Source of the DNA: Clostridia bacterium
Lineage (GTDB): Bacteria; Bacillota; Clostridia; Christensenellales; Aristaeellaceae
NCBI GenBank assembly: GCA_017447185.1
Contig: JAFSOC010000028.1
Coordinates: forward strand, 82,974-146,973
DNA length: 64,000 nucleotides
Reading direction: 5' to 3'
In this document: positions 1 through 64,000 of the stretch, piece after piece
Layout: each line of letters begins with the position of its first letter
How positions within the stretch are numbered: position 1 is the stretch's first letter
Made by a program: the position numbers and the translations under genes
Notes under the pieces: generated by a model
Told to the model about the DNA's origin: nothing
The model's input: the letters and a program-made list of their open reading frames with translations, nothing else
The model's database searches: none

Positions 1-922
1 TGAATCCGGAGAAATAGGGCTCCTCCGGCGCCACCATGCCCTGGTCGCTTTCCCGCGGCAGGGGCGGCGGCGTAAAGGACAGGAACCGGTCCAGGAAGGG
101 TTCCACGCCGAAATTCGTCACCGCGGAGCCGAAGAACATGGGCGTGAGCTCGCCGTTGCGGACCTTGTCCAGGTCAAACTCGTCCCCCGCCTCGTCCAGC
201 AGTTCAATTTCCTCGTGCAGCCGGTCCCGGTAATGCTTATCCAGCACCTTTTCCAGTTCCGGATCATCAATGCCGATATCCGTCTTCTCGACCATGGTTT
301 TTCCGTGGTCGCCGCCGGTATAGAGTTCCACTGTTTTCGTATCCCGGTGGTAAACGCCCTGGAAATCGCCGTCCACGCCGATGGGCCAGTTGATCGGGCA
401 GGAGCGGATGCCCAGCACCTGCTCCAGCTCTTCCATCAGGGAGAAGGGATCCTTGGCGGCCCGGTCCATCTTGTTCACAAAGGTGAAGATCGGAATGTTC
501 CGCATCCGGCAGACCTTGAACAGCTTGATCGTCTGGGCTTCCACGCCCTTGGCCGCGTCCAGCAGCATGACCGCCGCGTCCGCCGCAACCAGCACCCGGT
601 AGGTGTCCTCGGAGAAGTCCTGGTGGCCGGGGGTGTCCAGGATGTTGATCCGGTATCCGTCGTATACAAACTGCATCGCGGAGCTCGTTACGGAGATGCC
701 GCGCTGCTTTTCAATCTCCATCCAGTCGGAAGTGGCGTGCTTGTCCGTCTTCCGGGCTTTGACGCTGCCCGCGCTGCGGATCGCCCCGCCGTACAGCAGC
801 AGCTTTTCCGTCAGGGTGGTTTTACCGGCGTCAGGGTGGGAAATGATGGCGAAGGTACGCCGCTTCTCCACCTGCTCGTGCAGCAGGTTCCGGAATTCCG
901 GTGTATCGTTGGCAGGCAGCAT
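1..922 (-). CDS. prfC: Peptide chain release factor 3, C-terminus outside window
   Basis: Translation GTPase of the RF3 family, which recycles RF1/RF2 from the ribosome after peptide release. The N-terminal 307 residues lie in the window; the 3' end runs off the left edge. Visible GTPase signatures are the P-loop SHPDAGKTT, the switch II region DTPGHQDF and NKMDR. The early stretch RNLLHEQVEKRRTFAIISHP is typical of RF3 rather than EF-G. The ATG at 922 has GGAGG six bases upstream. A separate strong promoter precedes it, so it is probably transcribed on its own. EF-G-like paralogues are the only alternative and fit less well. Confidence 0.93.
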   Translation of the reverse strand, partial: MLPANDTPEFRNLLHEQVEKRRTFAIISHPDAGKTTLTEKLLLYGGAIRSAGSVKARKTDKHATSDWMEIEKQRGISVTSSAMQFVYDGYRINILDTPGHQDFSEDTYRVLVAADAAVMLLDAAKGVEAQTIKLFKVCRMRNIPIFTFVNKMDRAAKDPFSLMEELEQVLGIRSCPINWPIGVDGDFQGVYHRDTKTVELYTGGDHGKTMVEKTDIGIDDPELEKVLDKHYRDRLHEEIELLDEAGDEFDLDKVRNGELTPMFFGSAVTNFGVEPFLDRFLSFTPPPLPRESDQGMVAPEEPYFSGF

Positions 923-983
923 ATCATCCCTCCGTCATTCGTTCAGTCGTCTGTTCATGCGTCCATGAAAACAAACAGTGTAT

Positions 984-1011
984 TTTATATCGCAATCCCT
1001 TGTGTTGTCAA
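984..1011 (-). promoter_or_regulatory. Promoter of prfC
   Basis: On the minus strand TTGACA (1006-1011) is followed after 16 bases by TATAAA (984-989); an 18-base spacing to TAAAAT is equally possible. This is a consensus sigma-70/SigA promoter about 60 bases upstream of the prfC start. Confidence 0.7.
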
Positions 1012-1047
1012 GGTTTTTGGGTTCCCCGCCCTTCCCTGCGGGCAAGC

Positions 1048-1076
1048 AAAAAGGAACCGCCGTTTCCGGCGGTTCC
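1048..1076 (-). terminator. Rho-independent terminator of the secreted-protein gene at 1097-2218
   Basis: On the minus strand a perfect 9-bp stem (GGAACCGCC / GGCGGTTCC, loop GGAAAC) is followed by TTTTT. It lies 20 bases past the stop codon of the upstream gene. Confidence 0.85.
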
Positions 1077-1096
1077 GTATAGCTGTTTCCGGGTTT

Positions 1097-2218
1097 TTAT
1101 TCGGCTGTGCTGCCTTCCGTCTGAACCAGCGGAAGCACACCGTTCAGGTCTGCCACAAAAGCATCCAGATCCGCCCAGTACAGGCCGCCGGCAGGATCCA
1201 GCTGAATATTCAGGTAAACAGGATTGTCCGGATCGTCCTGATTCAGGATTCTGGAGGCGTACGCATTGAATGGCCTGCCGTTGTCGTCAATATTGCTGAC
1301 ATAGATTCCCCATTCGTTTCCGTCATTCAGCGTCGTCCGGGTAATCTCGGATTCTTCCCGGTTATAGAACACCGGAGAATAGGTGTTAACGTCCACTTTG
1401 ATGTTCACCGCAGCGCCGCGTTCCTTCACTGCGTAGAACGAAAGGCTGTCGCTGTCCACCCCTGTCGGGAAAATGACGTCTGTGATTTCATTGTCCGTAA
1501 AGTGGAAAGCCGCTTCACCCATCGTGACCGCCAGGGTCATCCCCTTGATCTTTTCACTGGCCACTTTCACACCCTGATAGGCGCCGTCCGTCCAGAAGGT
1601 ATCCTTCTTTTCGCAGACGATGTTCCCCTTCAGGCGTTCCGCTTCAGCCAGAGCAGCATCCTTCAGCAGTGCGGCTTTTTCCGCGTCTTCCATCCTGTAG
1701 GTTCCGCCCAGATAGATCAGCGTATACAGCTTGGCGCCTTTCCTGATTTCATCCACGCCGAACAGCAGGTAGCATTTTGACCCTTTCAGGCTGATATAGG
1801 CTGCAATCTTGTCGCTTCCGTCCAGCAGGATATTGCTCTCATCTTCACACTTGTTGAGGAAGGATTCATAGCTGTAATCCTCCATCAGCTGGTACATATA
1901 CTGCGTATCGGTTTCCGTGTTGATCAGATGGCAGGACTCCGCGTCAAACTCGGTGCAGACCGTTCCTTCCGGGCAGGAAAAAGTCGCATACCAGGGTTCC
2001 CTGTAGTCGCTTTCAAACAGCGAACTGGCCCCGTAGGGAGAAATACATACCTGGGGATAGGACTCCGCAGTCATGGAGACCCCCGTGAAATATCCCTGCA
2101 GCGGACCGGCTTCGATAAAAGGCAGTTCAGCTGCATTCCCCTCCGCCGCTCCGGCGGACACAGCGCAGAAAAGCAACAGCAGTCCAAGAAGCATCGCAGT
2201 CAGTTTCTTCATTTTCAT
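1097..2218 (-). CDS. Secreted protein of unknown function
   Basis: This 373-residue protein starts with a clear signal peptide: MKMKK, a long Leu-rich core, then AVSAGAAEG, with cleavage likely near residue 25. No lipobox cysteine follows, so it should be exported or surface-bound. The rest is mixed alpha/beta with many acidic residues and no metal or catalytic motif that I recognise. GGAGG lies six bases before the ATG. It has its own promoter and terminator and is therefore monocistronic. I can assign no family; it may be one of the many orphan secreted proteins of gut Clostridia. Confidence 0.8.
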   Translation of the reverse strand: MKMKKLTAMLLGLLLLFCAVSAGAAEGNAAELPFIEAGPLQGYFTGVSMTAESYPQVCISPYGASSLFESDYREPWYATFSCPEGTVCTEFDAESCHLINTETDTQYMYQLMEDYSYESFLNKCEDESNILLDGSDKIAAYISLKGSKCYLLFGVDEIRKGAKLYTLIYLGGTYRMEDAEKAALLKDAALAEAERLKGNIVCEKKDTFWTDGAYQGVKVASEKIKGMTLAVTMGEAAFHFTDNEITDVIFPTGVDSDSLSFYAVKERGAAVNIKVDVNTYSPVFYNREESEITRTTLNDGNEWGIYVSNIDDNGRPFNAYASRILNQDDPDNPVYLNIQLDPAGGLYWADLDAFVADLNGVLPLVQTEGSTAE

Positions 2219-2259
2219 AATCCCCCTCCAAATCGGTTTCCGGTTTTTCCGACGGGATC

Positions 2260-2289
2260 ATTGTAGTGAGAGTTGGTTTGCTTTGTCAA
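2260..2289 (-). promoter_or_regulatory. Promoter of the secreted-protein gene at 1097-2218
   Basis: Minus strand: TTGACA (2284-2289), 18-base spacer, TACAAT (2260-2265), about 35 bases before the Shine-Dalgarno site. Confidence 0.7.
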
Positions 2290-2324
2290 TGAATTGTCCG
2301 TACATTTTATGCACTTTTGACGGA

Positions 2325-3806
2325 TCACTTATGATACAGCTTATGGCTCTGGTAGCTGGGGTCGCAGGTCAGGTTCAGTCCCAGCCGGCGGAACGTATTG
2401 TCGTCCACCGCGGGCAGGATCACCGTGGAATGCGCCTCGCAGTTTTTCAGCAGCGGCAGCATGCTCAGCGCCTTCGCCGCGTTCGGGTCAGAAGCCGCGG
2501 AAACGGACAGCGCCACCAGTACCTCGTCGGAATGCAGCCGCGGGTTGTGGTTGCCCAGGTATTTGCATTTCAGTTCCTGCACCGGCTCGATAACCTCCGG
2601 CGGAATCAGGTGCACGCTCTTGGGAATATTCCCCAGCCGCTTCAGGGCATTCAGGATCACCGCAGCGGACGGCCCCAGCAGGTCCGTCGTCTTGCCGGTG
2701 ATGATTTCGCCTTCTGGCAGTTCAATGGCAAGGGCGGGGTTTCCGGTATCTTCGGAGCGTTCCCTCGCCGCGGCAATCACCGGGCGGATGGTATCGTCCA
2801 GGTTCAGGTGTTTCATCAGCAGCAGGATTTTTTCCGCTTCTTCCTTCGCGGCATGTCCCTGCAGGAAAGAGCACTTTGCCGTGTAGTACCGGCGGAGAAT
2901 CTCCATCTCGGCGGCTTTCCGGCAGACCAGGTCGTCGGTAATGCACATACCCGCCATGTTCACGCCCATATCCGTCGGGCTCTTGTAGGGCGATTTGCCC
3001 CATACGTGCTCAAACAGCGCGTTCAGCACCGGGAAAATCTCGATATCCCGGTTATAGTTGACGGTTGTTTCACCGTAGGCTTCCAGGTGGTACGGGTCGA
3101 TCATGTTCACGTCGCTCAGGTCCGCCGTGGCGGCTTCATACGCCACATTGACCGGATGCTTCAGCGGCAGGTTCCAGATCGGGAAAGTTTCAAACTTCGC
3201 GTATCCGGCTTTGATTCCGCGGCGGTTTTCCTGGTATAGCTGGCTCAGGCAGGTCGCCATCTTGCCGCTGCCGGGGCCCGGTGCGGTCACCAGCACCAGC
3301 GGGCGCGTCGTTTCGACATAGTCGTTCTTGCCGAATCCCTCATCGCTCACGATGTGATCGATATCCGTGGGATATCCGGCGATCGGGTAGTGCCGGTATG
3401 TCCGGATCTCCAGGGAATTCAGCCGCTGCTCAAAGGCAATGGCGGCCGGCTGGTTGGCCCAGCGGGTCAGCACCACGGATCCCACATACAGACCGATCCC
3501 GCGGAAGGCGTCAATCAGGCGCAGCGTATCCAGGTCGTAGGTAATCCCGAGGTCGCCGCGCACCTTGCTCTTTTCAATATCATCCGCATTGATGACGATG
3601 ATGATCTCTTCCTTGTCCTTCAGCTTCAGCAGCATCTGCACCTTGCTGTCCGGCTGGAATCCGGGAAGCACGCGGCTGGCGTGGAAATCGTCAAACAGCT
3701 TGCCGCCGAGCTCCAGGTACAGCTTGCCGCCGAATTCCTCGATCCGCTGGATAATCCGCTCGGACTGCATCCGCGTATACCGATTGTGGTCAAAACCGAT
3801 TTTCAT
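2325..3806 (-). CDS. DUF1846 family protein
   Basis: A 493-residue protein matching the DUF1846 family in length and opening (MKIGFDHNRYTRMQSERI). The family is common in Firmicutes and its role is unsettled. A glycine-rich P-loop-like stretch, TAPGPGSGKMATC, sits near residue 170, which suggests nucleotide or phosphate binding (inference). No membrane segment or signal is visible, so it is probably cytosolic. I chose the ATG at 3806 rather than an in-frame upstream start because GGAGG lies seven bases before it and the protein then has the family N-terminus. It is divergent from the SRP RNA and monocistronic. Confidence 0.88.
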   Translation of the reverse strand: MKIGFDHNRYTRMQSERIIQRIEEFGGKLYLELGGKLFDDFHASRVLPGFQPDSKVQMLLKLKDKEEIIIVINADDIEKSKVRGDLGITYDLDTLRLIDAFRGIGLYVGSVVLTRWANQPAAIAFEQRLNSLEIRTYRHYPIAGYPTDIDHIVSDEGFGKNDYVETTRPLVLVTAPGPGSGKMATCLSQLYQENRRGIKAGYAKFETFPIWNLPLKHPVNVAYEAATADLSDVNMIDPYHLEAYGETTVNYNRDIEIFPVLNALFEHVWGKSPYKSPTDMGVNMAGMCITDDLVCRKAAEMEILRRYYTAKCSFLQGHAAKEEAEKILLLMKHLNLDDTIRPVIAAARERSEDTGNPALAIELPEGEIITGKTTDLLGPSAAVILNALKRLGNIPKSVHLIPPEVIEPVQELKCKYLGNHNPRLHSDEVLVALSVSAASDPNAAKALSMLPLLKNCEAHSTVILPAVDDNTFRRLGLNLTCDPSYQSHKLYHK

Positions 3807-3946
3807 TCCCCGCACCTCCGGATAAAAACTGGATAGGTTCAAAATAAAACAACGGGTCTATTTTACGCTTGCCTTCCGGAAGGGTCAATGCACAATCCGG
3901 CTGATTTTACCGGAAAAATCCAAAGATACGAAAAAAAATCTCCGGC

Positions 3947-3975
3947 TTGCAATTCCCCCGGAAAGACGATATACT
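3947..3975 (+). promoter_or_regulatory. Promoter of the SRP RNA
   Basis: TTGCAA (3947-3952), a 17-base spacer, TATACT (3970-3975). Transcription would start at about 3982, just where the RNA's terminal helix begins. Confidence 0.8.
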
Positions 3976-3982
3976 AACCCTT

Positions 3983-4109
3983 GCCGTGTGCGCGATGAAG
4001 ATTGGGTCCCGTGCGATCTTTCGGTGTGAACCCTGTCAGGTCCTGACGGAAGCAGCAGTAAGCATTTGACGGATGTGCTGCGGGGCTGCCCGGTCTGAGC
4101 GTATACGGT
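3983..4109 (+). ncRNA. ffs: Signal recognition particle RNA, small bacterial type
   Basis: The conserved SRP54 (Ffh)-binding apical region is visible as GTCAGGTCC followed by GACGGAAGCAGCAGTAAG (about 4035-4061). The ends pair over 11 bases: GCCGTGTGCGC at 3983 with GCGTATACGGT at about 4099, using G-C and G-U pairs. A T-rich run follows, giving termination. The RNA would form the SRP with Ffh for co-translational membrane targeting. The length of about 127 nt suits the small form without an Alu domain. The exact ends are read from the pairing and are good to a few bases. Confidence 0.9.
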
Positions 4110-4197
4110 TTTTCTTTTGTATCGCCCTATGTAGAGCCCGTGAAATATGCTATACTGTCGGGGATATCTCAGCGAGAAGCACGGAGGATTTTGGCGT

Positions 4198-5433
4198 ATG
4201 GAACTGGATAGGATCCGCAGTATTGACCCGCAGGTGGCGGAAGCAATTGATCTGGAGCTGAACCGTCAGCGCACCCATATTGAGCTGATTGCCAGCGAGA
4301 ATTTTGTTTCTCCGGCCGTGATGGCGGCCATGGGTACCTGCCTGACCAACAAATATGCGGAGGGTTATCCGGGAAAACGCTATTACGGCGGTTGTGAATA
4401 TGTGGACATCGTGGAAGAACTGGCCCGCAAGCGCGCGTGCGAGCTCTTCGGTGCCGATCATGCGAACGTGCAGCCCCACAGCGGCGCCCAGGCCAATACG
4501 GCCGTTTATTTCGCCATGCTGAAGCCCGGCGATACCGTCATGGGCATGAGCCTGTCCCACGGCGGCCACCTGACTCACGGCAGCCCCGTGAACCTCAGCG
4601 GTTCCTACTTCAATTTTGTTCCCTACGGTGTCTCTCCCGAGACGGAAGTCATCGATTATGACGATGTCCGCCGCATGGCGCTGGAATGCAGGCCGAAGCT
4701 GATCGTAGCCGGTGCTTCCGCCTATCCGCGGATTATCGATTTCAAAACACTGCGCGCCATCGCCGATGAAGTCGGTGCCCTCCTGATGGTGGATATGGCG
4801 CACATCGCTGGCCTGGTCGCCGCCGGCGAGCATCCAAGCCCCATCCCCTATGCCGATTTTGTCACCACCACGACGCACAAGACCCTGCGCGGTCCCCGCG
4901 GCGGCATGATCCTCTGCAGGGAAGAGTACGCCAAAGCCATTGACAAGGCCATCTTCCCCGGCACCCAGGGCGGTCCCCTGGAGCATGTGATCGCCGCCAA
5001 AGCCGTGGCCCTTGCCGAAGCGCTGACCGACGAGTTCAAGGCCTACCAGCATCAGATCATCCTGAATGCCAAGGCGATGGAAAACGCCTTCCGTGAGGAA
5101 GGGGTCCGCATGGTTTCCGACGGTACCGACAACCACCTGATGCTCCTGGATTTCACCGGCACGGAAATGACCGGAAAGATGATGGAAGCCCTCCTGGAGG
5201 ATGCCAACATCACCGTCAACAAGAACACCGTTCCGAACGAAACCCGCAGTCCCTTCGTGACCAGCGGTATCCGCGTCGGCACCCCCGCCGCGACCACCCG
5301 CGGCCTGAAGGAAGCGGAAATGGCGCAGGTCGCCCGCTGGATCGCCCGTGTGCTCCGGGACGGCGAAGCCGCTGTGCCCTCTGTCCGCCGGGAAGTGGAA
5401 GCCCTCATGGTGAACTATCCGCTCTACACCTGA
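4198..5433 (+). CDS. glyA: Serine hydroxymethyltransferase
   Basis: PLP enzyme interconverting serine and glycine and charging tetrahydrofolate with one-carbon units; cytosolic. The 411-residue product has the family hallmarks: [10 protein letters not shown] near the N-terminus, the Ser-binding [13 protein letters not shown] segment, [19 protein letters not shown], and the PLP-lysine motif [13 protein letters not shown]. The ATG at 4198 gives the usual N-terminus ([12 protein letters not shown]) and has GGAGG ten bases upstream; an in-frame ATG at 4147 adds 17 atypical residues. An extended -10 (TGCTATACT, ending at 4156) precedes it. It converges on pyrH across a shared terminator. Confidence 0.96.
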
Positions 5434-5447
5434 TCCGGAAGCAGTTT

Positions 5448-5477
5448 AAAAGAGCTCTGCAACGCAGAGCTCTTTTT
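5448..5477. terminator. Bidirectional terminator between glyA and pyrH
   Basis: A perfect 10-bp inverted repeat (AGAGCTCTGC / GCAGAGCTCT, 5451-5460 and 5464-5473) is flanked by AAA on the left and a T-run on the right, so it can terminate transcripts from both sides. Confidence 0.85.
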
Positions 5478-5487
5478 AATGTTTTCC

Positions 5488-6198
5488 TCAGGGATGGACA
5501 AACGTCCCGATGTCGCTGCCTTCCAGCACGCGGATCAGGTTCTCCGGATCGTCCAGGCCAAAGACCCGGACCATCGGCACCTTGTTTTCCGCGCACAGGG
5601 CGAATGCCGCCGCATCCATCACCTTCAGGCCCCGTTTCAGCGCCTCGGTGTAGGTGATATCCTTGATCAGCGTTGCCGTCGGATCCTTCATGGGATCGGC
5701 AGTATATACGCCGTCAATATTCTTGGCCATCAGCACGCAGTCCACTTCCATCTCCACCGCCCGCAGCGCCACGCCGGAGTCCGTCGAGAAGAAGGGATTG
5801 CCCGTTCCGCAGGCAAACAGCACCACCCGGCCTTCGCTCAGGTGCCGCCGCGCCGCCATCGCGTTGAAAGGCTCTGCAAAGCGGTTCATATCCACCGCGC
5901 TCTGGATCACGGCATCCAGCCCGGCTTTCCGCAGCGCGTCCGCCATGCACAGGCAGTTGATCATGGTCCCCAGCATGCCCATCTGGTCCGCTGTCACGGC
6001 ATCCATGTTCGCGGCAGGGCCTTGCCGTCCGCGCCAGATATTACCCGCGCCGATCACAATCCCGATCTCCGTGCCCATATCATGCATCTTCCGGATGATA
6101 CCGGCCGCGCAGTTCACTTTTTCGAAATCAAACAGATCCTTGTCCGATTTCAGCGCTTCCCCGCTCAGTTTCAGCAGAACCCGATGATAGACAGCCAT
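5488..6198 (-). CDS. pyrH: Uridylate kinase (UMP kinase)
   Basis: Amino-acid-kinase-fold enzyme phosphorylating UMP to UDP in pyrimidine nucleotide synthesis. The 236-residue product shows the family opening RVLLKLSGEAL, the glycine-rich GIVIGAGNIWRGR loop, MGMLGT, the SAVDMNR/FAEP region and GTGNPFFSTDS. GGAGG lies seven bases before the ATG. pyrH usually sits beside rpsB-tsf-frr; here it is the last gene of the aro/tyrA block (45 bases after tyrA), while rpsB-tsf lie about 14 kb away, which is a mild departure from the common order. Confidence 0.95.
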   Translation of the reverse strand: MAVYHRVLLKLSGEALKSDKDLFDFEKVNCAAGIIRKMHDMGTEIGIVIGAGNIWRGRQGPAANMDAVTADQMGMLGTMINCLCMADALRKAGLDAVIQSAVDMNRFAEPFNAMAARRHLSEGRVVLFACGTGNPFFSTDSGVALRAVEMEVDCVLMAKNIDGVYTADPMKDPTATLIKDITYTEALKRGLKVMDAAAFALCAENKVPMVRVFGLDDPENLIRVLEGSDIGTFVHP

Positions 6199-6243
6199 AA
6201 GGTCTCCTCCTTCAATCCGCCGTTTCTGTCAGTATACCACTTT

Positions 6244-7107
6244 TCAGGACCGCTTGTCGAACATGGCCCGCCGCTCTGTGGACAGGCGCATTTTCGCCCG
6301 CATGCCCTCCGTATCTCCCGCCGCCAGCATCTCCCGGAAACGGGTCATTTCCTCCAGGAAAGTATCCATCTGCTTCAGCAGCGGCTCCCGGTTCATCATG
6401 AACAGTTCGCTCCACATTTTGTCGTTGATCCGGGCGATCCGCGTCAGGTCCCGGAAAGAGTCTCCGGTGTAGTCCGCCAGATGGGTGCTGTCGCTGCAGG
6501 TCATCAGCGATACGGCAATGCAGTGGGTCAGCTGCGAAACAAAGGCGATCATCTCGTCATGCTCTTCCGGACTCAGCACGGAAATCCGCCCGCATCCCAG
6601 CATCCTTCCCAGCATGCCGCACCATTCAATGCCCTTTGCCGTATTTTTATCCGTGGGTACGACAATATAGTTGGCGTCCCGGAAAATCCGGTCGTCGCTG
6701 TGCTGCACGCCGCTCAGTTCCCGTCCGGCCATCGGATGCGCCGCGATAAACTCCACGCCTTCCGGCATCAGCTCCTGGATCCTGTAAACGATGCAGCTCT
6801 TGACGCCGGTCACATCCGTGATCATGGTCCCGCTTTTGAACAGATGCCGGTGCGTCTCCACCCATTCCGGGAAGATTCCCGGATACAGCGCGAAGATAAT
6901 CGCGTCCGCCTCCCGGATCAGCCGCCCGTCATCCTCCGCCGATCCGTCTGAAATCATATGTTCCTGCAGCGCGTACGCGATGGCTTCCGGATCCCGGTCC
7001 ATCGCCGTCACGCGGTAGCGCAGCCGCTTCAGGGCCCTGGCGTAGCTTCCGCCCATCAGCCCGAGCCCCACGATCAGGATGTTATGATCCCTGTTAATCC
7101 AGTCCAT
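6244..7107 (-). CDS. tyrA: Prephenate dehydrogenase
   Basis: NAD(P)-dependent oxidative decarboxylation of prephenate to 4-hydroxyphenylpyruvate, the tyrosine branch of aromatic synthesis. The 287-residue product opens with a Rossmann motif, ILIVGLGLMGGSYA, and carries the TyrA signature AAHPMAGREL(S)GVQHSD near residue 120, plus the downstream QLTHCIAVSLM helix. There is no ACT or chorismate mutase domain, so it is a monofunctional form. It follows aroA by 59 bases, with a 14-bp palindrome in the gap (7132-7145). Its Shine-Dalgarno site is weak (AAGGA 10 bases up). Confidence 0.93.
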   Translation of the reverse strand: MDWINRDHNILIVGLGLMGGSYARALKRLRYRVTAMDRDPEAIAYALQEHMISDGSAEDDGRLIREADAIIFALYPGIFPEWVETHRHLFKSGTMITDVTGVKSCIVYRIQELMPEGVEFIAAHPMAGRELSGVQHSDDRIFRDANYIVVPTDKNTAKGIEWCGMLGRMLGCGRISVLSPEEHDEMIAFVSQLTHCIAVSLMTCSDSTHLADYTGDSFRDLTRIARINDKMWSELFMMNREPLLKQMDTFLEEMTRFREMLAAGDTEGMRAKMRLSTERRAMFDKRS

Positions 7108-7166
7108 AGTCTCAAATCCTTCTTCGTCAAATATGCTTAAGCATAGCGATCACACGCAACTAACAA

Positions 7167-8366
7167 CTAAAAACTGACCCGCGCGCCAAGCATCCGCATC
7201 GCGTCCCAGAATCCTGGGAAGCTCTTCCGCACCGCCTCCGCGCCGTCCACCGTTCCGCCCGTCCGGGTGCAGAGCACCGCCAGGGACATGACAATCCTGT
7301 GGTCGTTATGGCCCTGCAGGATTTCCATCGGTGCCTTCAGTCCGCCGCCTACCTCAATCGCGTTTTCCCCGATGGTCACGGCGACGCCAAACTTCGCCAG
7401 TTCTTCCGCCATGGCCTGTCCCCGGTCGCTTTCCTTGAACCGCAGGCGCCGTGTTCCTTCCAGCCTGGCACCGCCGCACATGGCCGCAAACGCCATCAGC
7501 ACCGGCGCAAGATCGGGACAGTCCGTCACATCCACGCAGGCGCCGCCTTCCCGGATCCGCCGGAAATACTCCCGGCAGACCTTGTCGCCCTGCAGGCTGT
7601 CCTCCCGCAGGCCGGTGATCCGCAGGTCGTTCCCGGCCTGCCGCAGCGCCTCAAAAAACGCGGCGTTCGACCAGTCTCCCTCCACGGTCTTCTGTCCGGC
7701 CCTGAACCGCTGCCCGCCGGGAATCACGAGCCGCTCCTTCTCCGGCCGTTTCGCCGGCACCCCAGCTTCCGCCAGGGCTTCCAGCGTCATTTCCAGGTAC
7801 GGTTCGCTCTCGATCGGCGGCAGGATCCGGATTTCGCTCTCCCCGTCCAGCAGGCTCAGCGCATAGAGCAGTCCCGTCAGGAACTGGCTGGACAGATCAC
7901 CCCGCACCGTGTATTCACCGGGTGTCAGCTTTCCCCGGACCCGGATCCCTTCCGCTGTCCTTTCCAGGCTGAATCCCCGTTCCGCGCACAGCGTCTCGTA
8001 TACATCCAGCGGCCGGCTCAGCAGCCGTTCGCTGCCGGTCAGCGTCATTTCCTTCCCGCTTAGCAGGCACAGCGGCAGCAGGAACCGCAGCGTGCTCCCG
8101 CTCTCCCGGCAGGGAATCACTCCGCTTTCCGCCTCCGCGGGACGGCAGCCTGTAACGCGCAGCTCGTCCCCCTCCTGTACGATGCCGGCGCCCAGTGCCC
8201 GCAGCCCGTCCATCGTCGCCAGGATATCCTCCGACAGTTCAATCGGCTGCACAAGGCTTTCACCTTCCGCCAGGGCCGCGCAGATCAGCATCCGGTGCGC
8301 CATGGATTTCGACGGCGGCGCGGCAGTCACGCCCCGGAGCGCTCCAGGCTTTATCACTGCCCGCAT
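7167..8366 (-). CDS. aroA: 3-phosphoshikimate 1-carboxyvinyltransferase (EPSP synthase)
   Basis: Transfers enolpyruvyl from PEP to shikimate-3-phosphate, the sixth step of the shikimate pathway. The 399-residue product starts with KPGALRGVTAAPPSKSMAHR, containing the PEP-binding PSKS motif; GSGSTLRF-like ESGSTLRFLLPL and the late RLRFKESDR segment are also visible. The ATG at 8366 lies inside the 3' end of aroQ, so the two genes overlap by 13 bases. An in-frame extension upstream reads through aroQ in another frame and is not coding. Confidence 0.95.
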   Translation of the reverse strand: MRAVIKPGALRGVTAAPPSKSMAHRMLICAALAEGESLVQPIELSEDILATMDGLRALGAGIVQEGDELRVTGCRPAEAESGVIPCRESGSTLRFLLPLCLLSGKEMTLTGSERLLSRPLDVYETLCAERGFSLERTAEGIRVRGKLTPGEYTVRGDLSSQFLTGLLYALSLLDGESEIRILPPIESEPYLEMTLEALAEAGVPAKRPEKERLVIPGGQRFRAGQKTVEGDWSNAAFFEALRQAGNDLRITGLREDSLQGDKVCREYFRRIREGGACVDVTDCPDLAPVLMAFAAMCGGARLEGTRRLRFKESDRGQAMAEELAKFGVAVTIGENAIEVGGGLKAPMEILQGHNDHRIVMSLAVLCTRTGGTVDGAEAVRKSFPGFWDAMRMLGARVSF

Positions 8367-8797
8367 GCTGCTTTGCCTCCCGCCAGATAGTCCATCGCTT
8401 CCAGGTATCCGTCCGTCCCGTGGCCGGAAATCGTCTTTACGCAGGCTGCCCGCACATAGCTGATCTTCCGGAATTCCTCCCGGGTGTTCACATCCGTGAT
8501 GTGCACTTCCACCGTAGGGATTCCGACCGTCTTCAGCGCGTCCAGCAGCGCCACGCTGGTGTGGGTGTAAGCGCCCGGATTCAGGATGATTCCGTCCTGC
8601 TTCCCGTAGGCTTCCTGGATCGCGTCCACCAGGGCCCCCTCGTGGTTCGACTGAAAGAACGATACTTCCACCTGTTTTTCTTCCGCATGTTTCCGGATTT
8701 TTGCCAGCAGGTCCGCATAGGTTTCCCGGCCGTACATCTCCGGTTCCCGGATGCCCAGCATATTCAGGTTCGGTCCGTTGATCACAAGGATTTTCAT
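8354..8797 (-). CDS. aroQ: 3-dehydroquinate dehydratase, type II
   Basis: Dehydrates 3-dehydroquinate to 3-dehydroshikimate. The 147-residue product has the type II signature at its start (KILVINGPNLNMLGIREPEMYG, with the catalytic Tyr), then FQSNHEGALVD, NPGAYTHTSVAL and EVHITDVNTREEFR with the catalytic His. ATG 8797 overlaps the aroE-aroK stop as ATGA and has AGGTGG five bases upstream; a GTG nine bases earlier is less well placed. The arrangement implies translational coupling. Confidence 0.95.
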   Translation of the reverse strand: MKILVINGPNLNMLGIREPEMYGRETYADLLAKIRKHAEEKQVEVSFFQSNHEGALVDAIQEAYGKQDGIILNPGAYTHTSVALLDALKTVGIPTVEVHITDVNTREEFRKISYVRAACVKTISGHGTDGYLEAMDYLAGGKAACGQ

Positions 8798-10032
8798 GCC
8801 TGCCACCTGCTTTCAATCTCTGCGGCCGCTTCCTCCGGCGTGCCGCTGAGTTTCACCGTAAGGTCCGCCGCCGCGCGGTAAACCGGCTCGCGTTCCCGCC
8901 ACAGCCGGTCCATTTTCTCCCGTGTGTCCGCCAGCGGCCGGTCATCTGTCGGCATCAGCGTCTCCGCGGCCCGTTCCAGCAGGATCAGCCGTCCGTTCCG
9001 CTGCAGCGCCCGTACATTCTCCGGCCGCAGCACCGCGCCGCCGCCGGTGGCGATAATCTGTCCGCCCCTGGCGGAAACCTCCGCGATCACCGCGCTTTCC
9101 AGATCCCGGAAAGCCTTTTCGCCCTCCTCCCGGAAAATTTCCGGGATGGTCTTTCCGGCCTTCCGTTCAATCAGCGTATCCGTATCGACCGCTTCCCGCC
9201 CGGTCCGGGCCTGCAGCACGGCGGATACCGTGCTCTTTCCGCTTCCCGGCATTCCGGTCAGGACGATATTCTCCTTCTCACCCAGCAGCTCCCGGTAAAT
9301 CCGGTCCGCGGTTCCTTCCGGATATGTGATTCCCCGGAACTCCTCCGCCGCCCGCACCGCCTGGGCCGTCAGCATGAACAGTCCGCCTTCCGCCGCAATG
9401 CCGCGTTTCCGGGCCGCCAGGATCAGGTTGGTTCGCAGTGGATTGTATACCACGTCCGCCACCGCTTCCAGGTCCGGGTAATCCGCCAGGTCCACCGGAC
9501 AGCCGTCCACCTGCGGATACATCCCGCAGGGGGTAGTGTTAATCAGGATCTGCGCGTCCCGGTGCTCCGCCGCGGCCTGCTCATAGGTTACGGCATCCTC
9601 CCGTCCGTTGCGGCTCACCCGGATCACCGCCCGCGCGCCGAGCTTCCTCGCCGCGTACATCGCCGTGAGGCTGGTGCCGCCCGTTCCCAGGATCATCACT
9701 TTCTTCCCTGCCGGGTCCGCGCCGGTCCGCCGCAGCAGCATCGTCAGCCCAGCGGCATCCGTATTGTCTCCGTACAGTTTTCCGTCCCGCCGGATGATCG
9801 TGTTGACCGCGCCGATCTCCCGGGCGGTTTCGCTGATGGCATCCAGGCAGGGGATCACCGTCTGTTTATAGGGAATGGTCACATTGATTCCACGGAAGTT
9901 TCCTTCCTGCAGGAAAGGGCCCACCGCTTCCGGCGCAAGTTCCGTCAGTTCATAAGACTCCGGTCCCAGCCGGCGGTGTATCTCCGCGGAAAAGCTGTGC
10001 CCCAGCTTTTCCCCGATCAGTCCGTAAATCAT
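8794..10032 (-). CDS. Bifunctional shikimate dehydrogenase / shikimate kinase
   Basis: One 412-residue chain joins two successive shikimate enzymes. Residues 1-about 260 are AroE: YGLIGEKLGHSFS for shikimate binding, NVTIPYKQT with the catalytic Lys, GDNTDAAG and the NADP-binding ILGTGGTSLTA. Residues about 265-412 are AroK: P-loop LTGMPGSGKST, DTDTLIERKAGKTI, the GGGAV motif and the lid RPLAD. Both active sites look intact. Start and stop each overlap a neighbour by ATGA (aroC upstream, aroQ downstream). ATG 10032 gives the normal AroE N-terminus; the reading frame upstream lies within aroC. Confidence 0.93.
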   Translation of the reverse strand: MIYGLIGEKLGHSFSAEIHRRLGPESYELTELAPEAVGPFLQEGNFRGINVTIPYKQTVIPCLDAISETAREIGAVNTIIRRDGKLYGDNTDAAGLTMLLRRTGADPAGKKVMILGTGGTSLTAMYAARKLGARAVIRVSRNGREDAVTYEQAAAEHRDAQILINTTPCGMYPQVDGCPVDLADYPDLEAVADVVYNPLRTNLILAARKRGIAAEGGLFMLTAQAVRAAEEFRGITYPEGTADRIYRELLGEKENIVLTGMPGSGKSTVSAVLQARTGREAVDTDTLIERKAGKTIPEIFREEGEKAFRDLESAVIAEVSARGGQIIATGGGAVLRPENVRALQRNGRLILLERAAETLMPTDDRPLADTREKMDRLWREREPVYRAAADLTVKLSGTPEEAAAEIESRWQA

Positions 10033-11123
10033 GCCGGATCCCCCGCCATCCAGTCTGTCCCGAACCGCAGCGCCAGCGCGTCGCACAGCGTCAGCACCGT
10101 CACACTGTCCGCCACCACCCGGGCCCGGTGCACAATGGCCGGATCATGCCTTCCGGTAATCGTCAGCGTTTCTTCTTTCGTTCCTTCTGCGTTCACAGTC
10201 GCCTGCGGCAGCGCGATGGAGGGGGTGGGTTTCACCGCGCAGCGGAACAGGATCGGCATCCCGTTGGATATTCCGCCGTTGATTCCGCCGTTGCGGTTTG
10301 TCCGCGTCTGTGTTTTTCCGTCCTTCAGGATCCACGGGTCGTTCGCTTCACTGCCCCGCATCTCCGCCAGGGCGAATCCGTCACCGAATTCCACGCCCTT
10401 AACCGCAGGAATGGAAAAAAGCGCGTGGGAAAGCATACTCTCCAGCGTGTCGAACCAGGGTTCCCCGACGCCGGCCGGCATGCCCGTCACAACGGTTTCC
10501 AGCACGCCGCCGACGCTGTCGCCGTCTTCCGCCGCTTTCTCAATCGCCGCGCGCATCGCTTCGCCCTTCGCCGCGTCCAGCACGGCGAAAGCGCTTTTGT
10601 TCAGTTGTTCAATCTGATGTGCCGGGTCCGTAAACGGCGCGTCCTCAATACCGGCGCACCGGGCTACGTGCGTTCCGATCAGGATTCCCTTCCGCCGCAG
10701 CGCTCCCACGGCAATCGCGCCGGCAGCCGTCAGCGCCGCGGTAATCCGGCCGCTGAAATGTCCTCCGCCGCGGTAATCCTCATATCCGTGGTATTTGATA
10801 TGCGCGGTATAGTCCGCATGCCCGGGCCGCAGCGCGCCCCGCACATAATCCCCGCTCCGGATGTCCGCGTTGGGAATCAGGATGGCAATGGGCGTGCCGG
10901 TCGTCTTTCCCTCAAACACGCCGCTGACAATCTCAAACGCGTCCGCCTCGCGGCGCGCCGTTCCGGTCCGCCCGGCAGGCCGCCGCAGATCCAGCTGATG
11001 CCGGATCAGATCTTCATCCACCGGAATTCCGGGAGCCATGCCGTCCAGCACGGCGCCGATTTTCGCTCCGTGGCTCTCGCCGAACAGTGTCACGCAGACA
11101 CTGCTGCCAAAGGTGTTTTTCAT
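10029..11123 (-). CDS. aroC: Chorismate synthase
   Basis: FMN-dependent 1,4-elimination converting EPSP to chorismate, the last shikimate step. The 364-residue product opens KNTFGSSVCVTLFGESHG (chorismate synthase signature 1) and carries RPGHADYTAHIKYHGYEDYRGGG-type (written partially) and GRITA motifs near residues 100-135. GGAGG sits five bases before ATG 11123; the in-frame ATG 42 bases upstream adds atypical residues. It is the first aro gene after queT, with a 91-base gap in which I see neither a terminator nor a clear promoter. Confidence 0.95.
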   Translation of the reverse strand: MKNTFGSSVCVTLFGESHGAKIGAVLDGMAPGIPVDEDLIRHQLDLRRPAGRTGTARREADAFEIVSGVFEGKTTGTPIAILIPNADIRSGDYVRGALRPGHADYTAHIKYHGYEDYRGGGHFSGRITAALTAAGAIAVGALRRKGILIGTHVARCAGIEDAPFTDPAHQIEQLNKSAFAVLDAAKGEAMRAAIEKAAEDGDSVGGVLETVVTGMPAGVGEPWFDTLESMLSHALFSIPAVKGVEFGDGFALAEMRGSEANDPWILKDGKTQTRTNRNGGINGGISNGMPILFRCAVKPTPSIALPQATVNAEGTKEETLTITGRHDPAIVHRARVVADSVTVLTLCDALALRFGTDWMAGDPA

Positions 11124-11214
11124 ATTGACCTCCGCGTCCCGCACCGGCTGCAGGTCCCGGTTCATCTTTTTTGTCCCGCAGTTTCCGGAACGTCTGTATC
11201 ATCCGCAAATCCGG

Positions 11215-11718
11215 TTATCTTTCCATGTCAGGGAAAATATTCCCCGTCAGTTTTTCAGGCAGTTTCCGCACTGCCTGATAAAGCAGCAGTCCCAGTATGC
11301 CGCAGCTGATAATTTCGCCGATTCCGATAGTTAATACCAGATACCACCATGCTTCTTCCACATGATAAGCCTTCAACAGCACAATCGGAACAATCACCAT
11401 ATTGCTGACCACCGGCGGAATCCAGGCAAGATAGGGATGCTTCCGCAGCAGCCGCGTTCCAAATGCGCCGATCAGCGTCGCTAGTGATCCAAAAATGATA
11501 TCCTCAAGCACGCAGCCTGTAAACAGGTTCGCAAGCACGCATCCGATCGTCAAACCCGGAATTGCCATGGGAGTAAAAATCGGCAGGATTGTCAGCGCCT
11601 CGGAGATACGGATCTGGATCGGACCGCTCGCTATAGGTGCCACAAGTATGGTTATCACAATGTACAGCCCGGCGATAATGCCGCCGGTTGCAACCTGCAG
11701 GGCATAGTTCTTCCTCAT
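11215..11718 (-). CDS. queT: QueT-family queuosine precursor transporter component
   Basis: Membrane substrate-binding (S) component of an ECF-type importer, thought to take up the queuosine precursor preQ1/preQ0. The 167-residue product is highly hydrophobic with about five membrane helices and the family core GPIQIRISEALTILPIF, then PMAIPGLTIGCVLANL. A preQ1-I-like aptamer containing its Shine-Dalgarno site lies directly upstream, which agrees with the substrate. It heads the minus-strand block carrying the aro genes. The shared energizing module (EcfAAT) is not in the window. Confidence 0.88.
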   Translation of the reverse strand: MRKNYALQVATGGIIAGLYIVITILVAPIASGPIQIRISEALTILPIFTPMAIPGLTIGCVLANLFTGCVLEDIIFGSLATLIGAFGTRLLRKHPYLAWIPPVVSNMVIVPIVLLKAYHVEEAWWYLVLTIGIGEIISCGILGLLLYQAVRKLPEKLTGNIFPDMER

Positions 11719-11728
11719 TTTCTCTTTT

Positions 11729-11772
11729 TCTCCTTAGTTTTGTTTTAGGTGAGGATGGTTTCGAACTCACCG
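11729..11772 (-). promoter_or_regulatory. preQ1-I riboswitch upstream of queT
   Basis: Minus strand: a 6-bp stem GGTGAG (11766-11771) / CTCACC (11748-11753) encloses the 12-base loop TTCGAAACCATC. An A-rich tail AAAACAAAACTAAGGAG follows. Stem length, a TTC-starting 12-base loop and an A-rich tail running into AACTAAGGAG are those of the preQ1-I class, where ligand binding forms a pseudoknot that hides the ribosome site. The tail contains the queT Shine-Dalgarno sequence, so translational control is expected. The call rests on motif and gene context; no covariance model was run. Confidence 0.82.
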
Positions 11773-11795
11773 CGCGCTTTTTGCACGCAGGTGTC

Positions 11796-11824
11796 AGTAT
11801 ACCTTATTTTTTTTCTTTTCACAA
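11796..11824 (-). promoter_or_regulatory. Promoter of the queT-aro block
   Basis: Minus strand: TTGTGA (11819-11824), 17-base spacer, TATACT (11796-11801). Transcription would start near 11789, about 17 bases before the aptamer stem. Confidence 0.75.
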
Positions 11825-11830
11825 TGCTTG

Positions 11831-11859
11831 TTCCTTTTCCGCGGACTTTATGTTATACT
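11831..11859 (+). promoter_or_regulatory. Promoter of the sensor-EAL-beta-helix gene
   Basis: An extended -10 (TGTTATACT, hexamer at 11854-11859) has a weak -35 TTCCTT at 11831-11836 with 17-base spacing. It is back to back with the queT promoter. Confidence 0.5.
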
Positions 11860-11967
11860 CACCATACTCTGATAAACATAACCTGAAGCATTTTAATTCC
11901 CAGACAGTTGTCAAAAGAGATTGTACAGGATGCATTCCGCATTCTGATCAGCTTTCCGGAGGTACAC

Positions 11968-14900
11968 ATGGAAGAGCGTGTCAACGTCTCTGACAATCCG
12001 AAATGGATCGGTCTGTGCATGGCGCAGGCCCATACCTTTCTGAAGGATGATTTCCTGTGCGAGCTGGACCGCGTGGCTCGTGACGCGGGATACGCCCTGC
12101 TTGTTTTCAATTCATCCATGGACTGGTACTGGTCCCACCACGGCGGCAACATTACCGGCTGTATCTATGACATGATCCGGTATGACCGTCTTTCCGCCCT
12201 GATCATTCTGCATGGGGACATCTATGATCCCGAGCAGCTTGACCGCATGATTCACTGCGCTCGGGAACAGAAGATTCCCGTGCTTTATCTCGGCGGCCGC
12301 CATCCCCTGTGCACCAGCATTATCGATGATTATGCGGAGCCGTATAAGGAGCTCATCCGCCATATCATCCGGGATCATCAGGTACGTGACTGTTTTTACA
12401 TCGCCGGCCTGAAGGGAGAAGACAATTCTTCCCTCCGCCTCCGCTGCTGGCAGGAAGTCATGGAAGAGTTCGGCCTCCCCTGCGGTGAGGAATTCTATGC
12501 ATACGGGAATTATCTGGATGTCATCGCTGTGCAGATCGTCCAGTCCCTGGTGGAAGAGCGGGAAAAGCTGCCCCGTGCGATCTTCTGCGCCAATGACAGC
12601 ATGGCCGCCGCCATCTGTGATTTCCTGCAGCGCGCCGGCATCCGCATCCCGGAGGATGTGATCGTCACCGGCTTTGACGGCACGCCCACCGCCTACCTGA
12701 TCCAGCCGCAGCTGACCACCTGTGCCAGCAATCCCGGAGAGCTCGCCCGCCTGGTGATGGACCGGATCCTCTCCTTTGATCCTTCGAAGGAGGAAAAAGA
12801 ACCGCCCGTTCTCACCCATCAGTACAAAACCGTTCTCACGGGCTCCTGCGGCTGTGCCCCCTTCGTTCATGAACGCTTCACCGGGATTCATACCCTCCGC
12901 AAAACCGAAGCCCTCTTCAACCATGAGAATACGCTGTATTATGTGGTGGATCAGCTGCTGGAGGAAAAGGACCTTTATGGCTTCCTGGGCCGCCTGGCGG
13001 TTCTCCTCCTGCCGGGTTCCGCGCTGTATCTGAACCGGAGCCTCCTGGAATCCAATCCGGATACGGTGCACATGCCCGATCATCCGGAAGATGAGCTGAT
13101 CATGATCCCCCACTGCGAAGCGGATCATCCGCCGGCCCTGCGTAAGGTCTACCTGCGGGATATGCCGCTGCCTTCCGAATCCTCTTCCGGCGTCACCGTC
13201 CTGAATATCGTCCATTCCGATGTCCGCGTCTGCGGCTACTACGCCGCCCATACGGAGAACCTGGATGTGGATGCCCAGCTCATCAAGCGCCTGTCCGACG
13301 TGCTGAACCTGATCGCCTCCGTCCAGCTCGGGCGGGTGCGCCAGCAGCAGCTTGTCGCCAAGCTGGAAAACAACCTGTATATCGACAGCATCGCCGGCCT
13401 TTCCAACCTGAAAGGCCTCACCCGCTGGTATGAGCAGTATATCGCTCAGCCGAATGCCCGGGAGCGGCTGCTTTCCGTTACGGTCTACAGCCTCCCGCGT
13501 TATTCCTGGATTTATGAAACCTATGGTATGGCGGAAACGGAAGACGTGGTCCGCACCGTGACCCGCGCACTCCTGAGTGCGAACCCGGAAGCGCTGCATA
13601 TCGCCCGCATCAGCGAAGACCAGTTCGCCGTTGTGGACGCGCCGGTGGACGAATCCGCCCTGGCTGCGCTCGTTGTCCGGAACGGCAATGCCTTCTTCCG
13701 CCAGATCGAGCAGTATAACTCCGGCACTTCCAAGCCGTATTTCCTGGAAGTCAGCAGCGGCGTCACCCATCTGGACCGCCGCTGGAAACCCGTTCCGCTG
13801 GAAAGCCTCATCAGCCTGGCTGTCGGCGAGATGTACCTGAACCGCCTGCGCGCCGGCAACCCGGATGACTCACAGCAGTCCGGCATCAGCGATACGCAGA
13901 ACAGCACCTTCAACCTCCTCATGGAGAAGAACCTGTTCCGCTTCCATTTCCAGCCGATTATCGACGCGCACAGCGGCCATATCTACGCCTATGAAGCCCT
14001 CATGCGCACCGACTCCATCATTAACCTGGCTCCGCTGGAAATCCTGCGGATTGCCCGGGAGCGGGGCCGCCTGTATGAGGTTGAGCACGCCACCGTGTTC
14101 GGCATCATGGAACGCTATGTCCGCAATTATTCCGACTTCAACGGCTGCAAGGTTTTCATCAATACGATCCCCGGTTTCTTCCTGAACGAGGACGACTGCA
14201 GCGCCATCATCGGCAAGTATGAAAGCTTCCTGGACTGCTTCGTCTTCGAGCTCACGGAGGATAACCCCACGTCGGACGAGGAACTGGAGCGGCTCAAGCG
14301 CGTCTGCAAGCCCGGCGCGCAGACGCAGATCGCCATTGATGATTTCGGCACCGGCCATTCCAATATCCTGAACCTCCTGCGCTATGCTCCCCAGATCATC
14401 AAGATCGACCGGGGCCTGATTGCCGGCATCGCGACAGACGCCAACCGGCGCCTCTTTGTCCGGAACACCATTGATTTCGCGCATCAGAACGGCATCCGCG
14501 CCCTGGCGGAAGGTGTTGAAACCTCCGACGAGCTCCGCACGGTCATTGACTGCGGGATCGATCTCATCCAGGGATTCTACACCGGCCGTCCTTCCGAAGT
14601 TCCGGCCAAATCCGTTTCGGACAAGGTGCTTCGCGAGATCCGGGAAGAGAATATCCATGTAGCCCAGGGCAACAAGGAACTGCTCTTCTACAATCCCGAG
14701 CCCGGCGAAACCATCGACCTGCTGGATCTTGCCGTCCGCAAGTATGCCTGCATCATCCTGCAGTCCGGTTCCTATACCCTCCAGGGTGAAAAGTCCCACA
14801 GCGTGGATATGACCATCCGCATCTCCGATGATTCGGATGTCACCCTGACCTTTGAGAATGTGAACCTCACCGGCTCCACGGAGCCCTGCATCCGTGTCGG

Positions 14901-15861
14901 CAACAACAGCAGCCTGCTCCTGAACCTGACCGGCCATAACACGCTGAACCGGGATGGAATCATCGTTCCGGGCAGCAGCAGGCTGACCGTCCGCGGGGAC
15001 GGCAATCTCCTGGTGCACAATACGCGGAATTACTCTGTCGGCCTCGGCTCCAACTGCAACGATCCCTTCGGCACCATCATCCTCGAATCCACCGGAACGA
15101 TAGTTGTACGCGCCTCCGGGGACAAGACCGCCTGTATCGGCGGCGGTGTCAGCGCAGGTGAAGGCATCTTTATCCGCAGCGGTACCATCGATCTGTCCGC
15201 TTCCGGCGTCACAGTCACCGGTATCGGCTCCTCCACCGGCGATATTCATATTGAAATCAACAATGTGCCTGTCAACGTCCATATGGAAGGCAATGACGCA
15301 GTGCTTATCGGATCCCATTCCGGCGCCGCTGAAATCCGGATGTCCGGCAACTTCATTCTTTCCGCCGCCTGTGAACGGGCCACCGGCGTGGGCACCATGA
15401 CCGGCACCGCAGACGTCCTTCTTTCCGGCGGCAGCCTGAATGCCAATGTCCGCTGCGATTCCGGCGCCATTCTCGGCACCTTCAACGGCGAAGCGAAATT
15501 CGTCATCCGGGATACGAAAATCCGGATCCACGGCGAAGGCAACCGCCTGGCCGGTTTCGGCAGCCTGAACGGCGCCTGTGACACCCGTGTGGAGAGCGGC
15601 GACCTGTCCGGCGATCTCCTGGCCGGCGAACGCTATCTCATCGGCAATAACCATTCCCGTTTCATGGTCACCGGCGGCAACTTCCATCTTTTCCAGGAAG
15701 GCGACAATGTCCCGGTGTCCCCCTGCGGTGCTGCCCTCACCTTCATCAATCCGGAAGGCGACCATTTCGAGCAGAGCTATTCCGACCGCCGGGCCACCTG
15801 GCTTTATAAAGCAGATCGCAACGAGGAAGGTTATCTTGGTGTCTGGGTCCCCTTCTCCTGA
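11968..15861 (+). CDS. LacI-type sensor, degenerate GGDEF, EAL phosphodiesterase and beta-helix protein
   Basis: A 1297-residue multidomain protein. Residues about 12-290 resemble the ligand-binding half of LacI/PBP1 regulators (IFCANDSMAAAICDFL, IRIPEDVIVTGFDGTPTA) but with no helix-turn-helix. A GGDEF-like fold follows with SEDQF near residue 549 in place of GGDEF, so it is probably inactive. The EAL domain looks catalytic: YEALMR near 676, FINTIP, ELTED, AIDDFGTGHSN near 790, IKIDRG and ALAEGVET. From about 930 to the end repeated short beta-strand motifs (GSGTIDLSASGVTVTGIG style) suggest a right-handed beta-helix or carbohydrate-binding region. No signal peptide or membrane helix is visible, so it should act in the cytosol and degrade c-di-GMP. 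GGAGG five bases before ATG 11968 decides the start. Confidence 0.85.
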   Translation: MEERVNVSDNPKWIGLCMAQAHTFLKDDFLCELDRVARDAGYALLVFNSSMDWYWSHHGGNITGCIYDMIRYDRLSALIILHGDIYDPEQLDRMIHCAREQKIPVLYLGGRHPLCTSIIDDYAEPYKELIRHIIRDHQVRDCFYIAGLKGEDNSSLRLRCWQEVMEEFGLPCGEEFYAYGNYLDVIAVQIVQSLVEEREKLPRAIFCANDSMAAAICDFLQRAGIRIPEDVIVTGFDGTPTAYLIQPQLTTCASNPGELARLVMDRILSFDPSKEEKEPPVLTHQYKTVLTGSCGCAPFVHERFTGIHTLRKTEALFNHENTLYYVVDQLLEEKDLYGFLGRLAVLLLPGSALYLNRSLLESNPDTVHMPDHPEDELIMIPHCEADHPPALRKVYLRDMPLPSESSSGVTVLNIVHSDVRVCGYYAAHTENLDVDAQLIKRLSDVLNLIASVQLGRVRQQQLVAKLENNLYIDSIAGLSNLKGLTRWYEQYIAQPNARERLLSVTVYSLPRYSWIYETYGMAETEDVVRTVTRALLSANPEALHIARISEDQFAVVDAPVDESALAALVVRNGNAFFRQIEQYNSGTSKPYFLEVSSGVTHLDRRWKPVPLESLISLAVGEMYLNRLRAGNPDDSQQSGISDTQNSTFNLLMEKNLFRFHFQPIIDAHSGHIYAYEALMRTDSIINLAPLEILRIARERGRLYEVEHATVFGIMERYVRNYSDFNGCKVFINTIPGFFLNEDDCSAIIGKYESFLDCFVFELTEDNPTSDEELERLKRVCKPGAQTQIAIDDFGTGHSNILNLLRYAPQIIKIDRGLIAGIATDANRRLFVRNTIDFAHQNGIRALAEGVETSDELRTVIDCGIDLIQGFYTGRPSEVPAKSVSDKVLREIREENIHVAQGNKELLFYNPEPGETIDLLDLAVRKYACIILQSGSYTLQGEKSHSVDMTIRISDDSDVTLTFENVNLTGSTEPCIRVGNNSSLLLNLTGHNTLNRDGIIVPGSSRLTVRGDGNLLVHNTRNYSVGLGSNCNDPFGTIILESTGTIVVRASGDKTACIGGGVSAGEGIFIRSGTIDLSASGVTVTGIGSSTGDIHIEINNVPVNVHMEGNDAVLIGSHSGAAEIRMSGNFILSAACERATGVGTMTGTADVLLSGGSLNANVRCDSGAILGTFNGEAKFVIRDTKIRIHGEGNRLAGFGSLNGACDTRVESGDLSGDLLAGERYLIGNNHSRFMVTGGNFHLFQEGDNVPVSPCGAALTFINPEGDHFEQSYSDRRATWLYKADRNEEGYLGVWVPFS

Positions 15862-15880
15862 CCGTAAAAAGCAGCAAGTC

Positions 15881-15912
15881 AAAAGGAGCAGCTTTCATGA
15901 GCTGCTCCTTTT
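15881..15912. terminator. Bidirectional terminator
   Basis: Inverted repeat GGAGCAGCT / AGCTGCTCC (15885-15893, 15900-15908) with AAAA before and TTTTTC after lies between two convergent stop codons. Confidence 0.85.
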
Positions 15913-15914
15913 TC

Positions 15915-16907
15915 TTATTCCAGGTTTCCGAAGGCAATCATTCCGCACAGCGGACGCTTTGAATTGTCGCCCCGGATAATCACCTTTCCGTTGAACGCCA
16001 TGCAGGCTGTTCCGCCGCCGTCCAGGTTGAACGCTTCCACGCATCCGTATTCCTGGAGCTTCGCGATCAGCCAGTCCCCGTTCGCGCCGAGATATTTATT
16101 CTTATCCGGCCGTCCGACCACAATCAGGATGTAGTGGAACGGTTCCACCATCCCGATCACAGCCCGCCCACTGGAGTTATAACGCAGTGTCGAATAAGTG
16201 GCCTTCTTCCCGGTTGCTCCTTTTTCATTGACCTCCCCGTTCCGGATCAGCCAGGGGCCGAAGGAAAATACATTCGTCGCGCCTTCCGCCAGGTATTCCT
16301 CCGCGGTCAGCTCGTCGCATACACGGACCTTCAGGCTTCCGTCCGGATAAACCGCCATCGTGTCCAGCGGGGGAAATTCCGCTTTCCTGCTGCTGTCCCG
16401 GGTTTTGTCAAAAAGGATCTTCCCGTTCCGGATGATAATTCCGGTCGGCCACTTGGCGCCCGTTTTCCGGGTCTGGTACCGGTGGCCGTAATAGTCGTCT
16501 GAAATCGCAAGTACAGAGGGGTAATTCTCCACCAGCTTGTCTGCCTTTTCCTTATGGCAACCCGGCACCGGATCATTGCCCACCTGCGGATGCAGGATCG
16601 GATACAGCGGAGAGCGCTCCGACGCGTATACCTCCGCCACGCAGTAAACCCGCTTCTGCTTTTTGTTTGCCTGCTCCGTGAAGCGTGTCACCCGCACGGA
16701 CAGGTCCGCGCTGGAATACTGCCAGATTCCGTTCTCCTCATCCTCCAGCAGCCATGCCTCTCCCGGATTGTCCCCGATAAGAAATCCTTTCTCATCCAGA
16801 TGCCACTCCGGTCCCGGGCCCGTCACCGGAGAATCCGCGGATGCCCCTGAAAGCAGGAATAATCCCGCCAGCAGCATCAGCAGTCCCCTCTTCCATGCAT
16901 GCTTCAT
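15915..16907 (-). CDS. Secreted phosphodiester glycosidase (NAGPA/DUF2233 family)
   Basis: A 330-residue protein with a signal peptide (Lys/Arg start, LLMLLAGLFLL core, cleavage near GASADS). The C-terminal half carries the family hallmark FNLDGGGTACMAFNG with upstream GRPDKNKYLGANGDWLIAKL. Members remove terminal GlcNAc or similar groups from phosphodiesters, or act in exopolysaccharide metabolism; the substrate here is unknown. Its start lies nine bases after the SDR gene's stop, so the two are probably one operon, although no functional link is apparent. It ends at a terminator shared with the convergent EAL gene. Confidence 0.82.
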   Translation of the reverse strand: MKHAWKRGLLMLLAGLFLLSGASADSPVTGPGPEWHLDEKGFLIGDNPGEAWLLEDEENGIWQYSSADLSVRVTRFTEQANKKQKRVYCVAEVYASERSPLYPILHPQVGNDPVPGCHKEKADKLVENYPSVLAISDDYYGHRYQTRKTGAKWPTGIIIRNGKILFDKTRDSSRKAEFPPLDTMAVYPDGSLKVRVCDELTAEEYLAEGATNVFSFGPWLIRNGEVNEKGATGKKATYSTLRYNSSGRAVIGMVEPFHYILIVVGRPDKNKYLGANGDWLIAKLQEYGCVEAFNLDGGGTACMAFNGKVIIRGDNSKRPLCGMIAFGNLE

Positions 16908-16916
16908 GCGCTTTTC

Positions 16917-17732
16917 TTACTTCCCCTGTCTGATATAGTATTTCCGCAGGACCGCGCTGTTGATCCGCGCGCCGCAAAACCGGTGAATATAGACACCCAT
17001 ATGCTGATCCACGCTTGCGATCCGCTTCCGGAAAGGAATCCGCTTCCGGTCCAGGATCCGGGCAATTTTTCTCCCCAGCGCATCCGGATCCGATCCGTTC
17101 GTCTCGTCATGATGGATCTGCCGGGTTGCGCTTTCGTATGCTGCCGCGTACGGAGAATCGTCTGTCATCGCCGCGGCGTGGGGACGGTATTTGTCGCTCC
17201 CGCTCCGGTGATCCCCCGGCTCAACCAGCATCACCTGGATCCCGAAAGGTTTCACTTCCAGCGCCAGGCATTCCGCGTATCCTTCAATCGCGTGTTTGCT
17301 GGCTGTATAGGCACTCTGGAACGGAATGCCCAGCAGCCCGTTGATGGAGGAAAACAGTACAATCTTCCCGCCCCCGCGCTTGCGCATCAGGGGCAGCACT
17401 TCCCGGTTCATCCGGACCATGCCCAGATAGTTGGTGTCGATCACCCTCCGGAATTCTTCCGTCTCCGTTTCCTCGCAGCTGCCCAGCACCAGCATGCCGG
17501 CGCACTGCACCAGCGCATCCGGCAGCGCGATGGCGGCCGCTTTCCGGCAGAATTCCTTCACACTGTCTTCCCGGGTTACATCCAGCGGCAGCCGGACCGT
17601 TCCGTCCTCCGCCGTTTCCTCCCCGAAGCTCCGCGCTCCGGCAATCACCTGCCATCCGTCCTGCCGCAGGGCCATCGCGGTATGCAGTCCCAGCCCGCTT
17701 GAGGCTCCGGTGATCCAGACCGTCTTTGGCAT
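16917..17732 (-). CDS. SDR-family NAD(P)-dependent oxidoreductase
   Basis: A 271-residue classical short-chain dehydrogenase. It shows the cofactor motif TGASSGLGLHTA near the start, the CAGM stretch (NAG position), catalytic Ser in FSSINGLLG and the YTASKHA active-site motif (Tyr-x-x-x-Lys) near residue 150, then VEPGDH. The substrate cannot be told from sequence. ATG 17732 is chosen because GGAGG lies four bases upstream and it gives the usual PKTVWITG start; the seven extra upstream codons lack a site. It is cotranscribed with the NAGPA-type gene. Confidence 0.87.
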   Translation of the reverse strand: MPKTVWITGASSGLGLHTAMALRQDGWQVIAGARSFGEETAEDGTVRLPLDVTREDSVKEFCRKAAAIALPDALVQCAGMLVLGSCEETETEEFRRVIDTNYLGMVRMNREVLPLMRKRGGGKIVLFSSINGLLGIPFQSAYTASKHAIEGYAECLALEVKPFGIQVMLVEPGDHRSGSDKYRPHAAAMTDDSPYAAAYESATRQIHHDETNGSDPDALGRKIARILDRKRIPFRKRIASVDQHMGVYIHRFCGARINSAVLRKYYIRQGK

Positions 17733-17750
17733 ACATCCTCCATCCGTCAT

Positions 17751-17787
17751 CAAAGAAAGACGCTCCCGAACCCATGCCCGGGAGCGC
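17751..17787 (-). terminator. Terminator of the GGGtGRT gene
   Basis: Minus strand: stem CGCTCCCG / CGGGAGCG (17779-17786 and 17761-17768) followed by TCTTTCTTT, about 40 bases past the GGGtGRT stop codon. Confidence 0.7.
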
Positions 17788-17828
17788 TTTAAAAGCTAAA
17801 TTATTACTGTAACAAGCCACCCGACTTA

Positions 17829-18848
17829 TTACTTGCTCATCGCTTCCTGCACGGCTACCGCCACCGCCACAGTCATACCGACCATGGGGTTGTTGCCGGC
17901 GCCCAGGAATCCCATCATTTCGACGTGGGCAGGCACGGAAGAAGATCCCGCGAACTGCGCGTCAGAGTGCATACGGCCCATGGTATCGGTCATGCCGTAG
18001 CTGGCGGGACCGGCAGCCATGTTGTCTGGATGCAGGGTACGTCCGGTGCCGCCGCCGGAGGCCACGGAGAAGTACTTCTTGCCGGCTTCCCAGCGTTCCT
18101 TCTTGTAGGTGCCCGCAACGGGGTGCTGGAACCGGGTGGGGTTGGTGCTGTTGCCGGTGATGGAGATGTCCGCGCCTTCATGCCACATGATGGCAACGCC
18201 TTCGCGTACATCGTCCGCGCCGTAGCAGTTAACCTTTGCCCGGTCGCCGGTGGAATACGCAGTCTTCTTGACGACGGTCAGCGCGTGGTCTTCCTTCACG
18301 TCCGCGCTCAGGTAGTCGTACTTCGTCTGTACATAGGTGAAGCCGTTAATCCGGCTGATGATCATGGCGGCATCCTTGCCCAGGCCGTTCAGGATAACCC
18401 GCAGGGGTTTTTTCCGGACCTTGTTGGCGTTCAGCGCGATCTTGATGGCGCCTTCCGCGGCAGCAAAGGATTCGTGGCCGGCCAGGAAAGCGAAGCATTC
18501 GGTTTCCTCGTCCAGCAGCATGGCGCCCAGGTTGCCGTGGCCGATACCGACCTGGCGCTGGTCCGCAACAGAACCGGGAATGCAGAAAGCCTGCAGCGCG
18601 GTGCCGATCCACTTGGCGGCTTCCGCGGCATTCTTCGCGCCTTCCTTGATGGCGATGGCAGCGCCCAGTTCATACGCCCACTTCACGTTTTCGAAGCAGA
18701 TGGGCTGAGTGCTTTCCACGATCGTGTAGGCATCCACGCCCTTGCTGTTGGTGAACGCCTTGACTTCTTCAAAGTTTTTGAATCCGTACTTATCCAGCAC
18801 AGGCTGCAGCTGAGGCATGCGGCCTTCATAGTTTTCAAACAGAGCCAT
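17829..18848 (-). CDS. GGGtGRT family protein
   Basis: A 339-residue protein of the orphan family named after its GGGtGRT motif, here ASGGGTGRTLHPDNM near residue 258. No catalytic function is known to me. Other conserved-looking stretches are QRQVGIGHGNLGAMLL and the late EMMGFLGAGNNPMVGMTVA. It is soluble, with no signal or membrane helix. ATG 18848 has GGAGG eight bases upstream; a GTG three codons earlier is too close to that site. It follows the scaffold-like gene by 15 bases, the typical partner for this family, and the pair is probably a functional unit. Confidence 0.88.
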   Translation of the reverse strand: MALFENYEGRMPQLQPVLDKYGFKNFEEVKAFTNSKGVDAYTIVESTQPICFENVKWAYELGAAIAIKEGAKNAAEAAKWIGTALQAFCIPGSVADQRQVGIGHGNLGAMLLDEETECFAFLAGHESFAAAEGAIKIALNANKVRKKPLRVILNGLGKDAAMIISRINGFTYVQTKYDYLSADVKEDHALTVVKKTAYSTGDRAKVNCYGADDVREGVAIMWHEGADISITGNSTNPTRFQHPVAGTYKKERWEAGKKYFSVASGGGTGRTLHPDNMAAGPASYGMTDTMGRMHSDAQFAGSSSVPAHVEMMGFLGAGNNPMVGMTVAVAVAVQEAMSK

Positions 18849-18863
18849 TCGTGCCACCTCCCC

Positions 18864-19565
18864 TTACTCTTTGCGCGGGTCAATCCACTTGACCGCGCCG
18901 TCTTCAGCCTTGAACCGGCCGTAGGTTCCGAGATTCTTTTCGTACGCTTCATTCGGGGACATGCCCTTCTTGATGGCGTCCATCATCTTGCCGAGGCTCA
19001 GGAACTGATAACCGCAAACCTGGTCATCCTTGTCCAGCGCCATCTTGACCACATAACCTTCGGTCATTTCCAGATAGCGGGTGCCTTTTTCTTTGGTGCC
19101 GTACATGGTACCCACCATGGAACGCAGGCCCTTGCCCAGGTCTTCCAGGCCGGCGCCGATGCGCAGACCGTCATCGGAGAAGGCGCTCTGGGTGCGGCCG
19201 TATACGATCTGCAGGAACAGTTCCCGCATGGCGGTATTGATGGCGTCGCAAACCAGGTCGGTGTTCAGCGCTTCCAGGATGGTCTTGCCGGGCAGGATTT
19301 CACTGGCCATAGCGGCAGAATGCGTCATACCGGAGCAGCCGATCGTCTCAACCAGCGCTTCCTGAATCACGCCGTCCTTCACGTTCAGGCTCAGCTTGCA
19401 GGCGCCCTGCTGGGGAGCGCACCAGCCGATGCCGTGGGTGTAACCGGAAATGTCCTTGATCTCTTTGGCCTGGATCCATTTTCCCTCTTCGGGGATCGGT
19501 GCGGGGCCATGGTTCGGGCCCTTCGCAACACAGACCATTTCTTCTACTTCTTTGGTGTATTGCAT
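18864..19565 (-). CDS. Fe-S cluster scaffold-like (NifU N-terminal/IscU-like) protein
   Basis: A 233-residue protein related to the NifU/IscU scaffold fold, in the subgroup found next to GGGtGRT proteins. Candidate cluster-binding cysteines are in GWCAPQQGACKLSL, ETIGCSGMTHSAAM and DLVCDAIN, in the order expected for the fold but with different spacing from true IscU. No iscS/sufS cysteine desulfurase is in the window, so a role in general cluster assembly is unproven. It has its own promoter and is cotranscribed with the downstream GGGtGRT gene. Confidence 0.8.
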   Translation of the reverse strand: MQYTKEVEEMVCVAKGPNHGPAPIPEEGKWIQAKEIKDISGYTHGIGWCAPQQGACKLSLNVKDGVIQEALVETIGCSGMTHSAAMASEILPGKTILEALNTDLVCDAINTAMRELFLQIVYGRTQSAFSDDGLRIGAGLEDLGKGLRSMVGTMYGTKEKGTRYLEMTEGYVVKMALDKDDQVCGYQFLSLGKMMDAIKKGMSPNEAYEKNLGTYGRFKAEDGAVKWIDPRKE

Positions 19566-19609
19566 GTGACTCGGTTCCTCCTGTTCACAATAATGTGGCT
19601 ATCCGATTC

Positions 19610-19639
19610 AGTATATCATAACCCGCCAACCCTTGTAAA
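19610..19639 (-). promoter_or_regulatory. Promoter of the scaffold-GGGtGRT operon
   Basis: Minus strand: TTTACA (19634-19639), 18-base spacer, TATACT (19610-19615), about 45 bases before the scaffold gene start. Confidence 0.65.
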
Positions 19640-19665
19640 ACAATTTTTGGCGTTCTCCCGCAACA

Positions 19666-20355
19666 TCAGGCATTCCAGTCTCCCGCGACACTGATTGCCT
19701 TCCGGATGACCGAAAAAGCCTTGTCAGCCGCGTTCCGGACATTGGTGTTAAAGTCACCGCCGTCCCCTTCGAAGGTATCGCTGATGCACTTGATCGACAT
19801 GCACCGTACGCCGCTGCGCTCGCATACCCGGGCAATCGCTGCGATTTCCATGTCCACAATGTGGCAGCCAAGGTTGCGCAGCCGGATCTTCTCTTCCCGG
19901 TCCTCCACAAACTTGTCCCCGCTGGCCACGGTAACCTTCCGCAGTCCGGGAACCGTTTCCATCATCCGGCGTACGATCTCCGCATCCAGGGGAATATACT
20001 CATCCGGATAATCGGCATACTGTCCCTTCTTCACCGGATCAATCGGGGAAACGTCAAAGTCATAGTGCAGCGCCTTTTCCACGATGAACAGGTCCTCCAC
20101 CTTCAGGCCCTTTTCCAGCGCCCCGGTGACCCCGAAGTTCATGATCAGATCGCATTCGTATTTCACGATCAGCATAGCCGTCGCCGACGCCGCATCGATT
20201 TCTCCCCATCCGGACTGCACGGCATAGATTTCGTGCCCTTCCATCTGTGTTTTGTATACGGTCCGGCCCGCAACGGTTTCTTCCTCCGGGTTCTTCCCGT
20301 ACTTCAGGAAGCTTTCCAGTTCCCGGGAAATGGCGATCAGTAATCCGATTTTCAT
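19666..20355 (-). CDS. 5'-methylthioadenosine/S-adenosylhomocysteine nucleosidase-like protein
   Basis: A 229-residue nucleoside phosphorylase/nucleosidase-fold protein. Members of the MTAN group hydrolyse MTA and SAH for methionine salvage and AI-2 formation. Visible motifs are KIGLLIAISREL with the catalytic acid region, NFGVTGALEKGLKVEDLFIV, ASGDKFVEDREEK, HIVDMEIAAIARVC (nucleoside binding, Glu) and SIKCISD with the catalytic Asp. ATG 20355 gives the family start; the 24 codons upstream extend into the tsf terminator region and are not real. An exact substrate (MTA, SAH or another nucleoside) cannot be fixed. Confidence 0.85.
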   Translation of the reverse strand: MKIGLLIAISRELESFLKYGKNPEEETVAGRTVYKTQMEGHEIYAVQSGWGEIDAASATAMLIVKYECDLIMNFGVTGALEKGLKVEDLFIVEKALHYDFDVSPIDPVKKGQYADYPDEYIPLDAEIVRRMMETVPGLRKVTVASGDKFVEDREEKIRLRNLGCHIVDMEIAAIARVCERSGVRCMSIKCISDTFEGDGGDFNTNVRNAADKAFSVIRKAISVAGDWNA

Positions 20356-20390
20356 CTTTCTGCTTCTCCTCGAAGGTTTTCCTCTGCCAT

Positions 20391-20421
20391 GAAAAAAGGC
20401 TGTCCGCAGACAGCCTTTTTG
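20391..20421 (-). terminator. Terminator of rpsB-tsf
   Basis: Stem AAGGCTGTC / GACAGCCTT (20396-20404, 20409-20417) with flanking A- and T-runs, ten bases past the tsf stop; on the minus strand it ends in TTTTTT. Confidence 0.85.
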
Positions 20422-20430
20422 AAACACTTA

Positions 20431-21357
20431 TTACTTGGTCATCGCGGCGATCTCAGCGGCCAGGTCATCCTTCCGCTTTTCGATGCCTTCACCGCGCTCG
20501 AAGCGGCTGAACTTCACGATATCCAGTGTAGCGCCGGTCTCCTTCGCGATTTCACCCATCAGCGCCTTGATGGTCTTGTCGCCATCCTTGACGAAGGGCT
20601 GCTCGAGCAGGCAGACTTCCTTGTAGTACTTCTCGATCCGGCCTTCGACCATCCGGTCGACGATCTTCTCGGGCTTGCCTTCGTTCAGCGCCTGCGCCCG
20701 CAGGATTTCCTTTTCCTTTTCGAGCTTCTCGGTGTCCACTTCTTCACGGCGGACCGCTTCGGGCTTGGCCGCGGCGATCTGCAGCGCCAGGTCATGGGCA
20801 AAGGTCTTCACGGTTTCGTTGGCGCGGCCGGCTTCGTCCGCGGAAACTTCGACCATGACGCCAACCTTGCCGCCCAGGTGGATGTAGGTGGAAACCACAC
20901 CGGTGGTCTCATAGCGGCTGAAGCGGCGGATGCTGATCTTCTCACCGATCGCGACGGTGGCGTCGCTGACCAGGTCGGAGATGGTCTTGCTGCTATCGTC
21001 CACGAAGGCCTGGGCCATCAGGGCGTCCACATCAGCGGGGTTCGCCAGGGCAACCTGCTTGGCTACCTTGTTGGCAAAACCGATGAAGTTGTCGGTCTTG
21101 GCGACGAAGTCGGTTTCGCAGTTGACTTCGACGATCGCGCCGATCTTTCCGTCTTCGCTCACATACTGGGCGACCACGCCTTCCGCAGCGATGCGGCTGG
21201 CCTTCTTGGCGGCCTGGCTCAGTCCCTTTTCACGCAGCCATTCAATGGCCTTTTCCATATCGCCATCGCTCTCAACCAGAGCCTTTTTGCAGTCCATCAT
21301 GCCGGCGCTGGTGCGCTCGCGCAGTTCTTTAACCATTGCAGAGGTGATATCTGCCAT
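20431..21357 (-). CDS. tsf: Translation elongation factor Ts
   Basis: Guanine nucleotide exchange factor for EF-Tu. The 308-residue product has the EF-Ts signatures [19 protein letters not shown] at the start and [16 protein letters not shown] near residue 75, followed by the two core subdomains and a C-terminal coiled region. It follows rpsB by 41 bases in the standard rpsB-tsf order and ends at a strong terminator, so frr and pyrH are not part of this transcript. Confidence 0.97.
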
Positions 21358-21398
21358 CTTGAATCATCCTTTCAAATCAATTGGTTATTATCACTGAA

Positions 21399-22154
21399 TT
21401 ATTCGGCAGCGGGAGCTTCCACTTCGGCGGGAGCTTCTTCAGCAGCCACTTCCGCGGCTTCTTCCGTCTGCTCGCCCTGCTTGCCTTCCAGCACAGCATC
21501 GGCCAGCTTGCCGGCGATCAGTTTCACGGCGCGGATGGCGTCATCATTGCCGGGGATGACATAGTCGATTTCGTCCGGATCGCAGTTGGTATCAACGATA
21601 CCGACGATCGGGATGCCCAGGATGCGGGCTTCGGTCACGGCGATATGCTCTTTGCGGGGGTCCACAACGAACAGGGCGCCGGGGAGCTTCTTCATTTCGC
21701 GGATGCCGCCCAGGTTGGTCTGCAGCTTTTCGCGCTCATGGATCAGCTTGATAACTTCCTTCTTGGGCAGGACGTCGAACTGGCCGCTCTGCTCCATCTT
21801 GTCGATCTGGTTCAGCCGGTCAATACGGGTGCGGATCGTCTTGAAGTTGGTCAGCATGCCGCCCAGCCAGCGGTTGTTCACGTAGAACATATTGCAGCGC
21901 TTTGCTTCGCTCTCGATGGATTCCTGCGCCTGCTTCTTGGTGCCGACGAACAGGATGCTCTTGCCTTCCATCGCGACGTCGCGGATGAACGCGTACGCTT
22001 CGTCAACCTTGCGGACGGTCTTCTGCAGGTCGATGATGTAGATGCCGTTGCGTTCAGTGAAGATGTACTGCGCCATCTTCGGGTTCCACCGGCGGGTCTG
22101 ATGACCGAAGTGTACGCCGGCTTCCAGGAGCTGTTTCATGGAAATGACTGCCAT
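21399..22154 (-). CDS. rpsB: 30S ribosomal protein S2
   Basis: Small-subunit protein. The 251-residue product opens [20 protein letters not shown] with the S2 signature, and continues with [21 protein letters not shown] and [20 protein letters not shown]. The C-terminal tail is an acidic Glu/Ala stretch common in Clostridia. AAGGAGGG before ATG 22154 sets the start; 23 in-frame codons upstream belong to the leader. A stable leader hairpin precedes it, which could allow S2 autoregulation (inference). Confidence 0.97.
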
Positions 22155-22195
22155 TTGGGGTTCCCTCCTTGTTATTTTCCACCCCTTTCTCCTTC

Positions 22196-22231
22196 GCAAC
22201 CGGCCACCGCGCAAGCGGCACAAGCGGTTGC
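22196..22231 (-). promoter_or_regulatory. Leader hairpin of rpsB-tsf
   Basis: In the roughly 95-base leader, GCAACCG and CGGTTGC pair over seven bases around an inner GCCGC-TTGC-GCGGT stem. It is not followed by a T-run, so it is no terminator. Placement between promoter and rpsB suggests a regulatory structure, perhaps an S2-binding site. Confidence 0.45.
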
Positions 22232-22256
22232 AGAGAAAAGGTGCGTAATCGGATGG

Positions 22257-22285
22257 ATTTTATCACATCTGTTTGCCAAAAGCAA
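22257..22285 (-). promoter_or_regulatory. Promoter of rpsB-tsf
   Basis: Minus strand: TTGCTT (22280-22285), 17-base spacer, TAAAAT (22257-22262). Confidence 0.7.
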
Positions 22286-22298
22286 CTTTTTCTTTCGC

Positions 22299-23897
22299 TT
22301 ATTCCGGCAGGACAAAATTCTTCATGAACTGCCATGCCTGTTCGCATGTGTGCTCCCTGCACTCATGCCCCTGGTTGTCCACCCCGCCGAACACCGTCCG
22401 GCAGATCCCGTCCGTGCTGTTGTAATAGTGCAGCGTCAGCACCGCGTCCCGGGAAGAATCCGGAATCTTTTCAATCCGGTCACCCGGCACGCCCCAGTAT
22501 TTCTCCGGCCAGTTCTCCCGGTCTTCGAAGCTCAGGTCGTAATTCTTCATCACCTTGTTGACCTGGAACAGGTACTGGGCCCGCTCCATGCACTTGATCT
22601 CCTGGCAGGGCATCTCCGGGAGGGGTGTCTTTTCCCCGGCGGAATAGAACACCGGCACAGGATGGTTCCGGTTGATCTCCTTCGGGCTCGGCTCTCCGTA
22701 AACGTTCTGCCCCACCGGGAATGTGGCGTCCATCGGCGCCAGCGCGGAGAACGCTTCCGGATATTCCTGGTAAAGGTCCCAGCTCTTGCATCCGCCCATG
22801 GAGAACCCGGACGCGTAAATCCGGCGGCTGTCGATGTTGTATTTCTCCTTCAGCTGCCCGATGAACTCCATCATTTCCGTGGCGGTGCTGTTCAGGTGAT
22901 TCTCCACGCAGACCAGCAGGAACCGGTTCCGCATGGCCACCCGCCACCAGCCGGATACCCAGGCAATGTGGAAGGCGGAATCCCCGCCCCCGTGGAAGAC
23001 CAGCACCAGCGGCAGCGGACCCTCCGCGTCCTTCGGATAATACGCCAGGTAACCAATCCTGTGGCGCGCGGTCCCTGCATCGTCTCCCCGGTTGTCCGGT
23101 GAAGTGGTCACTTCGGTGATGCAGGCTTCCTCCGCCATGCCCAGCTCTTCCGGGTCTTCTTCCCGGCTCAGCACGCCGCACCAGCGTTTCATCCGCTTCC
23201 AGCATTCCTCGTAGTCCGCCCGGTAATCCGCCTCATCCCGGATCAGCAGCTGGTCGCAGGTGATCCGCAGGGCTTCATTCACCTCGCCGCTGTTCCCGAC
23301 GGAGATGACCGGAATGTCATGCCGCTCCGGCCGCGGCACAACGGTCAGCCCTTCCATGGTGACCGCCATGGGCGTGATTTCCCCGGGGCCCCACAGGTAT
23401 TCTCCCTCCAGGGTCTTCAGGCAGTTCCTCGCGATGTAGTCCGCGGCCTTTCCCACGCCGTACAGCATGATCCGGAACACCGCGCCGCGGATGCTGCATC
23501 CGGTGAATTCCTTCGTCCGGAACTTATAGTTGATCACATATCCGTCTTCATAGTACTGGCCGATTTTGCTTTCCGCCACGACCTCCTGGTAAAGGGTCTC
23601 CGGCGCGCAGTCCCATCCGCCTTCGCACTTCGGAATCACGTAAACCACGGAGGAGGAATGACTCCGGGCAATATCCGCCAGTCCCCGCCGTTCCGCGAAT
23701 TCCACCGCGTTGACGATGGAGCGTTCCGGATCCCCGAAAACCAGCAGATACGGCGCCTTGAAACCAAAGTTAATGACATCCGCCCGGGGATCTCCCACCG
23801 GTACGTAGACCATTACACTGAAGTTGTCAAACTCGTGCGTCCAGTATTTCCCGCCGTCCGGCAGCAGGGAAACCTCCGGCCTCTCCGTCATGCTCAT
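22299..23897 (-). CDS. Alpha/beta-hydrolase esterase (PHB depolymerase/feruloyl esterase-like)
   Basis: A 532-residue protein without signal peptide. The C-terminal half (from about 285) is an alpha/beta hydrolase: VLVFHGGGDS oxyanion region, nucleophile elbow ASGFSMGGCKSW (G-x-S-x-G) near residue 360 and a late His in GGVDNQGHEC. The long N-terminal half, with no family I recognise, probably forms an accessory beta domain. Members hydrolyse esters of plant or storage polymers; here the lack of a signal suggests intracellular processing of imported esters. ATG 23897 is seven bases after GGAGG. It follows the MATE gene by 47 bases. Confidence 0.8.
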   Translation of the reverse strand: MSMTERPEVSLLPDGGKYWTHEFDNFSVMVYVPVGDPRADVINFGFKAPYLLVFGDPERSIVNAVEFAERRGLADIARSHSSSVVYVIPKCEGGWDCAPETLYQEVVAESKIGQYYEDGYVINYKFRTKEFTGCSIRGAVFRIMLYGVGKAADYIARNCLKTLEGEYLWGPGEITPMAVTMEGLTVVPRPERHDIPVISVGNSGEVNEALRITCDQLLIRDEADYRADYEECWKRMKRWCGVLSREEDPEELGMAEEACITEVTTSPDNRGDDAGTARHRIGYLAYYPKDAEGPLPLVLVFHGGGDSAFHIAWVSGWWRVAMRNRFLLVCVENHLNSTATEMMEFIGQLKEKYNIDSRRIYASGFSMGGCKSWDLYQEYPEAFSALAPMDATFPVGQNVYGEPSPKEINRNHPVPVFYSAGEKTPLPEMPCQEIKCMERAQYLFQVNKVMKNYDLSFEDRENWPEKYWGVPGDRIEKIPDSSRDAVLTLHYYNSTDGICRTVFGGVDNQGHECREHTCEQAWQFMKNFVLPE

Positions 23898-23944
23898 AAT
23901 CATTCCTCCAAAAAGCTAAAAACTGATAACTGAAAATCCAAAAA

Positions 23945-25279
23945 CTAAATCTTGATGTCCACCCATTTCCCTTTCCGGAACCGGGTCCGCATCAGTGTAA
24001 ACCGCGACAGCTGGTCGCTCATCACGCCGATCCAGATGCCGTGCAGTCCCAGGTTGAACACCAACACCAGCAGCACCGTCACCAGCGTCCGGATCAGCGT
24101 CACGCTGATCAGCGCACCGACCAGTGTATACTTCACGTCCCCGGCCGCCCGCAGGCATCCGGTGTAGATGATCTGGGAAATCTGCAGCAGCACAATGAAC
24201 ATCACATACCGGGTGATGGTCACCCCCATGTCCAGGATGTGCGCTTCCGTAAAGTACAGGCTGTAGTACCACCTGCCGCCCACCAGCAACAGCAGGGCCA
24301 GCGCGACGGAAATCAGGAACCCGATCCGCTGGCAGATGCCGCCGTAAGCCTTTGCTTCCTCCTTGTTGCCTTCGCCCAGTGCCCGTCCGGTCAGTGCCAC
24401 CGCGGCCACCTGCATTCCGTCCGCGAAGGAGAAGCCCAGGCCCAGCAGGTTCATTCCGATATTGTGCGCTGCGAACTCGTCCGTTCCCAGCCGCGCCGCC
24501 AGCAGCGCCGTCGCCAGGAATCCGACCCGCATCGCGATGTTCTCCAGGGAAGAAGTGTAGGTCAGTCCCCAGATGGATTTCATGCTTTCCCGCGTGATGC
24601 GGATCTTCTGCCGGATCATATCCGGAATCCGCACATAGCTGCTCTTCCGAAACAGGGAATGCACCGCCATCCCGGCGGACACCACCGTGCCCAGCACCGT
24701 GGCAATGGCCGCGCCCCGGATTCCCAGCGCCGGGAATCCCAGGTGGCCGCCGATCAGCAGGTAGTTGAAGATTACATTCACGATACTGCTGGTCAGGTTC
24801 GTGGTCATGGAGATCCGGGTATTCCCGCTTCCCCGCTGCGCTGCATTGATGATCATCGTCAGCACGTTGAAGAACATGCCGCCCATGATGATCTGGAAAT
24901 ACTCCACCGCAGCCTCGTGGGTATCCTCGTTGCTCCCGGCCAGCTCCATAATCTGCGGCGCGAAAACCACGCACAGCACCGTGATGATCGCACAGAGCAC
25001 GACCGTCAGCGCCGTGGCTGTCAGCAGGATCTCATGGGCGCTTTCCCGCCGGTCTTCTCCCCGCCGCCGGGCCACCAGCGCGGATACCGCCACGTTGATG
25101 CCGAAGAAGATCGTCAGTCCGATGAATTTCGGCTGGTTGGTCAGGCCTACCGCTGCCACGGCGTAGCTGCCCATCCCTGCCACCATCATCGTATCGATCA
25201 TACCGGCCAGCGTCACAAAAAAGCTTTCCGTCATGGCAGGCCATGCCACGGAGATCGCTTTTTTCGTCATCGCATTCAT
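23945..25279 (-). CDS. MATE family efflux transporter
   Basis: A 444-residue polytopic membrane protein with about 12 helices in two repeats, as in the MATE family of Na+/H+-driven drug exporters. The start MTKKAISVAWPAMTESFFVT and the DTMMVAGMG segment of helix 1-2 are characteristic, and GAAIATVLGTVVSAGM recurs near residue 190. It begins four bases after the CapA-like gene's stop codon and is clearly cotranscribed. The substrate cannot be predicted. A second, more divergent MATE gene lies at 59147. Confidence 0.93.
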   Translation of the reverse strand: MNAMTKKAISVAWPAMTESFFVTLAGMIDTMMVAGMGSYAVAAVGLTNQPKFIGLTIFFGINVAVSALVARRRGEDRRESAHEILLTATALTVVLCAIITVLCVVFAPQIMELAGSNEDTHEAAVEYFQIIMGGMFFNVLTMIINAAQRGSGNTRISMTTNLTSSIVNVIFNYLLIGGHLGFPALGIRGAAIATVLGTVVSAGMAVHSLFRKSSYVRIPDMIRQKIRITRESMKSIWGLTYTSSLENIAMRVGFLATALLAARLGTDEFAAHNIGMNLLGLGFSFADGMQVAAVALTGRALGEGNKEEAKAYGGICQRIGFLISVALALLLLVGGRWYYSLYFTEAHILDMGVTITRYVMFIVLLQISQIIYTGCLRAAGDVKYTLVGALISVTLIRTLVTVLLVLVFNLGLHGIWIGVMSDQLSRFTLMRTRFRKGKWVDIKI

Positions 25280-25283
25280 TGGT

Positions 25284-26393
25284 TTACTGTCCCTTCACCT
25301 CAAAAGATACCACCGCTCCGGTTTCCTCGTTCCATTCTCCCGGATCGTTCCCCGTGGACTTCTTCAGCTTGTTCAGCACCCGCTCCGCGTCCTTTCCCGT
25401 CAGGAACCGGGGCGAGTAGTTGTTGTAGTTACGGTCGCTGGTCACATAGATCGGATAGAAATGCAGGTCGATCTTTTCCAGCTGGCCCTCCGTGAAGTGC
25501 AGCACCGCCTGCACCACCATCGCGTCCATATCCCGCGGCTTCGTGTTGCCGCCGAATACGCAGTTCCCCAGGCTGTAGACCACCGGCACCCCGTCCAGCA
25601 CGTTGTATCCCTGCACCACATGGGGATGATGCCCGATGATCAGGTCGGAAACCTTCACCGCCTCTTTGGTGATCTGCTTCTGGTAGGAATCCGGCGGCTC
25701 ATATTCGTATTCTGTCCCGGCGTGCATCACGGTAACAATCGCGCTGCATCCGTATTCCTTCAGCAGTTTTGCCTGCTTCTGGTAGGCGCTCCGCTTGCTT
25801 CCGGACAGGGACATCGCCACCCCGATGAAGCCGATCTTCAGCCCGTCGTCACTTTCCCATATCGCCGGCTTATCCGCGTCGAACCAGCAGATTCCGGCGG
25901 TTTCCAGCGCCTCTTTCGTGTCGGCGTATCCCGCCTTGCCGAAGTCCATCGTATGGTTGTTTGCCAGTGTCACGCACTCCACCGATCCGCTCTTCAGCAC
26001 TTCCGTGTATCCGGCCTTCCCGATGAAGTTATACTGCTTCTTTGCCCGGGAGTTTTCCAGGTTCCGGTCCGACAGCACGCCTTCCAGGTTTCCCACCGTC
26101 AGGTCGTCCTCCCCCGTCAGCCGTACCAGCTCCCGGAAGGGGAAATCCGTCCCGTTGTCCGCGATCCGCCGTGCGAATCCCAGCCGTTTCGGAATCTTCT
26201 TTGTATCCTCTCCCAGGGTGCAGTCCCCCAGGAAGGTGACTGTAATCTCCCCCGTGTATTCGGTGGGAGGCATCAGCTGCTGTGCTTCGGAGGGGCGGTC
26301 TGTCACCGTCATCCAGGTTCCGCCGGCCATGGCTCCCGCCGGCAGCAGCAAAGCTGCCATCAGCGCAATAACCCGCAGGGCCGCCTTCCGCAT
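25284..26393 (-). CDS. CapA-family (PGA_cap) secreted metallophosphatase-like protein
   Basis: A 369-residue protein with a signal peptide (ALRVIALMAALLLPAGAMAGG). The family motifs are FLGDCTLGEDTK for the first metal-binding Asp, VGNLEGVLSD, TLANNHTMDFG (Asn-His), and HAGTEYE plus IGHHPHVVQGY for the last metal ligands. CapA-like proteins have a calcineurin-like fold and include poly-gamma-glutamate capsule factors, but no capB/capC genes are here, so a capsule role is not supported. Its operon partners are the MATE pump and the esterase downstream. Confidence 0.88.
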   Translation of the reverse strand: MRKAALRVIALMAALLLPAGAMAGGTWMTVTDRPSEAQQLMPPTEYTGEITVTFLGDCTLGEDTKKIPKRLGFARRIADNGTDFPFRELVRLTGEDDLTVGNLEGVLSDRNLENSRAKKQYNFIGKAGYTEVLKSGSVECVTLANNHTMDFGKAGYADTKEALETAGICWFDADKPAIWESDDGLKIGFIGVAMSLSGSKRSAYQKQAKLLKEYGCSAIVTVMHAGTEYEYEPPDSYQKQITKEAVKVSDLIIGHHPHVVQGYNVLDGVPVVYSLGNCVFGGNTKPRDMDAMVVQAVLHFTEGQLEKIDLHFYPIYVTSDRNYNNYSPRFLTGKDAERVLNKLKKSTGNDPGEWNEETGAVVSFEVKGQ

Positions 26394-26429
26394 GGAATCC
26401 CCTCCTCCCGTTTCTTTCGCGTACCCTGT

Positions 26430-26459
26430 ATCATATCATATTGTAAAAGTGAATTGCAA
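26430..26459 (-). promoter_or_regulatory. Promoter of the capA-like/MATE/esterase operon
   Basis: Minus strand: TTGCAA (26454-26459), 18-base spacer, TATGAT (26430-26435), 37 bases upstream of the start codon. Confidence 0.6.
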
Positions 26460-26469
26460 AATTTAGTTT

Positions 26470-27420
26470 TTATGTTTCTCCTTCGCGCAGCCTTCGCGCG
26501 GCCACCACCAGCCGCTCCGCGTCCCCATCCAGGCAGGTCACCAGCAGCAGGAGCTGATCGTCCGCCTGCACATCCACCGTGCTGCGGACAAAAGACCGCT
26601 GCTCCAGCGTCCGGATCGCGTCCTCCCGGTCCACCCGGTTATCCGTCATCAGCGCGTATACGTCATACCAGAAGGCAGTGCCCGGAACCGTATTGATTTC
26701 CGCCACGGCGAAAACCTCATACTTTCCGTCCTCGTACATCGTGTCAAAGGTGATGATCCGGTTTTTGTAGAAATACGAGCTTTCCTTGTACTTCTTCAGC
26801 CTGCCGAACATATTCCCGCTTTTCATGTTATGTCCGTACAGGATCAGGGTATACGGCCGTGTTGTCAGGGTGACACCCTCATCCAGGAAGATGGCACCGT
26901 TGCTGTTTTTCTTCCCGGTTGCGTCGTGGTTCAGGAAAAATGTGTTGTCGCTCCGCGCAACCGCCTCGTCCACCCCGTCCAGCTGAATCCACCCGACAAT
27001 ATACTTTCCTTTTTTCCGCAGCGCCTTGAACCGGTCGGACATCTTCAGCTCCGGATTGTTCGGATACTGCACGGGGAGCAGTTTTGTGCTGTCCGCTTCC
27101 TTTTCCGGCAGCGGCGTCACTTCCGCCGGAGACGGCTGGGTCACCTCAGCCGGAGGCGCCTGCGTGATCACCGCCGGTGACACGGACGGCGGAACCGTCT
27201 CCGTCACCTGCTGGCTGTTGATCTGCTGCAGTTCCCGGCTGGTCTGCCGGGACGCATCCAGTTCCGACCGGTAGCCGATCAGGCGCACCGCGCCGTATAC
27301 GATCAGGGCGCACGAAACGGCAGCCAGGGACAGGCGGAGAATCATCTTTCGCTTTTCCGTCCTGCGCTTTTGCTGGTTTTCCTTTCCGGTTTGATCCGGT
27401 CTCTCGGGATAATATGGCAT
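26470..27420 (-). CDS. srtB: Class B sortase
   Basis: Membrane-anchored cysteine transpeptidase that attaches surface proteins to the wall. The 316-residue product has a cytosolic basic N-terminus, one membrane helix (LSLAAVSCALIVYGAVRLI, residues about 29-47), a Pro/Thr/Glu linker, then the sortase B fold with catalytic His in TLILYGHNMKSG, catalytic Cys in LLLLVTCLDG and Arg in VVAARRL. No LPxTG- or NPQTN-type substrate gene is obvious nearby. It follows the GGDEF/EAL gene by 18 bases, suggesting cotranscription and a possible link of wall anchoring to c-di-GMP. Confidence 0.9.
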   Translation of the reverse strand: MPYYPERPDQTGKENQQKRRTEKRKMILRLSLAAVSCALIVYGAVRLIGYRSELDASRQTSRELQQINSQQVTETVPPSVSPAVITQAPPAEVTQPSPAEVTPLPEKEADSTKLLPVQYPNNPELKMSDRFKALRKKGKYIVGWIQLDGVDEAVARSDNTFFLNHDATGKKNSNGAIFLDEGVTLTTRPYTLILYGHNMKSGNMFGRLKKYKESSYFYKNRIITFDTMYEDGKYEVFAVAEINTVPGTAFWYDVYALMTDNRVDREDAIRTLEQRSFVRSTVDVQADDQLLLLVTCLDGDAERLVVAARRLREGET

Positions 27421-27438
27421 GTGCTGTGTCCTTGCTGT

Positions 27439-30258
27439 TTATTCTTTGCTGTCTGTTTCCGGCACTTCTTCCGTCTCCGGCCTGAACGGTACCGGTTTGC
27501 TGTAGTAGTAGCCCTGGAGCTTCCCGCACCCGATTTCCCGGAGGAAAGACGCGTGTTCCGCCTTTTCCACACCTTCGCAGATTGTGTCCACCTGCAGCTG
27601 GGAAGCCAGCTTCATCAGCTCTGTCAGGATGATCTTGCCCTTTTCGCCTTCGTCAATCTTCCGCAGGAAGCTCATGTCGAACTTGATCAGGTCAAACTGG
27701 ATGCTCTGGAGCACGTCCAGGGAGGAATATCCGCTGCCGAAGTCATCCATCCAGACCGGGAATCCGTTCTCGTGGAACCGGTTCACCTGCTCGTTCATGA
27801 ATTCGAAGTTGCTGCCGATAATGCTCTCCGTGATCTCCACGGAGATCAGGTCATGGGAGACGCCCGCCGCGTCCACGCGCTTGCGGATCTCTTCCACGAT
27901 ATCGCAGACCTCAAAATCGGACCTGGACAGGTTGATGGACTGGGGAACCACTTTCCGGCCGGTTTCCTGCAGGAAGCGGATCTTTTCCAGCACCTGCTCC
28001 AGCACATACAGGTCCATCTTGTAGATCAGGCCGGTATTTTCCAGATACGGGATGAAATCCGCCGGGGACAGGAAACCTTCCACCGGATCAATCCAGCGGG
28101 CCAGCGCTTCCTCGTCGCAAATCTGCTCATCGGAAGCCCGGACAATCGGTTGGTAATAAACCTGGATCCATTTTTCCCGGATCGCTCTGTCAATATTCGC
28201 GATAATGTACTGCCGCTTCCGGAAGGTATCCCGCATCTCCACCCGGTAGTAGCTGAAGCAGGAATTGTCCGAATGCCGGATCTCGTCGCAGGCGATCTTG
28301 GCCCGGTCGAAGGCGGTACTGACGGAAACATTTTCGATGCCGAATGAATAAATGCCGATGCGTACCGGCAGCATGTTGCCGTCGTTTGCTTTTCCCGCTT
28401 CCTCAAACATCCGGCGGAGCCGGTCCTCCAGGTCCTCATCCGTCGTGGCTGCCGCAAACCGGTCTGCGGCGATATGGCAGACATCCTCTTTCCCGAATGT
28501 TGTCTCCAGCAGGGCGGAGAATGCCTTCAGCATCTTGTCGCCCTCGGCAAATCCGTACCGGTGGTTGAAGTACTTCATGCCGTTCAGGTCGATATACAGC
28601 AGGATATTCTGCCGGCCCTCCCCGGGCGTTTCCGTTTTCTTTGCCTCGCACAGCTGGAAGAACCAGGTCAGGCTCGGCAGGCCGGTCAGCCCGTCATAAT
28701 GGCTGGCGTTCAGGATGCTTTCCTCATGCAGTGCCCGGTTCAGCGCCTGGTTCATCAGGGTGCCGGATTCCTCGTCGCCCTCCACATACACGCCTTCATC
28801 CATGTACCAGACATGGGCGATCCGGTCGTCCGTTCCCGTGTGCATATGGCTGCCGCGGGCGTGAATCACCCGGTAGTCGGATTCCATGCCCTCCCGGGTC
28901 CGGTATACGACGTCCAGTTCCTCTTTTCCTTCCGAGAAGCGCAGCATCGCGCCGGACAGGCGTTCCTGGTCATCCGCGTGCACATCCCGGTACATATTCT
29001 GGTCCAGCACGTGCAGCGCTTCGTTTCGGTCCGCGTATCCGAACAGTTTGCAAAATCCGTCGGACACCAGCAGCGTCTCGATCCGGTGGTCGCTGAACTT
29101 GTAGACCGCAAACGGATGCGGGGAATACTCCAGCGCCTTGCGCGTATCCGCCGAGATATACTCCTGTTTCTCCCTCCGGTTCTTGCGCCGGTCGTGGCTC
29201 TTCTCCCGGTAATACTGCGCCTTCTGCTCGAACATCTTCAGGTCAGCCCGGCGGATCATGCTCTCCGGACTTTCTTTTTCGTCCCGCATGGCGTATCCAT
29301 AGGCGATACTGTAGCCCATCGCGGCCACATCGTCCCGGATTTTCTCCAGCATACTCCGGACCGTTTCTTCATCCTTGTTAAAGAAGAGAATGACAAACTC
29401 ATCGCCGCCGATCCGGTAGGTCCGCACATTCTGCCCGGAAACATCCCGCAGGTATTCACCAATTTTCTGCAGGGCCGCATCACCGGCATGGTATCCATCG
29501 TGGTTGTTCAGTTCCTTCAGTCCGTTCATATCCAGCGAAGCCGCGGCACAGAAGTCCTTCTGCATGGTCCCGGCGCAGTCGTCATACAGCGTCTGCCGGC
29601 TCCGGACGGATGTCAGCGCATCCCTGCGGACATCGTAGGAACGAAGGAAGATATAGAAGAAAATGCTGCTGATCATGATCGCCTCATGCAGGCGGACACC
29701 TCCGCGGGTGGCATCCAGCAGGGAGGACAGCAGGCACAGCAGTGCACAAATAATCAGGAACAGGCGGTCAGATCGCTTCCGGCTGTCCACATAGTTCCGG
29801 AAAGTCATGAACAGGATCACGAACAGGTAGAAAATGGGCACGGCGAAAGAAACGTATCCCAGCGGGCCGCGGTAGAAAGCATAATCCGCGTCAAACCCGA
29901 AGGCGATATCCGTGAAAAATGCCGTGCAGCATACCAGCAGGTTGATTCCGCAGGGAATCCACCACATCCATTTATTCCTGTATTCCGGTTTGCACGCAAC
30001 GAGCACCAGGCCGACGGTTGCGGTCGACCGCAGCACATATCCCAGGATGGACAGCAGCGTTCTCCAGAACCGCAGGTCCGGATTCTGGCTGCAGGCTGTT
30101 TCCAGCATATCCTGGAACACCAGCAGCAGGCAGCTGATCAGGGTAACCCAGAAATAGCGAAGTTCCTTATCCCGCGAGGACCGCTGTGAACCCAGCCGGA
30201 TCCCAAACAGGATAATCAGGAACACGGCTATAAAGTGTCTGCCCAGCAGATCGTCCAA
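27439..30258 (-). CDS. Membrane GGDEF-PAS-GGDEF-EAL protein
   Basis: A 939-residue c-di-GMP enzyme. Residues 1-215 form about seven membrane helices. The first GGDEF domain is intact (YRIGGDEFVILF near residue 281). A PAS-like region follows (HPFAVYKFSDHRIETLLVSDGF, about 370-480). The second GGDEF is degenerate (HIAADRFAA). The C-terminal EAL looks active: DEEALARWID near 719, SINLSRSDF, VEITES, WMDDFGSGYSSLD, IKFDMSFL and TICEGVE. It may therefore both make and degrade c-di-GMP. It is preceded by a 45-codon gene and followed by srtB on the same strand. Confidence 0.9.
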   Translation of the reverse strand: MDDLLGRHFIAVFLIILFGIRLGSQRSSRDKELRYFWVTLISCLLLVFQDMLETACSQNPDLRFWRTLLSILGYVLRSTATVGLVLVACKPEYRNKWMWWIPCGINLLVCCTAFFTDIAFGFDADYAFYRGPLGYVSFAVPIFYLFVILFMTFRNYVDSRKRSDRLFLIICALLCLLSSLLDATRGGVRLHEAIMISSIFFYIFLRSYDVRRDALTSVRSRQTLYDDCAGTMQKDFCAAASLDMNGLKELNNHDGYHAGDAALQKIGEYLRDVSGQNVRTYRIGGDEFVILFFNKDEETVRSMLEKIRDDVAAMGYSIAYGYAMRDEKESPESMIRRADLKMFEQKAQYYREKSHDRRKNRREKQEYISADTRKALEYSPHPFAVYKFSDHRIETLLVSDGFCKLFGYADRNEALHVLDQNMYRDVHADDQERLSGAMLRFSEGKEELDVVYRTREGMESDYRVIHARGSHMHTGTDDRIAHVWYMDEGVYVEGDEESGTLMNQALNRALHEESILNASHYDGLTGLPSLTWFFQLCEAKKTETPGEGRQNILLYIDLNGMKYFNHRYGFAEGDKMLKAFSALLETTFGKEDVCHIAADRFAAATTDEDLEDRLRRMFEEAGKANDGNMLPVRIGIYSFGIENVSVSTAFDRAKIACDEIRHSDNSCFSYYRVEMRDTFRKRQYIIANIDRAIREKWIQVYYQPIVRASDEQICDEEALARWIDPVEGFLSPADFIPYLENTGLIYKMDLYVLEQVLEKIRFLQETGRKVVPQSINLSRSDFEVCDIVEEIRKRVDAAGVSHDLISVEITESIIGSNFEFMNEQVNRFHENGFPVWMDDFGSGYSSLDVLQSIQFDLIKFDMSFLRKIDEGEKGKIILTELMKLASQLQVDTICEGVEKAEHASFLREIGCGKLQGYYYSKPVPFRPETEEVPETDSKE

Positions 30259-30302
30259 CGCTGCTCCCCCCTTTCCCCGTATTTATGCCGGCAAAGCCGG
30301 GC

Positions 30303-30440
30303 TTACCTGTCGTTCCAGCATTCGTTCTTCGCGCTGCCGTCCCGGTAGGTTTCCTCATAGGATTCGGGTGTTTCCTCTTCCGGATCCGGAACAACGTCGC
30401 TGTATTCTTTTTCAAGAATCTCTGTTTTCCGTTCGCTCAT
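30303..30440 (-). CDS. Small acidic protein, 45 residues
   Basis: A short frame of 45 codons (MSERKTEILEKEYSDVVPDP... to ECWNDR) with AAAAGGAGG nine bases before ATG 30440 and its stop 45 bases before the GGDEF/EAL start. It is rich in Glu/Asp, soluble, and has one Cys near the end. I know no family. The good ribosome site and position behind a promoter support it as the first gene of the GGDEF/EAL-srtB operon. It could instead be a leader peptide. Confidence 0.55.
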   Translation of the reverse strand: MSERKTEILEKEYSDVVPDPEEETPESYEETYRDGSAKNECWNDR

Positions 30441-30537
30441 ATGGCAAGGCCTCCTTTTCTATGCCCACGCAATATCAGCCACCCGCTGTTTATTGTTTTC
30501 TTTCTCCTGCATTGATGGAAATGAACGTATCCCATTT

Positions 30538-30566
30538 ATTATCGCATGGAAACGAAGGTATTGTAA
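30538..30566 (-). promoter_or_regulatory. Possible promoter of the small gene and GGDEF/EAL-srtB
   Basis: Minus strand: TTACAA (30561-30566), 17-base spacer, GATAAT (30538-30543). Match is moderate. Confidence 0.4.
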
Positions 30567-30600
30567 ACCCCATACAACCTTTTTTAATGTATTCGATCTG

Positions 30601-30629
30601 TTTCTTTCGCTGGATATTTCTGCTAGAAT
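30601..30629 (+). promoter_or_regulatory. Promoter of the VanZ-carboxypeptidase gene
   Basis: TTTCTT (30601-30606), 17-base spacer, extended -10 TGCTAGAAT (hexamer 30624-30629), 33 bases before the start codon. Confidence 0.5.
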
Positions 30630-30661
30630 AGTCTCTATCAATCAGGAAGGCTGAAACTGTT

Positions 30662-32299
30662 ATGCTGAACATGAATTCCGTAATCGCTTTTATCCTGACG
30701 GAGATTTACGCGATTCTCCTGCTGGCCCTCGTATTCCGCAAGCCCATGCTGGAGGAGAAGAAAAACATCTGGCTGAAGATCCTGCTGGTCATGCTGGCCA
30801 TGTACCTGGCCCAGCTTTTCTATGTCATCATGAAGCCGACCTACTTCTTCCGCCGCTTTGCCTTCTCCACAGAACGGCTGAACCTTTTGCCCTTCCGGGC
30901 CCTGAAGGAATGGCTTGCCCATCCGTTCAACTTCTTCGGCAATATCCTTCTTTTCATGCCGATCGGCTTTTTCGAAGTGCTGCTGCATCCCGGATATCCC
31001 CGGAAACGGCAGATCCTCCGCACTGTGGCGGTCTCAGCCGGCCTTTCCCTGATCCTGGAATTCATCCAGTTCTTCAATTACCGCGTGCCGGATATTGACG
31101 ACGTCATTCTCGATACCATCGGCGGCTTCCTCGGCTGCCTGCTGTGCATCCTGCTGCAGAAAATCGGTTTTGACCGGACCCGGGTGGGCCGTGTCCTGCT
31201 GCCCCGGATTCCCGATTCCTGGCATGGCCATATGCATCTGTCCAGGTTCAGCATTATCCTCGCCGTTTCCCTGGAAGTATTCATTTTCGTCGCAAACTAT
31301 ATCGCCACGATTCCGCAGCCGGAAGTCCGGGAAAACCAGGCTGCACAGGTCGTCGTAGACCTGCCTGCTGTCACGGCGGCGCCGGCCACCCCGGTGCCCG
31401 CGGTTACGCCGGATGTTTCCGTCACCCCGGAACCGGTGATCCCGACAGTCACCGAGACGGCCGTTCCCGTTTCCGCCCCGACGGTGTACAATACGCAGAA
31501 CCTGGTGCTGGAAGCCCGGAATGTCCTGCTGGTCCGGTTGTCACAGGACGGCGGGAGTGCGGAAATCATCTATGCCTACGGCAGCAATGAGTCGATTTAT
31601 CCGGCCTCAACCATCAAGATGCTGACCGCCCTGACCGCGCTGGACATCGCCAGGCCGGAGGAAAAAGTGCACCTGGGAACCGAAATCTATATTCCCCCGC
31701 TGGACGCCTCCCGTGCCGGCCTGGAATACGGAATGACCCTGACCGTCCGGGACCTGCTGGAAGGCCTGCTCCTGCCCTCCGGCGCGGACGCGGCCTATGC
31801 CCTTGGCGTCTACTGCGGACGCAAGCTGGAAAACAACAGCGAGCTTTCCTATGACCTGGCCGTCGCCTCCTTTGTCGAGGCAATGAACCGCAAGGCGGAA
31901 GCCCTCGGCGCCTGGAACACCACCGTGAGAAATGTGGTGGGCCTGGATGACAGCGGCCAGAAAACCACAGCGGAGGATATCCTGCGGATTGCAAAGGTCT
32001 TCCTGGACCAGCCGGTCCTGGCGGAGATCTGCGGCCTGGCGGAAGACCGGATCACCAGCGATGAGGGGAAGGTTGTTTCTCTCAGCAACACGAACAAGAT
32101 GCTGCATCCGGAAAGCGTGCATTTCAACAACCGCATCAAAGGCGTAAAAACAGGCACCACTTCCCGTGCCGGCAACTGCCTCGTCTCCGTCTTCACCATC
32201 GGGGATTACCGCTATCTTTGCATCGTCATGCACAGCAGCTACGACGGGAAGTTCCGGGATACCCAGGCGCTGTATGATATGTGTCTCGAAGCGAACTAA
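30662..32299 (+). CDS. VanZ-like membrane domain fused to D-alanyl-D-alanine carboxypeptidase
   Basis: A 545-residue two-part protein. Residues 1-170 are VanZ-like, with four to five helices and the core LNLLPFRALKEW ... NFFGNILLFMPIGF ... EFIQFFNYRVPDIDDVILDTIGG. A further helix near 205-220 and a Val/Pro/Thr-rich linker lead to an extracellular peptidase S11 domain. That domain has SxxK as PASTIK near residue 316 and KTGTT near 495; the middle motif reads SGA instead of the usual SGN/SxN. It likely trims peptidoglycan stem peptides at the membrane. The HAD gene follows 20 bases later. Confidence 0.85.
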   Translation: MLNMNSVIAFILTEIYAILLLALVFRKPMLEEKKNIWLKILLVMLAMYLAQLFYVIMKPTYFFRRFAFSTERLNLLPFRALKEWLAHPFNFFGNILLFMPIGFFEVLLHPGYPRKRQILRTVAVSAGLSLILEFIQFFNYRVPDIDDVILDTIGGFLGCLLCILLQKIGFDRTRVGRVLLPRIPDSWHGHMHLSRFSIILAVSLEVFIFVANYIATIPQPEVRENQAAQVVVDLPAVTAAPATPVPAVTPDVSVTPEPVIPTVTETAVPVSAPTVYNTQNLVLEARNVLLVRLSQDGGSAEIIYAYGSNESIYPASTIKMLTALTALDIARPEEKVHLGTEIYIPPLDASRAGLEYGMTLTVRDLLEGLLLPSGADAAYALGVYCGRKLENNSELSYDLAVASFVEAMNRKAEALGAWNTTVRNVVGLDDSGQKTTAEDILRIAKVFLDQPVLAEICGLAEDRITSDEGKVVSLSNTNKMLHPESVHFNNRIKGVKTGTTSRAGNCLVSVFTIGDYRYLCIVMHSSYDGKFRDTQALYDMCLEAN

Positions 32300-32319
32300 G
32301 GACGAAACGGAGTGCCTGC

Positions 32320-33105
32320 ATGCTGCTGTTTTTCGATATTGACGGGACCATCTTTGACGATGACCGCCGCCTCCCGGCCTCCGTGCTTCCCGCAATGGAG
32401 GAAGCGCACCGCCGGGGCCATCAGCTGATCATCAACACCGGGCGCACGCTGTGCAATCCGGATCACCGGCTGGATACCTTCCCGCTGGACGGCGCCATCA
32501 TGGGCTGCGGCACCCGGATCCTGTATCACGGGGAAACACTGCAGTCCATGGAATACCCGCCGGAAGCATCCCTGCGCCTGCGGAATCTTTTCCTGGAGCT
32601 GAAAATACCGGTGGTTTACGAGTGTGATACCGCCATGTATTTCGACCCGGAATCCCCCGGCCATCCGACCATGGACGGGTTCCGGAAGTTCGCTGTGCAG
32701 CACGGAATCTGCCGGGATCTTATGGAGAACGATCCGGAATTCCGGGCAGTGAAAATGTTCTGCTTCGCGGACGGCGATGCCATGAAGGAGCTTGAGCGCC
32801 GCACCGCGGAAGCCGGAATGCCGTATACCGCGATCGACCGCTGGCCGGAGGGCTGGGAGCTGACACCCTCCGCCTTTTCCAAGGGAAAAGGCATGGATGT
32901 CCTCCGGGAGAAGCTCGGCGTTCCCCGGGAAGACTGCTTTGCCTTCGGCGACAGCAACAATGACCTGACCATGTTCGCCCACGCGGGCTGCAGCATTGCG
33001 ATGGGCAACGCGCCGGACGAAGTGAAAGCCCGCTGCACCTATGTCACCGCCCGCCCGGAAGATGACGGAATAGCCAAGGCCCTGAAACATTTTGCCCTGA
33101 TCTGA
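32320..33105 (+). CDS. Cof-type HAD phosphatase
   Basis: A 261-residue haloacid dehalogenase-superfamily phosphatase of the Cof/YbjI type. Motif I is LLFFDIDGTIFDDDRR, motif II INTGRT, the lysine is in SAFSKGKGMDVL, and motif IV is FGDSNNDLTMF. Such enzymes hydrolyse sugar phosphates or flavin/pyridoxal phosphates; the substrate is not deducible. ATG 32320 gives the normal start just before motif I and has GGAG seven bases upstream. It is cotranscribed with the VanZ-carboxypeptidase gene and followed by a strong terminator. Confidence 0.9.
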   Translation: MLLFFDIDGTIFDDDRRLPASVLPAMEEAHRRGHQLIINTGRTLCNPDHRLDTFPLDGAIMGCGTRILYHGETLQSMEYPPEASLRLRNLFLELKIPVVYECDTAMYFDPESPGHPTMDGFRKFAVQHGICRDLMENDPEFRAVKMFCFADGDAMKELERRTAEAGMPYTAIDRWPEGWELTPSAFSKGKGMDVLREKLGVPREDCFAFGDSNNDLTMFAHAGCSIAMGNAPDEVKARCTYVTARPEDDGIAKALKHFALI

Positions 33106-33113
33106 CCTGTATC

Positions 33114-33147
33114 AAAAACAGGCGGGAGCATCTCCCGCCTGTTTTGT
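33114..33147. terminator. Bidirectional terminator between HAD and diguanylate cyclase genes
   Basis: Perfect inverted repeat AAAACAGGCGGGAG / CTCCCGCCTGTTTT with a three-base CAT loop, between two convergent stops. Confidence 0.88.
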
Positions 33148-33163
33148 ATAATCCATGTAAATC

Positions 33164-34678
33164 TTATCCGACATCCGGCCCGAATGTCAGGCTGTTGCCG
33201 TTAATGGCTTTGCTGATGTACAGCGCTTCGTCAGCTACCGCGTACAGATCGTGGAAGGTGGCTTCCTTTCCGTCCTCGATAAGCACAGCGCCCACGCTGA
33301 TATGAACCTTTTCCCCGTTCATTTCGGGAATGTCCAGGGCATCAATCCGGCCGAACAGCCTGTGGATCATGCTTTCGCCCATTTCCTGGCTGGGAATACC
33401 CATCGCATAGACACCGAACTCGTCCCCGCCCAGGCGCATCGTAATATCATTGGTCCGGAAAGTATTGCGAAGCGCATCCGCAATCGCGAGGATCACAGCG
33501 TCGCCCGTCTGGTGCCCGTAGGTGTCGTTGATCTCCTTGAACCTGTCGATATCCAGCTCCAGGAACATACCGCCGCTGCCGTTCCCGATCATTTCGTTGA
33601 CCTTTCGCTCCGCACTGACCCGGTCAAACAGGGCGGTCATGCGGTCGGTTTCGGACAGGGCCTGCAGTTCCTCGCCCCGCTTCTCTTCCTGGTCCACCCG
33701 GTGATGGAGCTCCTGCAAGGCCGCGTTCTTCGCGCTCATGCGCAGGAAAACGTAAATGATGGCGAAAACCACCAGCCCCAGGATCACGGCAAAAATGATC
33801 ATGGTCTGCAGCATCGGGCGCTGCCACTCGTCCCGGTCGATCAGGCTGATGCTGTACCATCCGCCCTCCAGCTCGTGGGTATAAACCGTATAGTTTCCTT
33901 CGCGGGCGTTCACCTCAAACTGGGTTTCCTTGTCCACCAGCAGTCTGCGCGCGATCTTCCCGTAGAGGCTGTCCGGCTCCTCCAGATAGTTCTTTTCCAG
34001 CTGCTCCCTGTCGGAATGAACGATCACGTTCCCGTTCTCATCCATGAGGTAAGCCTGTCCGCCCTGTGTGGAGGCAGCCACATTTTCAACCATTTCCTGG
34101 ATGGGCCGCAGGCTCACGTCCATGGCGAGCACGCTCTCCCCGTCGTTCAGCAGCTTGGATACCGTCAGCATAACGGTGTTCGTCTGCGCGTCCACGTAGG
34201 GATCGACAAAGGTGATCTGCCCCTCGGTCGGCTGCGTTTCCCGGTACCAGGGCCGCTCGGTGGGTTCGTAGTCTGCATCCGGCACCCAGCCTGATCCGTC
34301 CACATAGGTCCCGTTGATCAGGCCGTAAAGGCCCGTCGTATCCGGGTCAATCGTGGCGATAATGATATTTGTTTCTTCCATGAGGTATTTTTCAACGGCG
34401 GCGCTGTCCGCCCCGGAGGCAAGCAGACCTTCCAGCCTGCTGCTCACCATGGTGATGATATTCACGCGGGTCAGCAGGTAGCGGTCATACTCCATCGTTG
34501 CCTCCTGGGTGTTGACCTCGCCCCGCAGGAGAAGCGTTTCCCTCCGCATGTCATGGATCCGGGAACCGACGAAGATCGCAAGGCCCGCGGTAAAAACAAG
34601 AACCACAACCACGAAGATGATGGATCCTGCCCTGACATGCCGTAATATATTCTTTAGCCTTCTTGTCCGGCTGCTCAT
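33164..34678 (-). CDS. Membrane diguanylate cyclase with dCache-type sensor
   Basis: A 504-residue signalling protein. A first helix (SIIFVVVVLVFTAGLAIFVG, residues about 19-38) and a second at about 283-305 flank a roughly 240-residue extracellular double-Cache-like sensor containing RPWYRETQPTEGQITFVDPYVDAQT, a typical Cache ligand-pocket stretch. The cytosolic GGDEF domain is intact: LDIDRFKEINDTYGHQTGD and MRLGGDEFGVYA. It should make c-di-GMP in response to an external small molecule. No RxxD inhibitory site stands out. It is monocistronic. Confidence 0.92.
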   Translation of the reverse strand: MSSRTRRLKNILRHVRAGSIIFVVVVLVFTAGLAIFVGSRIHDMRRETLLLRGEVNTQEATMEYDRYLLTRVNIITMVSSRLEGLLASGADSAAVEKYLMEETNIIIATIDPDTTGLYGLINGTYVDGSGWVPDADYEPTERPWYRETQPTEGQITFVDPYVDAQTNTVMLTVSKLLNDGESVLAMDVSLRPIQEMVENVAASTQGGQAYLMDENGNVIVHSDREQLEKNYLEEPDSLYGKIARRLLVDKETQFEVNAREGNYTVYTHELEGGWYSISLIDRDEWQRPMLQTMIIFAVILGLVVFAIIYVFLRMSAKNAALQELHHRVDQEEKRGEELQALSETDRMTALFDRVSAERKVNEMIGNGSGGMFLELDIDRFKEINDTYGHQTGDAVILAIADALRNTFRTNDITMRLGGDEFGVYAMGIPSQEMGESMIHRLFGRIDALDIPEMNGEKVHISVGAVLIEDGKEATFHDLYAVADEALYISKAINGNSLTFGPDVG

Positions 34679-34847
34679 ATTCCTTCCGTCCTGTTGTTTC
34701 AGTATCAGCGGAATTCCCCGTTCCTGCCGCTCCGGCGAGTGCAGGAATCCGGCTGTGATGGCATGTGCTGAGATCGGGAATTCCTCCCGGATAATATATC
34801 ATATCAGTCTGGATTTGTCATGTACGGATGTACTCTTTCAGGACGGC

Positions 34848-34877
34848 TTGACAGGGGTCCCGCAGGCCCGTTATACT
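34848..34877 (+). promoter_or_regulatory. Promoter of the serine hydrolase-aldolase operon
   Basis: Consensus TTGACA (34848-34853), 18-base spacer, TATACT (34872-34877). The 5' UTR of about 90 bases holds no clear hairpin. Confidence 0.75.
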
Positions 34878-34973
34878 GACCTCGCTTTTCCCTGTTTGTT
34901 GAACTTTCGCAAATCTGCATAGGATGTTTTTCCCTCAGCGATCATACATTCGAATAAAGAAAGGATGACTGCC

Positions 34974-36119
34974 ATGCAACTGATCCGGAACACCCTCAGC
35001 CGCTTTGTTTCCTCCGGCCAGATTGCCGGATGCGCCGTCAGGATCCTCCGGAAGGACGAGGTCCTTTACGAAGGCAGCTTCGGCTATGCGGATATTGAAA
35101 AGAAAGTGGAGATGTCCTCCGAAAACACGATCTTCCCCATCGCCTCCATGTCCAAGGTCGTTACGGTGGCAGCCATCATGCAGCTGTATGAGCAGGGCCT
35201 GTTCAAGATGTGGGATCCGGTCAGCGAATATCTTCCGGGATTCAAATCCCCGAAAATCGCGAGGGAAAACCCGGACGGATCCTATGAGATCGTGGATGCC
35301 AAAGGCGAAGTAACCATGCGCCAGCTGTTCACGATGACCAGCGGCGTCCCCTATTGCTGGGGAGATACGGCCGCCGGCCGGATCCGGGCCGAAAAGGAAA
35401 AGGAATACATGGCATCCGGGGAGCCCTTCCCGGGTACTGTGGCATATGCCAACCTGGTAGGCCAGCTTCCCCTCGCCTTTGAGCCGGGGGAAAAATGGAT
35501 GTATGGCTTTTCCATTGACGTGCTCGGCGCCGTGGTCGAAGTGCTGACCGGCAAGTCCCTGGGCGAATACATGAAGGAAAACATCTTCGATCCGCTGGGC
35601 ATGAAGAACACCGGGTTCTTTGTTCCCGCGGAAAACCACAGCCGCATCGCCACGCTGTACCATATCAATGACGGCATGAAGCCGGAGCAGCGGAGCTATC
35701 CTTCCGCAAAGCCGGAGTTTGAAAGCGGCGGAGGCGGCCTGTTCTCCACCGTGCCGGATTATTCCCGTTTCGCCCAGATGCTGCTGCACGGCGGCACGCT
35801 GGACGGCGTGCGGATCCTCGGCCGCAAGACCGTTGACCTGATCTCCACGGACCATCTGACGCCGGAGCAGCGGAAAAGCGACAGCTGGGATACGCAGCGC
35901 GGCTATGGCTACGGCCTGGGTGTCCGGGTCATGACCAATCCGGAGCTGGCCGGCATCAACGGTTCCGTCGGTGAATGGGGCTGGGACGGCGCCTTCGGCA
36001 ACTGGTTCTGCGTGGACCCGAAGGAAGAACTGACCTGCGTCTACCTGACCACCAACCTTCCCGGGGATCATTACCGGTTTGTCCCGAAACTGATGGCTTC
36101 CATGTACGCATCCCTGTAA
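34974..36119 (+). CDS. Beta-lactamase-family serine hydrolase
   Basis: A 381-residue class C beta-lactamase/esterase-fold protein (Pfam beta-lactamase type). The nucleophile motif is IASMSKVVT (SxxK) near residue 60; the Tyr motif is probably WMYGFSIDVLG near 180, and a late GEWGWDGAFGNWF segment stands where H/K-x-G is expected. No signal peptide, so it acts in the cytosol, more likely as an esterase or peptidase than a true beta-lactamase. The ATG at 34974 is preferred because AAAGG lies nine bases ahead; the ATG nine bases earlier abuts it. It is cotranscribed with the aldolase gene. Confidence 0.87.
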   Translation: MQLIRNTLSRFVSSGQIAGCAVRILRKDEVLYEGSFGYADIEKKVEMSSENTIFPIASMSKVVTVAAIMQLYEQGLFKMWDPVSEYLPGFKSPKIARENPDGSYEIVDAKGEVTMRQLFTMTSGVPYCWGDTAAGRIRAEKEKEYMASGEPFPGTVAYANLVGQLPLAFEPGEKWMYGFSIDVLGAVVEVLTGKSLGEYMKENIFDPLGMKNTGFFVPAENHSRIATLYHINDGMKPEQRSYPSAKPEFESGGGGLFSTVPDYSRFAQMLLHGGTLDGVRILGRKTVDLISTDHLTPEQRKSDSWDTQRGYGYGLGVRVMTNPELAGINGSVGEWGWDGAFGNWFCVDPKEELTCVYLTTNLPGDHYRFVPKLMASMYASL

Positions 36120-36147
36120 TTTCTCATCTTCAGAAGGAGATATGAAA

Positions 36148-37185
36148 ATGGTATCCTTTGAGAGCGATTATATCGCCGGAGCGCATCCGGATATCCTCCG
36201 GCGCCTGGCGGAAACCAACCTGGAGCCGCTGCCCGGATACGGCTCGGATCCCTACTGCGAGCGCGCAAAGCAGAAGATCCGGGACTGCGTCGGCCTGCCG
36301 GAGGCGGAAGTGGCGTTCCTGGCCGGCGGCACCCAGACCAATGCCGTCGTCATCTCCACCCTGCTTTCGGACTGGGAAGGCGTCCTGGCCGCAAAAACCG
36401 GCCACATCAGTTCCCATGAGGCCGGCGCGATTGAGTATACCGGCCATGAAGTGCTGGAGCTGCCGCAGCGAAACGGGAAAATCGATCCGGAAGACCTGCG
36501 CGCATATCTTACCGCGTATTTCGCGGATGAGAACCATGAGCACATGACCTTCCCCGGCATGGTCTACCTGTCGCACCCGACCGAATACGGTACCCTGTAT
36601 TCGAAAGCGGAGCTGCAGGGCATTTCGGAAATCTGCAGGCAGTACAGCCTCCCCCTGTATATGGACGGAGCGCGCCTGGCCTACGGCCTCATGAGCCGGG
36701 AAACCGACCTGTCCCTCCGGGAGATCGCGGAGCTTTGCGATGTGTTCTATATCGGCGGAACCAAGGTCGGCGCCCTGTGCGGGGAGGCCGTCGTCTTCAC
36801 GAAGGGAAACATGCCGAAGCATTTCCTGACCTCCGTCAAAAAAAGAGGCGCCCTCCTTGCGAAGGGCCGCCTCCTGGGCGTTCAGTTTGATGCGCTGTTC
36901 ACCGATGACCTGTATTTCCGCATCGGGCAGCATGCCATCGATATGGCGGAAAAGCTGAAGCAGATCCTTGCCGCCCGCGGGCTGCCGCTGTCTGTGCAGT
37001 CGCCGACCAACCAGCAGTTTGTCATCCTGGAAAACCGGCAGATGGAACAGCTCCGGGACAGGATCGTCTTCAGCTTCTGGGAGAAGTACGACGAGACCCA
37101 CACCGTGGTCCGCTTCGCCACCGGCTGGTCCACCACGGACAGCGACCTGCAGGCTCTGGACGACGCGCTTTCCTCACTTTCCTGA
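36148..37185 (+). CDS. Low-specificity threonine aldolase/beta-eliminating lyase family protein
   Basis: A 345-residue fold-type I PLP enzyme of the threonine aldolase group, which splits L-threonine or allo-threonine to glycine and acetaldehyde. Visible are the early YGSDPYCERAKQKI and AFLAGGTQTNAVVIS segments, the HISSHEAGAIEYTGHE stretch, MDGARLAYGL and the PLP-lysine region FYIGGTKVGAL. ATG 36148 is eight bases after AAGGAG; the ATG six bases earlier is too close. It overlaps msrA tail-to-tail by 12 bases, with no terminator seen. Confidence 0.9.
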   Translation: MVSFESDYIAGAHPDILRRLAETNLEPLPGYGSDPYCERAKQKIRDCVGLPEAEVAFLAGGTQTNAVVISTLLSDWEGVLAAKTGHISSHEAGAIEYTGHEVLELPQRNGKIDPEDLRAYLTAYFADENHEHMTFPGMVYLSHPTEYGTLYSKAELQGISEICRQYSLPLYMDGARLAYGLMSRETDLSLREIAELCDVFYIGGTKVGALCGEAVVFTKGNMPKHFLTSVKKRGALLAKGRLLGVQFDALFTDDLYFRIGQHAIDMAEKLKQILAARGLPLSVQSPTNQQFVILENRQMEQLRDRIVFSFWEKYDETHTVVRFATGWSTTDSDLQALDDALSSLS

Positions 37186-37674
37186 GGATTCGCCAAGCTG
37201 AAAGTATTTCGGGGGGATATGGCAGTATCCTCCCGGATTTTTATCCAGATATTTCTGGTGATATTCTTCCGCCGGGAAGAAATACCGGAGCGGCTGGACC
37301 TCAACGGCAAAAGTCTTGCCGGCTGCCTTTTCCTGCCGGCTGTATTCCGCCCGGATCTCCTCCTGCTGCTCCTCTTCGGTATAGTAGATCCCGGTCCGGT
37401 ACTGAATCCCGGTATCGTGTCCCTGACGGTTGACGGAAACCGGATCGATCACCATGAAGTAATATTCCAGCAGCTTTGTCAGGCTGATCCGCGCTTCGTC
37501 ATAGTCGATGCGCACGGTCTCCGCGTGGCCGCTGTTTCCGCACACATCCTTGTAGCTCGGCGAGGTTTCCGGGCCGTTCGCGTACCCGACCTCCGTCCGG
37601 ATCACGCCGTCAAACTGGTCGAAGAATTTCTGGGTCCCCCAGAAGCAGCCGCCTGCAAGATAGATCGTTTTCAT
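37174..37674 (-). CDS. msrA: Peptide methionine sulfoxide reductase A
   Basis: Reduces the S-epimer of methionine sulfoxide in proteins. The 166-residue product has the catalytic AGGCFWG motif at residues about 7-13, EVGYANG, the SGHAETVRIDYDEARIS segment and YHQKYLDKNP near the end. No MsrB domain is fused. ATG 37674 gives the family N-terminus; the 17 codons upstream look non-coding. It converges on the threonine aldolase-like gene. Confidence 0.95.
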   Translation of the reverse strand: MKTIYLAGGCFWGTQKFFDQFDGVIRTEVGYANGPETSPSYKDVCGNSGHAETVRIDYDEARISLTKLLEYYFMVIDPVSVNRQGHDTGIQYRTGIYYTEEEQQEEIRAEYSRQEKAAGKTFAVEVQPLRYFFPAEEYHQKYLDKNPGGYCHIPPKYFQLGESSGK

Positions 37675-37752
37675 TCCGTTTCCGTCTCCTGTCTCAGTAT
37701 CTCCTGTCTCCGCCCATCTTATCACATCCTGCCGGCGAAGAGAAGCCGGCAG

Positions 37753-37781
37753 TTGCTTGTTCCGGGATGGTATGATAAAAT
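37753..37781 (+). promoter_or_regulatory. Promoter of the TlpA-like gene
   Basis: TTGCTT (37753-37758), 17-base spacer, TAAAAT (37776-37781), 49 bases before the start codon. Confidence 0.6.
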
Positions 37782-37830
37782 GCAGGCGTTATATGGTTGA
37801 ATATATTTTCCGAAAGGACGGATATCCCTG

Positions 37831-38685
37831 ATGAAAAAAGTTTTCGCGTTCCTGCTGGCGCTGGTGCTCCTGTGCGCGTCTTCTTCCGCGGTTCTCGCGG
37901 ACAGCAAAGCCCCCGGTCTGGGCGACAAAATGCCTGATTTCTCCGTCACAACGATAGACGGAAGCAAGTTCACGCTCTCCGAAGTCCTGAAGGAAAAGCA
38001 GCTGGTGCTGGTGAACCTGTGGTTTTCCGGCTGCACGCCCTGCCGGCTGGAGTTTCCCTTCATGCAGGCTGCCTGGGAAAAGTACCAGGACCGGGTCGCC
38101 GTCGTGGCCCTGTCGGTTGATCCGCGCGACACCCCGGCTGTGCTCCGGGAGTATACGAAAGATGTGGGAATGACCTTCGCGGTGGGACAGGACACGCCCG
38201 GCCTGTCCGAAACGTTCCATATCTTTTCCTATCCCACCACCATGCTGGTGGACCGTTTCGGCAATATTGTTTATATCGGCGCCGGCAGCATCCTGGATGA
38301 AGGGGTCTTCACTTCCCTTTTCGATCAGTTCCTCGGAGATGACTATACGGAAACAAAGGTTAAAGATGCTGTAGCCGAATTTCCGGAAAACCGCTACATC
38401 GTTCTCTTCCTGGATAAGGACTATCACGGCGTGGCGGACTGCTCTGTTTCCTTCTGCACCGATACCGCCTGCGTTCCCGTGACTTCCAACGCGCAGGGCG
38501 CGGCCGTCTTTGACGGTGAGCCGCAGGAATATCACATCCAGCTGGTCGATTATCCGGAAGAATATACCCAGCTCTACATCGGCAGTATAGAAGACGACTG
38601 GAAGGTCGGAGAAGACCATGATTTCTATACAAGCAAAAAAGGCGGCATGATCATCATCCTGATGTACAAAGACGGAGAAATCTGA
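37831..38685 (+). CDS. Secreted TlpA/ResA-like thioredoxin protein
   Basis: A 284-residue protein with a signal peptide (KKVFAFLLALVLLCASSSAVLAD). Residues about 30-165 form a TlpA/AhpC-TSA-type thioredoxin domain with the redox pair in FSGCTPCRLEF and a cis-Pro in FSYPTTMLVD. The C-terminal 110 residues (after DYTETKVKD) form an extra domain with two more cysteines that I cannot assign. It probably handles disulfides outside the membrane. It sits near msrA, another thiol/oxidation enzyme, but divergently, so cotranscription is excluded. Confidence 0.87.
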   Translation: MKKVFAFLLALVLLCASSSAVLADSKAPGLGDKMPDFSVTTIDGSKFTLSEVLKEKQLVLVNLWFSGCTPCRLEFPFMQAAWEKYQDRVAVVALSVDPRDTPAVLREYTKDVGMTFAVGQDTPGLSETFHIFSYPTTMLVDRFGNIVYIGAGSILDEGVFTSLFDQFLGDDYTETKVKDAVAEFPENRYIVLFLDKDYHGVADCSVSFCTDTACVPVTSNAQGAAVFDGEPQEYHIQLVDYPEEYTQLYIGSIEDDWKVGEDHDFYTSKKGGMIIILMYKDGEI

Positions 38686-38726
38686 CGGAGAATCCTCTCC
38701 GGACGGGATCCATGCGTATCTGTTGT

Positions 38727-38757
38727 GAACTGGCAGGCTTCTGTCAGTTCTCTTTTT
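38727..38757 (+). terminator. Terminator of the TlpA-like gene
   Basis: Stem GAACTGGCAG / CTGTCAGTTC (38727-38736, 38741-38750) then TCTTTTTT. The distal half lies inside the last codons of the convergent M28 peptidase gene. Confidence 0.8.
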
Positions 38758-39976
38758 TGCGTTTCCGGAGCAGGTATTCGTCCAGCTTGTTCTGAATGTT
38801 CTCCGGAATATCCTTTGAAACCGGACACCTCACCGCGTCCGCCATACTCTGTGTAAAATCCGCTATGAAGCCGATATCCGCCAGCAGCTGCTCCTCCGAG
38901 AGCAACGCTTTGGTATCGTACCGGTTATGGATGGTCGCCTGGGATTTCGGTGCGATCCGTGCAAAGGAAAGCGCAGGAACGCCGTTGTCCGCAAAAGGCG
39001 TGGAATCGCTGGAGTACACATCCTGCCGGCCGGCCAGTCCCCATCCGCGCAGCGCGCACATGTATTCCAGGTAATGGAGCAGCTTGTCCTCCGCCGAAAC
39101 GCAGGCGATAAACCTGCCCATATAGGTCCCGATCATATCCAGGTTGATGTTCAGCGCAATCTTTTCCAGGTCCTTCTCATGCGCGGCAGTATACGCTTTG
39201 GAGCCCAGCAGGCCGATCTCCTCGCTGCCGCAGAAAATGAACCGGAGGCCGTAGCGCAGCGGCGCCTTCTCCTTCAGCGCGTCCAGGATCCCCAGCAGGC
39301 CGATGCAGCCGGACATGTTGTCGTACGCGCCGTGGGACAGCGGTGTCGTATCATAATGCGCCGTCAGCGCGATCCATTCATCCGTCCGTCCCGGTATTTC
39401 TGCGATCACATTCTGGGAGGTGGTAACCGATTCCGTCTGTTCCACCCGGATGGCAACCGTCGCCGGTGCCGCCTGCACGAGGGCAAAGGCGTCCTTCGCG
39501 TTGATGTTCACGCAGGGAACCTTTCTTCCCAGGGAAACATAGGGGCGCAGCCGCTTCCGGTCAATGTCCCGGTCTTCATAATGCACATCCCCGTCGTAGG
39601 TAATAAAGCCTACGGCGCCGGCATCCAGCAGATCGTGATAGACCCAGTAGGTAATCCCGGTATCCAGCAGCACGATCTTTCCCTGTGCAAGGCAGAGGGA
39701 TGCTTTGTCCGTATTCGGCAGGTAGCACAGCGGCGCTTCCACGCTTCCGCTGCCGCAGAGGGTATAGCCAATGCAGGGAATCTCCCGGCCGTCCGCAGTC
39801 AGTTTTGCCGTATGGACCTCCGCCACATCCACCTCAAAGGATTCCCGGTACACGTTTGCGCCGCGTTCCCGGCAAAGGGACTCCAGGTAGGCAGCCGTTT
39901 CCTTTTCCTCTGCCGATCCGCTGCAGCGCACACGGTCTGTCCTGTTCAGGATCTCCCGGATTGTTTCCTGATTCAT
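38744..39976 (-). CDS. M28-family metallopeptidase with PA domain
   Basis: A 410-residue aminopeptidase-like protein. Residues about 85-190 resemble a protease-associated insert. The M28 zinc ligands are visible: LTAHYDTTPLSHGAYDNMSG (His and Asp), FCGSEEIGLLGS (catalytic and ligand Glu), NLDMIG (Asp) and ATIHNRYDT (His). No signal peptide, so it is probably cytosolic and trims peptides. It starts 21 bases after the QueG-like gene's stop codon and so probably shares its transcript. Confidence 0.9.
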   Translation of the reverse strand: MNQETIREILNRTDRVRCSGSAEEKETAAYLESLCRERGANVYRESFEVDVAEVHTAKLTADGREIPCIGYTLCGSGSVEAPLCYLPNTDKASLCLAQGKIVLLDTGITYWVYHDLLDAGAVGFITYDGDVHYEDRDIDRKRLRPYVSLGRKVPCVNINAKDAFALVQAAPATVAIRVEQTESVTTSQNVIAEIPGRTDEWIALTAHYDTTPLSHGAYDNMSGCIGLLGILDALKEKAPLRYGLRFIFCGSEEIGLLGSKAYTAAHEKDLEKIALNINLDMIGTYMGRFIACVSAEDKLLHYLEYMCALRGWGLAGRQDVYSSDSTPFADNGVPALSFARIAPKSQATIHNRYDTKALLSEEQLLADIGFIADFTQSMADAVRCPVSKDIPENIQNKLDEYLLRKRKKEN

Positions 39977-39997
39977 TCTCTTTTTCCTCCGCAGTTA

Positions 39998-40663
39998 TCA
40001 GTCTGTTTTCTTCTGTCCGAAGGGGCATACCGCCAGGCACTTTCCGCAGGCGTTTTTGCGTCCCAGCTTCGGGATAAACGCGCTGCGCATTTTATTGCAT
40101 TTCCGGTAGTCAATGATCTCTTCCCGGTCCATGCCCGCTTTCCACAGCCGGTTTTTCAGCACCTTGCAGGGGCAGATGTCCACGCATCGGGTACAGTCCG
40201 CCGGACACCGGCTTTCCGTGAATGCCTGCCCGTATTCAAACGGCGCGTCAATCAGGATTGCGGACAACCGGACCCTCGGGCCGTATTTTTCGGTGATGAT
40301 CACATCATTCTTCCCAAACCATCCGATACCGGCACGCGCCGCCGCGGTCTTGAAGGAAAACAGGGCCTTCAGCTCCGTCTCGTTCTGCTGGGCTACCGGC
40401 GGTACCCAGTATTTTACCCCGCGCTGCCGCAGGACGGCTTCGATCTCCTCAACCAGCGCCTCCAGGTTGCCCCGGGCCGTCTGGATTCCCTGTTCAAACC
40501 GCTCCTCCGTATAGTCCTCCGCCGTCAGCTGCTCCCCGTAGGGAACCGCCATGATCAGCGCGGAAGCGTATTCGTCCGCATATTCGCAGTAGGACAGATC
40601 CGTAAACCCATACAGGATTTCCGGATGCCGGGCATAAACCTCCCGGATTTCTTTTTCCAGCAT
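39998..40663 (-). CDS. QueG-like 4Fe-4S double-cluster protein
   Basis: A 221-residue protein resembling the iron-sulfur part of epoxyqueuosine reductase QueG. The cluster motifs are CPADCTRCVDICPCKVL near residue 150 and CNKMRSAF ... CGKCLAVCPFG near the C-terminus, eight or more ligands for two 4Fe-4S centres. The central GWFGKNDVIITEKYGPRVRLSAIL is also QueG-like. It is shorter than true QueG, lacking part of the B12-binding N-terminal domain and the HEAT tail, so it is probably a paralogue of unknown role. Start at 40663, nine bases after AGGAG. Confidence 0.8.
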   Translation of the reverse strand: MLEKEIREVYARHPEILYGFTDLSYCEYADEYASALIMAVPYGEQLTAEDYTEERFEQGIQTARGNLEALVEEIEAVLRQRGVKYWVPPVAQQNETELKALFSFKTAAARAGIGWFGKNDVIITEKYGPRVRLSAILIDAPFEYGQAFTESRCPADCTRCVDICPCKVLKNRLWKAGMDREEIIDYRKCNKMRSAFIPKLGRKNACGKCLAVCPFGQKKTD

Positions 40664-40770
40664 ACTGTTCATCTCCTGATCCCTATCATACCCAATAGCG
40701 CGCCGTTCGTAAAGCTGATATAATATAAAAACAGTTCCCCTGCGGGGAGAACCGGGAGGAGGCAGAAAAA

Positions 40771-41415
40771 ATGGATCTGCACAACATGTATTTTGTTATC
40801 GGCACATCCTATGCGGGTAAATCCACCGTCGTGAAAAACCTGGCGAAAAAGCATCACGGAATCGCCCTGGAGGAAAACTATCACGACGCGAAGCTGCCGG
40901 AGCTCGACAGCCGGGAGTTTCCCAACCTGACCTATACCCGGGATCTGCAGGACTGGCACGAGTTTATCCGGCGCACGCCGGAAGAATATGTAACCTGGCT
41001 GCACAATGTGAAGAAAGAGTGCGAGATCATCGAGCTGCAGATTATTGAGGAGCTGCTGGCCAAACCGGAAGCACAGGGCAAGCTGATTTTTGTGGATACC
41101 AACATCTCCATCGAAACCCTGCACCGGATTTCGGATCCGCAGCACGTCCTGGTCATGATGGCTCCGCCCGAGGACGGCATCAACCGTTTCTTTGACCGGC
41201 CGGACGCGGAAAAGCAGTTCCTCTATCAGCTGATGCTGGAGGAGCCGGATCCCCAGGCCGCCCTGGACAATTACCGGGAAATGCTCACCCTGCTCCATTC
41301 AAAGGAGAGCTATGACAGACTACTGAATTCCGGTTTCCACGTCATCTGGCGGGATGAAAACAGAAGCCAGGAGGAAACGGTCCTCCTGGCGGAAGAAGTC
41401 TTCGGACTGAAGTAA
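40771..41415 (+). CDS. P-loop nucleotide kinase-like protein
   Basis: A 214-residue P-loop NTPase with Walker A IGTSYAGKSTVVK near residues 10-22 and a Walker B-like LIFVDTN near 110. The size and single P-loop suggest a small-molecule or nucleoside kinase of the AAA_18/shikimate-kinase-like type. No base-specific motif is recognisable. A TATAAT box lies at 40719-40724 without a clear -35. A perfect terminator lies downstream, inside the convergent small gene. Confidence 0.75.
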   Translation: MDLHNMYFVIGTSYAGKSTVVKNLAKKHHGIALEENYHDAKLPELDSREFPNLTYTRDLQDWHEFIRRTPEEYVTWLHNVKKECEIIELQIIEELLAKPEAQGKLIFVDTNISIETLHRISDPQHVLVMMAPPEDGINRFFDRPDAEKQFLYQLMLEEPDPQAALDNYREMLTLLHSKESYDRLLNSGFHVIWRDENRSQEETVLLAEEVFGLK

Positions 41416-41419
41416 TCCC

Positions 41420-41587
41420 TTATTCCTTTTCATCATTCATGTGCCGCACGCGGTTGAAGCGGTCCCGGAACGTAACAGCGTCTTCTGTTACGTTCTTTTT
41501 TCCTGTTTTTTCCTTCCGCCACAGCCAGTATCCGACGCCAATCACCGCAAAGAGCAGAACCAGAATCACAATCAATACAGGTCCCAT
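41420..41587 (-). CDS. Small membrane protein, 55 residues
   Basis: A 55-codon gene (MGPVLIVILVLLFAVIGVGY, then WLWRKEK) with one N-terminal membrane helix and a charged tail ending NRVRHMNDEKE. GGGAGG lies eight bases before ATG 41587, and the start is three bases after the stop of the upstream membrane-protein gene, so the two form an operon. I know no family. Its coding sequence carries the reverse complement of the neighbouring gene's terminator stem. Confidence 0.7.
   Translation of the reverse strand: MGPVLIVILVLLFAVIGVGYWLWRKEKTGKKNVTEDAVTFRDRFNRVRHMNDEKE
41468..41501 (+). terminator. Terminator of the P-loop gene, inside an antisense gene
   Basis: Perfect 11-bp stem GAACGTAACAG / CTGTTACGTTC (41468-41478, 41485-41495) followed by TTTTTT on the plus strand. 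Confidence 0.88.
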
Positions 41588-41590
41588 ACT

Positions 41591-42529
41591 TTATGCCTCC
41601 CCTTCTTTTCCTGTTTCCCCTTCCGGCTCCTCCGCGGATGGATTCAGCGGACGGTCGTCAAAAAAGTGCCTGTCAATCCGGTCCACATAGGTGTCCTTCG
41701 GATTCTCCGGAAGATAGCAGACCGTCACTTTCTGTCCGATGAAAGCCTTCCTGCCGAATTTCCGGGTGGTATACCGGGAAATATCCGTTCGTGTTTCATA
41801 CTCTGTATCATCCACCGTGTACAGGATCCGGGCATAGTTCTCCGTTACCGCTTCGTCATCCCGGTCCAGGTCGGTTTCCCCGATGATCTGCACAATCTTT
41901 CCTTCCGCCCGGCCGGTTTTCCGGCGGCGCGCTGCGGAGCGGCGGCAGGCAGCAACAATCTTCGGAATGCTGAAACCGATTATCAGCGTCACCAGGTATA
42001 CAATTGCGATCCAGGTATCCGGGCTCGCAATCTTGCTCTCGAAATCCCGGACGATCCGGTAAACCATGTAAACCAGCAGCATGTCCAGCAGCACCCGGAT
42101 CAGGACGGCCAGGGCGTGTTCAAACTTCGTCCTGCGGGACGCAAACCAGAAATACAGCAGCATTGCGTACACCAGCGCCAGGAAGGCGCCGGATGTAATC
42201 AGGGCGGATGTCATGTTATGAATCGGCGGCAGCGCTTCCTGCAGGATGATCACAACCGCCAGCAGGCACAGCACGCCCTGGGAGAATACCAGCAGCGACG
42301 GCCGTTTCCGGCGGATCGCTGCGTAGGCCATCCAGTTCAGCACAATCACGCCGAGGGCTGCCGGAAGAATCCAGAAGACCGCTGATTCATTCTGGCGCAC
42401 CGCGTTGCCCAGCGGCTTGGCCAGCAGCCAGAGAATTGCCGCCGGAACGAGCACATACAGAAACAAGCCCTTCAGAATCGTGTTCCGGAGCTGTATCCTG
42501 CGGGAACGCTGCGTATCTGTCCTGTCCAT
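41591..42529 (-). CDS. Polytopic membrane protein with DUF3592-like C-terminal domain
   Basis: A 312-residue protein with about six membrane helices in residues 15-195 (GLFLYVLVPAAILWLLA, AVFWILPAALGVIVLNW and others). A soluble C-terminal domain of about 100 residues contains RILYTVDDTEYETRTDISRY and VTVCYLPENPKDTYVD, the pattern of DUF3592-type beta domains. Function unknown. ATG 42529 has GAGAG seven bases ahead; an ATG eight codons upstream (42553) lacks a site but is possible. The 55-residue membrane protein is its operon partner. Confidence 0.75.
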   Translation of the reverse strand: MDRTDTQRSRRIQLRNTILKGLFLYVLVPAAILWLLAKPLGNAVRQNESAVFWILPAALGVIVLNWMAYAAIRRKRPSLLVFSQGVLCLLAVVIILQEALPPIHNMTSALITSGAFLALVYAMLLYFWFASRRTKFEHALAVLIRVLLDMLLVYMVYRIVRDFESKIASPDTWIAIVYLVTLIIGFSIPKIVAACRRSAARRRKTGRAEGKIVQIIGETDLDRDDEAVTENYARILYTVDDTEYETRTDISRYTTRKFGRKAFIGQKVTVCYLPENPKDTYVDRIDRHFFDDRPLNPSAEEPEGETGKEGEA

Positions 42530-42555
42530 ATTCGTTCTCTCTTTTTCGTTCATTT

Positions 42556-42957
42556 CGCGTGTCAGCTTATGATACCATGCCGGGACCGGTTCTTACAAGC
42601 CGCTCACGGAACAATCCCCCTCTTCCGGAAGAGGGGGATTGCCTCGGGAAAACTGTTTTCCTGTCTGGAGAATCAGAGGGTGGGATAGACCTTCTTGATG
42701 TATTTCTTTACATCATCAATGGTAATGCCGCCCCGTTTTAGTGCACCAAAAATCCATGAAGTCCTTGATTTTCCTTGCGTTCAAGGATTTTTAGTGCACC
42801 ATTTTTTTAGGTGCCAACGACCTTTTTGGCCTGGGAGAATGCCCAAGTTCCAATCTGGACAGCTTAATTATATCACACGGGCCCCTATGAAAAAAAGTGA
42901 TATAAGGTGATATTTAGTGGGATACTTTTATATATGGCACTGGATGCATAATCATCA
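42556..42957. other. Gene-free stretch with palindromes and repeats
   Basis: About 400 bases without an intact gene. It holds a perfect 30-bp palindrome (42612-42641), a second palindrome GGAAAACTGTTTTCC just after it, a short coding-like tail on the minus strand (RGGITIDDVKKYIKKVYPTL then stop at 42673), two direct copies of TTTTAGTGCACCA (42736-42748, 42789-42801) around an inverted repeat, and a perfect 9-bp inverted repeat TTATATCAC / GTGATATAA (42868-42876, 42897-42905). The right half is A/T-rich compared with its surroundings. It marks the left border of the sugar module. Confidence 0.6.
42736..42801. repeat. Direct repeat pair around a stem-loop
   Basis: TTTTAGTGCACCA occurs twice, 53 bases apart. 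Between the copies AAAAATCC and TCCTTGA pair with TCAAGGA and GGATTTTT, giving a long imperfect hairpin. This could be a miniature mobile element or the scar of one. Confidence 0.5.
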
Positions 42958-42959
42958 GA

Positions 42960-43799
42960 TCATATTATCCCTGAGAATACCTGCATCGCTTTTTCTGCAT
43001 CCGTTTCCATGGCTTTCTGGGCGGTCAGCGCCAGATCATGATAGAAAGTCACGTCTTCCTTTGCCAATTGCTCCTTAACTGCATTGACGGCCGCTTTGGA
43101 CATATAGCTGTAGTAGTTGATCTTCCGCAGGCCGTTGGCGATGCCAGTGCGATAATCCTCATGAGATACGCCGCTGCCGCCGTGCATCACGAGGGGTAGG
43201 CCGGTTTTTTCCGATATGACCTTTACCCGCTCCAGATCCAGCACGGGTTTGGATTTGTAGATACCGTGCGCCGTGCCGAAGGAAGGCGCCAGCGCGTCGA
43301 TACCCGTTTCCCGGCAGAAGACAACCGCCTGCTCGGGATCGGTATAAACAGGACCGCCCCCGGTGGATTCTCCGTCTTCGCGTGAGGCCAAAGCGCCCAG
43401 CTCCGCTTCTACGCCGCAGTTGTACCTTTTCGCAAGGGCGACGGCCTTTTTCGTGTTGATCAGGTTTTCATCATAAGGAAGGGTGCTCCCGTCGTACATA
43501 ACGCCGGTGAAGCCGATTTCCAGCGCTTTTTCCATGTAATCCAGTGTTTCACAATGATCCAGATGTACGCAGACCGGCACCTTTGCCCTTTTCGCCGCTT
43601 CCACCATGACCGGACCGATGATCTCCAGCGGAGATACCGGCTCATGCAGCTCGGCGTGGGAAATGATGACGGGCACGTTCAGCTTCTCCGCCGCATCAAG
43701 AACCGCGTTGATGCATTCCAGATTGGGCGTATTGAACGCGCCAACAGCGCACTTTTTTTCTTCGGCCAGTTTCAGGATTTCCACAAGATTGACAAGCAT
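42960..43799 (-). CDS. Class II ketose-bisphosphate aldolase
   Basis: Zinc-dependent aldolase of the Fba/GatY/KbaY family that cleaves a ketose (bis)phosphate to DHAP and an aldehyde. The 279-residue length suits the GatY-like branch. Zinc ligands are visible in VCVHLDHCETLDY, in SFGTAHGIYKSKP and in VMHGGSGVS; KINYYSYMSKAAVNAV supplies the phosphate-binding end. It is the last gene of a four-gene sugar operon, 13 bases after the kinase, so its substrate is likely the phosphorylated ketose made there. Confidence 0.9.
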   Translation of the reverse strand: MLVNLVEILKLAEEKKCAVGAFNTPNLECINAVLDAAEKLNVPVIISHAELHEPVSPLEIIGPVMVEAAKRAKVPVCVHLDHCETLDYMEKALEIGFTGVMYDGSTLPYDENLINTKKAVALAKRYNCGVEAELGALASREDGESTGGGPVYTDPEQAVVFCRETGIDALAPSFGTAHGIYKSKPVLDLERVKVISEKTGLPLVMHGGSGVSHEDYRTGIANGLRKINYYSYMSKAAVNAVKEQLAKEDVTFYHDLALTAQKAMETDAEKAMQVFSGII

Positions 43800-43812
43800 G
43801 CTTTCTCCTCCT

Positions 43813-45273
43813 TTACATCAGCGGACGAACGGCCTGATAGACCTTCTTATACCGTTCAAAGTGTTTCATGTATTGTTCGTGCATATCGGACCGCGGATAG
43901 CAGGTTTCCGCTTTTTGGACCATAACTGAGGCGGCATCCTGCAGGGTTTCAAAGGCACCGATAGCAATACCTGTCAGCATGGCGGAGCCCACGGTTCCCG
44001 CGTCCGTTGTTTTCAGCGCTGTAATAGGCAGATTCAGCACGTCCGCCTTTATCTGCATCCAGGCCTTGGACTTCGCCCCGCCGCCTGTAGCATGCAGTTC
44101 CGTAAATCGGATGCCTGAATCTTTCAATGCTTCATAGTTTAAGCGCATTTCATAGGCCACGCCTTCCATACAGGCACGGTATAGATCGGCGGCTGAGGTA
44201 TCAGTTGTCAGGCCCAGGATCGCTCCCCTGGAACCGGTGTCCATATAAGGTGTGGCAGCGCCCGCAAAGTGGGGCAGCACCAGCAGGCCACTGGGCTCCG
44301 CTCTGCCATAGGCCGCTTCCAGTTCCTGATTGGTTTTTCCATGGCCGATGGTTTGCAGGCACCAGTCAATGAGCGCGCCGCCCGTATAGCTGAAAGCGTA
44401 AGCGACGTATTTCCCCGGAATGACGTAAGGCACCACGGAGAAATATCCTTTTCGCATCACGTCAATATCCGGCAGGCTGTCATAGATGGGCGTCAGGCAT
44501 TCCACCGTGCCGGCCCCATCCACCGCTACGTTGCCGTCAAAGGCCCCTGCGCCAACCGCTGCCGCAACCTGATCATGACTGACGGATACGATCATGCAAT
44601 CTTTGTTCAGTCCGGTTTTTTCAACTGCCTGCTCCGTGACGGCTCCGGCAGATGTGCCTGTAGGAACAGGCTTGCTCAACAGCGCGGGATCGACCCCGGC
44701 GGCATCGAGTATCTCTTTTGACCAGCATAACTTCTCAATATCGAAGGCCATGGTGCGCGTCGCCAGGGAATAGTCAATCTGTGCCTGGTGCGTCAGATGC
44801 CATACCACGTAATCCTCGATCAGGCGGATGTGTCGGGCGGCGGCATAGACTTCCGGCCGGTTGTGTTTGATCCACATGATTTTGGAAATGGAGTACATTT
44901 CGTGCGGCGCGAGCCCCGTGATCCGGGCAATCTGCTCCTCACCGATGGCTGCCACCAGTTTCGCGCAGTCTTCCGCGCCTCGGGGATCGGTGTAGAGCAT
45001 GGCGTTATGCAGCGGATTCCCATCCTCATCCACCATCACAAAGGTTTCACCAAAGCTGGTTACGCCGATGCCGCCCAGATCCGGATATTGTTCTGCCATC
45101 TCCCGGATCACCGCATAGACGCTTTCCATCATGGTGGAAATGTCGATTTCGTGGCCGCTGAAAGTGCGGCGCACCGGGTAATCCCGGTAGGCTTTTCCCA
45201 ACTTCACGCCATTCGTATCAAAGACGGTCAGTTTGCAGCCTGTGGTTCCGATATCCAATCCGCCGATCTTCAT
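43813..45273 (-). CDS. FGGY-family carbohydrate kinase
   Basis: A 486-residue sugar kinase of the FGGY family (xylulokinase/gluconokinase-like). Family features are the N-terminal phosphate loop KIGGLDIGTTGCKLTVFD, the conserved GVTSFGETFVMVDEDGNP region, catalytic Asp in AVDGAGT-like segments, and ATGGGAKSKAWMQIKADVL plus AGTVGSAMLTGIAIG near the C-terminus. ATG 45273 lies one base after the isomerase stop. Paired with an isomerase and an aldolase it most likely phosphorylates a ketose at C1 (inference). Confidence 0.9.
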   Translation of the reverse strand: MKIGGLDIGTTGCKLTVFDTNGVKLGKAYRDYPVRRTFSGHEIDISTMMESVYAVIREMAEQYPDLGGIGVTSFGETFVMVDEDGNPLHNAMLYTDPRGAEDCAKLVAAIGEEQIARITGLAPHEMYSISKIMWIKHNRPEVYAAARHIRLIEDYVVWHLTHQAQIDYSLATRTMAFDIEKLCWSKEILDAAGVDPALLSKPVPTGTSAGAVTEQAVEKTGLNKDCMIVSVSHDQVAAAVGAGAFDGNVAVDGAGTVECLTPIYDSLPDIDVMRKGYFSVVPYVIPGKYVAYAFSYTGGALIDWCLQTIGHGKTNQELEAAYGRAEPSGLLVLPHFAGAATPYMDTGSRGAILGLTTDTSAADLYRACMEGVAYEMRLNYEALKDSGIRFTELHATGGGAKSKAWMQIKADVLNLPITALKTTDAGTVGSAMLTGIAIGAFETLQDAASVMVQKAETCYPRSDMHEQYMKHFERYKKVYQAVRPLM

Positions 45274-45274
45274 G

Positions 45275-46678
45275 TTAATCGATCTCCACCCAATCATAGT
45301 GCAGATATGTGGTAAAGGCTTCCTCCAGGATGCTCTTCACATGGCCCTCGCAGATGGAGGTGTGATGCTTGAAGCCGCCCCGGGCCAGCCGGATCAGCTT
45401 GTTTTGCAGGTCAGGAACCTCCGCCACGCCTGCACAGCCAAAGAAGCCATCCTCGATCACATCGCCCGTAAACCGGGCTTCGGAAGCATAGATGATGATC
45501 TTGCCGTCTTTGGTCTGGCAGTTGGAAATGGTGATGGGCATCGCCTTGATGCGGCCCTCATTACAGCCCCAGCCGCTGCCGGGGTCGGTTTTGTCGAACA
45601 TTTTGTGATTGGTCACGGTGCCCTTGCAGGTCATGAGGGATTGGGCCACAGGGCCGCAGTGGAACAGGATCACCTTGTTTTCATCGTCCCCGTAATTGTT
45701 GTTCCAGTCCAAAACAGTGGTGGGTTTGCCGGTTGCCAGATACATCGCCCGCATGGTGATGGCGCTGCACAGGTCAATTTCGCAGGAGGCCACGATGCCC
45801 CGATCGTTGAGCTCGGAGAGGATCACGCAGGGGCAGATGCGCAGATGAGCTTCCATCTCGTTCCAGCACCGCAGGGCCAGAGCGTCCAGATGATATTCCT
45901 CGATATACCGGTCGATTACCACCGCCAGCTTGCCCAGGTTCAGCATGTTCATTTCCGGCACCTGGGAAAAGTCAGTATAGTTTTTCAGCCGTTCGATTTT
46001 GGCAGCCAGATCAGGATCGTCGTTTTTCATTTCGGCGATCTTGTCAAACACTTCGCTCAGGTCAAAGGATTCCACATTAATGCCATGCTTCTGCAGGGCG
46101 ATCTCATCAAAGCGCACGGTTTTGAAGGCGGTGGTCCTGGCGCCGATGCAGCCCAGGTTGAACCGCTTCATACCGTTCACCACCCGGCAGATGGCGGCAA
46201 AGTCCTGCAGGTTTTCCCGGAATTTGGGAGACAGGGGATGCACTACATGGGGTTTCAGGACGGTGAAGGGCACACCGTACTGAGTAAACACGTCAGTGAC
46301 GGAGAATTTTCCGCAGTAAGCGTCCCGGCGATGGGCAAAATCCATTTTCCCGATCTCATCCGGATAGGCCTGCATCAGGATGGGTACGCCCGCATCCTGT
46401 AAAGCGGTAATCGCGCCGTTTTCATCGGCAAAGATGGGCATGGAGAAAATCACGCCGTCATATTCTCCGTCATGCTCCCTGAGCCACCGGGCATAGAGCA
46501 GGCCCTCGTCCCGGGTCTCGATGCCGCCGTAGCGTGTCAGTTCCTTGTCCATCATGATATAATCATAGCCCGCGTCTGTGACGGCCTTCACCATGTCATC
46601 GCGCGCGCCCCAGATCAATTCACCGGGCATGAATCCCCGGTTGCAGAAGGCCAGGGCAAAGGTCATTTTCTTTTCCAT
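45275..46678 (-). CDS. L-fucose/L-arabinose isomerase-family protein
   Basis: A 467-residue aldose-ketose isomerase of the FucI/AraA fold. Recognisable parts are YDGVIFSMPIFADENGAI, GCIGARTTAFKTVRFDEI, LALRCWNEMEAHLRICPCVILSEL (with metal-ligand Glu), CEIDLCSAITMRAMYLATG and the late metal-site His in VILFHCGPV. It differs from canonical FucI, which is about 590 residues, so the sugar is uncertain; related enzymes act on other sugars, including sulfoquinovose. ATG 46678 has GGAGG ten bases upstream. It lies between the mutarotase and kinase genes. Confidence 0.82.
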   Translation of the reverse strand: MEKKMTFALAFCNRGFMPGELIWGARDDMVKAVTDAGYDYIMMDKELTRYGGIETRDEGLLYARWLREHDGEYDGVIFSMPIFADENGAITALQDAGVPILMQAYPDEIGKMDFAHRRDAYCGKFSVTDVFTQYGVPFTVLKPHVVHPLSPKFRENLQDFAAICRVVNGMKRFNLGCIGARTTAFKTVRFDEIALQKHGINVESFDLSEVFDKIAEMKNDDPDLAAKIERLKNYTDFSQVPEMNMLNLGKLAVVIDRYIEEYHLDALALRCWNEMEAHLRICPCVILSELNDRGIVASCEIDLCSAITMRAMYLATGKPTTVLDWNNNYGDDENKVILFHCGPVAQSLMTCKGTVTNHKMFDKTDPGSGWGCNEGRIKAMPITISNCQTKDGKIIIYASEARFTGDVIEDGFFGCAGVAEVPDLQNKLIRLARGGFKHHTSICEGHVKSILEEAFTTYLHYDWVEID

Positions 46679-46682
46679 CCCA

Positions 46683-47687
46683 TCATTCCTCCTCGAAAGA
46701 AATTCTGACAGTATTCGTAATGGTTTCAAACGCTTTCAAAACCGGCAGCGTCCCGTTTTCCCTCTCGGCACTTCTTCCCATGATATAGCAGTTGGTGGGC
46801 TCCAGGCCCAGCACATAGTCGCCGGAAGCCATACTGCGCCATTCGGACAGGATGGGCAGCGTATCGCCGCTCCAGGTCATGGTCATGCGCATCCCCAATT
46901 CTGGGTTGACCAATTCCGCCCGGAAATCCCGCTTCATTTTCTGGAAGAATACCCGCTCTTCTTCGCCGGGAACAGGCGCCTCAAAGGTGCATTGGCGATC
47001 CAGCCCCGTTGCGGCAAAGTCTGTTCGCGGCATGGTCTCCCGCTCCTCCGGCAGGATCAGCCGGGCATTTTCAGATAAGAGCGGATAGCCGAAATTGCAG
47101 TGATAGATCTGCATGTACTCTTCATCTCTGGGCGTCAGATTCGTCACCTGATCCTCCACGGTGATGGAAGAACCGGATACGGGAATTCGGATCGTGCGCC
47201 GGTTTTCCAGCACATGGCCGAACAGGGCCGTTTCCCGTACGACGCCTTTCACGACAATTTCATCTCCAGTGATTTCTGCGCACACCTGCTCGGCAGGAAG
47301 GGAATGATACCTCCCGTGGAGAGGATGCCATTCCTCACCATCCCGGTTCGCGGGACCAGCGGAGCGCAGGCCGCAGGTGTAGAGCAGCCCGCCGGGGAAA
47401 GTGTTGAGGAACTCTGTTTCATACGGAGCAATCATGGCCGGGCTGTCATAGCCGTTTTTGCTCATCCAGGACATATTGACGCCTTTAAAGCGTACCTGTC
47501 CGATATCCAGCCCGGCATCCGGCAGGATGTCCGCCTGTAAACCGCCTGCCGTGATCACTTCAATGACCTGTGTGCCACGGGCCTTCCCTTCGGCGATCGC
47601 CAATCGGCGAAGGGTACATAATTGGGCGGGATGACCAATGAACCCCTGTTTTTGAGTGTCAGATATACACATCGTTTTTCCCTTCAT
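46683..47687 (-). CDS. DUF4432 family aldose epimerase-like protein
   Basis: A 334-residue protein of the galactose-mutarotase-like fold, DUF4432 group, thought to interconvert sugar anomers ahead of catabolism. Family stretches are EVITAGGLQADILPDAGLDIGQVRFKG, FPGGLLYTCGLRSAGPAN, HPLHGRYHSLPAE with likely catalytic His residues, and YHCNFGYPLL. GGAGG before ATG 47687 sets the start. It is the first gene of the sugar operon and is transcribed from a region with TGTACAAT repeats. Confidence 0.85.
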   Translation of the reverse strand: MKGKTMCISDTQKQGFIGHPAQLCTLRRLAIAEGKARGTQVIEVITAGGLQADILPDAGLDIGQVRFKGVNMSWMSKNGYDSPAMIAPYETEFLNTFPGGLLYTCGLRSAGPANRDGEEWHPLHGRYHSLPAEQVCAEITGDEIVVKGVVRETALFGHVLENRRTIRIPVSGSSITVEDQVTNLTPRDEEYMQIYHCNFGYPLLSENARLILPEERETMPRTDFAATGLDRQCTFEAPVPGEEERVFFQKMKRDFRAELVNPELGMRMTMTWSGDTLPILSEWRSMASGDYVLGLEPTNCYIMGRSAERENGTLPVLKAFETITNTVRISFEEE

Positions 47688-47773
47688 CGTATGCTCCTCC
47701 AGCCCGAATCAACCATGATGGGAAGACAGCACTGATCTTAATGAATAATAGCTTCTTTTGAGTCCGCATCGCT

Positions 47774-47802
47774 ATTGTACATGGTAAAGAATCAATTGTA
47801 CA
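47774..47802 (-). promoter_or_regulatory. Possible operator upstream of the sugar operon
   Basis: TGTACAAT occurs twice in direct orientation on the minus strand (47795-47802 and 47774-47781), centres 21 bases apart, i.e. two helical turns. The promoter-proximal copy contains a TACAAT -10-like hexamer. This suggests a repressor or activator site; no cognate regulator gene is in the window. Confidence 0.4.
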
Positions 47803-47812
47803 GAACAAAGCT

Positions 47813-48478
47813 TTACAATGAATCCCTGCACAGATTCCCCATCTCTTTTTCCAGCAGCCGGAACACATTCGCCACCAGGTATCCGTCCGCAACCGCATGA
47901 TTCAGCCTTACGCTGACCGGCATTACCAGCCGTCCGTTTTCTTCCCGGTACTTCCCCCAGTTCACGATCGGCAGGAAGTACAGGTACCCGTCCGGCAACT
48001 CGATATTCAGCGCGTCATAGGACAGCCAGGAAATATAGGAGGCATCGAACCAGTTCGGATGGTTTGCCGCATCCAGGCCGTATTCCCTTGTCTGCTTGGC
48101 CGCTTCCACGTCCTGATGGGCATTCCTGTAAAACACTTCATAGTCTTCGCAGTAGGTGGTATATACCGGTGTGCAGGTTTCCGTATCTTCATGGAACACA
48201 TACTGGGTGGGATGAATCCGGTCATAGCAGATCAGTTCATTGCTCTGCCACAGCCAGGCCATCCTGTAGTCCTCCCTGGAATTCAGGACCTTCGAGAGCA
48301 CATACAGGAAATTGATATAGAATTTTGTTCCGTTTGCTTTTGACCACCGGACCAGGTCTGTCACATCCACCCGGGCCGTCATGGAAACGGAACATTTGCA
48401 GTCCTCGGAAAAATGGCGGAATACGCCCTTCCGGTAATACTGCTCCCGATCAATCACTTTATAATTCATATCTGCCAT
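47813..48478 (-). CDS. Chloramphenicol acetyltransferase-like protein (CatA fold)
   Basis: A 221-residue protein of the trimeric CAT family, which acetylates chloramphenicol or similar hydroxyl compounds with acetyl-CoA. The N-terminal region (YYRKGVFRHFSEDCKCSVSMTARVDVT) and MPVSVRLNHAVADGYLVANVFRLL near the C-terminus are family-typical; the active-site HHAVCDG is NHAVADG here, so the catalytic second His is kept. Whether it confers resistance cannot be told. It is cotranscribed with the upstream GNAT gene (7-base gap) and ends just before the sugar operon's control region. Confidence 0.85.
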   Translation of the reverse strand: MADMNYKVIDREQYYRKGVFRHFSEDCKCSVSMTARVDVTDLVRWSKANGTKFYINFLYVLSKVLNSREDYRMAWLWQSNELICYDRIHPTQYVFHEDTETCTPVYTTYCEDYEVFYRNAHQDVEAAKQTREYGLDAANHPNWFDASYISWLSYDALNIELPDGYLYFLPIVNWGKYREENGRLVMPVSVRLNHAVADGYLVANVFRLLEKEMGNLCRDSL

Positions 48479-48485
48479 CGCTTTT

Positions 48486-49034
48486 TCATCTCCCCGATAA
48501 CCATTCGTCATATTGAATACAATAACAGATTTCATTCTCCGGCGTGATGCCCTCCCGCCGGAACCGTTCGACCGTGTCCGTCGGATGCATGGCTGATTTC
48601 AGCAGCACTTTCCCGGACCTCGGATTTGCCGCCCGGTGATATGCTTCCAGGCATCTGAAATCTGTATGTGTAAATCCGTAATCTATCAAAGCGGAAAGCG
48701 CTTCCCCCGCATACCCATTCCCCTGGAAGGCGGAGCCAATGCAGTATTCGATTTCCGCGGTGTGGACATCCTCCCACACCTTGCAGAAAGCAACCTGGCC
48801 GATACACTCCCCGCTTTCCTTTTCGCAGATCGCCCACCTGTACGGATCCGCCCTGTAGCGGGTCAGCAGCTTTTCCACATCCTCCGCTGTTGTGTATACC
48901 GGCTCTCCGTACTCATTCTGAACTGCCGGGTCTGAAATCCAGTTTTTCAGCATGTCCCGGATCTCTTTGCAGGATCCGGCAAACGGCTGCAGGATCAGCC
49001 GTCCGGTTTCAATGATGCTGCCGTTCTCCGTCAT
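48486..49034 (-). CDS. GNAT N-acetyltransferase, RimJ/RimL-like
   Basis: A 182-residue acetyl-CoA-dependent acetyltransferase of the Acetyltransf_3 type. It has the N-terminal IIETGRLILQPFAG strand, the pyrophosphate-binding loop in IEYCIGSAFQGNGYAGEALSAL (Q-x-x-G-x-G/A form) and the closing HRAANPRSGKVLLKSAM. Such proteins acetylate ribosomal proteins or small amines; the substrate is unknown. It is probably cotranscribed with the CAT-like gene. Confidence 0.87.
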   Translation of the reverse strand: MTENGSIIETGRLILQPFAGSCKEIRDMLKNWISDPAVQNEYGEPVYTTAEDVEKLLTRYRADPYRWAICEKESGECIGQVAFCKVWEDVHTAEIEYCIGSAFQGNGYAGEALSALIDYGFTHTDFRCLEAYHRAANPRSGKVLLKSAMHPTDTVERFRREGITPENEICYCIQYDEWLSGR

Positions 49035-49099
49035 TTCGAATCCTCCATACAGTTTTCCGCCACTATGCCATATCTTACCAAACTGACACCCTTCCCGTC

Positions 49100-49129
49100 A
49101 AAAAAAAGAGCGGCATCAAAGCCGCTCTT
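49100..49129 (-). terminator. Terminator of the aquaporin gene
   Basis: Minus strand: stem AAGAGCGGC / GCCGCTCTT with loop TTTGAT, followed by TTTTTTT; 30 bases past the stop codon. Confidence 0.88.
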
Positions 49130-49158
49130 CAGGCACCTTGTCAGGAAGAAAGACTTTT

Positions 49159-49812
49159 TCAGGCCTTCTTGCTGTCCAGGAATTTGTAGACGATCGCCGC
49201 CAGGATTCCGCCAACCAGCGGAGCCAGCAGGAACACCCAGATGCCGTTCAGGTTGCCGCCGATCAGGGCCGGTCCGAAGGAGCGGGCAGGATTGACGGAA
49301 GTGCCGGTGAAGGAGATGCCCAGCAGGTGCACCAGCACCAGGGCGCCGCCGATAACCAGTCCGGCCACATTGCCGTTGCTTTCCCGGGAGGTAACGCCCA
49401 GGATGGCGATCACGAACACGAAGGTCAGGATCACTTCGATCACAAAGCTCACCAGCGCATCCCCGTTGTAAAGAGCGTTCATTCCCAGCTTGTTGGTATC
49501 CTTGACAATCAGGTTCAGCAGGGCCGCACCGGCAATACCGCCGGCAAACTGGGCGATGATATAGCCGCAGAAATCCTTCAAGCCGATTTTGCCGCTGGCC
49601 AGCATCGCGATCGATACCGCGGGATTGATATGGCAGCCGGATACATTGCCAATGGAGTAGGCCATCGCTACGATAACCAGGCCGAAAGCCAGCGCCGTCC
49701 CGATCAGCCCGGAGATGGTGCCGTCACAGATCTGCCCGGCAACGCCGCAGGCAAACAGGACCAGAACACATGTTCCGATAAATTCTGCTACATACTTCTT
49801 GAAACTTTCCAT
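49159..49812 (-). CDS. MIP-family aquaporin
   Basis: A 217-residue channel with six membrane helices and both NPA loops: GCHINPAVSIAM near residue 65 and TSVNPARSFGPAL near 180. The Thr-Ser-Val before the second NPA and Arg after it, with the short loops, resemble water-selective AqpZ more than glycerol facilitators (inference). AAGGGG seven bases before ATG 49812 fixes the start. Monocistronic with its own terminator. Confidence 0.93.
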   Translation of the reverse strand: MESFKKYVAEFIGTCVLVLFACGVAGQICDGTISGLIGTALAFGLVIVAMAYSIGNVSGCHINPAVSIAMLASGKIGLKDFCGYIIAQFAGGIAGAALLNLIVKDTNKLGMNALYNGDALVSFVIEVILTFVFVIAILGVTSRESNGNVAGLVIGGALVLVHLLGISFTGTSVNPARSFGPALIGGNLNGIWVFLLAPLVGGILAAIVYKFLDSKKA

Positions 49813-49938
49813 AGAGATCCCCTTTCCCAATTCATTCTTGTTCCAAAACCGGACATATTGTAGCGCTTTTTCGGAAATGATTCAACATTTAGTGTTAACA
49901 GCAGGTTAAAAAGGTTAAGAGACCTTTGACAGATGCGC

Positions 49939-50481
49939 TCAGCCAATCCGGCTGATCTTTTCCTCGTGCAGCTCATGCGGGTCCTTGGTATCCTCCGCGT
50001 ATCCCAGGGAAATCGCGATCACGAAGTCATATCCCTCGGGGCACCGGAGCTTTGCCCGCAGCTCATCCGCCTTTTCTCCCATAAACGCGGCCTTCGGCAG
50101 GCCGAGAATCACGTTGCCGATGCCCAGCCCTTCCGCAGCCAGCGCCATATTCTCCACAGCGATACCGCAGTCCACATCCGTCCAGTCGAAATTCTTCTCC
50201 CCGAAGATGAAGATGGCCGTCGGCGCATAGTAGAAGATCTGGAATTTGGGATCCACAAAGCGGGGGCTTCCGTTTTTCCCCATCATGCGTGCCGCTTCGT
50301 CATGAACTTCCTGGAGCAGCGCAGCATCCTGGACAACGGAAAAGTGCCATGGCTGGTGGTTCCTCGCGCTGGGGGACTGGAGGCCCGCCTTCAGGATCTT
50401 TTGGAGCACTTCCTCCGGGATCTGCTTCGCCTGGTAAGCCCTGTGTGACCTGCGGTTTTCAATTGCCTGCAATACTTCCAT
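49939..50481 (-). CDS. Nitroreductase family protein
   Basis: A 180-residue FMN-dependent oxidoreductase. The family opening VLQAIENRRSHRAYQAKQIP with the FMN-phosphate Arg/Ser, SPSARNHQPWHF near residue 40, DCGIAVENMALAAEGLGIG near 115 and the closing SLGYAED are all visible. Such enzymes reduce nitro groups, quinones or flavins with NAD(P)H. AAGGAGG eight bases before ATG 50481 fixes the start. Confidence 0.93.
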   Translation of the reverse strand: MEVLQAIENRRSHRAYQAKQIPEEVLQKILKAGLQSPSARNHQPWHFSVVQDAALLQEVHDEAARMMGKNGSPRFVDPKFQIFYYAPTAIFIFGEKNFDWTDVDCGIAVENMALAAEGLGIGNVILGLPKAAFMGEKADELRAKLRCPEGYDFVIAISLGYAEDTKDPHELHEEKISRIG

Positions 50482-50530
50482 CCGTGTTTCCTCCTTAATC
50501 CTTTTCATCCCTTAATGGCATTTTATATAT

Positions 50531-50752
50531 TCATATACCTTTATTGTAAGTCAGCCTGTAAGCTTCAATCGCATCAATGATTTCCTGATCTGCTTCAAGA
50601 TCGCAGGTCCTGCCATTCAATTCCTCGTAACGGATGAAGTCCAGCACCGTCTGTATTTCCCATGCCGTGATCTGCGGATACCGGGACAGCTTTTTGTAAA
50701 ACACACCGTCCCAGCACTCTGTGATATCGAACTGTCCGATTTTTATCAGCAT
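50531..50752 (-). CDS. Small protein of unknown function, 73 residues
   Basis: A 73-residue soluble protein (LIKIGQFDITECWDGVFYKK ... IIDAIEAYRLTYNKGI), mixed helix and strand, acidic. GAGG eight bases before ATG 50752 supports this start over one six codons upstream. I know no family. It lies between the nitroreductase gene and a GNAT gene, all on the minus strand. Confidence 0.6.
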   Translation of the reverse strand: MLIKIGQFDITECWDGVFYKKLSRYPQITAWEIQTVLDFIRYEELNGRTCDLEADQEIIDAIEAYRLTYNKGI

Positions 50753-50855
50753 CTGTTTTACCTCATTCATCCCGATTCAATGTATCGGGTTTATGGGTAT
50801 TGCACTTTTCAGGGCTTCCGGGCCTGCTGCAGATCAATGTATCGATCGCCCCTTT

Positions 50856-51338
50856 TCAAAGAATGATTTCATAGTACAGGTAATCCCCGGTATAGGCGCT
50901 TTCCGTATCGTTCGGTTTGCTGTCATACAGTTTAAAACCGGCGGATTCATAATTCCTTGGAGCGATCAGGTTGCTGTTCGTGCCCACAATGATCCTTTTC
51001 AGTCCTTCGTATTCCTTTATTCTCCGCAGGGCTTCCTCCAGCTGCAGGCGTCCGTATCCCCGGCCCTTATATTTCTCCCTGATCCCGTTATGGCCGATCT
51101 CCACATAATCAGGCCTGTTCCGCGGATCCCATGACACAAACCCGATGGGTTCCCCGTCCAGGCAGGTGACCAGGGCGTATTTGTCGGTGATCTCCGGATG
51201 ATCATAAAAGAACGCATCCGTTTCTTTCCAGTTCGTATCCCAGATCTTCCGGTTCCTTTCATCAAAGGAATACGCGTCCACAAGGATGTCGTAGAGTGTT
51301 CCCCTCGGAAAATCGGTGACCTTCCTGAATGCAATCAT
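50856..51338 (-). CDS. GNAT N-acetyltransferase
   Basis: A 160-residue single-domain GNAT. The acetyl-CoA loop is in EIGHNGIREKYKGRGYGRLQLEEAL (R-x-x-G-x-G), with VGTNSNLIAPRNYESAGFKLYDSK as the closing strand and helix. It is the last of a four-gene run (GNAT fusion, DUF3795, double GNAT, GNAT) with gaps of 20 bases or less. Substrate unknown. Confidence 0.88.
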   Translation of the reverse strand: MIAFRKVTDFPRGTLYDILVDAYSFDERNRKIWDTNWKETDAFFYDHPEITDKYALVTCLDGEPIGFVSWDPRNRPDYVEIGHNGIREKYKGRGYGRLQLEEALRRIKEYEGLKRIIVGTNSNLIAPRNYESAGFKLYDSKPNDTESAYTGDYLYYEIIL

Positions 51339-51355
51339 CCCGGTTCCTCCCCGCG

Positions 51356-52384
51356 TTATCTTCTTCGTCCTTCCCGGTGAAAAAAGTATCCCAGGTTGAT
51401 CCGGACCTCGCGCCTCCCGATATCATCATTGGTATAGCAGCAGGTATCAAAGCCGATCAGTTCAAATCCCTGGTGCAGATAAAACCCGATTGCGTTGGTG
51501 TTGCAGGACTGGGTTTCCAGGGTAATGGCCCTTCTTTTCTGGCGGACCGCAACCTCTTTTGCCTTGTCCATCAGCCGCTTCCCGATTCCCTTCCCGCGAA
51601 GGGCCTCCGACACCCACAGTTCCGTTACCATCAGCCGGTTGGACCATTCCTCCGGGCATACTTCAATACAGGCCAGCAATTCTCCCTGATTACCCACAAC
51701 ACCGTATGCTTCCGCGTTCTCCCAGTGATTCTGGTAAAGCGCATCCGGGAAATCATATTCTTCCGGTGTGTGTACAATCTCTTCCTCCGCTTTTTCCCGG
51801 ACCAGGCAAACGGTGCATCCGTCATGGTCCAGCGGACTGATTTTCAGGTCATAGTAGCTGTCGCTCCGGGTGGTCAGCGGAATGGTCACGCCTTTCCACT
51901 GTTCCTTCGGCAGTGCGATGATCTCCGGATCCGGCGCTTTCTGCAGGTCAAACCGGTATACCATCACCTGGCGGCTTCCCTCTTCGTACATATTGTGCCA
52001 TTCCGGAACCGGGGCAGTTTCCAGGTACTTCCCGCCGGCCAGTTCGCAGGTTCTGGAAGACGCTTTGTTGGACGGGTCGCACGTGATGATCACATACTCC
52101 AGCCCGTGCTTCCGGGCCTGCCTGAGCAAAAGCTCGCAGGCTTTCGCTGCGTAATGTTTCCCCCGGTATGCCTCGTCAATCCCATAACCGATGTTCCCGC
52201 CGATGTACAGCCTGTCATTGTGCCCGATCCGCAGGTCGCATTGCCCGATCTTTGTTCCGTCGGGAAGGCATATGGAAAAGTAATACGCAGGCACCCAGTT
52301 TTTCTCCGGCTGCGCCTCACAGGTTCTGTCCAGGCGAAGGTAAATCTCGCCGGTTTTCAGGTCCTCCACAGGAAAGAATTCCAT
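51356..52384 (-). CDS. Tandem double-GNAT acetyltransferase
   Basis: A 342-residue protein with two GNAT domains. The first (about 20-165) has DLRIGHNDRLYIGGNIGYGI ... YRGKHYAAKACELLL and SNKASSRTCELAGGKYLET. The second (about 175-340) has WVSEALRGKGIGKRLMDKAKEV with a complete R-x-x-G-x-G loop and TQSCNTNAIGFYLHQGFELIGFD. Both look foldable, the second clearly catalytic. GGAGG five bases before ATG 52384 sets the start, 19 bases after the DUF3795 stop. Confidence 0.87.
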   Translation of the reverse strand: MEFFPVEDLKTGEIYLRLDRTCEAQPEKNWVPAYYFSICLPDGTKIGQCDLRIGHNDRLYIGGNIGYGIDEAYRGKHYAAKACELLLRQARKHGLEYVIITCDPSNKASSRTCELAGGKYLETAPVPEWHNMYEEGSRQVMVYRFDLQKAPDPEIIALPKEQWKGVTIPLTTRSDSYYDLKISPLDHDGCTVCLVREKAEEEIVHTPEEYDFPDALYQNHWENAEAYGVVGNQGELLACIEVCPEEWSNRLMVTELWVSEALRGKGIGKRLMDKAKEVAVRQKRRAITLETQSCNTNAIGFYLHQGFELIGFDTCCYTNDDIGRREVRINLGYFFHREGRRR

Positions 52385-52403
52385 TGCTTCCTCCGTCTTC
52401 GCT

Positions 52404-52700
52404 TTACTGCTTTCCGTCCCCGGTATACTCATCCCGCAGCAAGGCCATCTTTCTGATAATATCGGGATTCCAGGAAATCATTTCCGTAATCTTTTGACAC
52501 GGGAATTCCACGCACAGTCCGCAGAACTGCGCATGATGTTCCCGGGTGCAGGCATGTACCCTGCACCTGCCGGACTCCGCCCATTCCGGAACACGGCCGT
52601 CCGCCTCGATGCAGCCCGGGCATCTCCCGTCCAGCTTCTTCGGGCACCCGGTGCAGCATTCACCGCAGGCGGTTATCGTCGAAAAGTCTCTCATTTCCAT
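52404..52700 (-). CDS. DUF3795 domain protein
   Basis: A 98-residue cysteine-rich protein with the DUF3795 pattern: CGECCTGCPKK, RCPGCIEADG, RCRVHACTREHHAQFCGLC and EFPCQKI. The paired cysteines suggest zinc or Fe-S binding; function unknown. It overlaps the 3' end of the upstream GNAT-fusion gene by ten bases, pointing to translational coupling. Confidence 0.85.
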   Translation of the reverse strand: MEMRDFSTITACGECCTGCPKKLDGRCPGCIEADGRVPEWAESGRCRVHACTREHHAQFCGLCVEFPCQKITEMISWNPDIIRKMALLRDEYTGDGKQ

Positions 52701-53713
52701 ATCCTTCTGCCAAAGATTTCACAGATCAGGTTGCGGGAACCGTCCGGATTCAAGGTCACATATTCCCAGTGAAAGCTGTTTTCTGTGATGTCGGAAAAGA
52801 TCCAAAATGTGGCTTCCTCATCCAGTACCTTTCCGGCCAGTGCCTCTCCTTCTTTTCTGAAGCAGAGCCTTTTCATGGTTCCCGCACAGGTATAAACCAC
52901 ATCATACCATCCCTGATTCCTGTTGAAGATGCGGAGGGAGGTTCCATATTCACCATCCGGCTGTGGGTTTTTCTCCTTTGTCCCTCTGGAAGGAAAGATG
53001 AAAATATCCTGTATTCCGCTTCCTTCCAGAATGCGGCGGAAGATCCACTCACCTTTTACATGGCGCTTCTTTCCAGCCATCGGCTCGTCATAATAATCGC
53101 AGTCCCAGTCTCCCAGCAGCGGAGCAAACCAGTCGTACTCGTCCGGAATCCTGTCTGTTTTGGGACTGAGCAGCGCTTCGCAAAAAGTATCCATATTCCT
53201 CTCCCCCATACATGCTTCGGATTTCTCATATGCCAGTCTGGGATAGGAATCCTCCTGCACGTAGATTGTGCCGCAGTGGATAAAGCCAAGTTTGAGGAGA
53301 AGGTTCTGCATCACCGTATTGTCGCCATGGGTATCCATCCGTAGATGGCCGCACTGGTCGTAGGCCCAGTTGATGCAGAACGCGCCCGTTCCTTTTTCGG
53401 AGCCGTCCGAAGCAATCCGGTGCACGACGCCGTAGGGACTTTTATCCAGCCAGTTCCCATCGGTGATCTCCCGGTATGTCGGTTCGATATCCGGTCCCTG
53501 GGTGAAGAAGAAGGTGCCGATGACCTTCCCGGCTTCGTTTTCACAGACATAGCTGCTGCCGTCCGCAATATCTTTCCGGATCAGCGCTTCCGGCGGCCAG
53601 TTGGTGGGTCCCCACTGGTTCGGATTCCCGTGCTGCGCCATGAACTGCCTGGCATAAGCATAGATCTCCATGATCCGGTCCAGGTCCTGCGGGACGCTCT
53701 TCCTGATTTGCAT
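52691..53713 (-). CDS. GNAT acetyltransferase fused to a DUF1579-like domain
   Basis: A 340-residue fusion. Residues 1-about 165 are a GNAT domain (QIRKSVPQDLDRIMEIYAYA, VIGTFFFTQGPD, GVVHRIASDGSEKGTGAFC, LLKLGFIHCGTIYVQEDS). After a short linker the C-terminal 150 residues (ALLSPKTDRIPDEYDWFAPL, DWDCDYYDEP, VKGEWIFRRILEGSGIQDIFI) resemble the lipocalin-like domain of DUF1579 proteins, which may bind a ligand. The function of the combination is unknown. First gene of a four-gene run. Confidence 0.78.
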   Translation of the reverse strand: MQIRKSVPQDLDRIMEIYAYARQFMAQHGNPNQWGPTNWPPEALIRKDIADGSSYVCENEAGKVIGTFFFTQGPDIEPTYREITDGNWLDKSPYGVVHRIASDGSEKGTGAFCINWAYDQCGHLRMDTHGDNTVMQNLLLKLGFIHCGTIYVQEDSYPRLAYEKSEACMGERNMDTFCEALLSPKTDRIPDEYDWFAPLLGDWDCDYYDEPMAGKKRHVKGEWIFRRILEGSGIQDIFIFPSRGTKEKNPQPDGEYGTSLRIFNRNQGWYDVVYTCAGTMKRLCFRKEGEALAGKVLDEEATFWIFSDITENSFHWEYVTLNPDGSRNLICEIFGRRIWK

Positions 53714-53761
53714 TGTTGGTTATTCCCCTTCGTTTTCCGCTGTTTGATTCCGCAGAATCCC

Positions 53762-55147
53762 TTACAGCTTTTTGCAGGTGTGTCCGCTGAACATCAGGCA
53801 GCCGTCGCCGAATTTCACTTTCAGCATACCGAGCTTCCGGCCGAACTCATCCTCTCCGATGGGATAGAGGCGGAACGTCATGCCGTCTCCCTCCTCGTCG
53901 AACGCGTTCGCCCAAAGCTCTCCGTCCTTCATGAAGACCTCATCGATGGCGAAATCGTCTTCGGGATGTTCATATTTGCCGCAGAAGCTTTCCCACCGGG
54001 ACCGGTCCGGATCCTTGACCGCGATATCCTCAATGGCAACCACCGGTTCGGCTTCCTTGTCCATGGCAATCGCCTGCAGTCCGTCCCAGAATCGGACAAA
54101 TGCCCGGATGTCCGAAAAGTCGCGGCAGTTGAGGATGACAAGCGTCCTGTCCGTATCGACAAAATGTTCAAACCAGGTTTCCAGGCCGGGCATACCGCCG
54201 CTGTGGTTGACGATCAGGCCGAACTTCTCATCGTTCCGGATCCCCCAGCCAAAGCCGTAACCTTCGTCTCCGTTCTCTTCCTCATCTTCGTCCGCACCGG
54301 CAGGCTTCCCGTTATTGAGCCGCCCGGGCGTGTACATAATCTTCTGTTCCTCACGGGTCAGCACTTTTTCTTCCCGCAGGGCCCTGTCCCAGGCCAGCAT
54401 GTCAAAGATGGTGGTATAGAGATAGTCGCATCCGTTCAGGCCATCTGACCCGTTCACGTATCCGGCATCCTTTTCCGAAACATCGGAAGGAACATAGCTG
54501 CCATCGTCTTGCAGGATCATATTGCGGGCAAAGCGGTCGGAAGGCCTGCCGTCCCTGCGGGTGTGGTAAATACCGGAATCCTTCATGCCGGCAGGCTCAA
54601 AGATGTTTTTCTTCAGATAGTCCTCGAACTTTACACCGGAAGCCTTTTCCACCAGGTTGGCCAGCAGCGTGTAGCCGATATCGGAATAGCAGAATTCCTC
54701 TCCCGGTTCGCAGAGCCGTTCCATATTGCTTTCGCTGATGAAGCGGAGCACCTCGCTGCAGGGCGGAATCCTCTTTTCATTTTCCCAGATAGGCGCAACC
54801 CATCCCGCCACATCGTAATCCGGAATACCGCTTGTATGGGTCAGAAGATGCCGGACCTTTGCACCCTGGTACGGGAATTCGGGGAAGAATTTTGTGAATT
54901 CGTCCTCCAGTCTCAGTTTTCCCTCCCGGGCCAGCAGCATCACCGCGGTTGCCGTAAACATTTTGGTGATCGATGCCATCTCGAAAATGGTATCCTCCTG
55001 CATGGGAAGCTGATTATCCGCGTCCCGGAAACCGAAAGCGCCCTTCGATACGATCTTCCCGTTTTCGGCATAAAGCCAGGTTCCGTTGAAGCTTCCCTTC
55101 TCGTACGCTTCACGGGCAAGGTTTTCCATCATTGTTTTCTTATCCAT
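53762..55147 (-). CDS. Beta-lactamase-family serine hydrolase
   Basis: A 461-residue penicillin-binding-protein-like hydrolase. The nucleophile is in MASITKMFTA (SxxK) near residue 60, then HTSGIPDYD, the Tyr motif YSDIGYTLL (YxD form) near 158 and the third motif VNHSGGMPG near 312. A C-terminal domain of about 110 residues (from WESFCGKYEHP) resembles the DUF3471-type tail of such proteins. No signal peptide. GGAGG nine bases before the ATG. An IS110 element sits about 35 bases upstream and has probably displaced its original promoter. Confidence 0.88.
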   Translation of the reverse strand: MDKKTMMENLAREAYEKGSFNGTWLYAENGKIVSKGAFGFRDADNQLPMQEDTIFEMASITKMFTATAVMLLAREGKLRLEDEFTKFFPEFPYQGAKVRHLLTHTSGIPDYDVAGWVAPIWENEKRIPPCSEVLRFISESNMERLCEPGEEFCYSDIGYTLLANLVEKASGVKFEDYLKKNIFEPAGMKDSGIYHTRRDGRPSDRFARNMILQDDGSYVPSDVSEKDAGYVNGSDGLNGCDYLYTTIFDMLAWDRALREEKVLTREEQKIMYTPGRLNNGKPAGADEDEEENGDEGYGFGWGIRNDEKFGLIVNHSGGMPGLETWFEHFVDTDRTLVILNCRDFSDIRAFVRFWDGLQAIAMDKEAEPVVAIEDIAVKDPDRSRWESFCGKYEHPEDDFAIDEVFMKDGELWANAFDEEGDGMTFRLYPIGEDEFGRKLGMLKVKFGDGCLMFSGHTCKKL

Positions 55148-55199
55148 AAGGGTCTTCCTCCTGTTACTATATATTTGCCCCTCGTTCCTGGCAGCCAGC

Positions 55200-55433
55200 C
55201 AGAGGCCTGGGACATCTCGTTGCCTAAGCTGTACAATGTGGAGGCAATGGTCTGGTAGTCACCTCCAAGAGCTTGTCGCTCGTGAAAAAGTTAGCCAGCC
55301 AACCTTCCATTGACAGCGTTCGTTTTATGTAAGTGGAGAACCTGTTAAGGGATCTCGCGTCAGCAAACAGATAGAATCGGCAATGGGAAAAGGATGGTAT
55401 ATCCATTGCAAATACGTAACGGGAGGGTTCTAC
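55200..55433 (+). ncRNA. Candidate bridge RNA of the IS110 element
   Basis: The long 5' region has several stem-loops: AGGC-loop-GCCT (55203-55225), TGGAGG-17-base loop-CCTCCA (55239-55267), GAGC-TTGTC-GCTC (55269-55281) and GAGA-loop-TCTC (from about 55336). IS110-group elements encode a bridge RNA upstream of the transposase whose loops pair with donor and target DNA. The second loop holds CAATGGT and GTCACC, which together match one site at the right end of the element. Borders are approximate and no promoter is identified. Confidence 0.45.
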
Positions 55434-56678
55434 ATGTTTGCAGTCGGCGTCGATGTTTCAAACGGCAGAAGCACAGTTGCGGTTCTCCAGTCCAAGACAA
55501 AAGTGATCCTGAAGCCATTCGAAGTTCCCCACACCCCAGAAGCTCTGGGCAGATTGGTTGACAAACTCAGCAGTCTGGATGGGGAAACCAGGGTAATCAT
55601 GGAGCATACCGGGCGATACTATGAATCGATCGCCATGTTCCTGGACAGCGCAGGATTCTTCGTTTCCGCTCTGAATCCACTGCTGTTCAAGAACTATGAG
55701 GAAGGAATTTCGGTTCATCCGGTGAAGACGGACAAGGCTGATGCGGTTCGGATTGCCAAGTTCGGTCTTGACAAGTGGGATCTGCTGCGTCAGTATGAGC
55801 CCATGGATACGATACGATATCAGCTCAAGACGCTGAACACGCAATTTCAGTTGGCCAGCAAGAGCAAAGCTGCTTTCACCAACAACCTGATTGCTCTGCT
55901 GGAACAGAACTACCCCGGAATCCGGAAGCATTTTCCCAGTCCTGCCCGCCCTGACGGCAGCCAGAAATGGGTGGACTATGTGGGAACCTTCTGGCATCTT
56001 GACTGTGTCCGGAAACTCAGCCAGAACGCTTTCACCGAACGCTACTTCAAGTTCTGCCGGAAGCATGATTACAATTTCAGCGAAGAAAAAGCCGCTGAAC
56101 TGTATCGTCATGCCCAAAGCACAATCGCTCTGGTGCCCAAGTCCGATATTTCCAAGCTCATGGTCAAAGAGGCCGTTTCCCAGTTGAATTCTGTTTCCCG
56201 GACACTGGAGACCTACAGGTCCGAGATGAATCGGCTGGCATCCCAGCTTCCTGAGTACCAGACTGTCATGGGAATGTACGGTGTCGGCCCTTCCATGGGA
56301 CCTCAGCTGATGGCGGAGATTGGTGATATCCGCCGTTTCCCGCAGAAGAACTCCATTATTGCCTTTGCAGGAATTGATCCCAAGAAGGAAGATTCGGGAG
56401 ACAAGGTATCCACAACCGGCAAAAGCACCAAGCGCGGATCGCCGCATCTGCGGAAAACTCTCTTCGTCATTATGGACATCCTGATCCAACTGAAACCAGC
56501 TGACGATCCTGTCTACCAGTTCCTGGACAAGAAGCGTTCCGAAGGCAAACCGTACTATGTCTACATGACCGCTGGCGGAACCAAATTCCTGCGCATCTAC
56601 TACGGAAAAGTCCGGGACTGCCTCATTGAAAAAGGTCTCTGGGACAAGCCTCTGATTGAATCCGGCAAATCTGATTAA
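55434..56678 (+). CDS. IS110-family transposase (DEDD/serine recombinase)
   Basis: A 414-residue IS110-type recombinase. The N-terminal RuvC-like DEDD domain shows AVGVDVSNGRST (Asp), VIMEHTGRYYES (Glu) and VKTDKADAVRIA (Asp, Asp). The C-terminal Transposase_20 region has MYGVGPSMGPQLMAEIGDIRRF with the probable catalytic Ser, then IIAFAGIDPKKEDSG and the KRGSPHLRKTL motif. GGGAGG six bases before ATG 55434 sets the start. It looks full-length and intact. Confidence 0.95.
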   Translation: MFAVGVDVSNGRSTVAVLQSKTKVILKPFEVPHTPEALGRLVDKLSSLDGETRVIMEHTGRYYESIAMFLDSAGFFVSALNPLLFKNYEEGISVHPVKTDKADAVRIAKFGLDKWDLLRQYEPMDTIRYQLKTLNTQFQLASKSKAAFTNNLIALLEQNYPGIRKHFPSPARPDGSQKWVDYVGTFWHLDCVRKLSQNAFTERYFKFCRKHDYNFSEEKAAELYRHAQSTIALVPKSDISKLMVKEAVSQLNSVSRTLETYRSEMNRLASQLPEYQTVMGMYGVGPSMGPQLMAEIGDIRRFPQKNSIIAFAGIDPKKEDSGDKVSTTGKSTKRGSPHLRKTLFVIMDILIQLKPADDPVYQFLDKKRSEGKPYYVYMTAGGTKFLRIYYGKVRDCLIEKGLWDKPLIESGKSD

Positions 56679-56791
56679 CATGGGTTGCCTTGCAACCCCT
56701 TGACTGCCCTGTAGCACTGGCAGCACGTCGTGTCAAGGATGCCGAAGGCACGGCGCAGCCGCTGTGTCCTTGATACGGCGGGATGACCGTG

Positions 56792-56845
56792 CTACTTCCC
56801 GGCTCGTTGGTCACCATTGGGTGGTGGCTTGTTTGCTTTACTCAT
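56792..56845 (-). other. Short translated-looking frame at the IS110 right border
   Basis: Minus strand: TTTGGAGG then ATG (56845) and 17 codons (MSKANKPPPNGDQRAGK) to a TAG. The ribosome site is excellent, but the peptide ends within the putative IS end, so it may be the 5' remnant of a small gene cut by the insertion, or chance. Confidence 0.35.
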
Positions 56846-56930
56846 CTTTCCTCCAAAGATTTTCTTCACTGAAAGCTTGACTTTTTATTTGTAAGCTTTT
56901 TCGTTTCGCCAGCAGCCTCTTTTATCCTTA

Positions 56931-57626
56931 TCACTTTTTCCGGCCATACTTCAGGGACCGGAGGTATGCCTTGCGTTCATCCGGAACGCGGTAGCTTTCG
57001 CAGGCTTTCTGGATCGCCTTGTTATGCGTCCACGGATCAAGCCTGCGGGTCTCGATATACTTCACCGCTTCGTCCCACTGTTTCACCAGCGCTTCGGCAA
57101 ACAGCCAGGCAGTCATGATATTTACATAGTATTCCTCCGACCGGAGATCCGCTGCCTGGTCGAGGTATTCCGGCCGGAAGTCCTCATCCAGGTAGTTTGC
57201 CAGCAGGATCCGCATTCCGCAGCGGCGGGTATAGGTTTCTTCAGAAGCAATCCATCCCTGTACCCTGCCGATCAGTTCCGCGCGATGCTTTTTGAAGCAG
57301 GCGGGATTGATCGCATCGTTGATGGCCCAGTTATCGATATAGGGTATAAACTGCTCCAATGCCGCAACGCAGGCGTCATAATCCCTGATCCGGTTGATCA
57401 GCATTACATGCAGGCAGTTTTCCTCATGCCACGTATGCGGAAGCGACGCAAGAAACACCGGTATGACCGGATCATCTCCGATCTGCCGGACAATCTTTTT
57501 AATCTCCGGGGAACGAATGCCGATGATCTTCTCCCGGGGTACCGTCGGGACCAGTCTGGCAAAGAAATCGCCATACGCCGTATCCTGGTACTGAAACAGC
57601 AGTTGCTGCAGATCTTCCATCGTCAT
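56931..57626 (-). CDS. AlkD-like DNA alkylation repair protein
   Basis: A 231-residue HEAT-repeat DNA glycosylase-like protein of the AlkD/DNA_alkylation family, which excises alkylated bases. Typical features are GIRSPEIKKIVRQIG near residue 40, the HTWHEENCLHVMLINRI segment, IDNWAINDAINPACFKKHR with conserved Trp and Asp, EETYTRRCGMRILLANYLDE and the final ESYRVPDERKAYLRSLKY. ATG 57626 is nine bases after AAAGGGG; long upstream extensions of the frame lie in the next gene and are not real. Confidence 0.9.
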   Translation of the reverse strand: MTMEDLQQLLFQYQDTAYGDFFARLVPTVPREKIIGIRSPEIKKIVRQIGDDPVIPVFLASLPHTWHEENCLHVMLINRIRDYDACVAALEQFIPYIDNWAINDAINPACFKKHRAELIGRVQGWIASEETYTRRCGMRILLANYLDEDFRPEYLDQAADLRSEEYYVNIMTAWLFAEALVKQWDEAVKYIETRRLDPWTHNKAIQKACESYRVPDERKAYLRSLKYGRKK

Positions 57627-57669
57627 TGCGGACATCCCCTTTCTTACACCGGAAATTGTCGCTGCGCGT

Positions 57670-58257
57670 TCATAATACTTTTCGCATAACCGCCTGTCCG
57701 TTTTCCCGCGCGACTTCCGTAAATCCGGCTTTCCGGTAAAGGTGATAAGGTCCCTGGTAATCAAAATCATTCCGCTTGTCAGAGAGCATGGCATACCCTT
57801 CAACAGCAGCGTATCCCTTTGATCCGGCATCTGCACAGATCCTGTCAATGAATGTTGAGGCAATGCCCATTCCCCGGTATCCGGGTGCAATCTCAAAGCA
57901 GACAATTGATACCGTTTTTCCGCAGGCGATGTTCCTCGCAAATGCCGGAACGAACCCGGCATAGCTTTCGATGTCTGCCGCATTGCACCATCCGACCGGT
58001 TCTTCCCCGTCATATGCCAGGTATCCATGGATCTGGTTCGCGTCCAGCATTTCCACCGCATACCTGCGCAGCGTCTCCTTCACGCCGCAGGACTTGAACT
58101 CGCTGACCATCTTCCGGATCTGCGCTTCGTCCTGGTTGGGAGAAGTGCAGTAACAGGGACCGTTCGGATTATCATCCGTAAACGCCCGGTGATCGAAGAA
58201 CTCAAGGTAATCCGCATTCCGTTCAGATGTCAGCGGATGAATCACAATTGTTTTCAT
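57670..58257 (-). CDS. GNAT N-acetyltransferase
   Basis: A 195-residue GNAT protein. The core is VSIVCFEIAPGYRGMGIASTFIDRICADA (R-x-x-G-x-A loop) followed by GYAAVEGYAML and YRKAGFTEVAR. The N-terminal FFDHRAFTDDNPNGPCYCTSPN stretch is typical of a GNAT subgroup of unknown substrate. ATG 58257 gives the TIVIHPL start. Followed by the AlkD-like gene after 43 bases. Confidence 0.87.
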   Translation of the reverse strand: MKTIVIHPLTSERNADYLEFFDHRAFTDDNPNGPCYCTSPNQDEAQIRKMVSEFKSCGVKETLRRYAVEMLDANQIHGYLAYDGEEPVGWCNAADIESYAGFVPAFARNIACGKTVSIVCFEIAPGYRGMGIASTFIDRICADAGSKGYAAVEGYAMLSDKRNDFDYQGPYHLYRKAGFTEVARENGQAVMRKVL

Positions 58258-58420
58258 CAGGTATCCTCTCCGCCTGTTCCGTTTTATATACAAAGCCCAA
58301 CAAGCATTCCCGGCTTCCTGTACAGAATCATATCATATTTTACGTTTGATTTGCAGTTATTTTTCATCGCAGGCATTCCTGCTGGTACCGTTCCGGATTC
58401 TGCTTCGCCGCGATCTTAGC

Positions 58421-58534
58421 GGAATCAGTTTCATTCATGTGAAAGATGGGCTTGTCACTTCGCTCGATGAATATTGGGCCGGTGATGGTGATGCACCGGA
58501 TTGGCGAAAGGAAATGCGTATCGGAAAACCCATA
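58421..58534 (+). pseudogene. C-terminal fragment of an NTF2/SnoaL-like protein
   Basis: On the plus strand a coding-like stretch reads ISFIHVKDGLVTSLDEYW then AGDGDAPDWRKEMRIGKPI, the usual end of NTF2-like (SnoaL) proteins. No start or N-terminal part is present, and after GKPI the frame loses similarity at the point where a minus-strand fragment of a different gene begins. It is a relic. Confidence 0.5.
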
Positions 58535-58540
58535 CTAACC

Positions 58541-59076
58541 CTGTTCCTGGGCATCGACTTGATTCGGTTGTCTGCAAACATTTCAGGAGTCAGATCCTGT
58601 GGAAATTCGCCGGGATTATATATTTCCACCTGTGTCGGCGTAATATCGATTTCATTTTCGGATATTCCACGATAATCTGCATGAGCAAAAGAATTGACGA
58701 TAATCTCTCTCAATGCCTCCACAGGGATCTCCGGAACCTCAATCCGGGATGTATCATCTCCCGGCTGTACCCGCCAGTTGATATGTTCCCGGACATAGGA
58801 ATATCCTTTGTTGATCAGATTGTATATATTATCTTCCACCCGCCCGATATCAGAAAAATTGATCCTTTCATCTGTCATATATACGGCATACTTGAGGACA
58901 ACCGGTTTCCCAGAAGAAAACAGATAGTATCCCGCGTTTGTCAGTTTTCCGTTCTCATACAATCCCAATCCGGTCAGCAGTTCTGCTTCATCATAAATCG
59001 GCAGCGGATCCAGACGTCCGCAGGAAATTGCCTTTGCATAATAGTTCTTCAGGGCATCCTTATCTATTGACTCCAA
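58541..59076 (-). pseudogene. Fragment of a Schlafen/AlbA_2-type putative DNA-binding regulator
   Basis: The minus strand encodes the middle of an ATP-dependent helicase RecG-like/AlbA_2 regulator: PIYDEAELLTGLGLYENGKLTNA, FSSGKPVVLKYAVY, then the GHKL-like ATPase end ALREIIVNSFAHADYRG, VEIYNPGEFPQDLTPEMFADNRIKS. The DNA-binding N-terminus is missing (no ATG; first codon TTG) and the C-terminus stops at a junction near 58540, after which the frame is the antisense of another gene fragment. Clearly not functional. Confidence 0.7.
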
Positions 59077-59146
59077 TTTTTTGCGTACCCCTCAAGGGTA
59101 CGCAGTTCACCGGAAAGGTGCGTAAATCTTAGGGAACAATATCGCG

Positions 59147-60505
59147 TCATTTTGTTTCTTCCACGGTATTTGTCAGCCTGTGCAGTCGATGATAACAGAC
59201 CATGATCAGAAAAGCTCCCGCACCAATCCATGCTGCAATCTCTGCCAGATAAACTCCCCAATATCCCAGAATCGCAGGAAGAAGCAGCGCTGCTCCAACA
59301 CGCAGCGCCAATTCCAAAAAGCCGGAAATCATCGGCATCACTGTATCGCCCAAGCCTTGCAGGGTAGTTCTGTAAACAAAAAGCAGATACAGCATGGGCA
59401 ACCCGGCTGCCATCACCCGAAGAAAATCATATCCAATCGCCAGCACCTGATCTGCCAGTTCCGCCTCATCCCGGATAAACAGGGAAAGAATGGACTTTCC
59501 GAATACTGTCATCAGCCCTCCGACGGTAAGCGCGAGCAGAAAACCGATCTGTGCCGAACGCCGCAGCCCCAGCCTTACACGATCCATTCTTCCGGCGCCA
59601 TAATTCTGCCCGGTAAAGGTACCCGCCGCGCTCCCCAGGGAAGATCCTGCGATTTCCACCAGTCCCTGCAGCCTGGAGGCCGCGTTGTACCCGGCCATAA
59701 AGACGAATCCGAAGGCGTTGACCACGCCTTGCAGTATGAGCCCTCCAAGTGAAATGATGAGGTTCTGAAAGGCAATCGGGAATCCGAGCCGAACAAGTTT
59801 TCGAATCACTATCCGGTCAGGACGGTAATCGACCCGCTGAGGGCGAAGTTCCGGAATCTTCAATACCGCAGCCAGACAGATTCCGGCGGAAACCGCCTGT
59901 GCTATCACGGTCGCATACGCGCCGCCGTTAGTGCCAAGGCCCAGGGAACCGACAAACCACCAGTCCAGAGCGATGTTTACCGCCGTGGCGCAGGCCAGAG
60001 CCAGCAGAGGCGTTCTGCTGTTTCCCAGCGCATACAGAAAGCCGCTGAACACATTCAGGCACATCACCACCGGCAGGCCTGCATAGATAATTCGCAGATA
60101 GTTCTCTGTCAGATGAATGGTTTCCTCCGGCGAATTCATCCATGTCAGCACAGGACGCAGCAGCGTCTGGCTGATTGCCTCCAGTGCGACTGTCACTGCT
60201 GCAGAGATCAGATAGCTCTGTGCAACGGTTTTTTTCAGTTCCGCATACTGTTTTCCACCGTAGCACTGGGAGGCATGGATGGAATATCCCTGCGCCAGCC
60301 CCATGGGGATTGACAGCACGGCCCAGTCCAGCCACCCGGAGGCCGAAACCGCTGTCAGTGCTGTAACTCCCAGCAGCTGCCCGATAATCAGAGAGTCAAC
60401 CAAATTATAAAACTGCTGCAGCATATTCCCCGTAAGAACCGGTAGCGCAAAAACCAGTATCAGCCTCACGGGATTCCCTGATGTCAAATCCTTGATCCGT
60501 ATCAC
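59147..60505 (-). CDS. MATE family efflux transporter
   Basis: A 452-residue polytopic membrane protein (about 12 helices). The start DLTSGNPVRLILVFALPVLTGNMLQQFYNLVDSLIIGQLLG (quoted in part by function: MATE helix 1-2) and FMAGYNAASRLQGLVEIAGSSLGSAAGTFTGQNYGAG in the second half are MATE hallmarks of the DinF/NorM-like clade. It resembles the Firmicutes MATE group with open QNYGAG motif more than the gene at 23945. Monocistronic as far as can be seen. Confidence 0.93.
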   Translation of the reverse strand: MIRIKDLTSGNPVRLILVFALPVLTGNMLQQFYNLVDSLIIGQLLGVTALTAVSASGWLDWAVLSIPMGLAQGYSIHASQCYGGKQYAELKKTVAQSYLISAAVTVALEAISQTLLRPVLTWMNSPEETIHLTENYLRIIYAGLPVVMCLNVFSGFLYALGNSRTPLLALACATAVNIALDWWFVGSLGLGTNGGAYATVIAQAVSAGICLAAVLKIPELRPQRVDYRPDRIVIRKLVRLGFPIAFQNLIISLGGLILQGVVNAFGFVFMAGYNAASRLQGLVEIAGSSLGSAAGTFTGQNYGAGRMDRVRLGLRRSAQIGFLLALTVGGLMTVFGKSILSLFIRDEAELADQVLAIGYDFLRVMAAGLPMLYLLFVYRTTLQGLGDTVMPMISGFLELALRVGAALLLPAILGYWGVYLAEIAAWIGAGAFLIMVCYHRLHRLTNTVEETK

Positions 60506-60558
60506 TTTTTCTCCTGTTTCTGATGCTGAAGAAAATCAAAACATATCGCCAGTCCATG

Positions 60559-61041
60559 TTAGGATTCATTTACCAGTTTCCCGGTCATGTGTTCCGGCGT
60601 CAGTTCCAGGAATGCCGCCCGGGGCATGGCATTCGTCAGTTCATTTTGTAGAAAAGCTTCATCATCCGTGAACTTTCTGCACAGGCCGACAGCAATCTTC
60701 TGCTTCAGTTCATCCTCTGCGTCACCCACGATCCGTGCACGGCAAAAGACAACCACACTGCGGATATTCAATGCCCAGTCGCCTTCCTTGCGGAATCCCT
60801 GGTCGTATACGCAGTAACTGACCTTGTCATGCTTCCGGATAGCGTCCAATTTATGTCCTGTCTTCGCGCAATGGAAGTACAATTTACCGTTTTCCTCACA
60901 GTACCAGTGATCCAGCGGAATGCCATAGGGATAATCATCGTCTCCCAATACGGAGAGTACACCCCGGGGCTGTTCCTTCAGAATCTGAATACACTCTTCA
61001 GTGCTAATCTGTTGCTTGAAACGGCGCATTCCCCTGAACAT
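60559..61041 (-). CDS. Pyridoxamine 5'-phosphate oxidase-like flavoprotein (NimA-like)
   Basis: A 160-residue split-barrel flavoprotein. It has the NimA-type start FRGMRRFKQQISTEECIQIL, then RGVLSVLGDDDYPYGIPLDHWYC, LYFHCAKTGHKLDAIRKHDKVSY and SVVVFCRARIV, with the His of CAKTGHK typical of this group. Relatives include 5-nitroimidazole reductases, but most have no known substrate. GGAGG nine bases before ATG 61041 sets the start; a longer frame upstream is unsupported. Confidence 0.87.
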   Translation of the reverse strand: MFRGMRRFKQQISTEECIQILKEQPRGVLSVLGDDDYPYGIPLDHWYCEENGKLYFHCAKTGHKLDAIRKHDKVSYCVYDQGFRKEGDWALNIRSVVVFCRARIVGDAEDELKQKIAVGLCRKFTDDEAFLQNELTNAMPRAAFLELTPEHMTGKLVNES

Positions 61042-61283
61042 CCTGCACTTCCTCCATTGGTCGAGAATTTCAAGATATTTTGGCAAGCCCATACTGGCTA
61101 CCGATCCCAATTTTATCATATCCTCTGGATTCTTGGCAGAAAATTTTCGCCGCTGGCATTCATCAACAGAAGAACGCCAGCGGAAGCCGTTGAAAATCAA
61201 CGGCTTCTTTGGTGGAAATGAATCTGCCTTTGTAAGTTTAGCTTCCGATATTCCTTGCCAATGAGCATCTCAACAAATTGGAT

Positions 61284-61679
61284 TTACCGACGTATCAAAA
61301 CGCCTTTCATATACTGCGTTTCATTATGCGTTTGATATACTTCCATCTTCTCCGCTTCTGTACAGCCAATCAGTATCTTGATCTCGGAGTCCCGCTTCAT
61401 CAAATCGATAATGCACATGATGGCATCGACTGTTTTCTGACCGCTTCCGACCCATACGTCAATTCCTGCTCCATCCATAGAGGAAGTATTTCTCAGGTAA
61501 CCGTAATCAACCCGATATATGAAATCCGGAAACCTCGGATGGGCAGATCCCTTTGGTCTGTCGATCACGATTTCAGAAGTGTTCACCAACTCATCCAATG
61601 CATTCCAGAAATCCTCACTATAATTATTCACCTTTATATCCTCCGTCAAACTGGAATTGTCGGGATTAACATGTATCAC
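61284..61679 (-). CDS. Inorganic pyrophosphatase-like protein
   Basis: A 131-residue protein resembling soluble inorganic pyrophosphatases: VIDRPKGSAHPRFPDFIYRVDYGYL (substrate-binding) and GAGIDVWVGS (metal-binding GDGxD-type site, here GAGID). It is shorter than true PPases (about 165-180) and lacks some acidic ligands, so it belongs to a compact subgroup that may have another phosphohydrolase role. Its ATG overlaps the upstream GNAT stop as ATGA, showing translational coupling. Confidence 0.82.
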   Translation of the reverse strand: MIHVNPDNSSLTEDIKVNNYSEDFWNALDELVNTSEIVIDRPKGSAHPRFPDFIYRVDYGYLRNTSSMDGAGIDVWVGSGQKTVDAIMCIIDLMKRDSEIKILIGCTEAEKMEVYQTHNETQYMKGVLIRR

Positions 61680-62092
61680 TTGAACACAAACACGATATCA
61701 TCAGAAGCGGCATTACAGATTCCTCCTGCTTTCTCGTAACACCTGCGGGCGGAAGCATTGTGTATATTAGTAATCAAAAACATTTTGCGGCAGCCCAGGG
61801 TTGTCGAATGTTCGTGAATAAACCGGACAAGTTTTGTTCCATAACCTTGATTCTGCCATCCTTCCACAACGTCAATTGCGTGAAGATAGTATACTTTTTG
61901 CCCGTCCGGCTCATTCAGAACATAACCGTAAGCAAATCCGATTGCTTTTCCGTTGTCTACAGCAATATAACCATATGCGTTCTTTTCGTTCAAAAATGCC
62001 TTCAGCACGGCCTCATCGTACTTCGTATTTTCATCATCAACAAAATCAAGCATCAGCGCAAGATTGTGTTCTGCCAATAGTTCACACTTCAT
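61676..62092 (-). CDS. GNAT N-acetyltransferase (aminoglycoside AAC-like size)
   Basis: A 138-residue GNAT: IAVDNGKAIGFAYGYVL, then YYLHAIDVVEGWQNQGYGTKLVRFI (Q-x-x-G-x-G) and KMFLITNIHNASARRCYEKAGG. The layout resembles small aminoglycoside 3-N-acetyltransferase (AAC(3)-I)-type GNATs, but substrate cannot be told. ATG 62092 has GAGG nine bases upstream. It overlaps the pyrophosphatase-like gene by four bases. Confidence 0.87.
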   Translation of the reverse strand: MKCELLAEHNLALMLDFVDDENTKYDEAVLKAFLNEKNAYGYIAVDNGKAIGFAYGYVLNEPDGQKVYYLHAIDVVEGWQNQGYGTKLVRFIHEHSTTLGCRKMFLITNIHNASARRCYEKAGGICNAASDDIVFVFK

Positions 62093-62166
62093 ATCATCCG
62101 ACCTCAAACTCCGATTTGACGATGGTGCATTATCTCAAATATATCTTCCGAGATTCTGCACGATCA

Positions 62167-62721
62167 TCATCCTTCGTGGAGGGTTTCATAGAAGGAGTAA
62201 TCGACCATTCCGTGAATATGCTCCAGCGCTCCGGGTACCAGTTCTTTGATCATCAGACAGGAAACATGCGGAAGATGAATTTCCGGTCCGGCGATAATCC
62301 CATGATCAGCTGATGTGACAAACCCGCGCGGATTATAGTTCTTCGGATTCCCCTCCACCAAAACAGCTTTGAATCCCAGGGTGACCGCTTTTTCAAAGCC
62401 ATATTCAATCAGTTCCTTTGAGATGTGCTGCCGCTGATACTCTGTCCTGACTGCAACCGGGGTCAGAATCAGCAACTCATCTTCATACTTCCCCTCAATA
62501 TGGAAACGCGAGAACATGGCATATCCGATAATCCGGTCAGTCTCGCCTGTCATGATCAGTTCCAGTTCGGGCAGATAATACTTTTTGGAGCGTATCTCCT
62601 CCACAAGCTTCCGGACCGTTTTTCCTTCCTCTGCACTGTCCCATCTGGCAAACACATCTTCCACCAGGTCCAGGGATGGCTGAAGATACTTTGCTTCCAT
62701 TGATTTGATAACCCGCTGCAT
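62167..62721 (-). CDS. GNAT N-acetyltransferase
   Basis: A 184-residue GNAT of the YhbS-like type: IIGYAMFSRFHIEG near residue 65, then LLILTPVAVRTEYQRQHISKELIEYGFEKA for acetyl-CoA binding (Q-x-x-x-I, lacking the usual second Gly) and VLVEGNPKNYNPRGFVTSADHGI. YhbS relatives are of uncertain substrate. It is followed by the smaller GNAT gene 74 bases later. Confidence 0.86.
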   Translation of the reverse strand: MQRVIKSMEAKYLQPSLDLVEDVFARWDSAEEGKTVRKLVEEIRSKKYYLPELELIMTGETDRIIGYAMFSRFHIEGKYEDELLILTPVAVRTEYQRQHISKELIEYGFEKAVTLGFKAVLVEGNPKNYNPRGFVTSADHGIIAGPEIHLPHVSCLMIKELVPGALEHIHGMVDYSFYETLHEG

Positions 62722-62776
62722 TCAAATTCCCCCCCAACCGTCACATAACTCAAAAGCCTCATCCCGCTGACCGGTT

Positions 62777-63574
62777 TTATCTGAGACTTTCATAATAATC
62801 GTGCAGCATCTCCGGTGTAACAGGTACATTGACTCCTTCCAGTTCTTTATAAACCAATGTTGTCAGGTTTAAAAGAGCTGTCCATAACTCCGACGGGCCT
62901 TCCCCGGCAGCAAAGGTACTCCGGATCGCTGCCCTTTCAGTTTCAGGCAGATGGTCGATTTCGCGGTTCCGCCTGCTCTCCAGCCTATAACGGTCACCCA
63001 GCAAATCAATATACAGGGCTCTGGCAGCTTCCATTTCCCCGATGGCCCGGAAACAGTTGCCGCGGTGAATCGCGACCGCGGCGTGCATCAGGAAAAGCCA
63101 GACAACATTACGCGACTGTTCCATATCCCTCTTCTGCTTGTCGCCGTAAATCCTGTCATCCATCCACTCCCGGGAGCGGATCATCTTTTCCTCCACAGTA
63201 CCGGAATGGTCAAACAAAACCTTGAACGCCGGTTTCCACGCCGCCGCATGTTCATATCCGCCATAACCGATGTCAATTTCCAGAAGATCGGATAAGATGA
63301 AATTCTGGAGATGCCTCGACTCATCCTGCGTGAAAAATGCCAGTTCATATTTCGCGGAGATTTCACGATGCATATATTCCATGACTTCCGCCATGGAATC
63401 ACTCGAATCCAGTGCGATCACAAAATCCAGGTCCGAATGTTCATCGTGATACCCGTTTGCCCCGGACCCCACCTGAACCAGTGCAACGATTCTGCTGCAC
63501 TCAGCGGCAATGGACAGGATGTAATCAAATACAGCCTGCCTGTCCTGAACATTGAAAACTTTCCCCATTCCCAT
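62777..63574 (-). CDS. Nucleotidyltransferase-domain protein (aminoglycoside nucleotidyltransferase-like)
   Basis: A 265-residue protein with an N-terminal polymerase-beta-type nucleotidyltransferase domain: ALVQVGSGANGYHDEHSDLDFVIALD (G-S-x-x-x-x-x-x-x-x-x-S-D-x-D) near residue 40, with a third acidic site in ILSDLLEIDIGYGG. A helical C-terminal half follows. Relatives include streptomycin/lincosamide adenylyltransferases. The motif is complete, so it is probably active; its target is unknown. ATG 63574 has GGAGG four bases upstream. Confidence 0.83.
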   Translation of the reverse strand: MGMGKVFNVQDRQAVFDYILSIAAECSRIVALVQVGSGANGYHDEHSDLDFVIALDSSDSMAEVMEYMHREISAKYELAFFTQDESRHLQNFILSDLLEIDIGYGGYEHAAAWKPAFKVLFDHSGTVEEKMIRSREWMDDRIYGDKQKRDMEQSRNVVWLFLMHAAVAIHRGNCFRAIGEMEAARALYIDLLGDRYRLESRRNREIDHLPETERAAIRSTFAAGEGPSELWTALLNLTTLVYKELEGVNVPVTPEMLHDYYESLR

Positions 63575-63652
63575 ACTTCCTCCGCAGATAACTTTTTTCG
63601 CAGCAGCCATTCCTGCAAACCTTGATCCGTCATAGTCGAGAATTGGAGTTTA

Positions 63653-63875
63653 TCAAACTGAATTTATAAACATAATATTTTTGATTGTTCTTACAAGTTC
63701 ATATTGATATGTCTTAAAAAATTTATTCCAGAATCCTCGTGCATTCGGATTAGCCGTTCCGTGTCCAACCCATAGATATCTGGCATCCTTTTGTTTTTCA
63801 TGTTCAATGACAAATTGAAGCAAATCTTTAGAAAGAGAACTTCCTCTATATTTCGGCATTGAATATTTCAGCCTC
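63653..63875 (-). pseudogene. 5'-truncated GNAT acetyltransferase
   Basis: Minus strand: the coding tail MPKYRGSSLSKDLLQFVIEH, DARYLWVGHGTANPNARGF and KTYQYELVRTI is the second half of a GNAT domain (YRGSSLSK is the acetyl-CoA loop). The frame continues upstream into the insertion-sequence end and has no proper N-terminal half, so the gene was cut by that insertion. Confidence 0.7.
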
Positions 63876-64000
63876 TGAGACCTGCCCGTCCGCTGTTCAG
63901 ACCCACCTGTCCGCGCAATGAGTCCAGCATGGCAATCCGCGAAATGAGTCCACCTTTCCGCGGAAAGAGTCCGGTCCAAGCTGCATTCTTTTCTGTAAAA
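63876..64000. mobile_element. Terminal region of an insertion sequence with phased repeats
   Basis: From TGAGACCTG at 63876 the sequence carries four copies of a 15-base motif, CCGCGxAAxGAGTCC: 63890-63904 (degenerate, CCGCTGTTCAGACCC), 63911-63925, 63937-63951 and 63958-63972. Their starts are 21, 26 and 21 bases apart. Multiple subterminal repeats and a TG start fit IS21-type elements; the transposase genes would lie beyond the right edge. Family assignment is tentative. Confidence 0.6.

Follow-up and report, generated by a model that had tools for sequence, protein, structure and literature searches.

We identified, in a stretch of 64,000 nucleotides of Clostridia bacterium DNA (hereafter the window), an element that is very probably an intact-looking insertion sequence of the IS110 group, with a left end encoding a predicted bridge RNA. 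We are similarly confident that the target programmed into this RNA, as read from its predicted guides, is the complement of a Shine-Dalgarno sequence, approximately TCACCTC-CT-TTC, and the window copy itself sits in the ribosome-binding site of a minus-strand serine-hydrolase gene that starts at position 55147. A preliminary description of this DNA had suggested bridge-RNA guides in a loop upstream of the IS110 transposase, and this general idea of a bridge RNA in the left end appears right, the region carrying the marks of a bridge RNA and a target loop, although the stem, the guide CAATGGT, the target site and the element border given there did not hold. The features of the element and its flanks are collected in Table 1.

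Table 1. Features of the insertion sequence, its predicted RNAs and its flanks, in positions of the window.
Feature	Position	Strand	Basis or remark
IS110-group element, core CT to core CT	55161..56897	+	ends common to aligned relatives
Left target half (LT); on the minus strand, Shine-Dalgarno and spacer ahead of the serine-hydrolase gene (start 55147)	55150..55160	+	sequence, joined flanks, uninterrupted homologues
Left core CT	55161..55162	+	
-10-like TACTAT of the predicted circle-junction promoter	55165..55170	+	read from sequence; in the joined ends, spaced 17 nt from TTGACT (56877-56882)
Predicted bridge RNA, approximate extent (start inferred from promoter)	55177..55400	+	consensus structure, covariance model R2
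Basal helix, 5' strand (pairs with 55379-55387)	55216..55224	+	
Lower target-loop stem, 5' strand (pairs with 55303-55317; includes TGGAGG)	55228..55244	+	
Target-loop closing stem, 5' strand (pairs with 55294-55301)	55248..55256	+	
Left target guide UCACCUCC	55259..55266	+	last five letters match left flank and core C
Hairpin separating the two target guides	55267..55282	+	helix 7; 2 of its 4 pairs show compensatory changes
Right target guide UGAAAAAG	55283..55290	+	complement CTTTTTCA against site CTTTTTCG
Left donor guide UGUAAG	55328..55333	+	the element's own right end, TGTAAG-CT
Right donor guide CAAACAG	55364..55370	+	its AACAG is complementary to left-end CTGTT
IS110 DEDD/serine recombinase, 414 aa, open frame	55434..56678	+	Pfam, NCBIfam NF033542, alignment to IS621 and ISCro4 chains
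Second structured RNA-like module	56674..56797	+	between transposase stop and terminator-like hairpin
Terminator-like hairpin 3' of the transposase gene (holds 56810-56819)	56809..56829	+	relatives judged by eye to have a hairpin here too, followed by a T-run
Right end TTGACTTTTTATTTGTAAG-CT, with -35-like TTGACT and right core CT	56877..56897	+	
Right target half TTTTCG	56898..56903	+	first five letters match right target guide

Relatives for comparison comprised the best 80 of the 310 loci found with the recombinase protein, the window, and nine loci from whole-genome searches, 90 in all. The left end in aligned relatives reads CT-GTTACTATATATTTGCCCC and the right end TTGACTTTTTATTTG[CT]A[AG]G-CT, with window counterparts at 55161-55177 and 56877-56897, respectively, the latter closing on the right core CT (56896-56897), and the element measures 1,735 bp with one core counted. 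The preliminary description had put the right border at the contiguous site GTCACCATTG (56810-56819), and had seen a difficulty in a target that the insertion left whole. The aligned relatives put the right end at 56897, and this site is internal, within a terminator-like hairpin; a scan returned 4 such terminator-like sites versus 2.3 in shuffles, so that the terminator label is only suggestive. The difficulty itself does not arise for the target proposed here, which is split as expected, with a left half ending in TCTTCCTC before 55161 and a right half beginning TTTTCG after 56897.

The open reading frame within the element contains both IS110 domains of Pfam, the DEDD RuvC-like domain PF01548 and Transposase_20 PF02371 (in a scan from an upstream ATG at 55383), and scores 174.3 bits against the NCBIfam family NF033542, 'IS110 family RNA-guided transposase', with a cut-off of 140. 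Residues D7, E57, D100, D103 and S321 align to D11, E60, D102, D105 and S241 of the IS621 chain, the numbering of which is probably shifted by two residues relative to that of the published account of the IS621 catalytic residues and their roles (PMC11208158). A weak NCBIfam match to TIGR-Tas endonuclease was also found across residues 255-366 of the recombinase (35.8 bits, against a cut-off of 100). Approximately 270 nt of non-coding sequence separate the core from the transposase start codon.

This non-coding leader has a conserved predicted structure. A consensus fold over 22 left ends of the close subfamily holds 49 pairs, with 98.2% of cells paired, which falls to 31-46% when the partners are slid by 1-3 columns; the structure was counted on the alignment from which it was derived, so part of this pairing signal is to be expected. 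We counted 39 two-sided cells, compared to a shuffled mean of 14.2, and a covariation score above that of all 500 shuffles, while two other measures were weak, with 9 pairs showing two-sided changes (50 of 500 shuffles as high) and 31 further pair types (64 of 500). A covariance model built on the 22 left ends (R2) matched 16 of 18 relatives that had not been used to train it, with three of these matches partial where the locus is cut, and missed two distant IS110 elements, L126 and L130. Within the window, R2 scored 265.8 bits at the true place, besides two weak minus-strand matches of 20.9 and 12.9 bits. When folded as a single sequence, the leader gave no decisive signal (z -2.02 and -1.86). 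The stem TGGAGG/CCTCCA, which the preliminary description had taken to enclose the guide loop, lacks such conservation: 62.1% of its cells are paired across the 22 left ends, versus a shuffled mean of 61.9%, with 287 of 500 shuffles as high, and in the consensus fold positions 55242-55244 of its 5' arm pair with 55303-55305, in the lower stem.

Among Rfam families, SRP RNA (4000-4098) was the sole match in the window at the gathering score, and a permissive scan of 55140-56920 returned MIR4387 twice, sR14 and adapt33_3, all below threshold and taken as chance. A left-end RNA match of 122.2 bits was found beside a transposase 50% identical to that of the window, in an Evtepia phage genome (L145, PV036445.1), where the transposase lies among small hypothetical genes, with a tail gene on one side and an endolysin gene on the other. 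We additionally noted 5' pieces of left ends just upstream of what appear by eye to be gene starts (L108 1119-1179, L109 1501-1574 and L110 1501-1523, the last of which consists only of the first letters of a left end), as if the remainder of these elements had been lost.

Guides could be parsed in 80 of the 90 loci (L006, L007, L024, L027, L031, L032, L078, L079, L095 and L112 were dropped), of which 79 have distinct flank pairs, the one duplicate pair being removed before the guide statistics. Read in the sense direction, the left guide agrees with the left flank and core C at a mean of 0.632 of ten positions across 77 insertions, compared to 0.453 in shuffles (z 11.1), and the right guide, read as antisense, agrees with the six bases after the core at 0.713 across 65 insertions, compared to 0.338 (z 16.7). 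Neither value was reached by any of 2000 shuffles, nor when shuffling was confined to subfamilies (z 9.7 and 16.0 for the left and right guides, respectively); these shuffles ignore relatedness, although most of the flanks stem from separate insertions into different genes. With the left guide shifted by 1, 2 or 3 letters, z fell to 1.8, -0.4 and 0.3. The left guide of IS621 is likewise the 5' one of its two. In the window the matches are CCTC-C and CT-TTTTC, short at 9 of 14 flank letters, a fit that 4 of 63 other sites in the family equal and none betters. Across the family, an element's own site is the single best fit in only 20 of 64 elements, as would be expected if many of the targets are alike. 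The left guides of the window subfamily have an A where the core T would pair, and so pair with the core C only. The predicted left and right guides of the target loop share the core and match the split target.

These comparisons of loop arms with insertion flanks, which support the guides at 55259-55266 and 55283-55290, rejected the arms proposed earlier. The strings quoted in the preliminary description are where it put them (TGGAGG 55239-55244, CAATGGT 55245-55251, GTCACC 55258-55263, CCTCCA 55262-55267 and GTCACCATTG 56810-56819), and GTCACC overlaps the left target guide; it also overlaps CCTCCA, so that the supposed 3' arm is partly the stem itself. CAATGGT does not behave as a guide, AATGG[TC]CTG being present in 20 of the 22 aligned left ends though their flanks differ. 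That description read the hairpin as presenting two arms, CAATGGT and GTCACC, which both address GTCACCATTG at the right border. The letters do match as described, and dinucleotide shuffling of the element reproduced the exact geometry and lengths only 7 times in 1000, which is uncommon when taken alone and after the fact. However, a double match in any sense combination arose in 242 of 1000 shuffles of the element and 19 of 100 shuffles of the window, and when each of 74 elements was compared with the final 260 bases at its right end the window alone showed it (0 of the 73 others). With the site internal to the element and the stem unconserved, this reading is almost certainly wrong, and the double match looks like a coincidence.

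The ribosome-binding site of the transposase, GGGAGGG (55421-55427), contains GGAGG, which is complementary to CCUCC in the left target guide, and self-control of the transposase through this complementarity is possible. The same complementarity is what speaks for taking the upstream RNA as a mere regulatory leader of the transposase, which could cover that site, the preference for ribosome-binding sites then coming from the protein or from the survival of insertions. We regard this as very improbable, as each guide tracks its own flank insertion by insertion, within subfamilies too, whereas survival alone would not make the letters of an RNA follow the flanks, and the donor guides mostly follow the ends of the elements.

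In the second internal loop, the left donor guide closes with five letters identical to the right end of the same element in 70 of 76 cases. The matching guides read GCAGG (64), GCAGA (3), GTAGG (2) and GTAAG (1, the window), of which the last three are the informative variants; in the remaining 6 of 76 the guide is one letter off (L033, L055, L063, L078, L079 and L085). The right donor guide contains AACAG in 25 of the 27 elements with CTGTTAC ends and CAGTAG in all 52 with CTACTAC ends; 77 of 80 follow these patterns, the unmatched being two CTGTTAC elements and one CTATTAC element. As the two types of right donor guide coincide with two subfamilies, they may reflect a single change. The loop is therefore a predicted donor loop that matches the joined ends of the element.

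These matches also bear on whether the architecture is correctly read but the window copy is a fossil that no longer moves. Only a single full copy was assembled in this genome, the other pieces of the element being fragments at contig ends that are 85-91% identical. Against this, the reading frame is open and retains the DEDD and serine residues, the uncommon letters GTAAG occur both in the donor guide and at the right end of the window copy, and the flank halves still match the target guides, and we consider a fossil possible but rather unlikely. The pieces of a sister element at contig ends of the same genome are L002 (G000:C1), L004 (G000:C23) and L003 (G000:C33). The left end on C1 has a right guide that codes CTTTATTG, and a matching right end opens two contigs, followed by CTTTATTC in C23 and by CTTTTCTA in C33; the guide accordingly predicts a join of C1 to C23, and not to C33.

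The insertions themselves are observed at ribosome-binding sites, as in the targeting named for IS900. A start codon that lies 3-16 nt from the core and begins a frame of 60 codons or more was found in the left flanks of 48 of 75 insertions, compared to 16.1% of 15000 random left-flank positions (the count covers 75 of the 80 loci, one duplicate and four short flanks having been removed). With ATG alone the figures are 41 of 75 and 7.3%, and 31 of the 41 ATG distances are of 10-14 nt. The start-codon criterion was not satisfied by 27 of the 75 insertions, and right flanks showed no excess of start codons (6 of 65, 4 of them with ATG). The window flanks, when joined, read AAAAAGGAGGAAGACCCTTATG / GAAAAAGGAGGAAGACCCTTATG upstream of the serine-hydrolase gene, and a Shine-Dalgarno sequence stands at that place in the 8 homologues shown, among eleven other places found. 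The core CT restores AG before GAGG, and AGGAGG thereby survives the insertion in the window. The product of this gene resembles serine hydrolases of the AmpH/class C type, below the cut-off of all 25 NCBIfam families listed among 39. For the bridge RNA and recombinase together, we predict TCTTCCTCCTTTTTCG as a candidate target sequence.

The left target guide has the same eight letters as the 3' tail of 16S rRNA in three genomes of the same genus. This tail, GGATCACCTCCTTTCT, occurs three times in each of these genomes (G035, G022 and G002); it was not found in G001, and no copy was found in the assembly of the window. In the target loops with hairpins of the AAG or CAG type, 31 distinct ones including that of the window, the coded target agrees with the 16S tail at 8.7 of 14 positions, compared to a shuffled mean of 6.3 and maximum of 7.2, with 12 of 14 in the window and 13 of 14 in L011, L021 and L025. 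The other 34 loops, with TTGGAC-type hairpins, are less alike, with a raw agreement of 6.7 of 14. We considered whether the bridge RNA sends copies into the 16S genes, and rejected this, as no left flank with GATCACCTC occurs among the 80 parsed loci.

A second structured RNA-like module lies in the right end, which is 219 nt long. Its fold z is -4.88 (56676-56800), and compensatory changes were found in 13 of 33 pairs across 19 sequences, and a model of the module (R1) was made; no Rfam family matched it at the gathering score. We found the module in 12 of the best 80 of 310 loci (by pattern, with up to 5 edits), indicating that it is optional within the IS110 family, and by eye it is absent from the right ends of L037, L022, L013, L010 and L008. 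Copies without a transposase, partly in tandem, lie downstream of 23S-5S rRNA genes and on the same strand (L113, L098, L115, L120 and L135, from G001, G035 and G022). In G035, G022 and G002, all seven module matches on the rRNA strand are located 4.0-4.6 kb past the 3' end of a 16S gene, an eighth being the antisense of one of these. We rejected this trailer position as a rule beyond the genus, given module matches far from 16S tails in G069, G149 and G151, and two module loci in G005 showed no rRNA within the stretch examined.

It is conceivable, though decidedly unlikely in our estimation, that the guides converge on the 16S 3' tail, with the recognition code of the ribosome serving as the landing signal and the right-end RNA occurring also in the trailers of rRNA operons. 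If this were true, one RNA could find ribosome-binding sites in very many bacteria; guide letters might pair with mRNAs, including the GGGAGGG of the transposase, coupling transposition to translation; and, through the right-end RNA shared with trailers of rRNA operons in the genus, the element would be linked at either end to the machinery of translation.

From the ends, the structure, the correspondence of guides with flanks and donor ends, and the position on ribosome-binding sites, all of them observed, a mechanism can be proposed in which transcription, protein binding and the chemistry of strand exchange would follow IS621. Excision would join the ends of the element into a circle, and the joined ends would form the predicted promoter TTGACT-17 nt-TACTAT, from which the bridge RNA would be transcribed and then bound by the recombinase. 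The first internal loop would select the target, the left guide (55259-55266) carrying the left half of the target and the core C, and the right guide (55283-55290) being complementary to the core CT and the right half, while the donor guides of the second loop would match the joined ends of the element itself. Circular element and target CT would be brought together by the recombinase, with strand exchange at CT. The element would in this way land on ribosome-binding sites and be oriented away from the target gene, with AGGAGG left in place in the case of the window.

Bridge RNAs were reported in 2024, and by sequence alone we have here located the guides in a large clade of IS110 elements from gut Clostridia. 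The predicted guides offer an explanation, at the level of RNA, for an insertion sequence that sits on ribosome-binding sites, the preference that a 1997 title ascribes to IS900. They make the choice of target testable, and point to the existence of natural bridge recombinases that follow another target logic.

Of the traits of the IS110 group, both domains, the D/E/D/D and serine residues, a structured left-end RNA, a target loop and a donor loop are all read in this sequence. A bridge RNA in the right end marks the IS1111 group, whereas here the guides that match target and donor lie in the left end; that group is also defined by subterminal inverted repeats of 7 to 17 bp (PMC11208160). The element resembles IS621 in its DEDD and serine recombinase, left-end RNA, CT core, donor second loop and predicted joined-end promoter, a promoter of this kind being reported for IS621, and in a target loop whose left and right guides have a common core and pair to opposite target strands (PMC11208160, PMC11208158). 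It differs from IS621 in its target, the complement of a Shine-Dalgarno sequence here and a REP sequence there; in its probably longer RNA, about 224 nt compared to the 177 nt reported; in the core T that the left guide of the window subfamily leaves unpaired; and in its 219-nt right end with an extra structured module. The seekRNAs of IS110 and IS1111 elements likewise derive from a non-coding region upstream and have short matches to both target strands, and 26 insertion sequences were counted with two longer non-coding regions (PMC11187229), as in the element here, which also has a second one.

Insertion sequences close to start codons are discussed in PMC3196728, and in our search of largely open-access literature on IS110, bridge RNA and seekRNA together with ribosome-binding sites, we found no such guide described. 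For IS900 of Mycobacterium avium subsp. paratuberculosis, also of the IS110 family, the title of Doran 1997 (via PMC8141618) names translation initiation signals as targeted. The predicted bridge RNA is thus of a known kind by its architecture, and its target on ribosome-binding sites has a named precedent in IS900.
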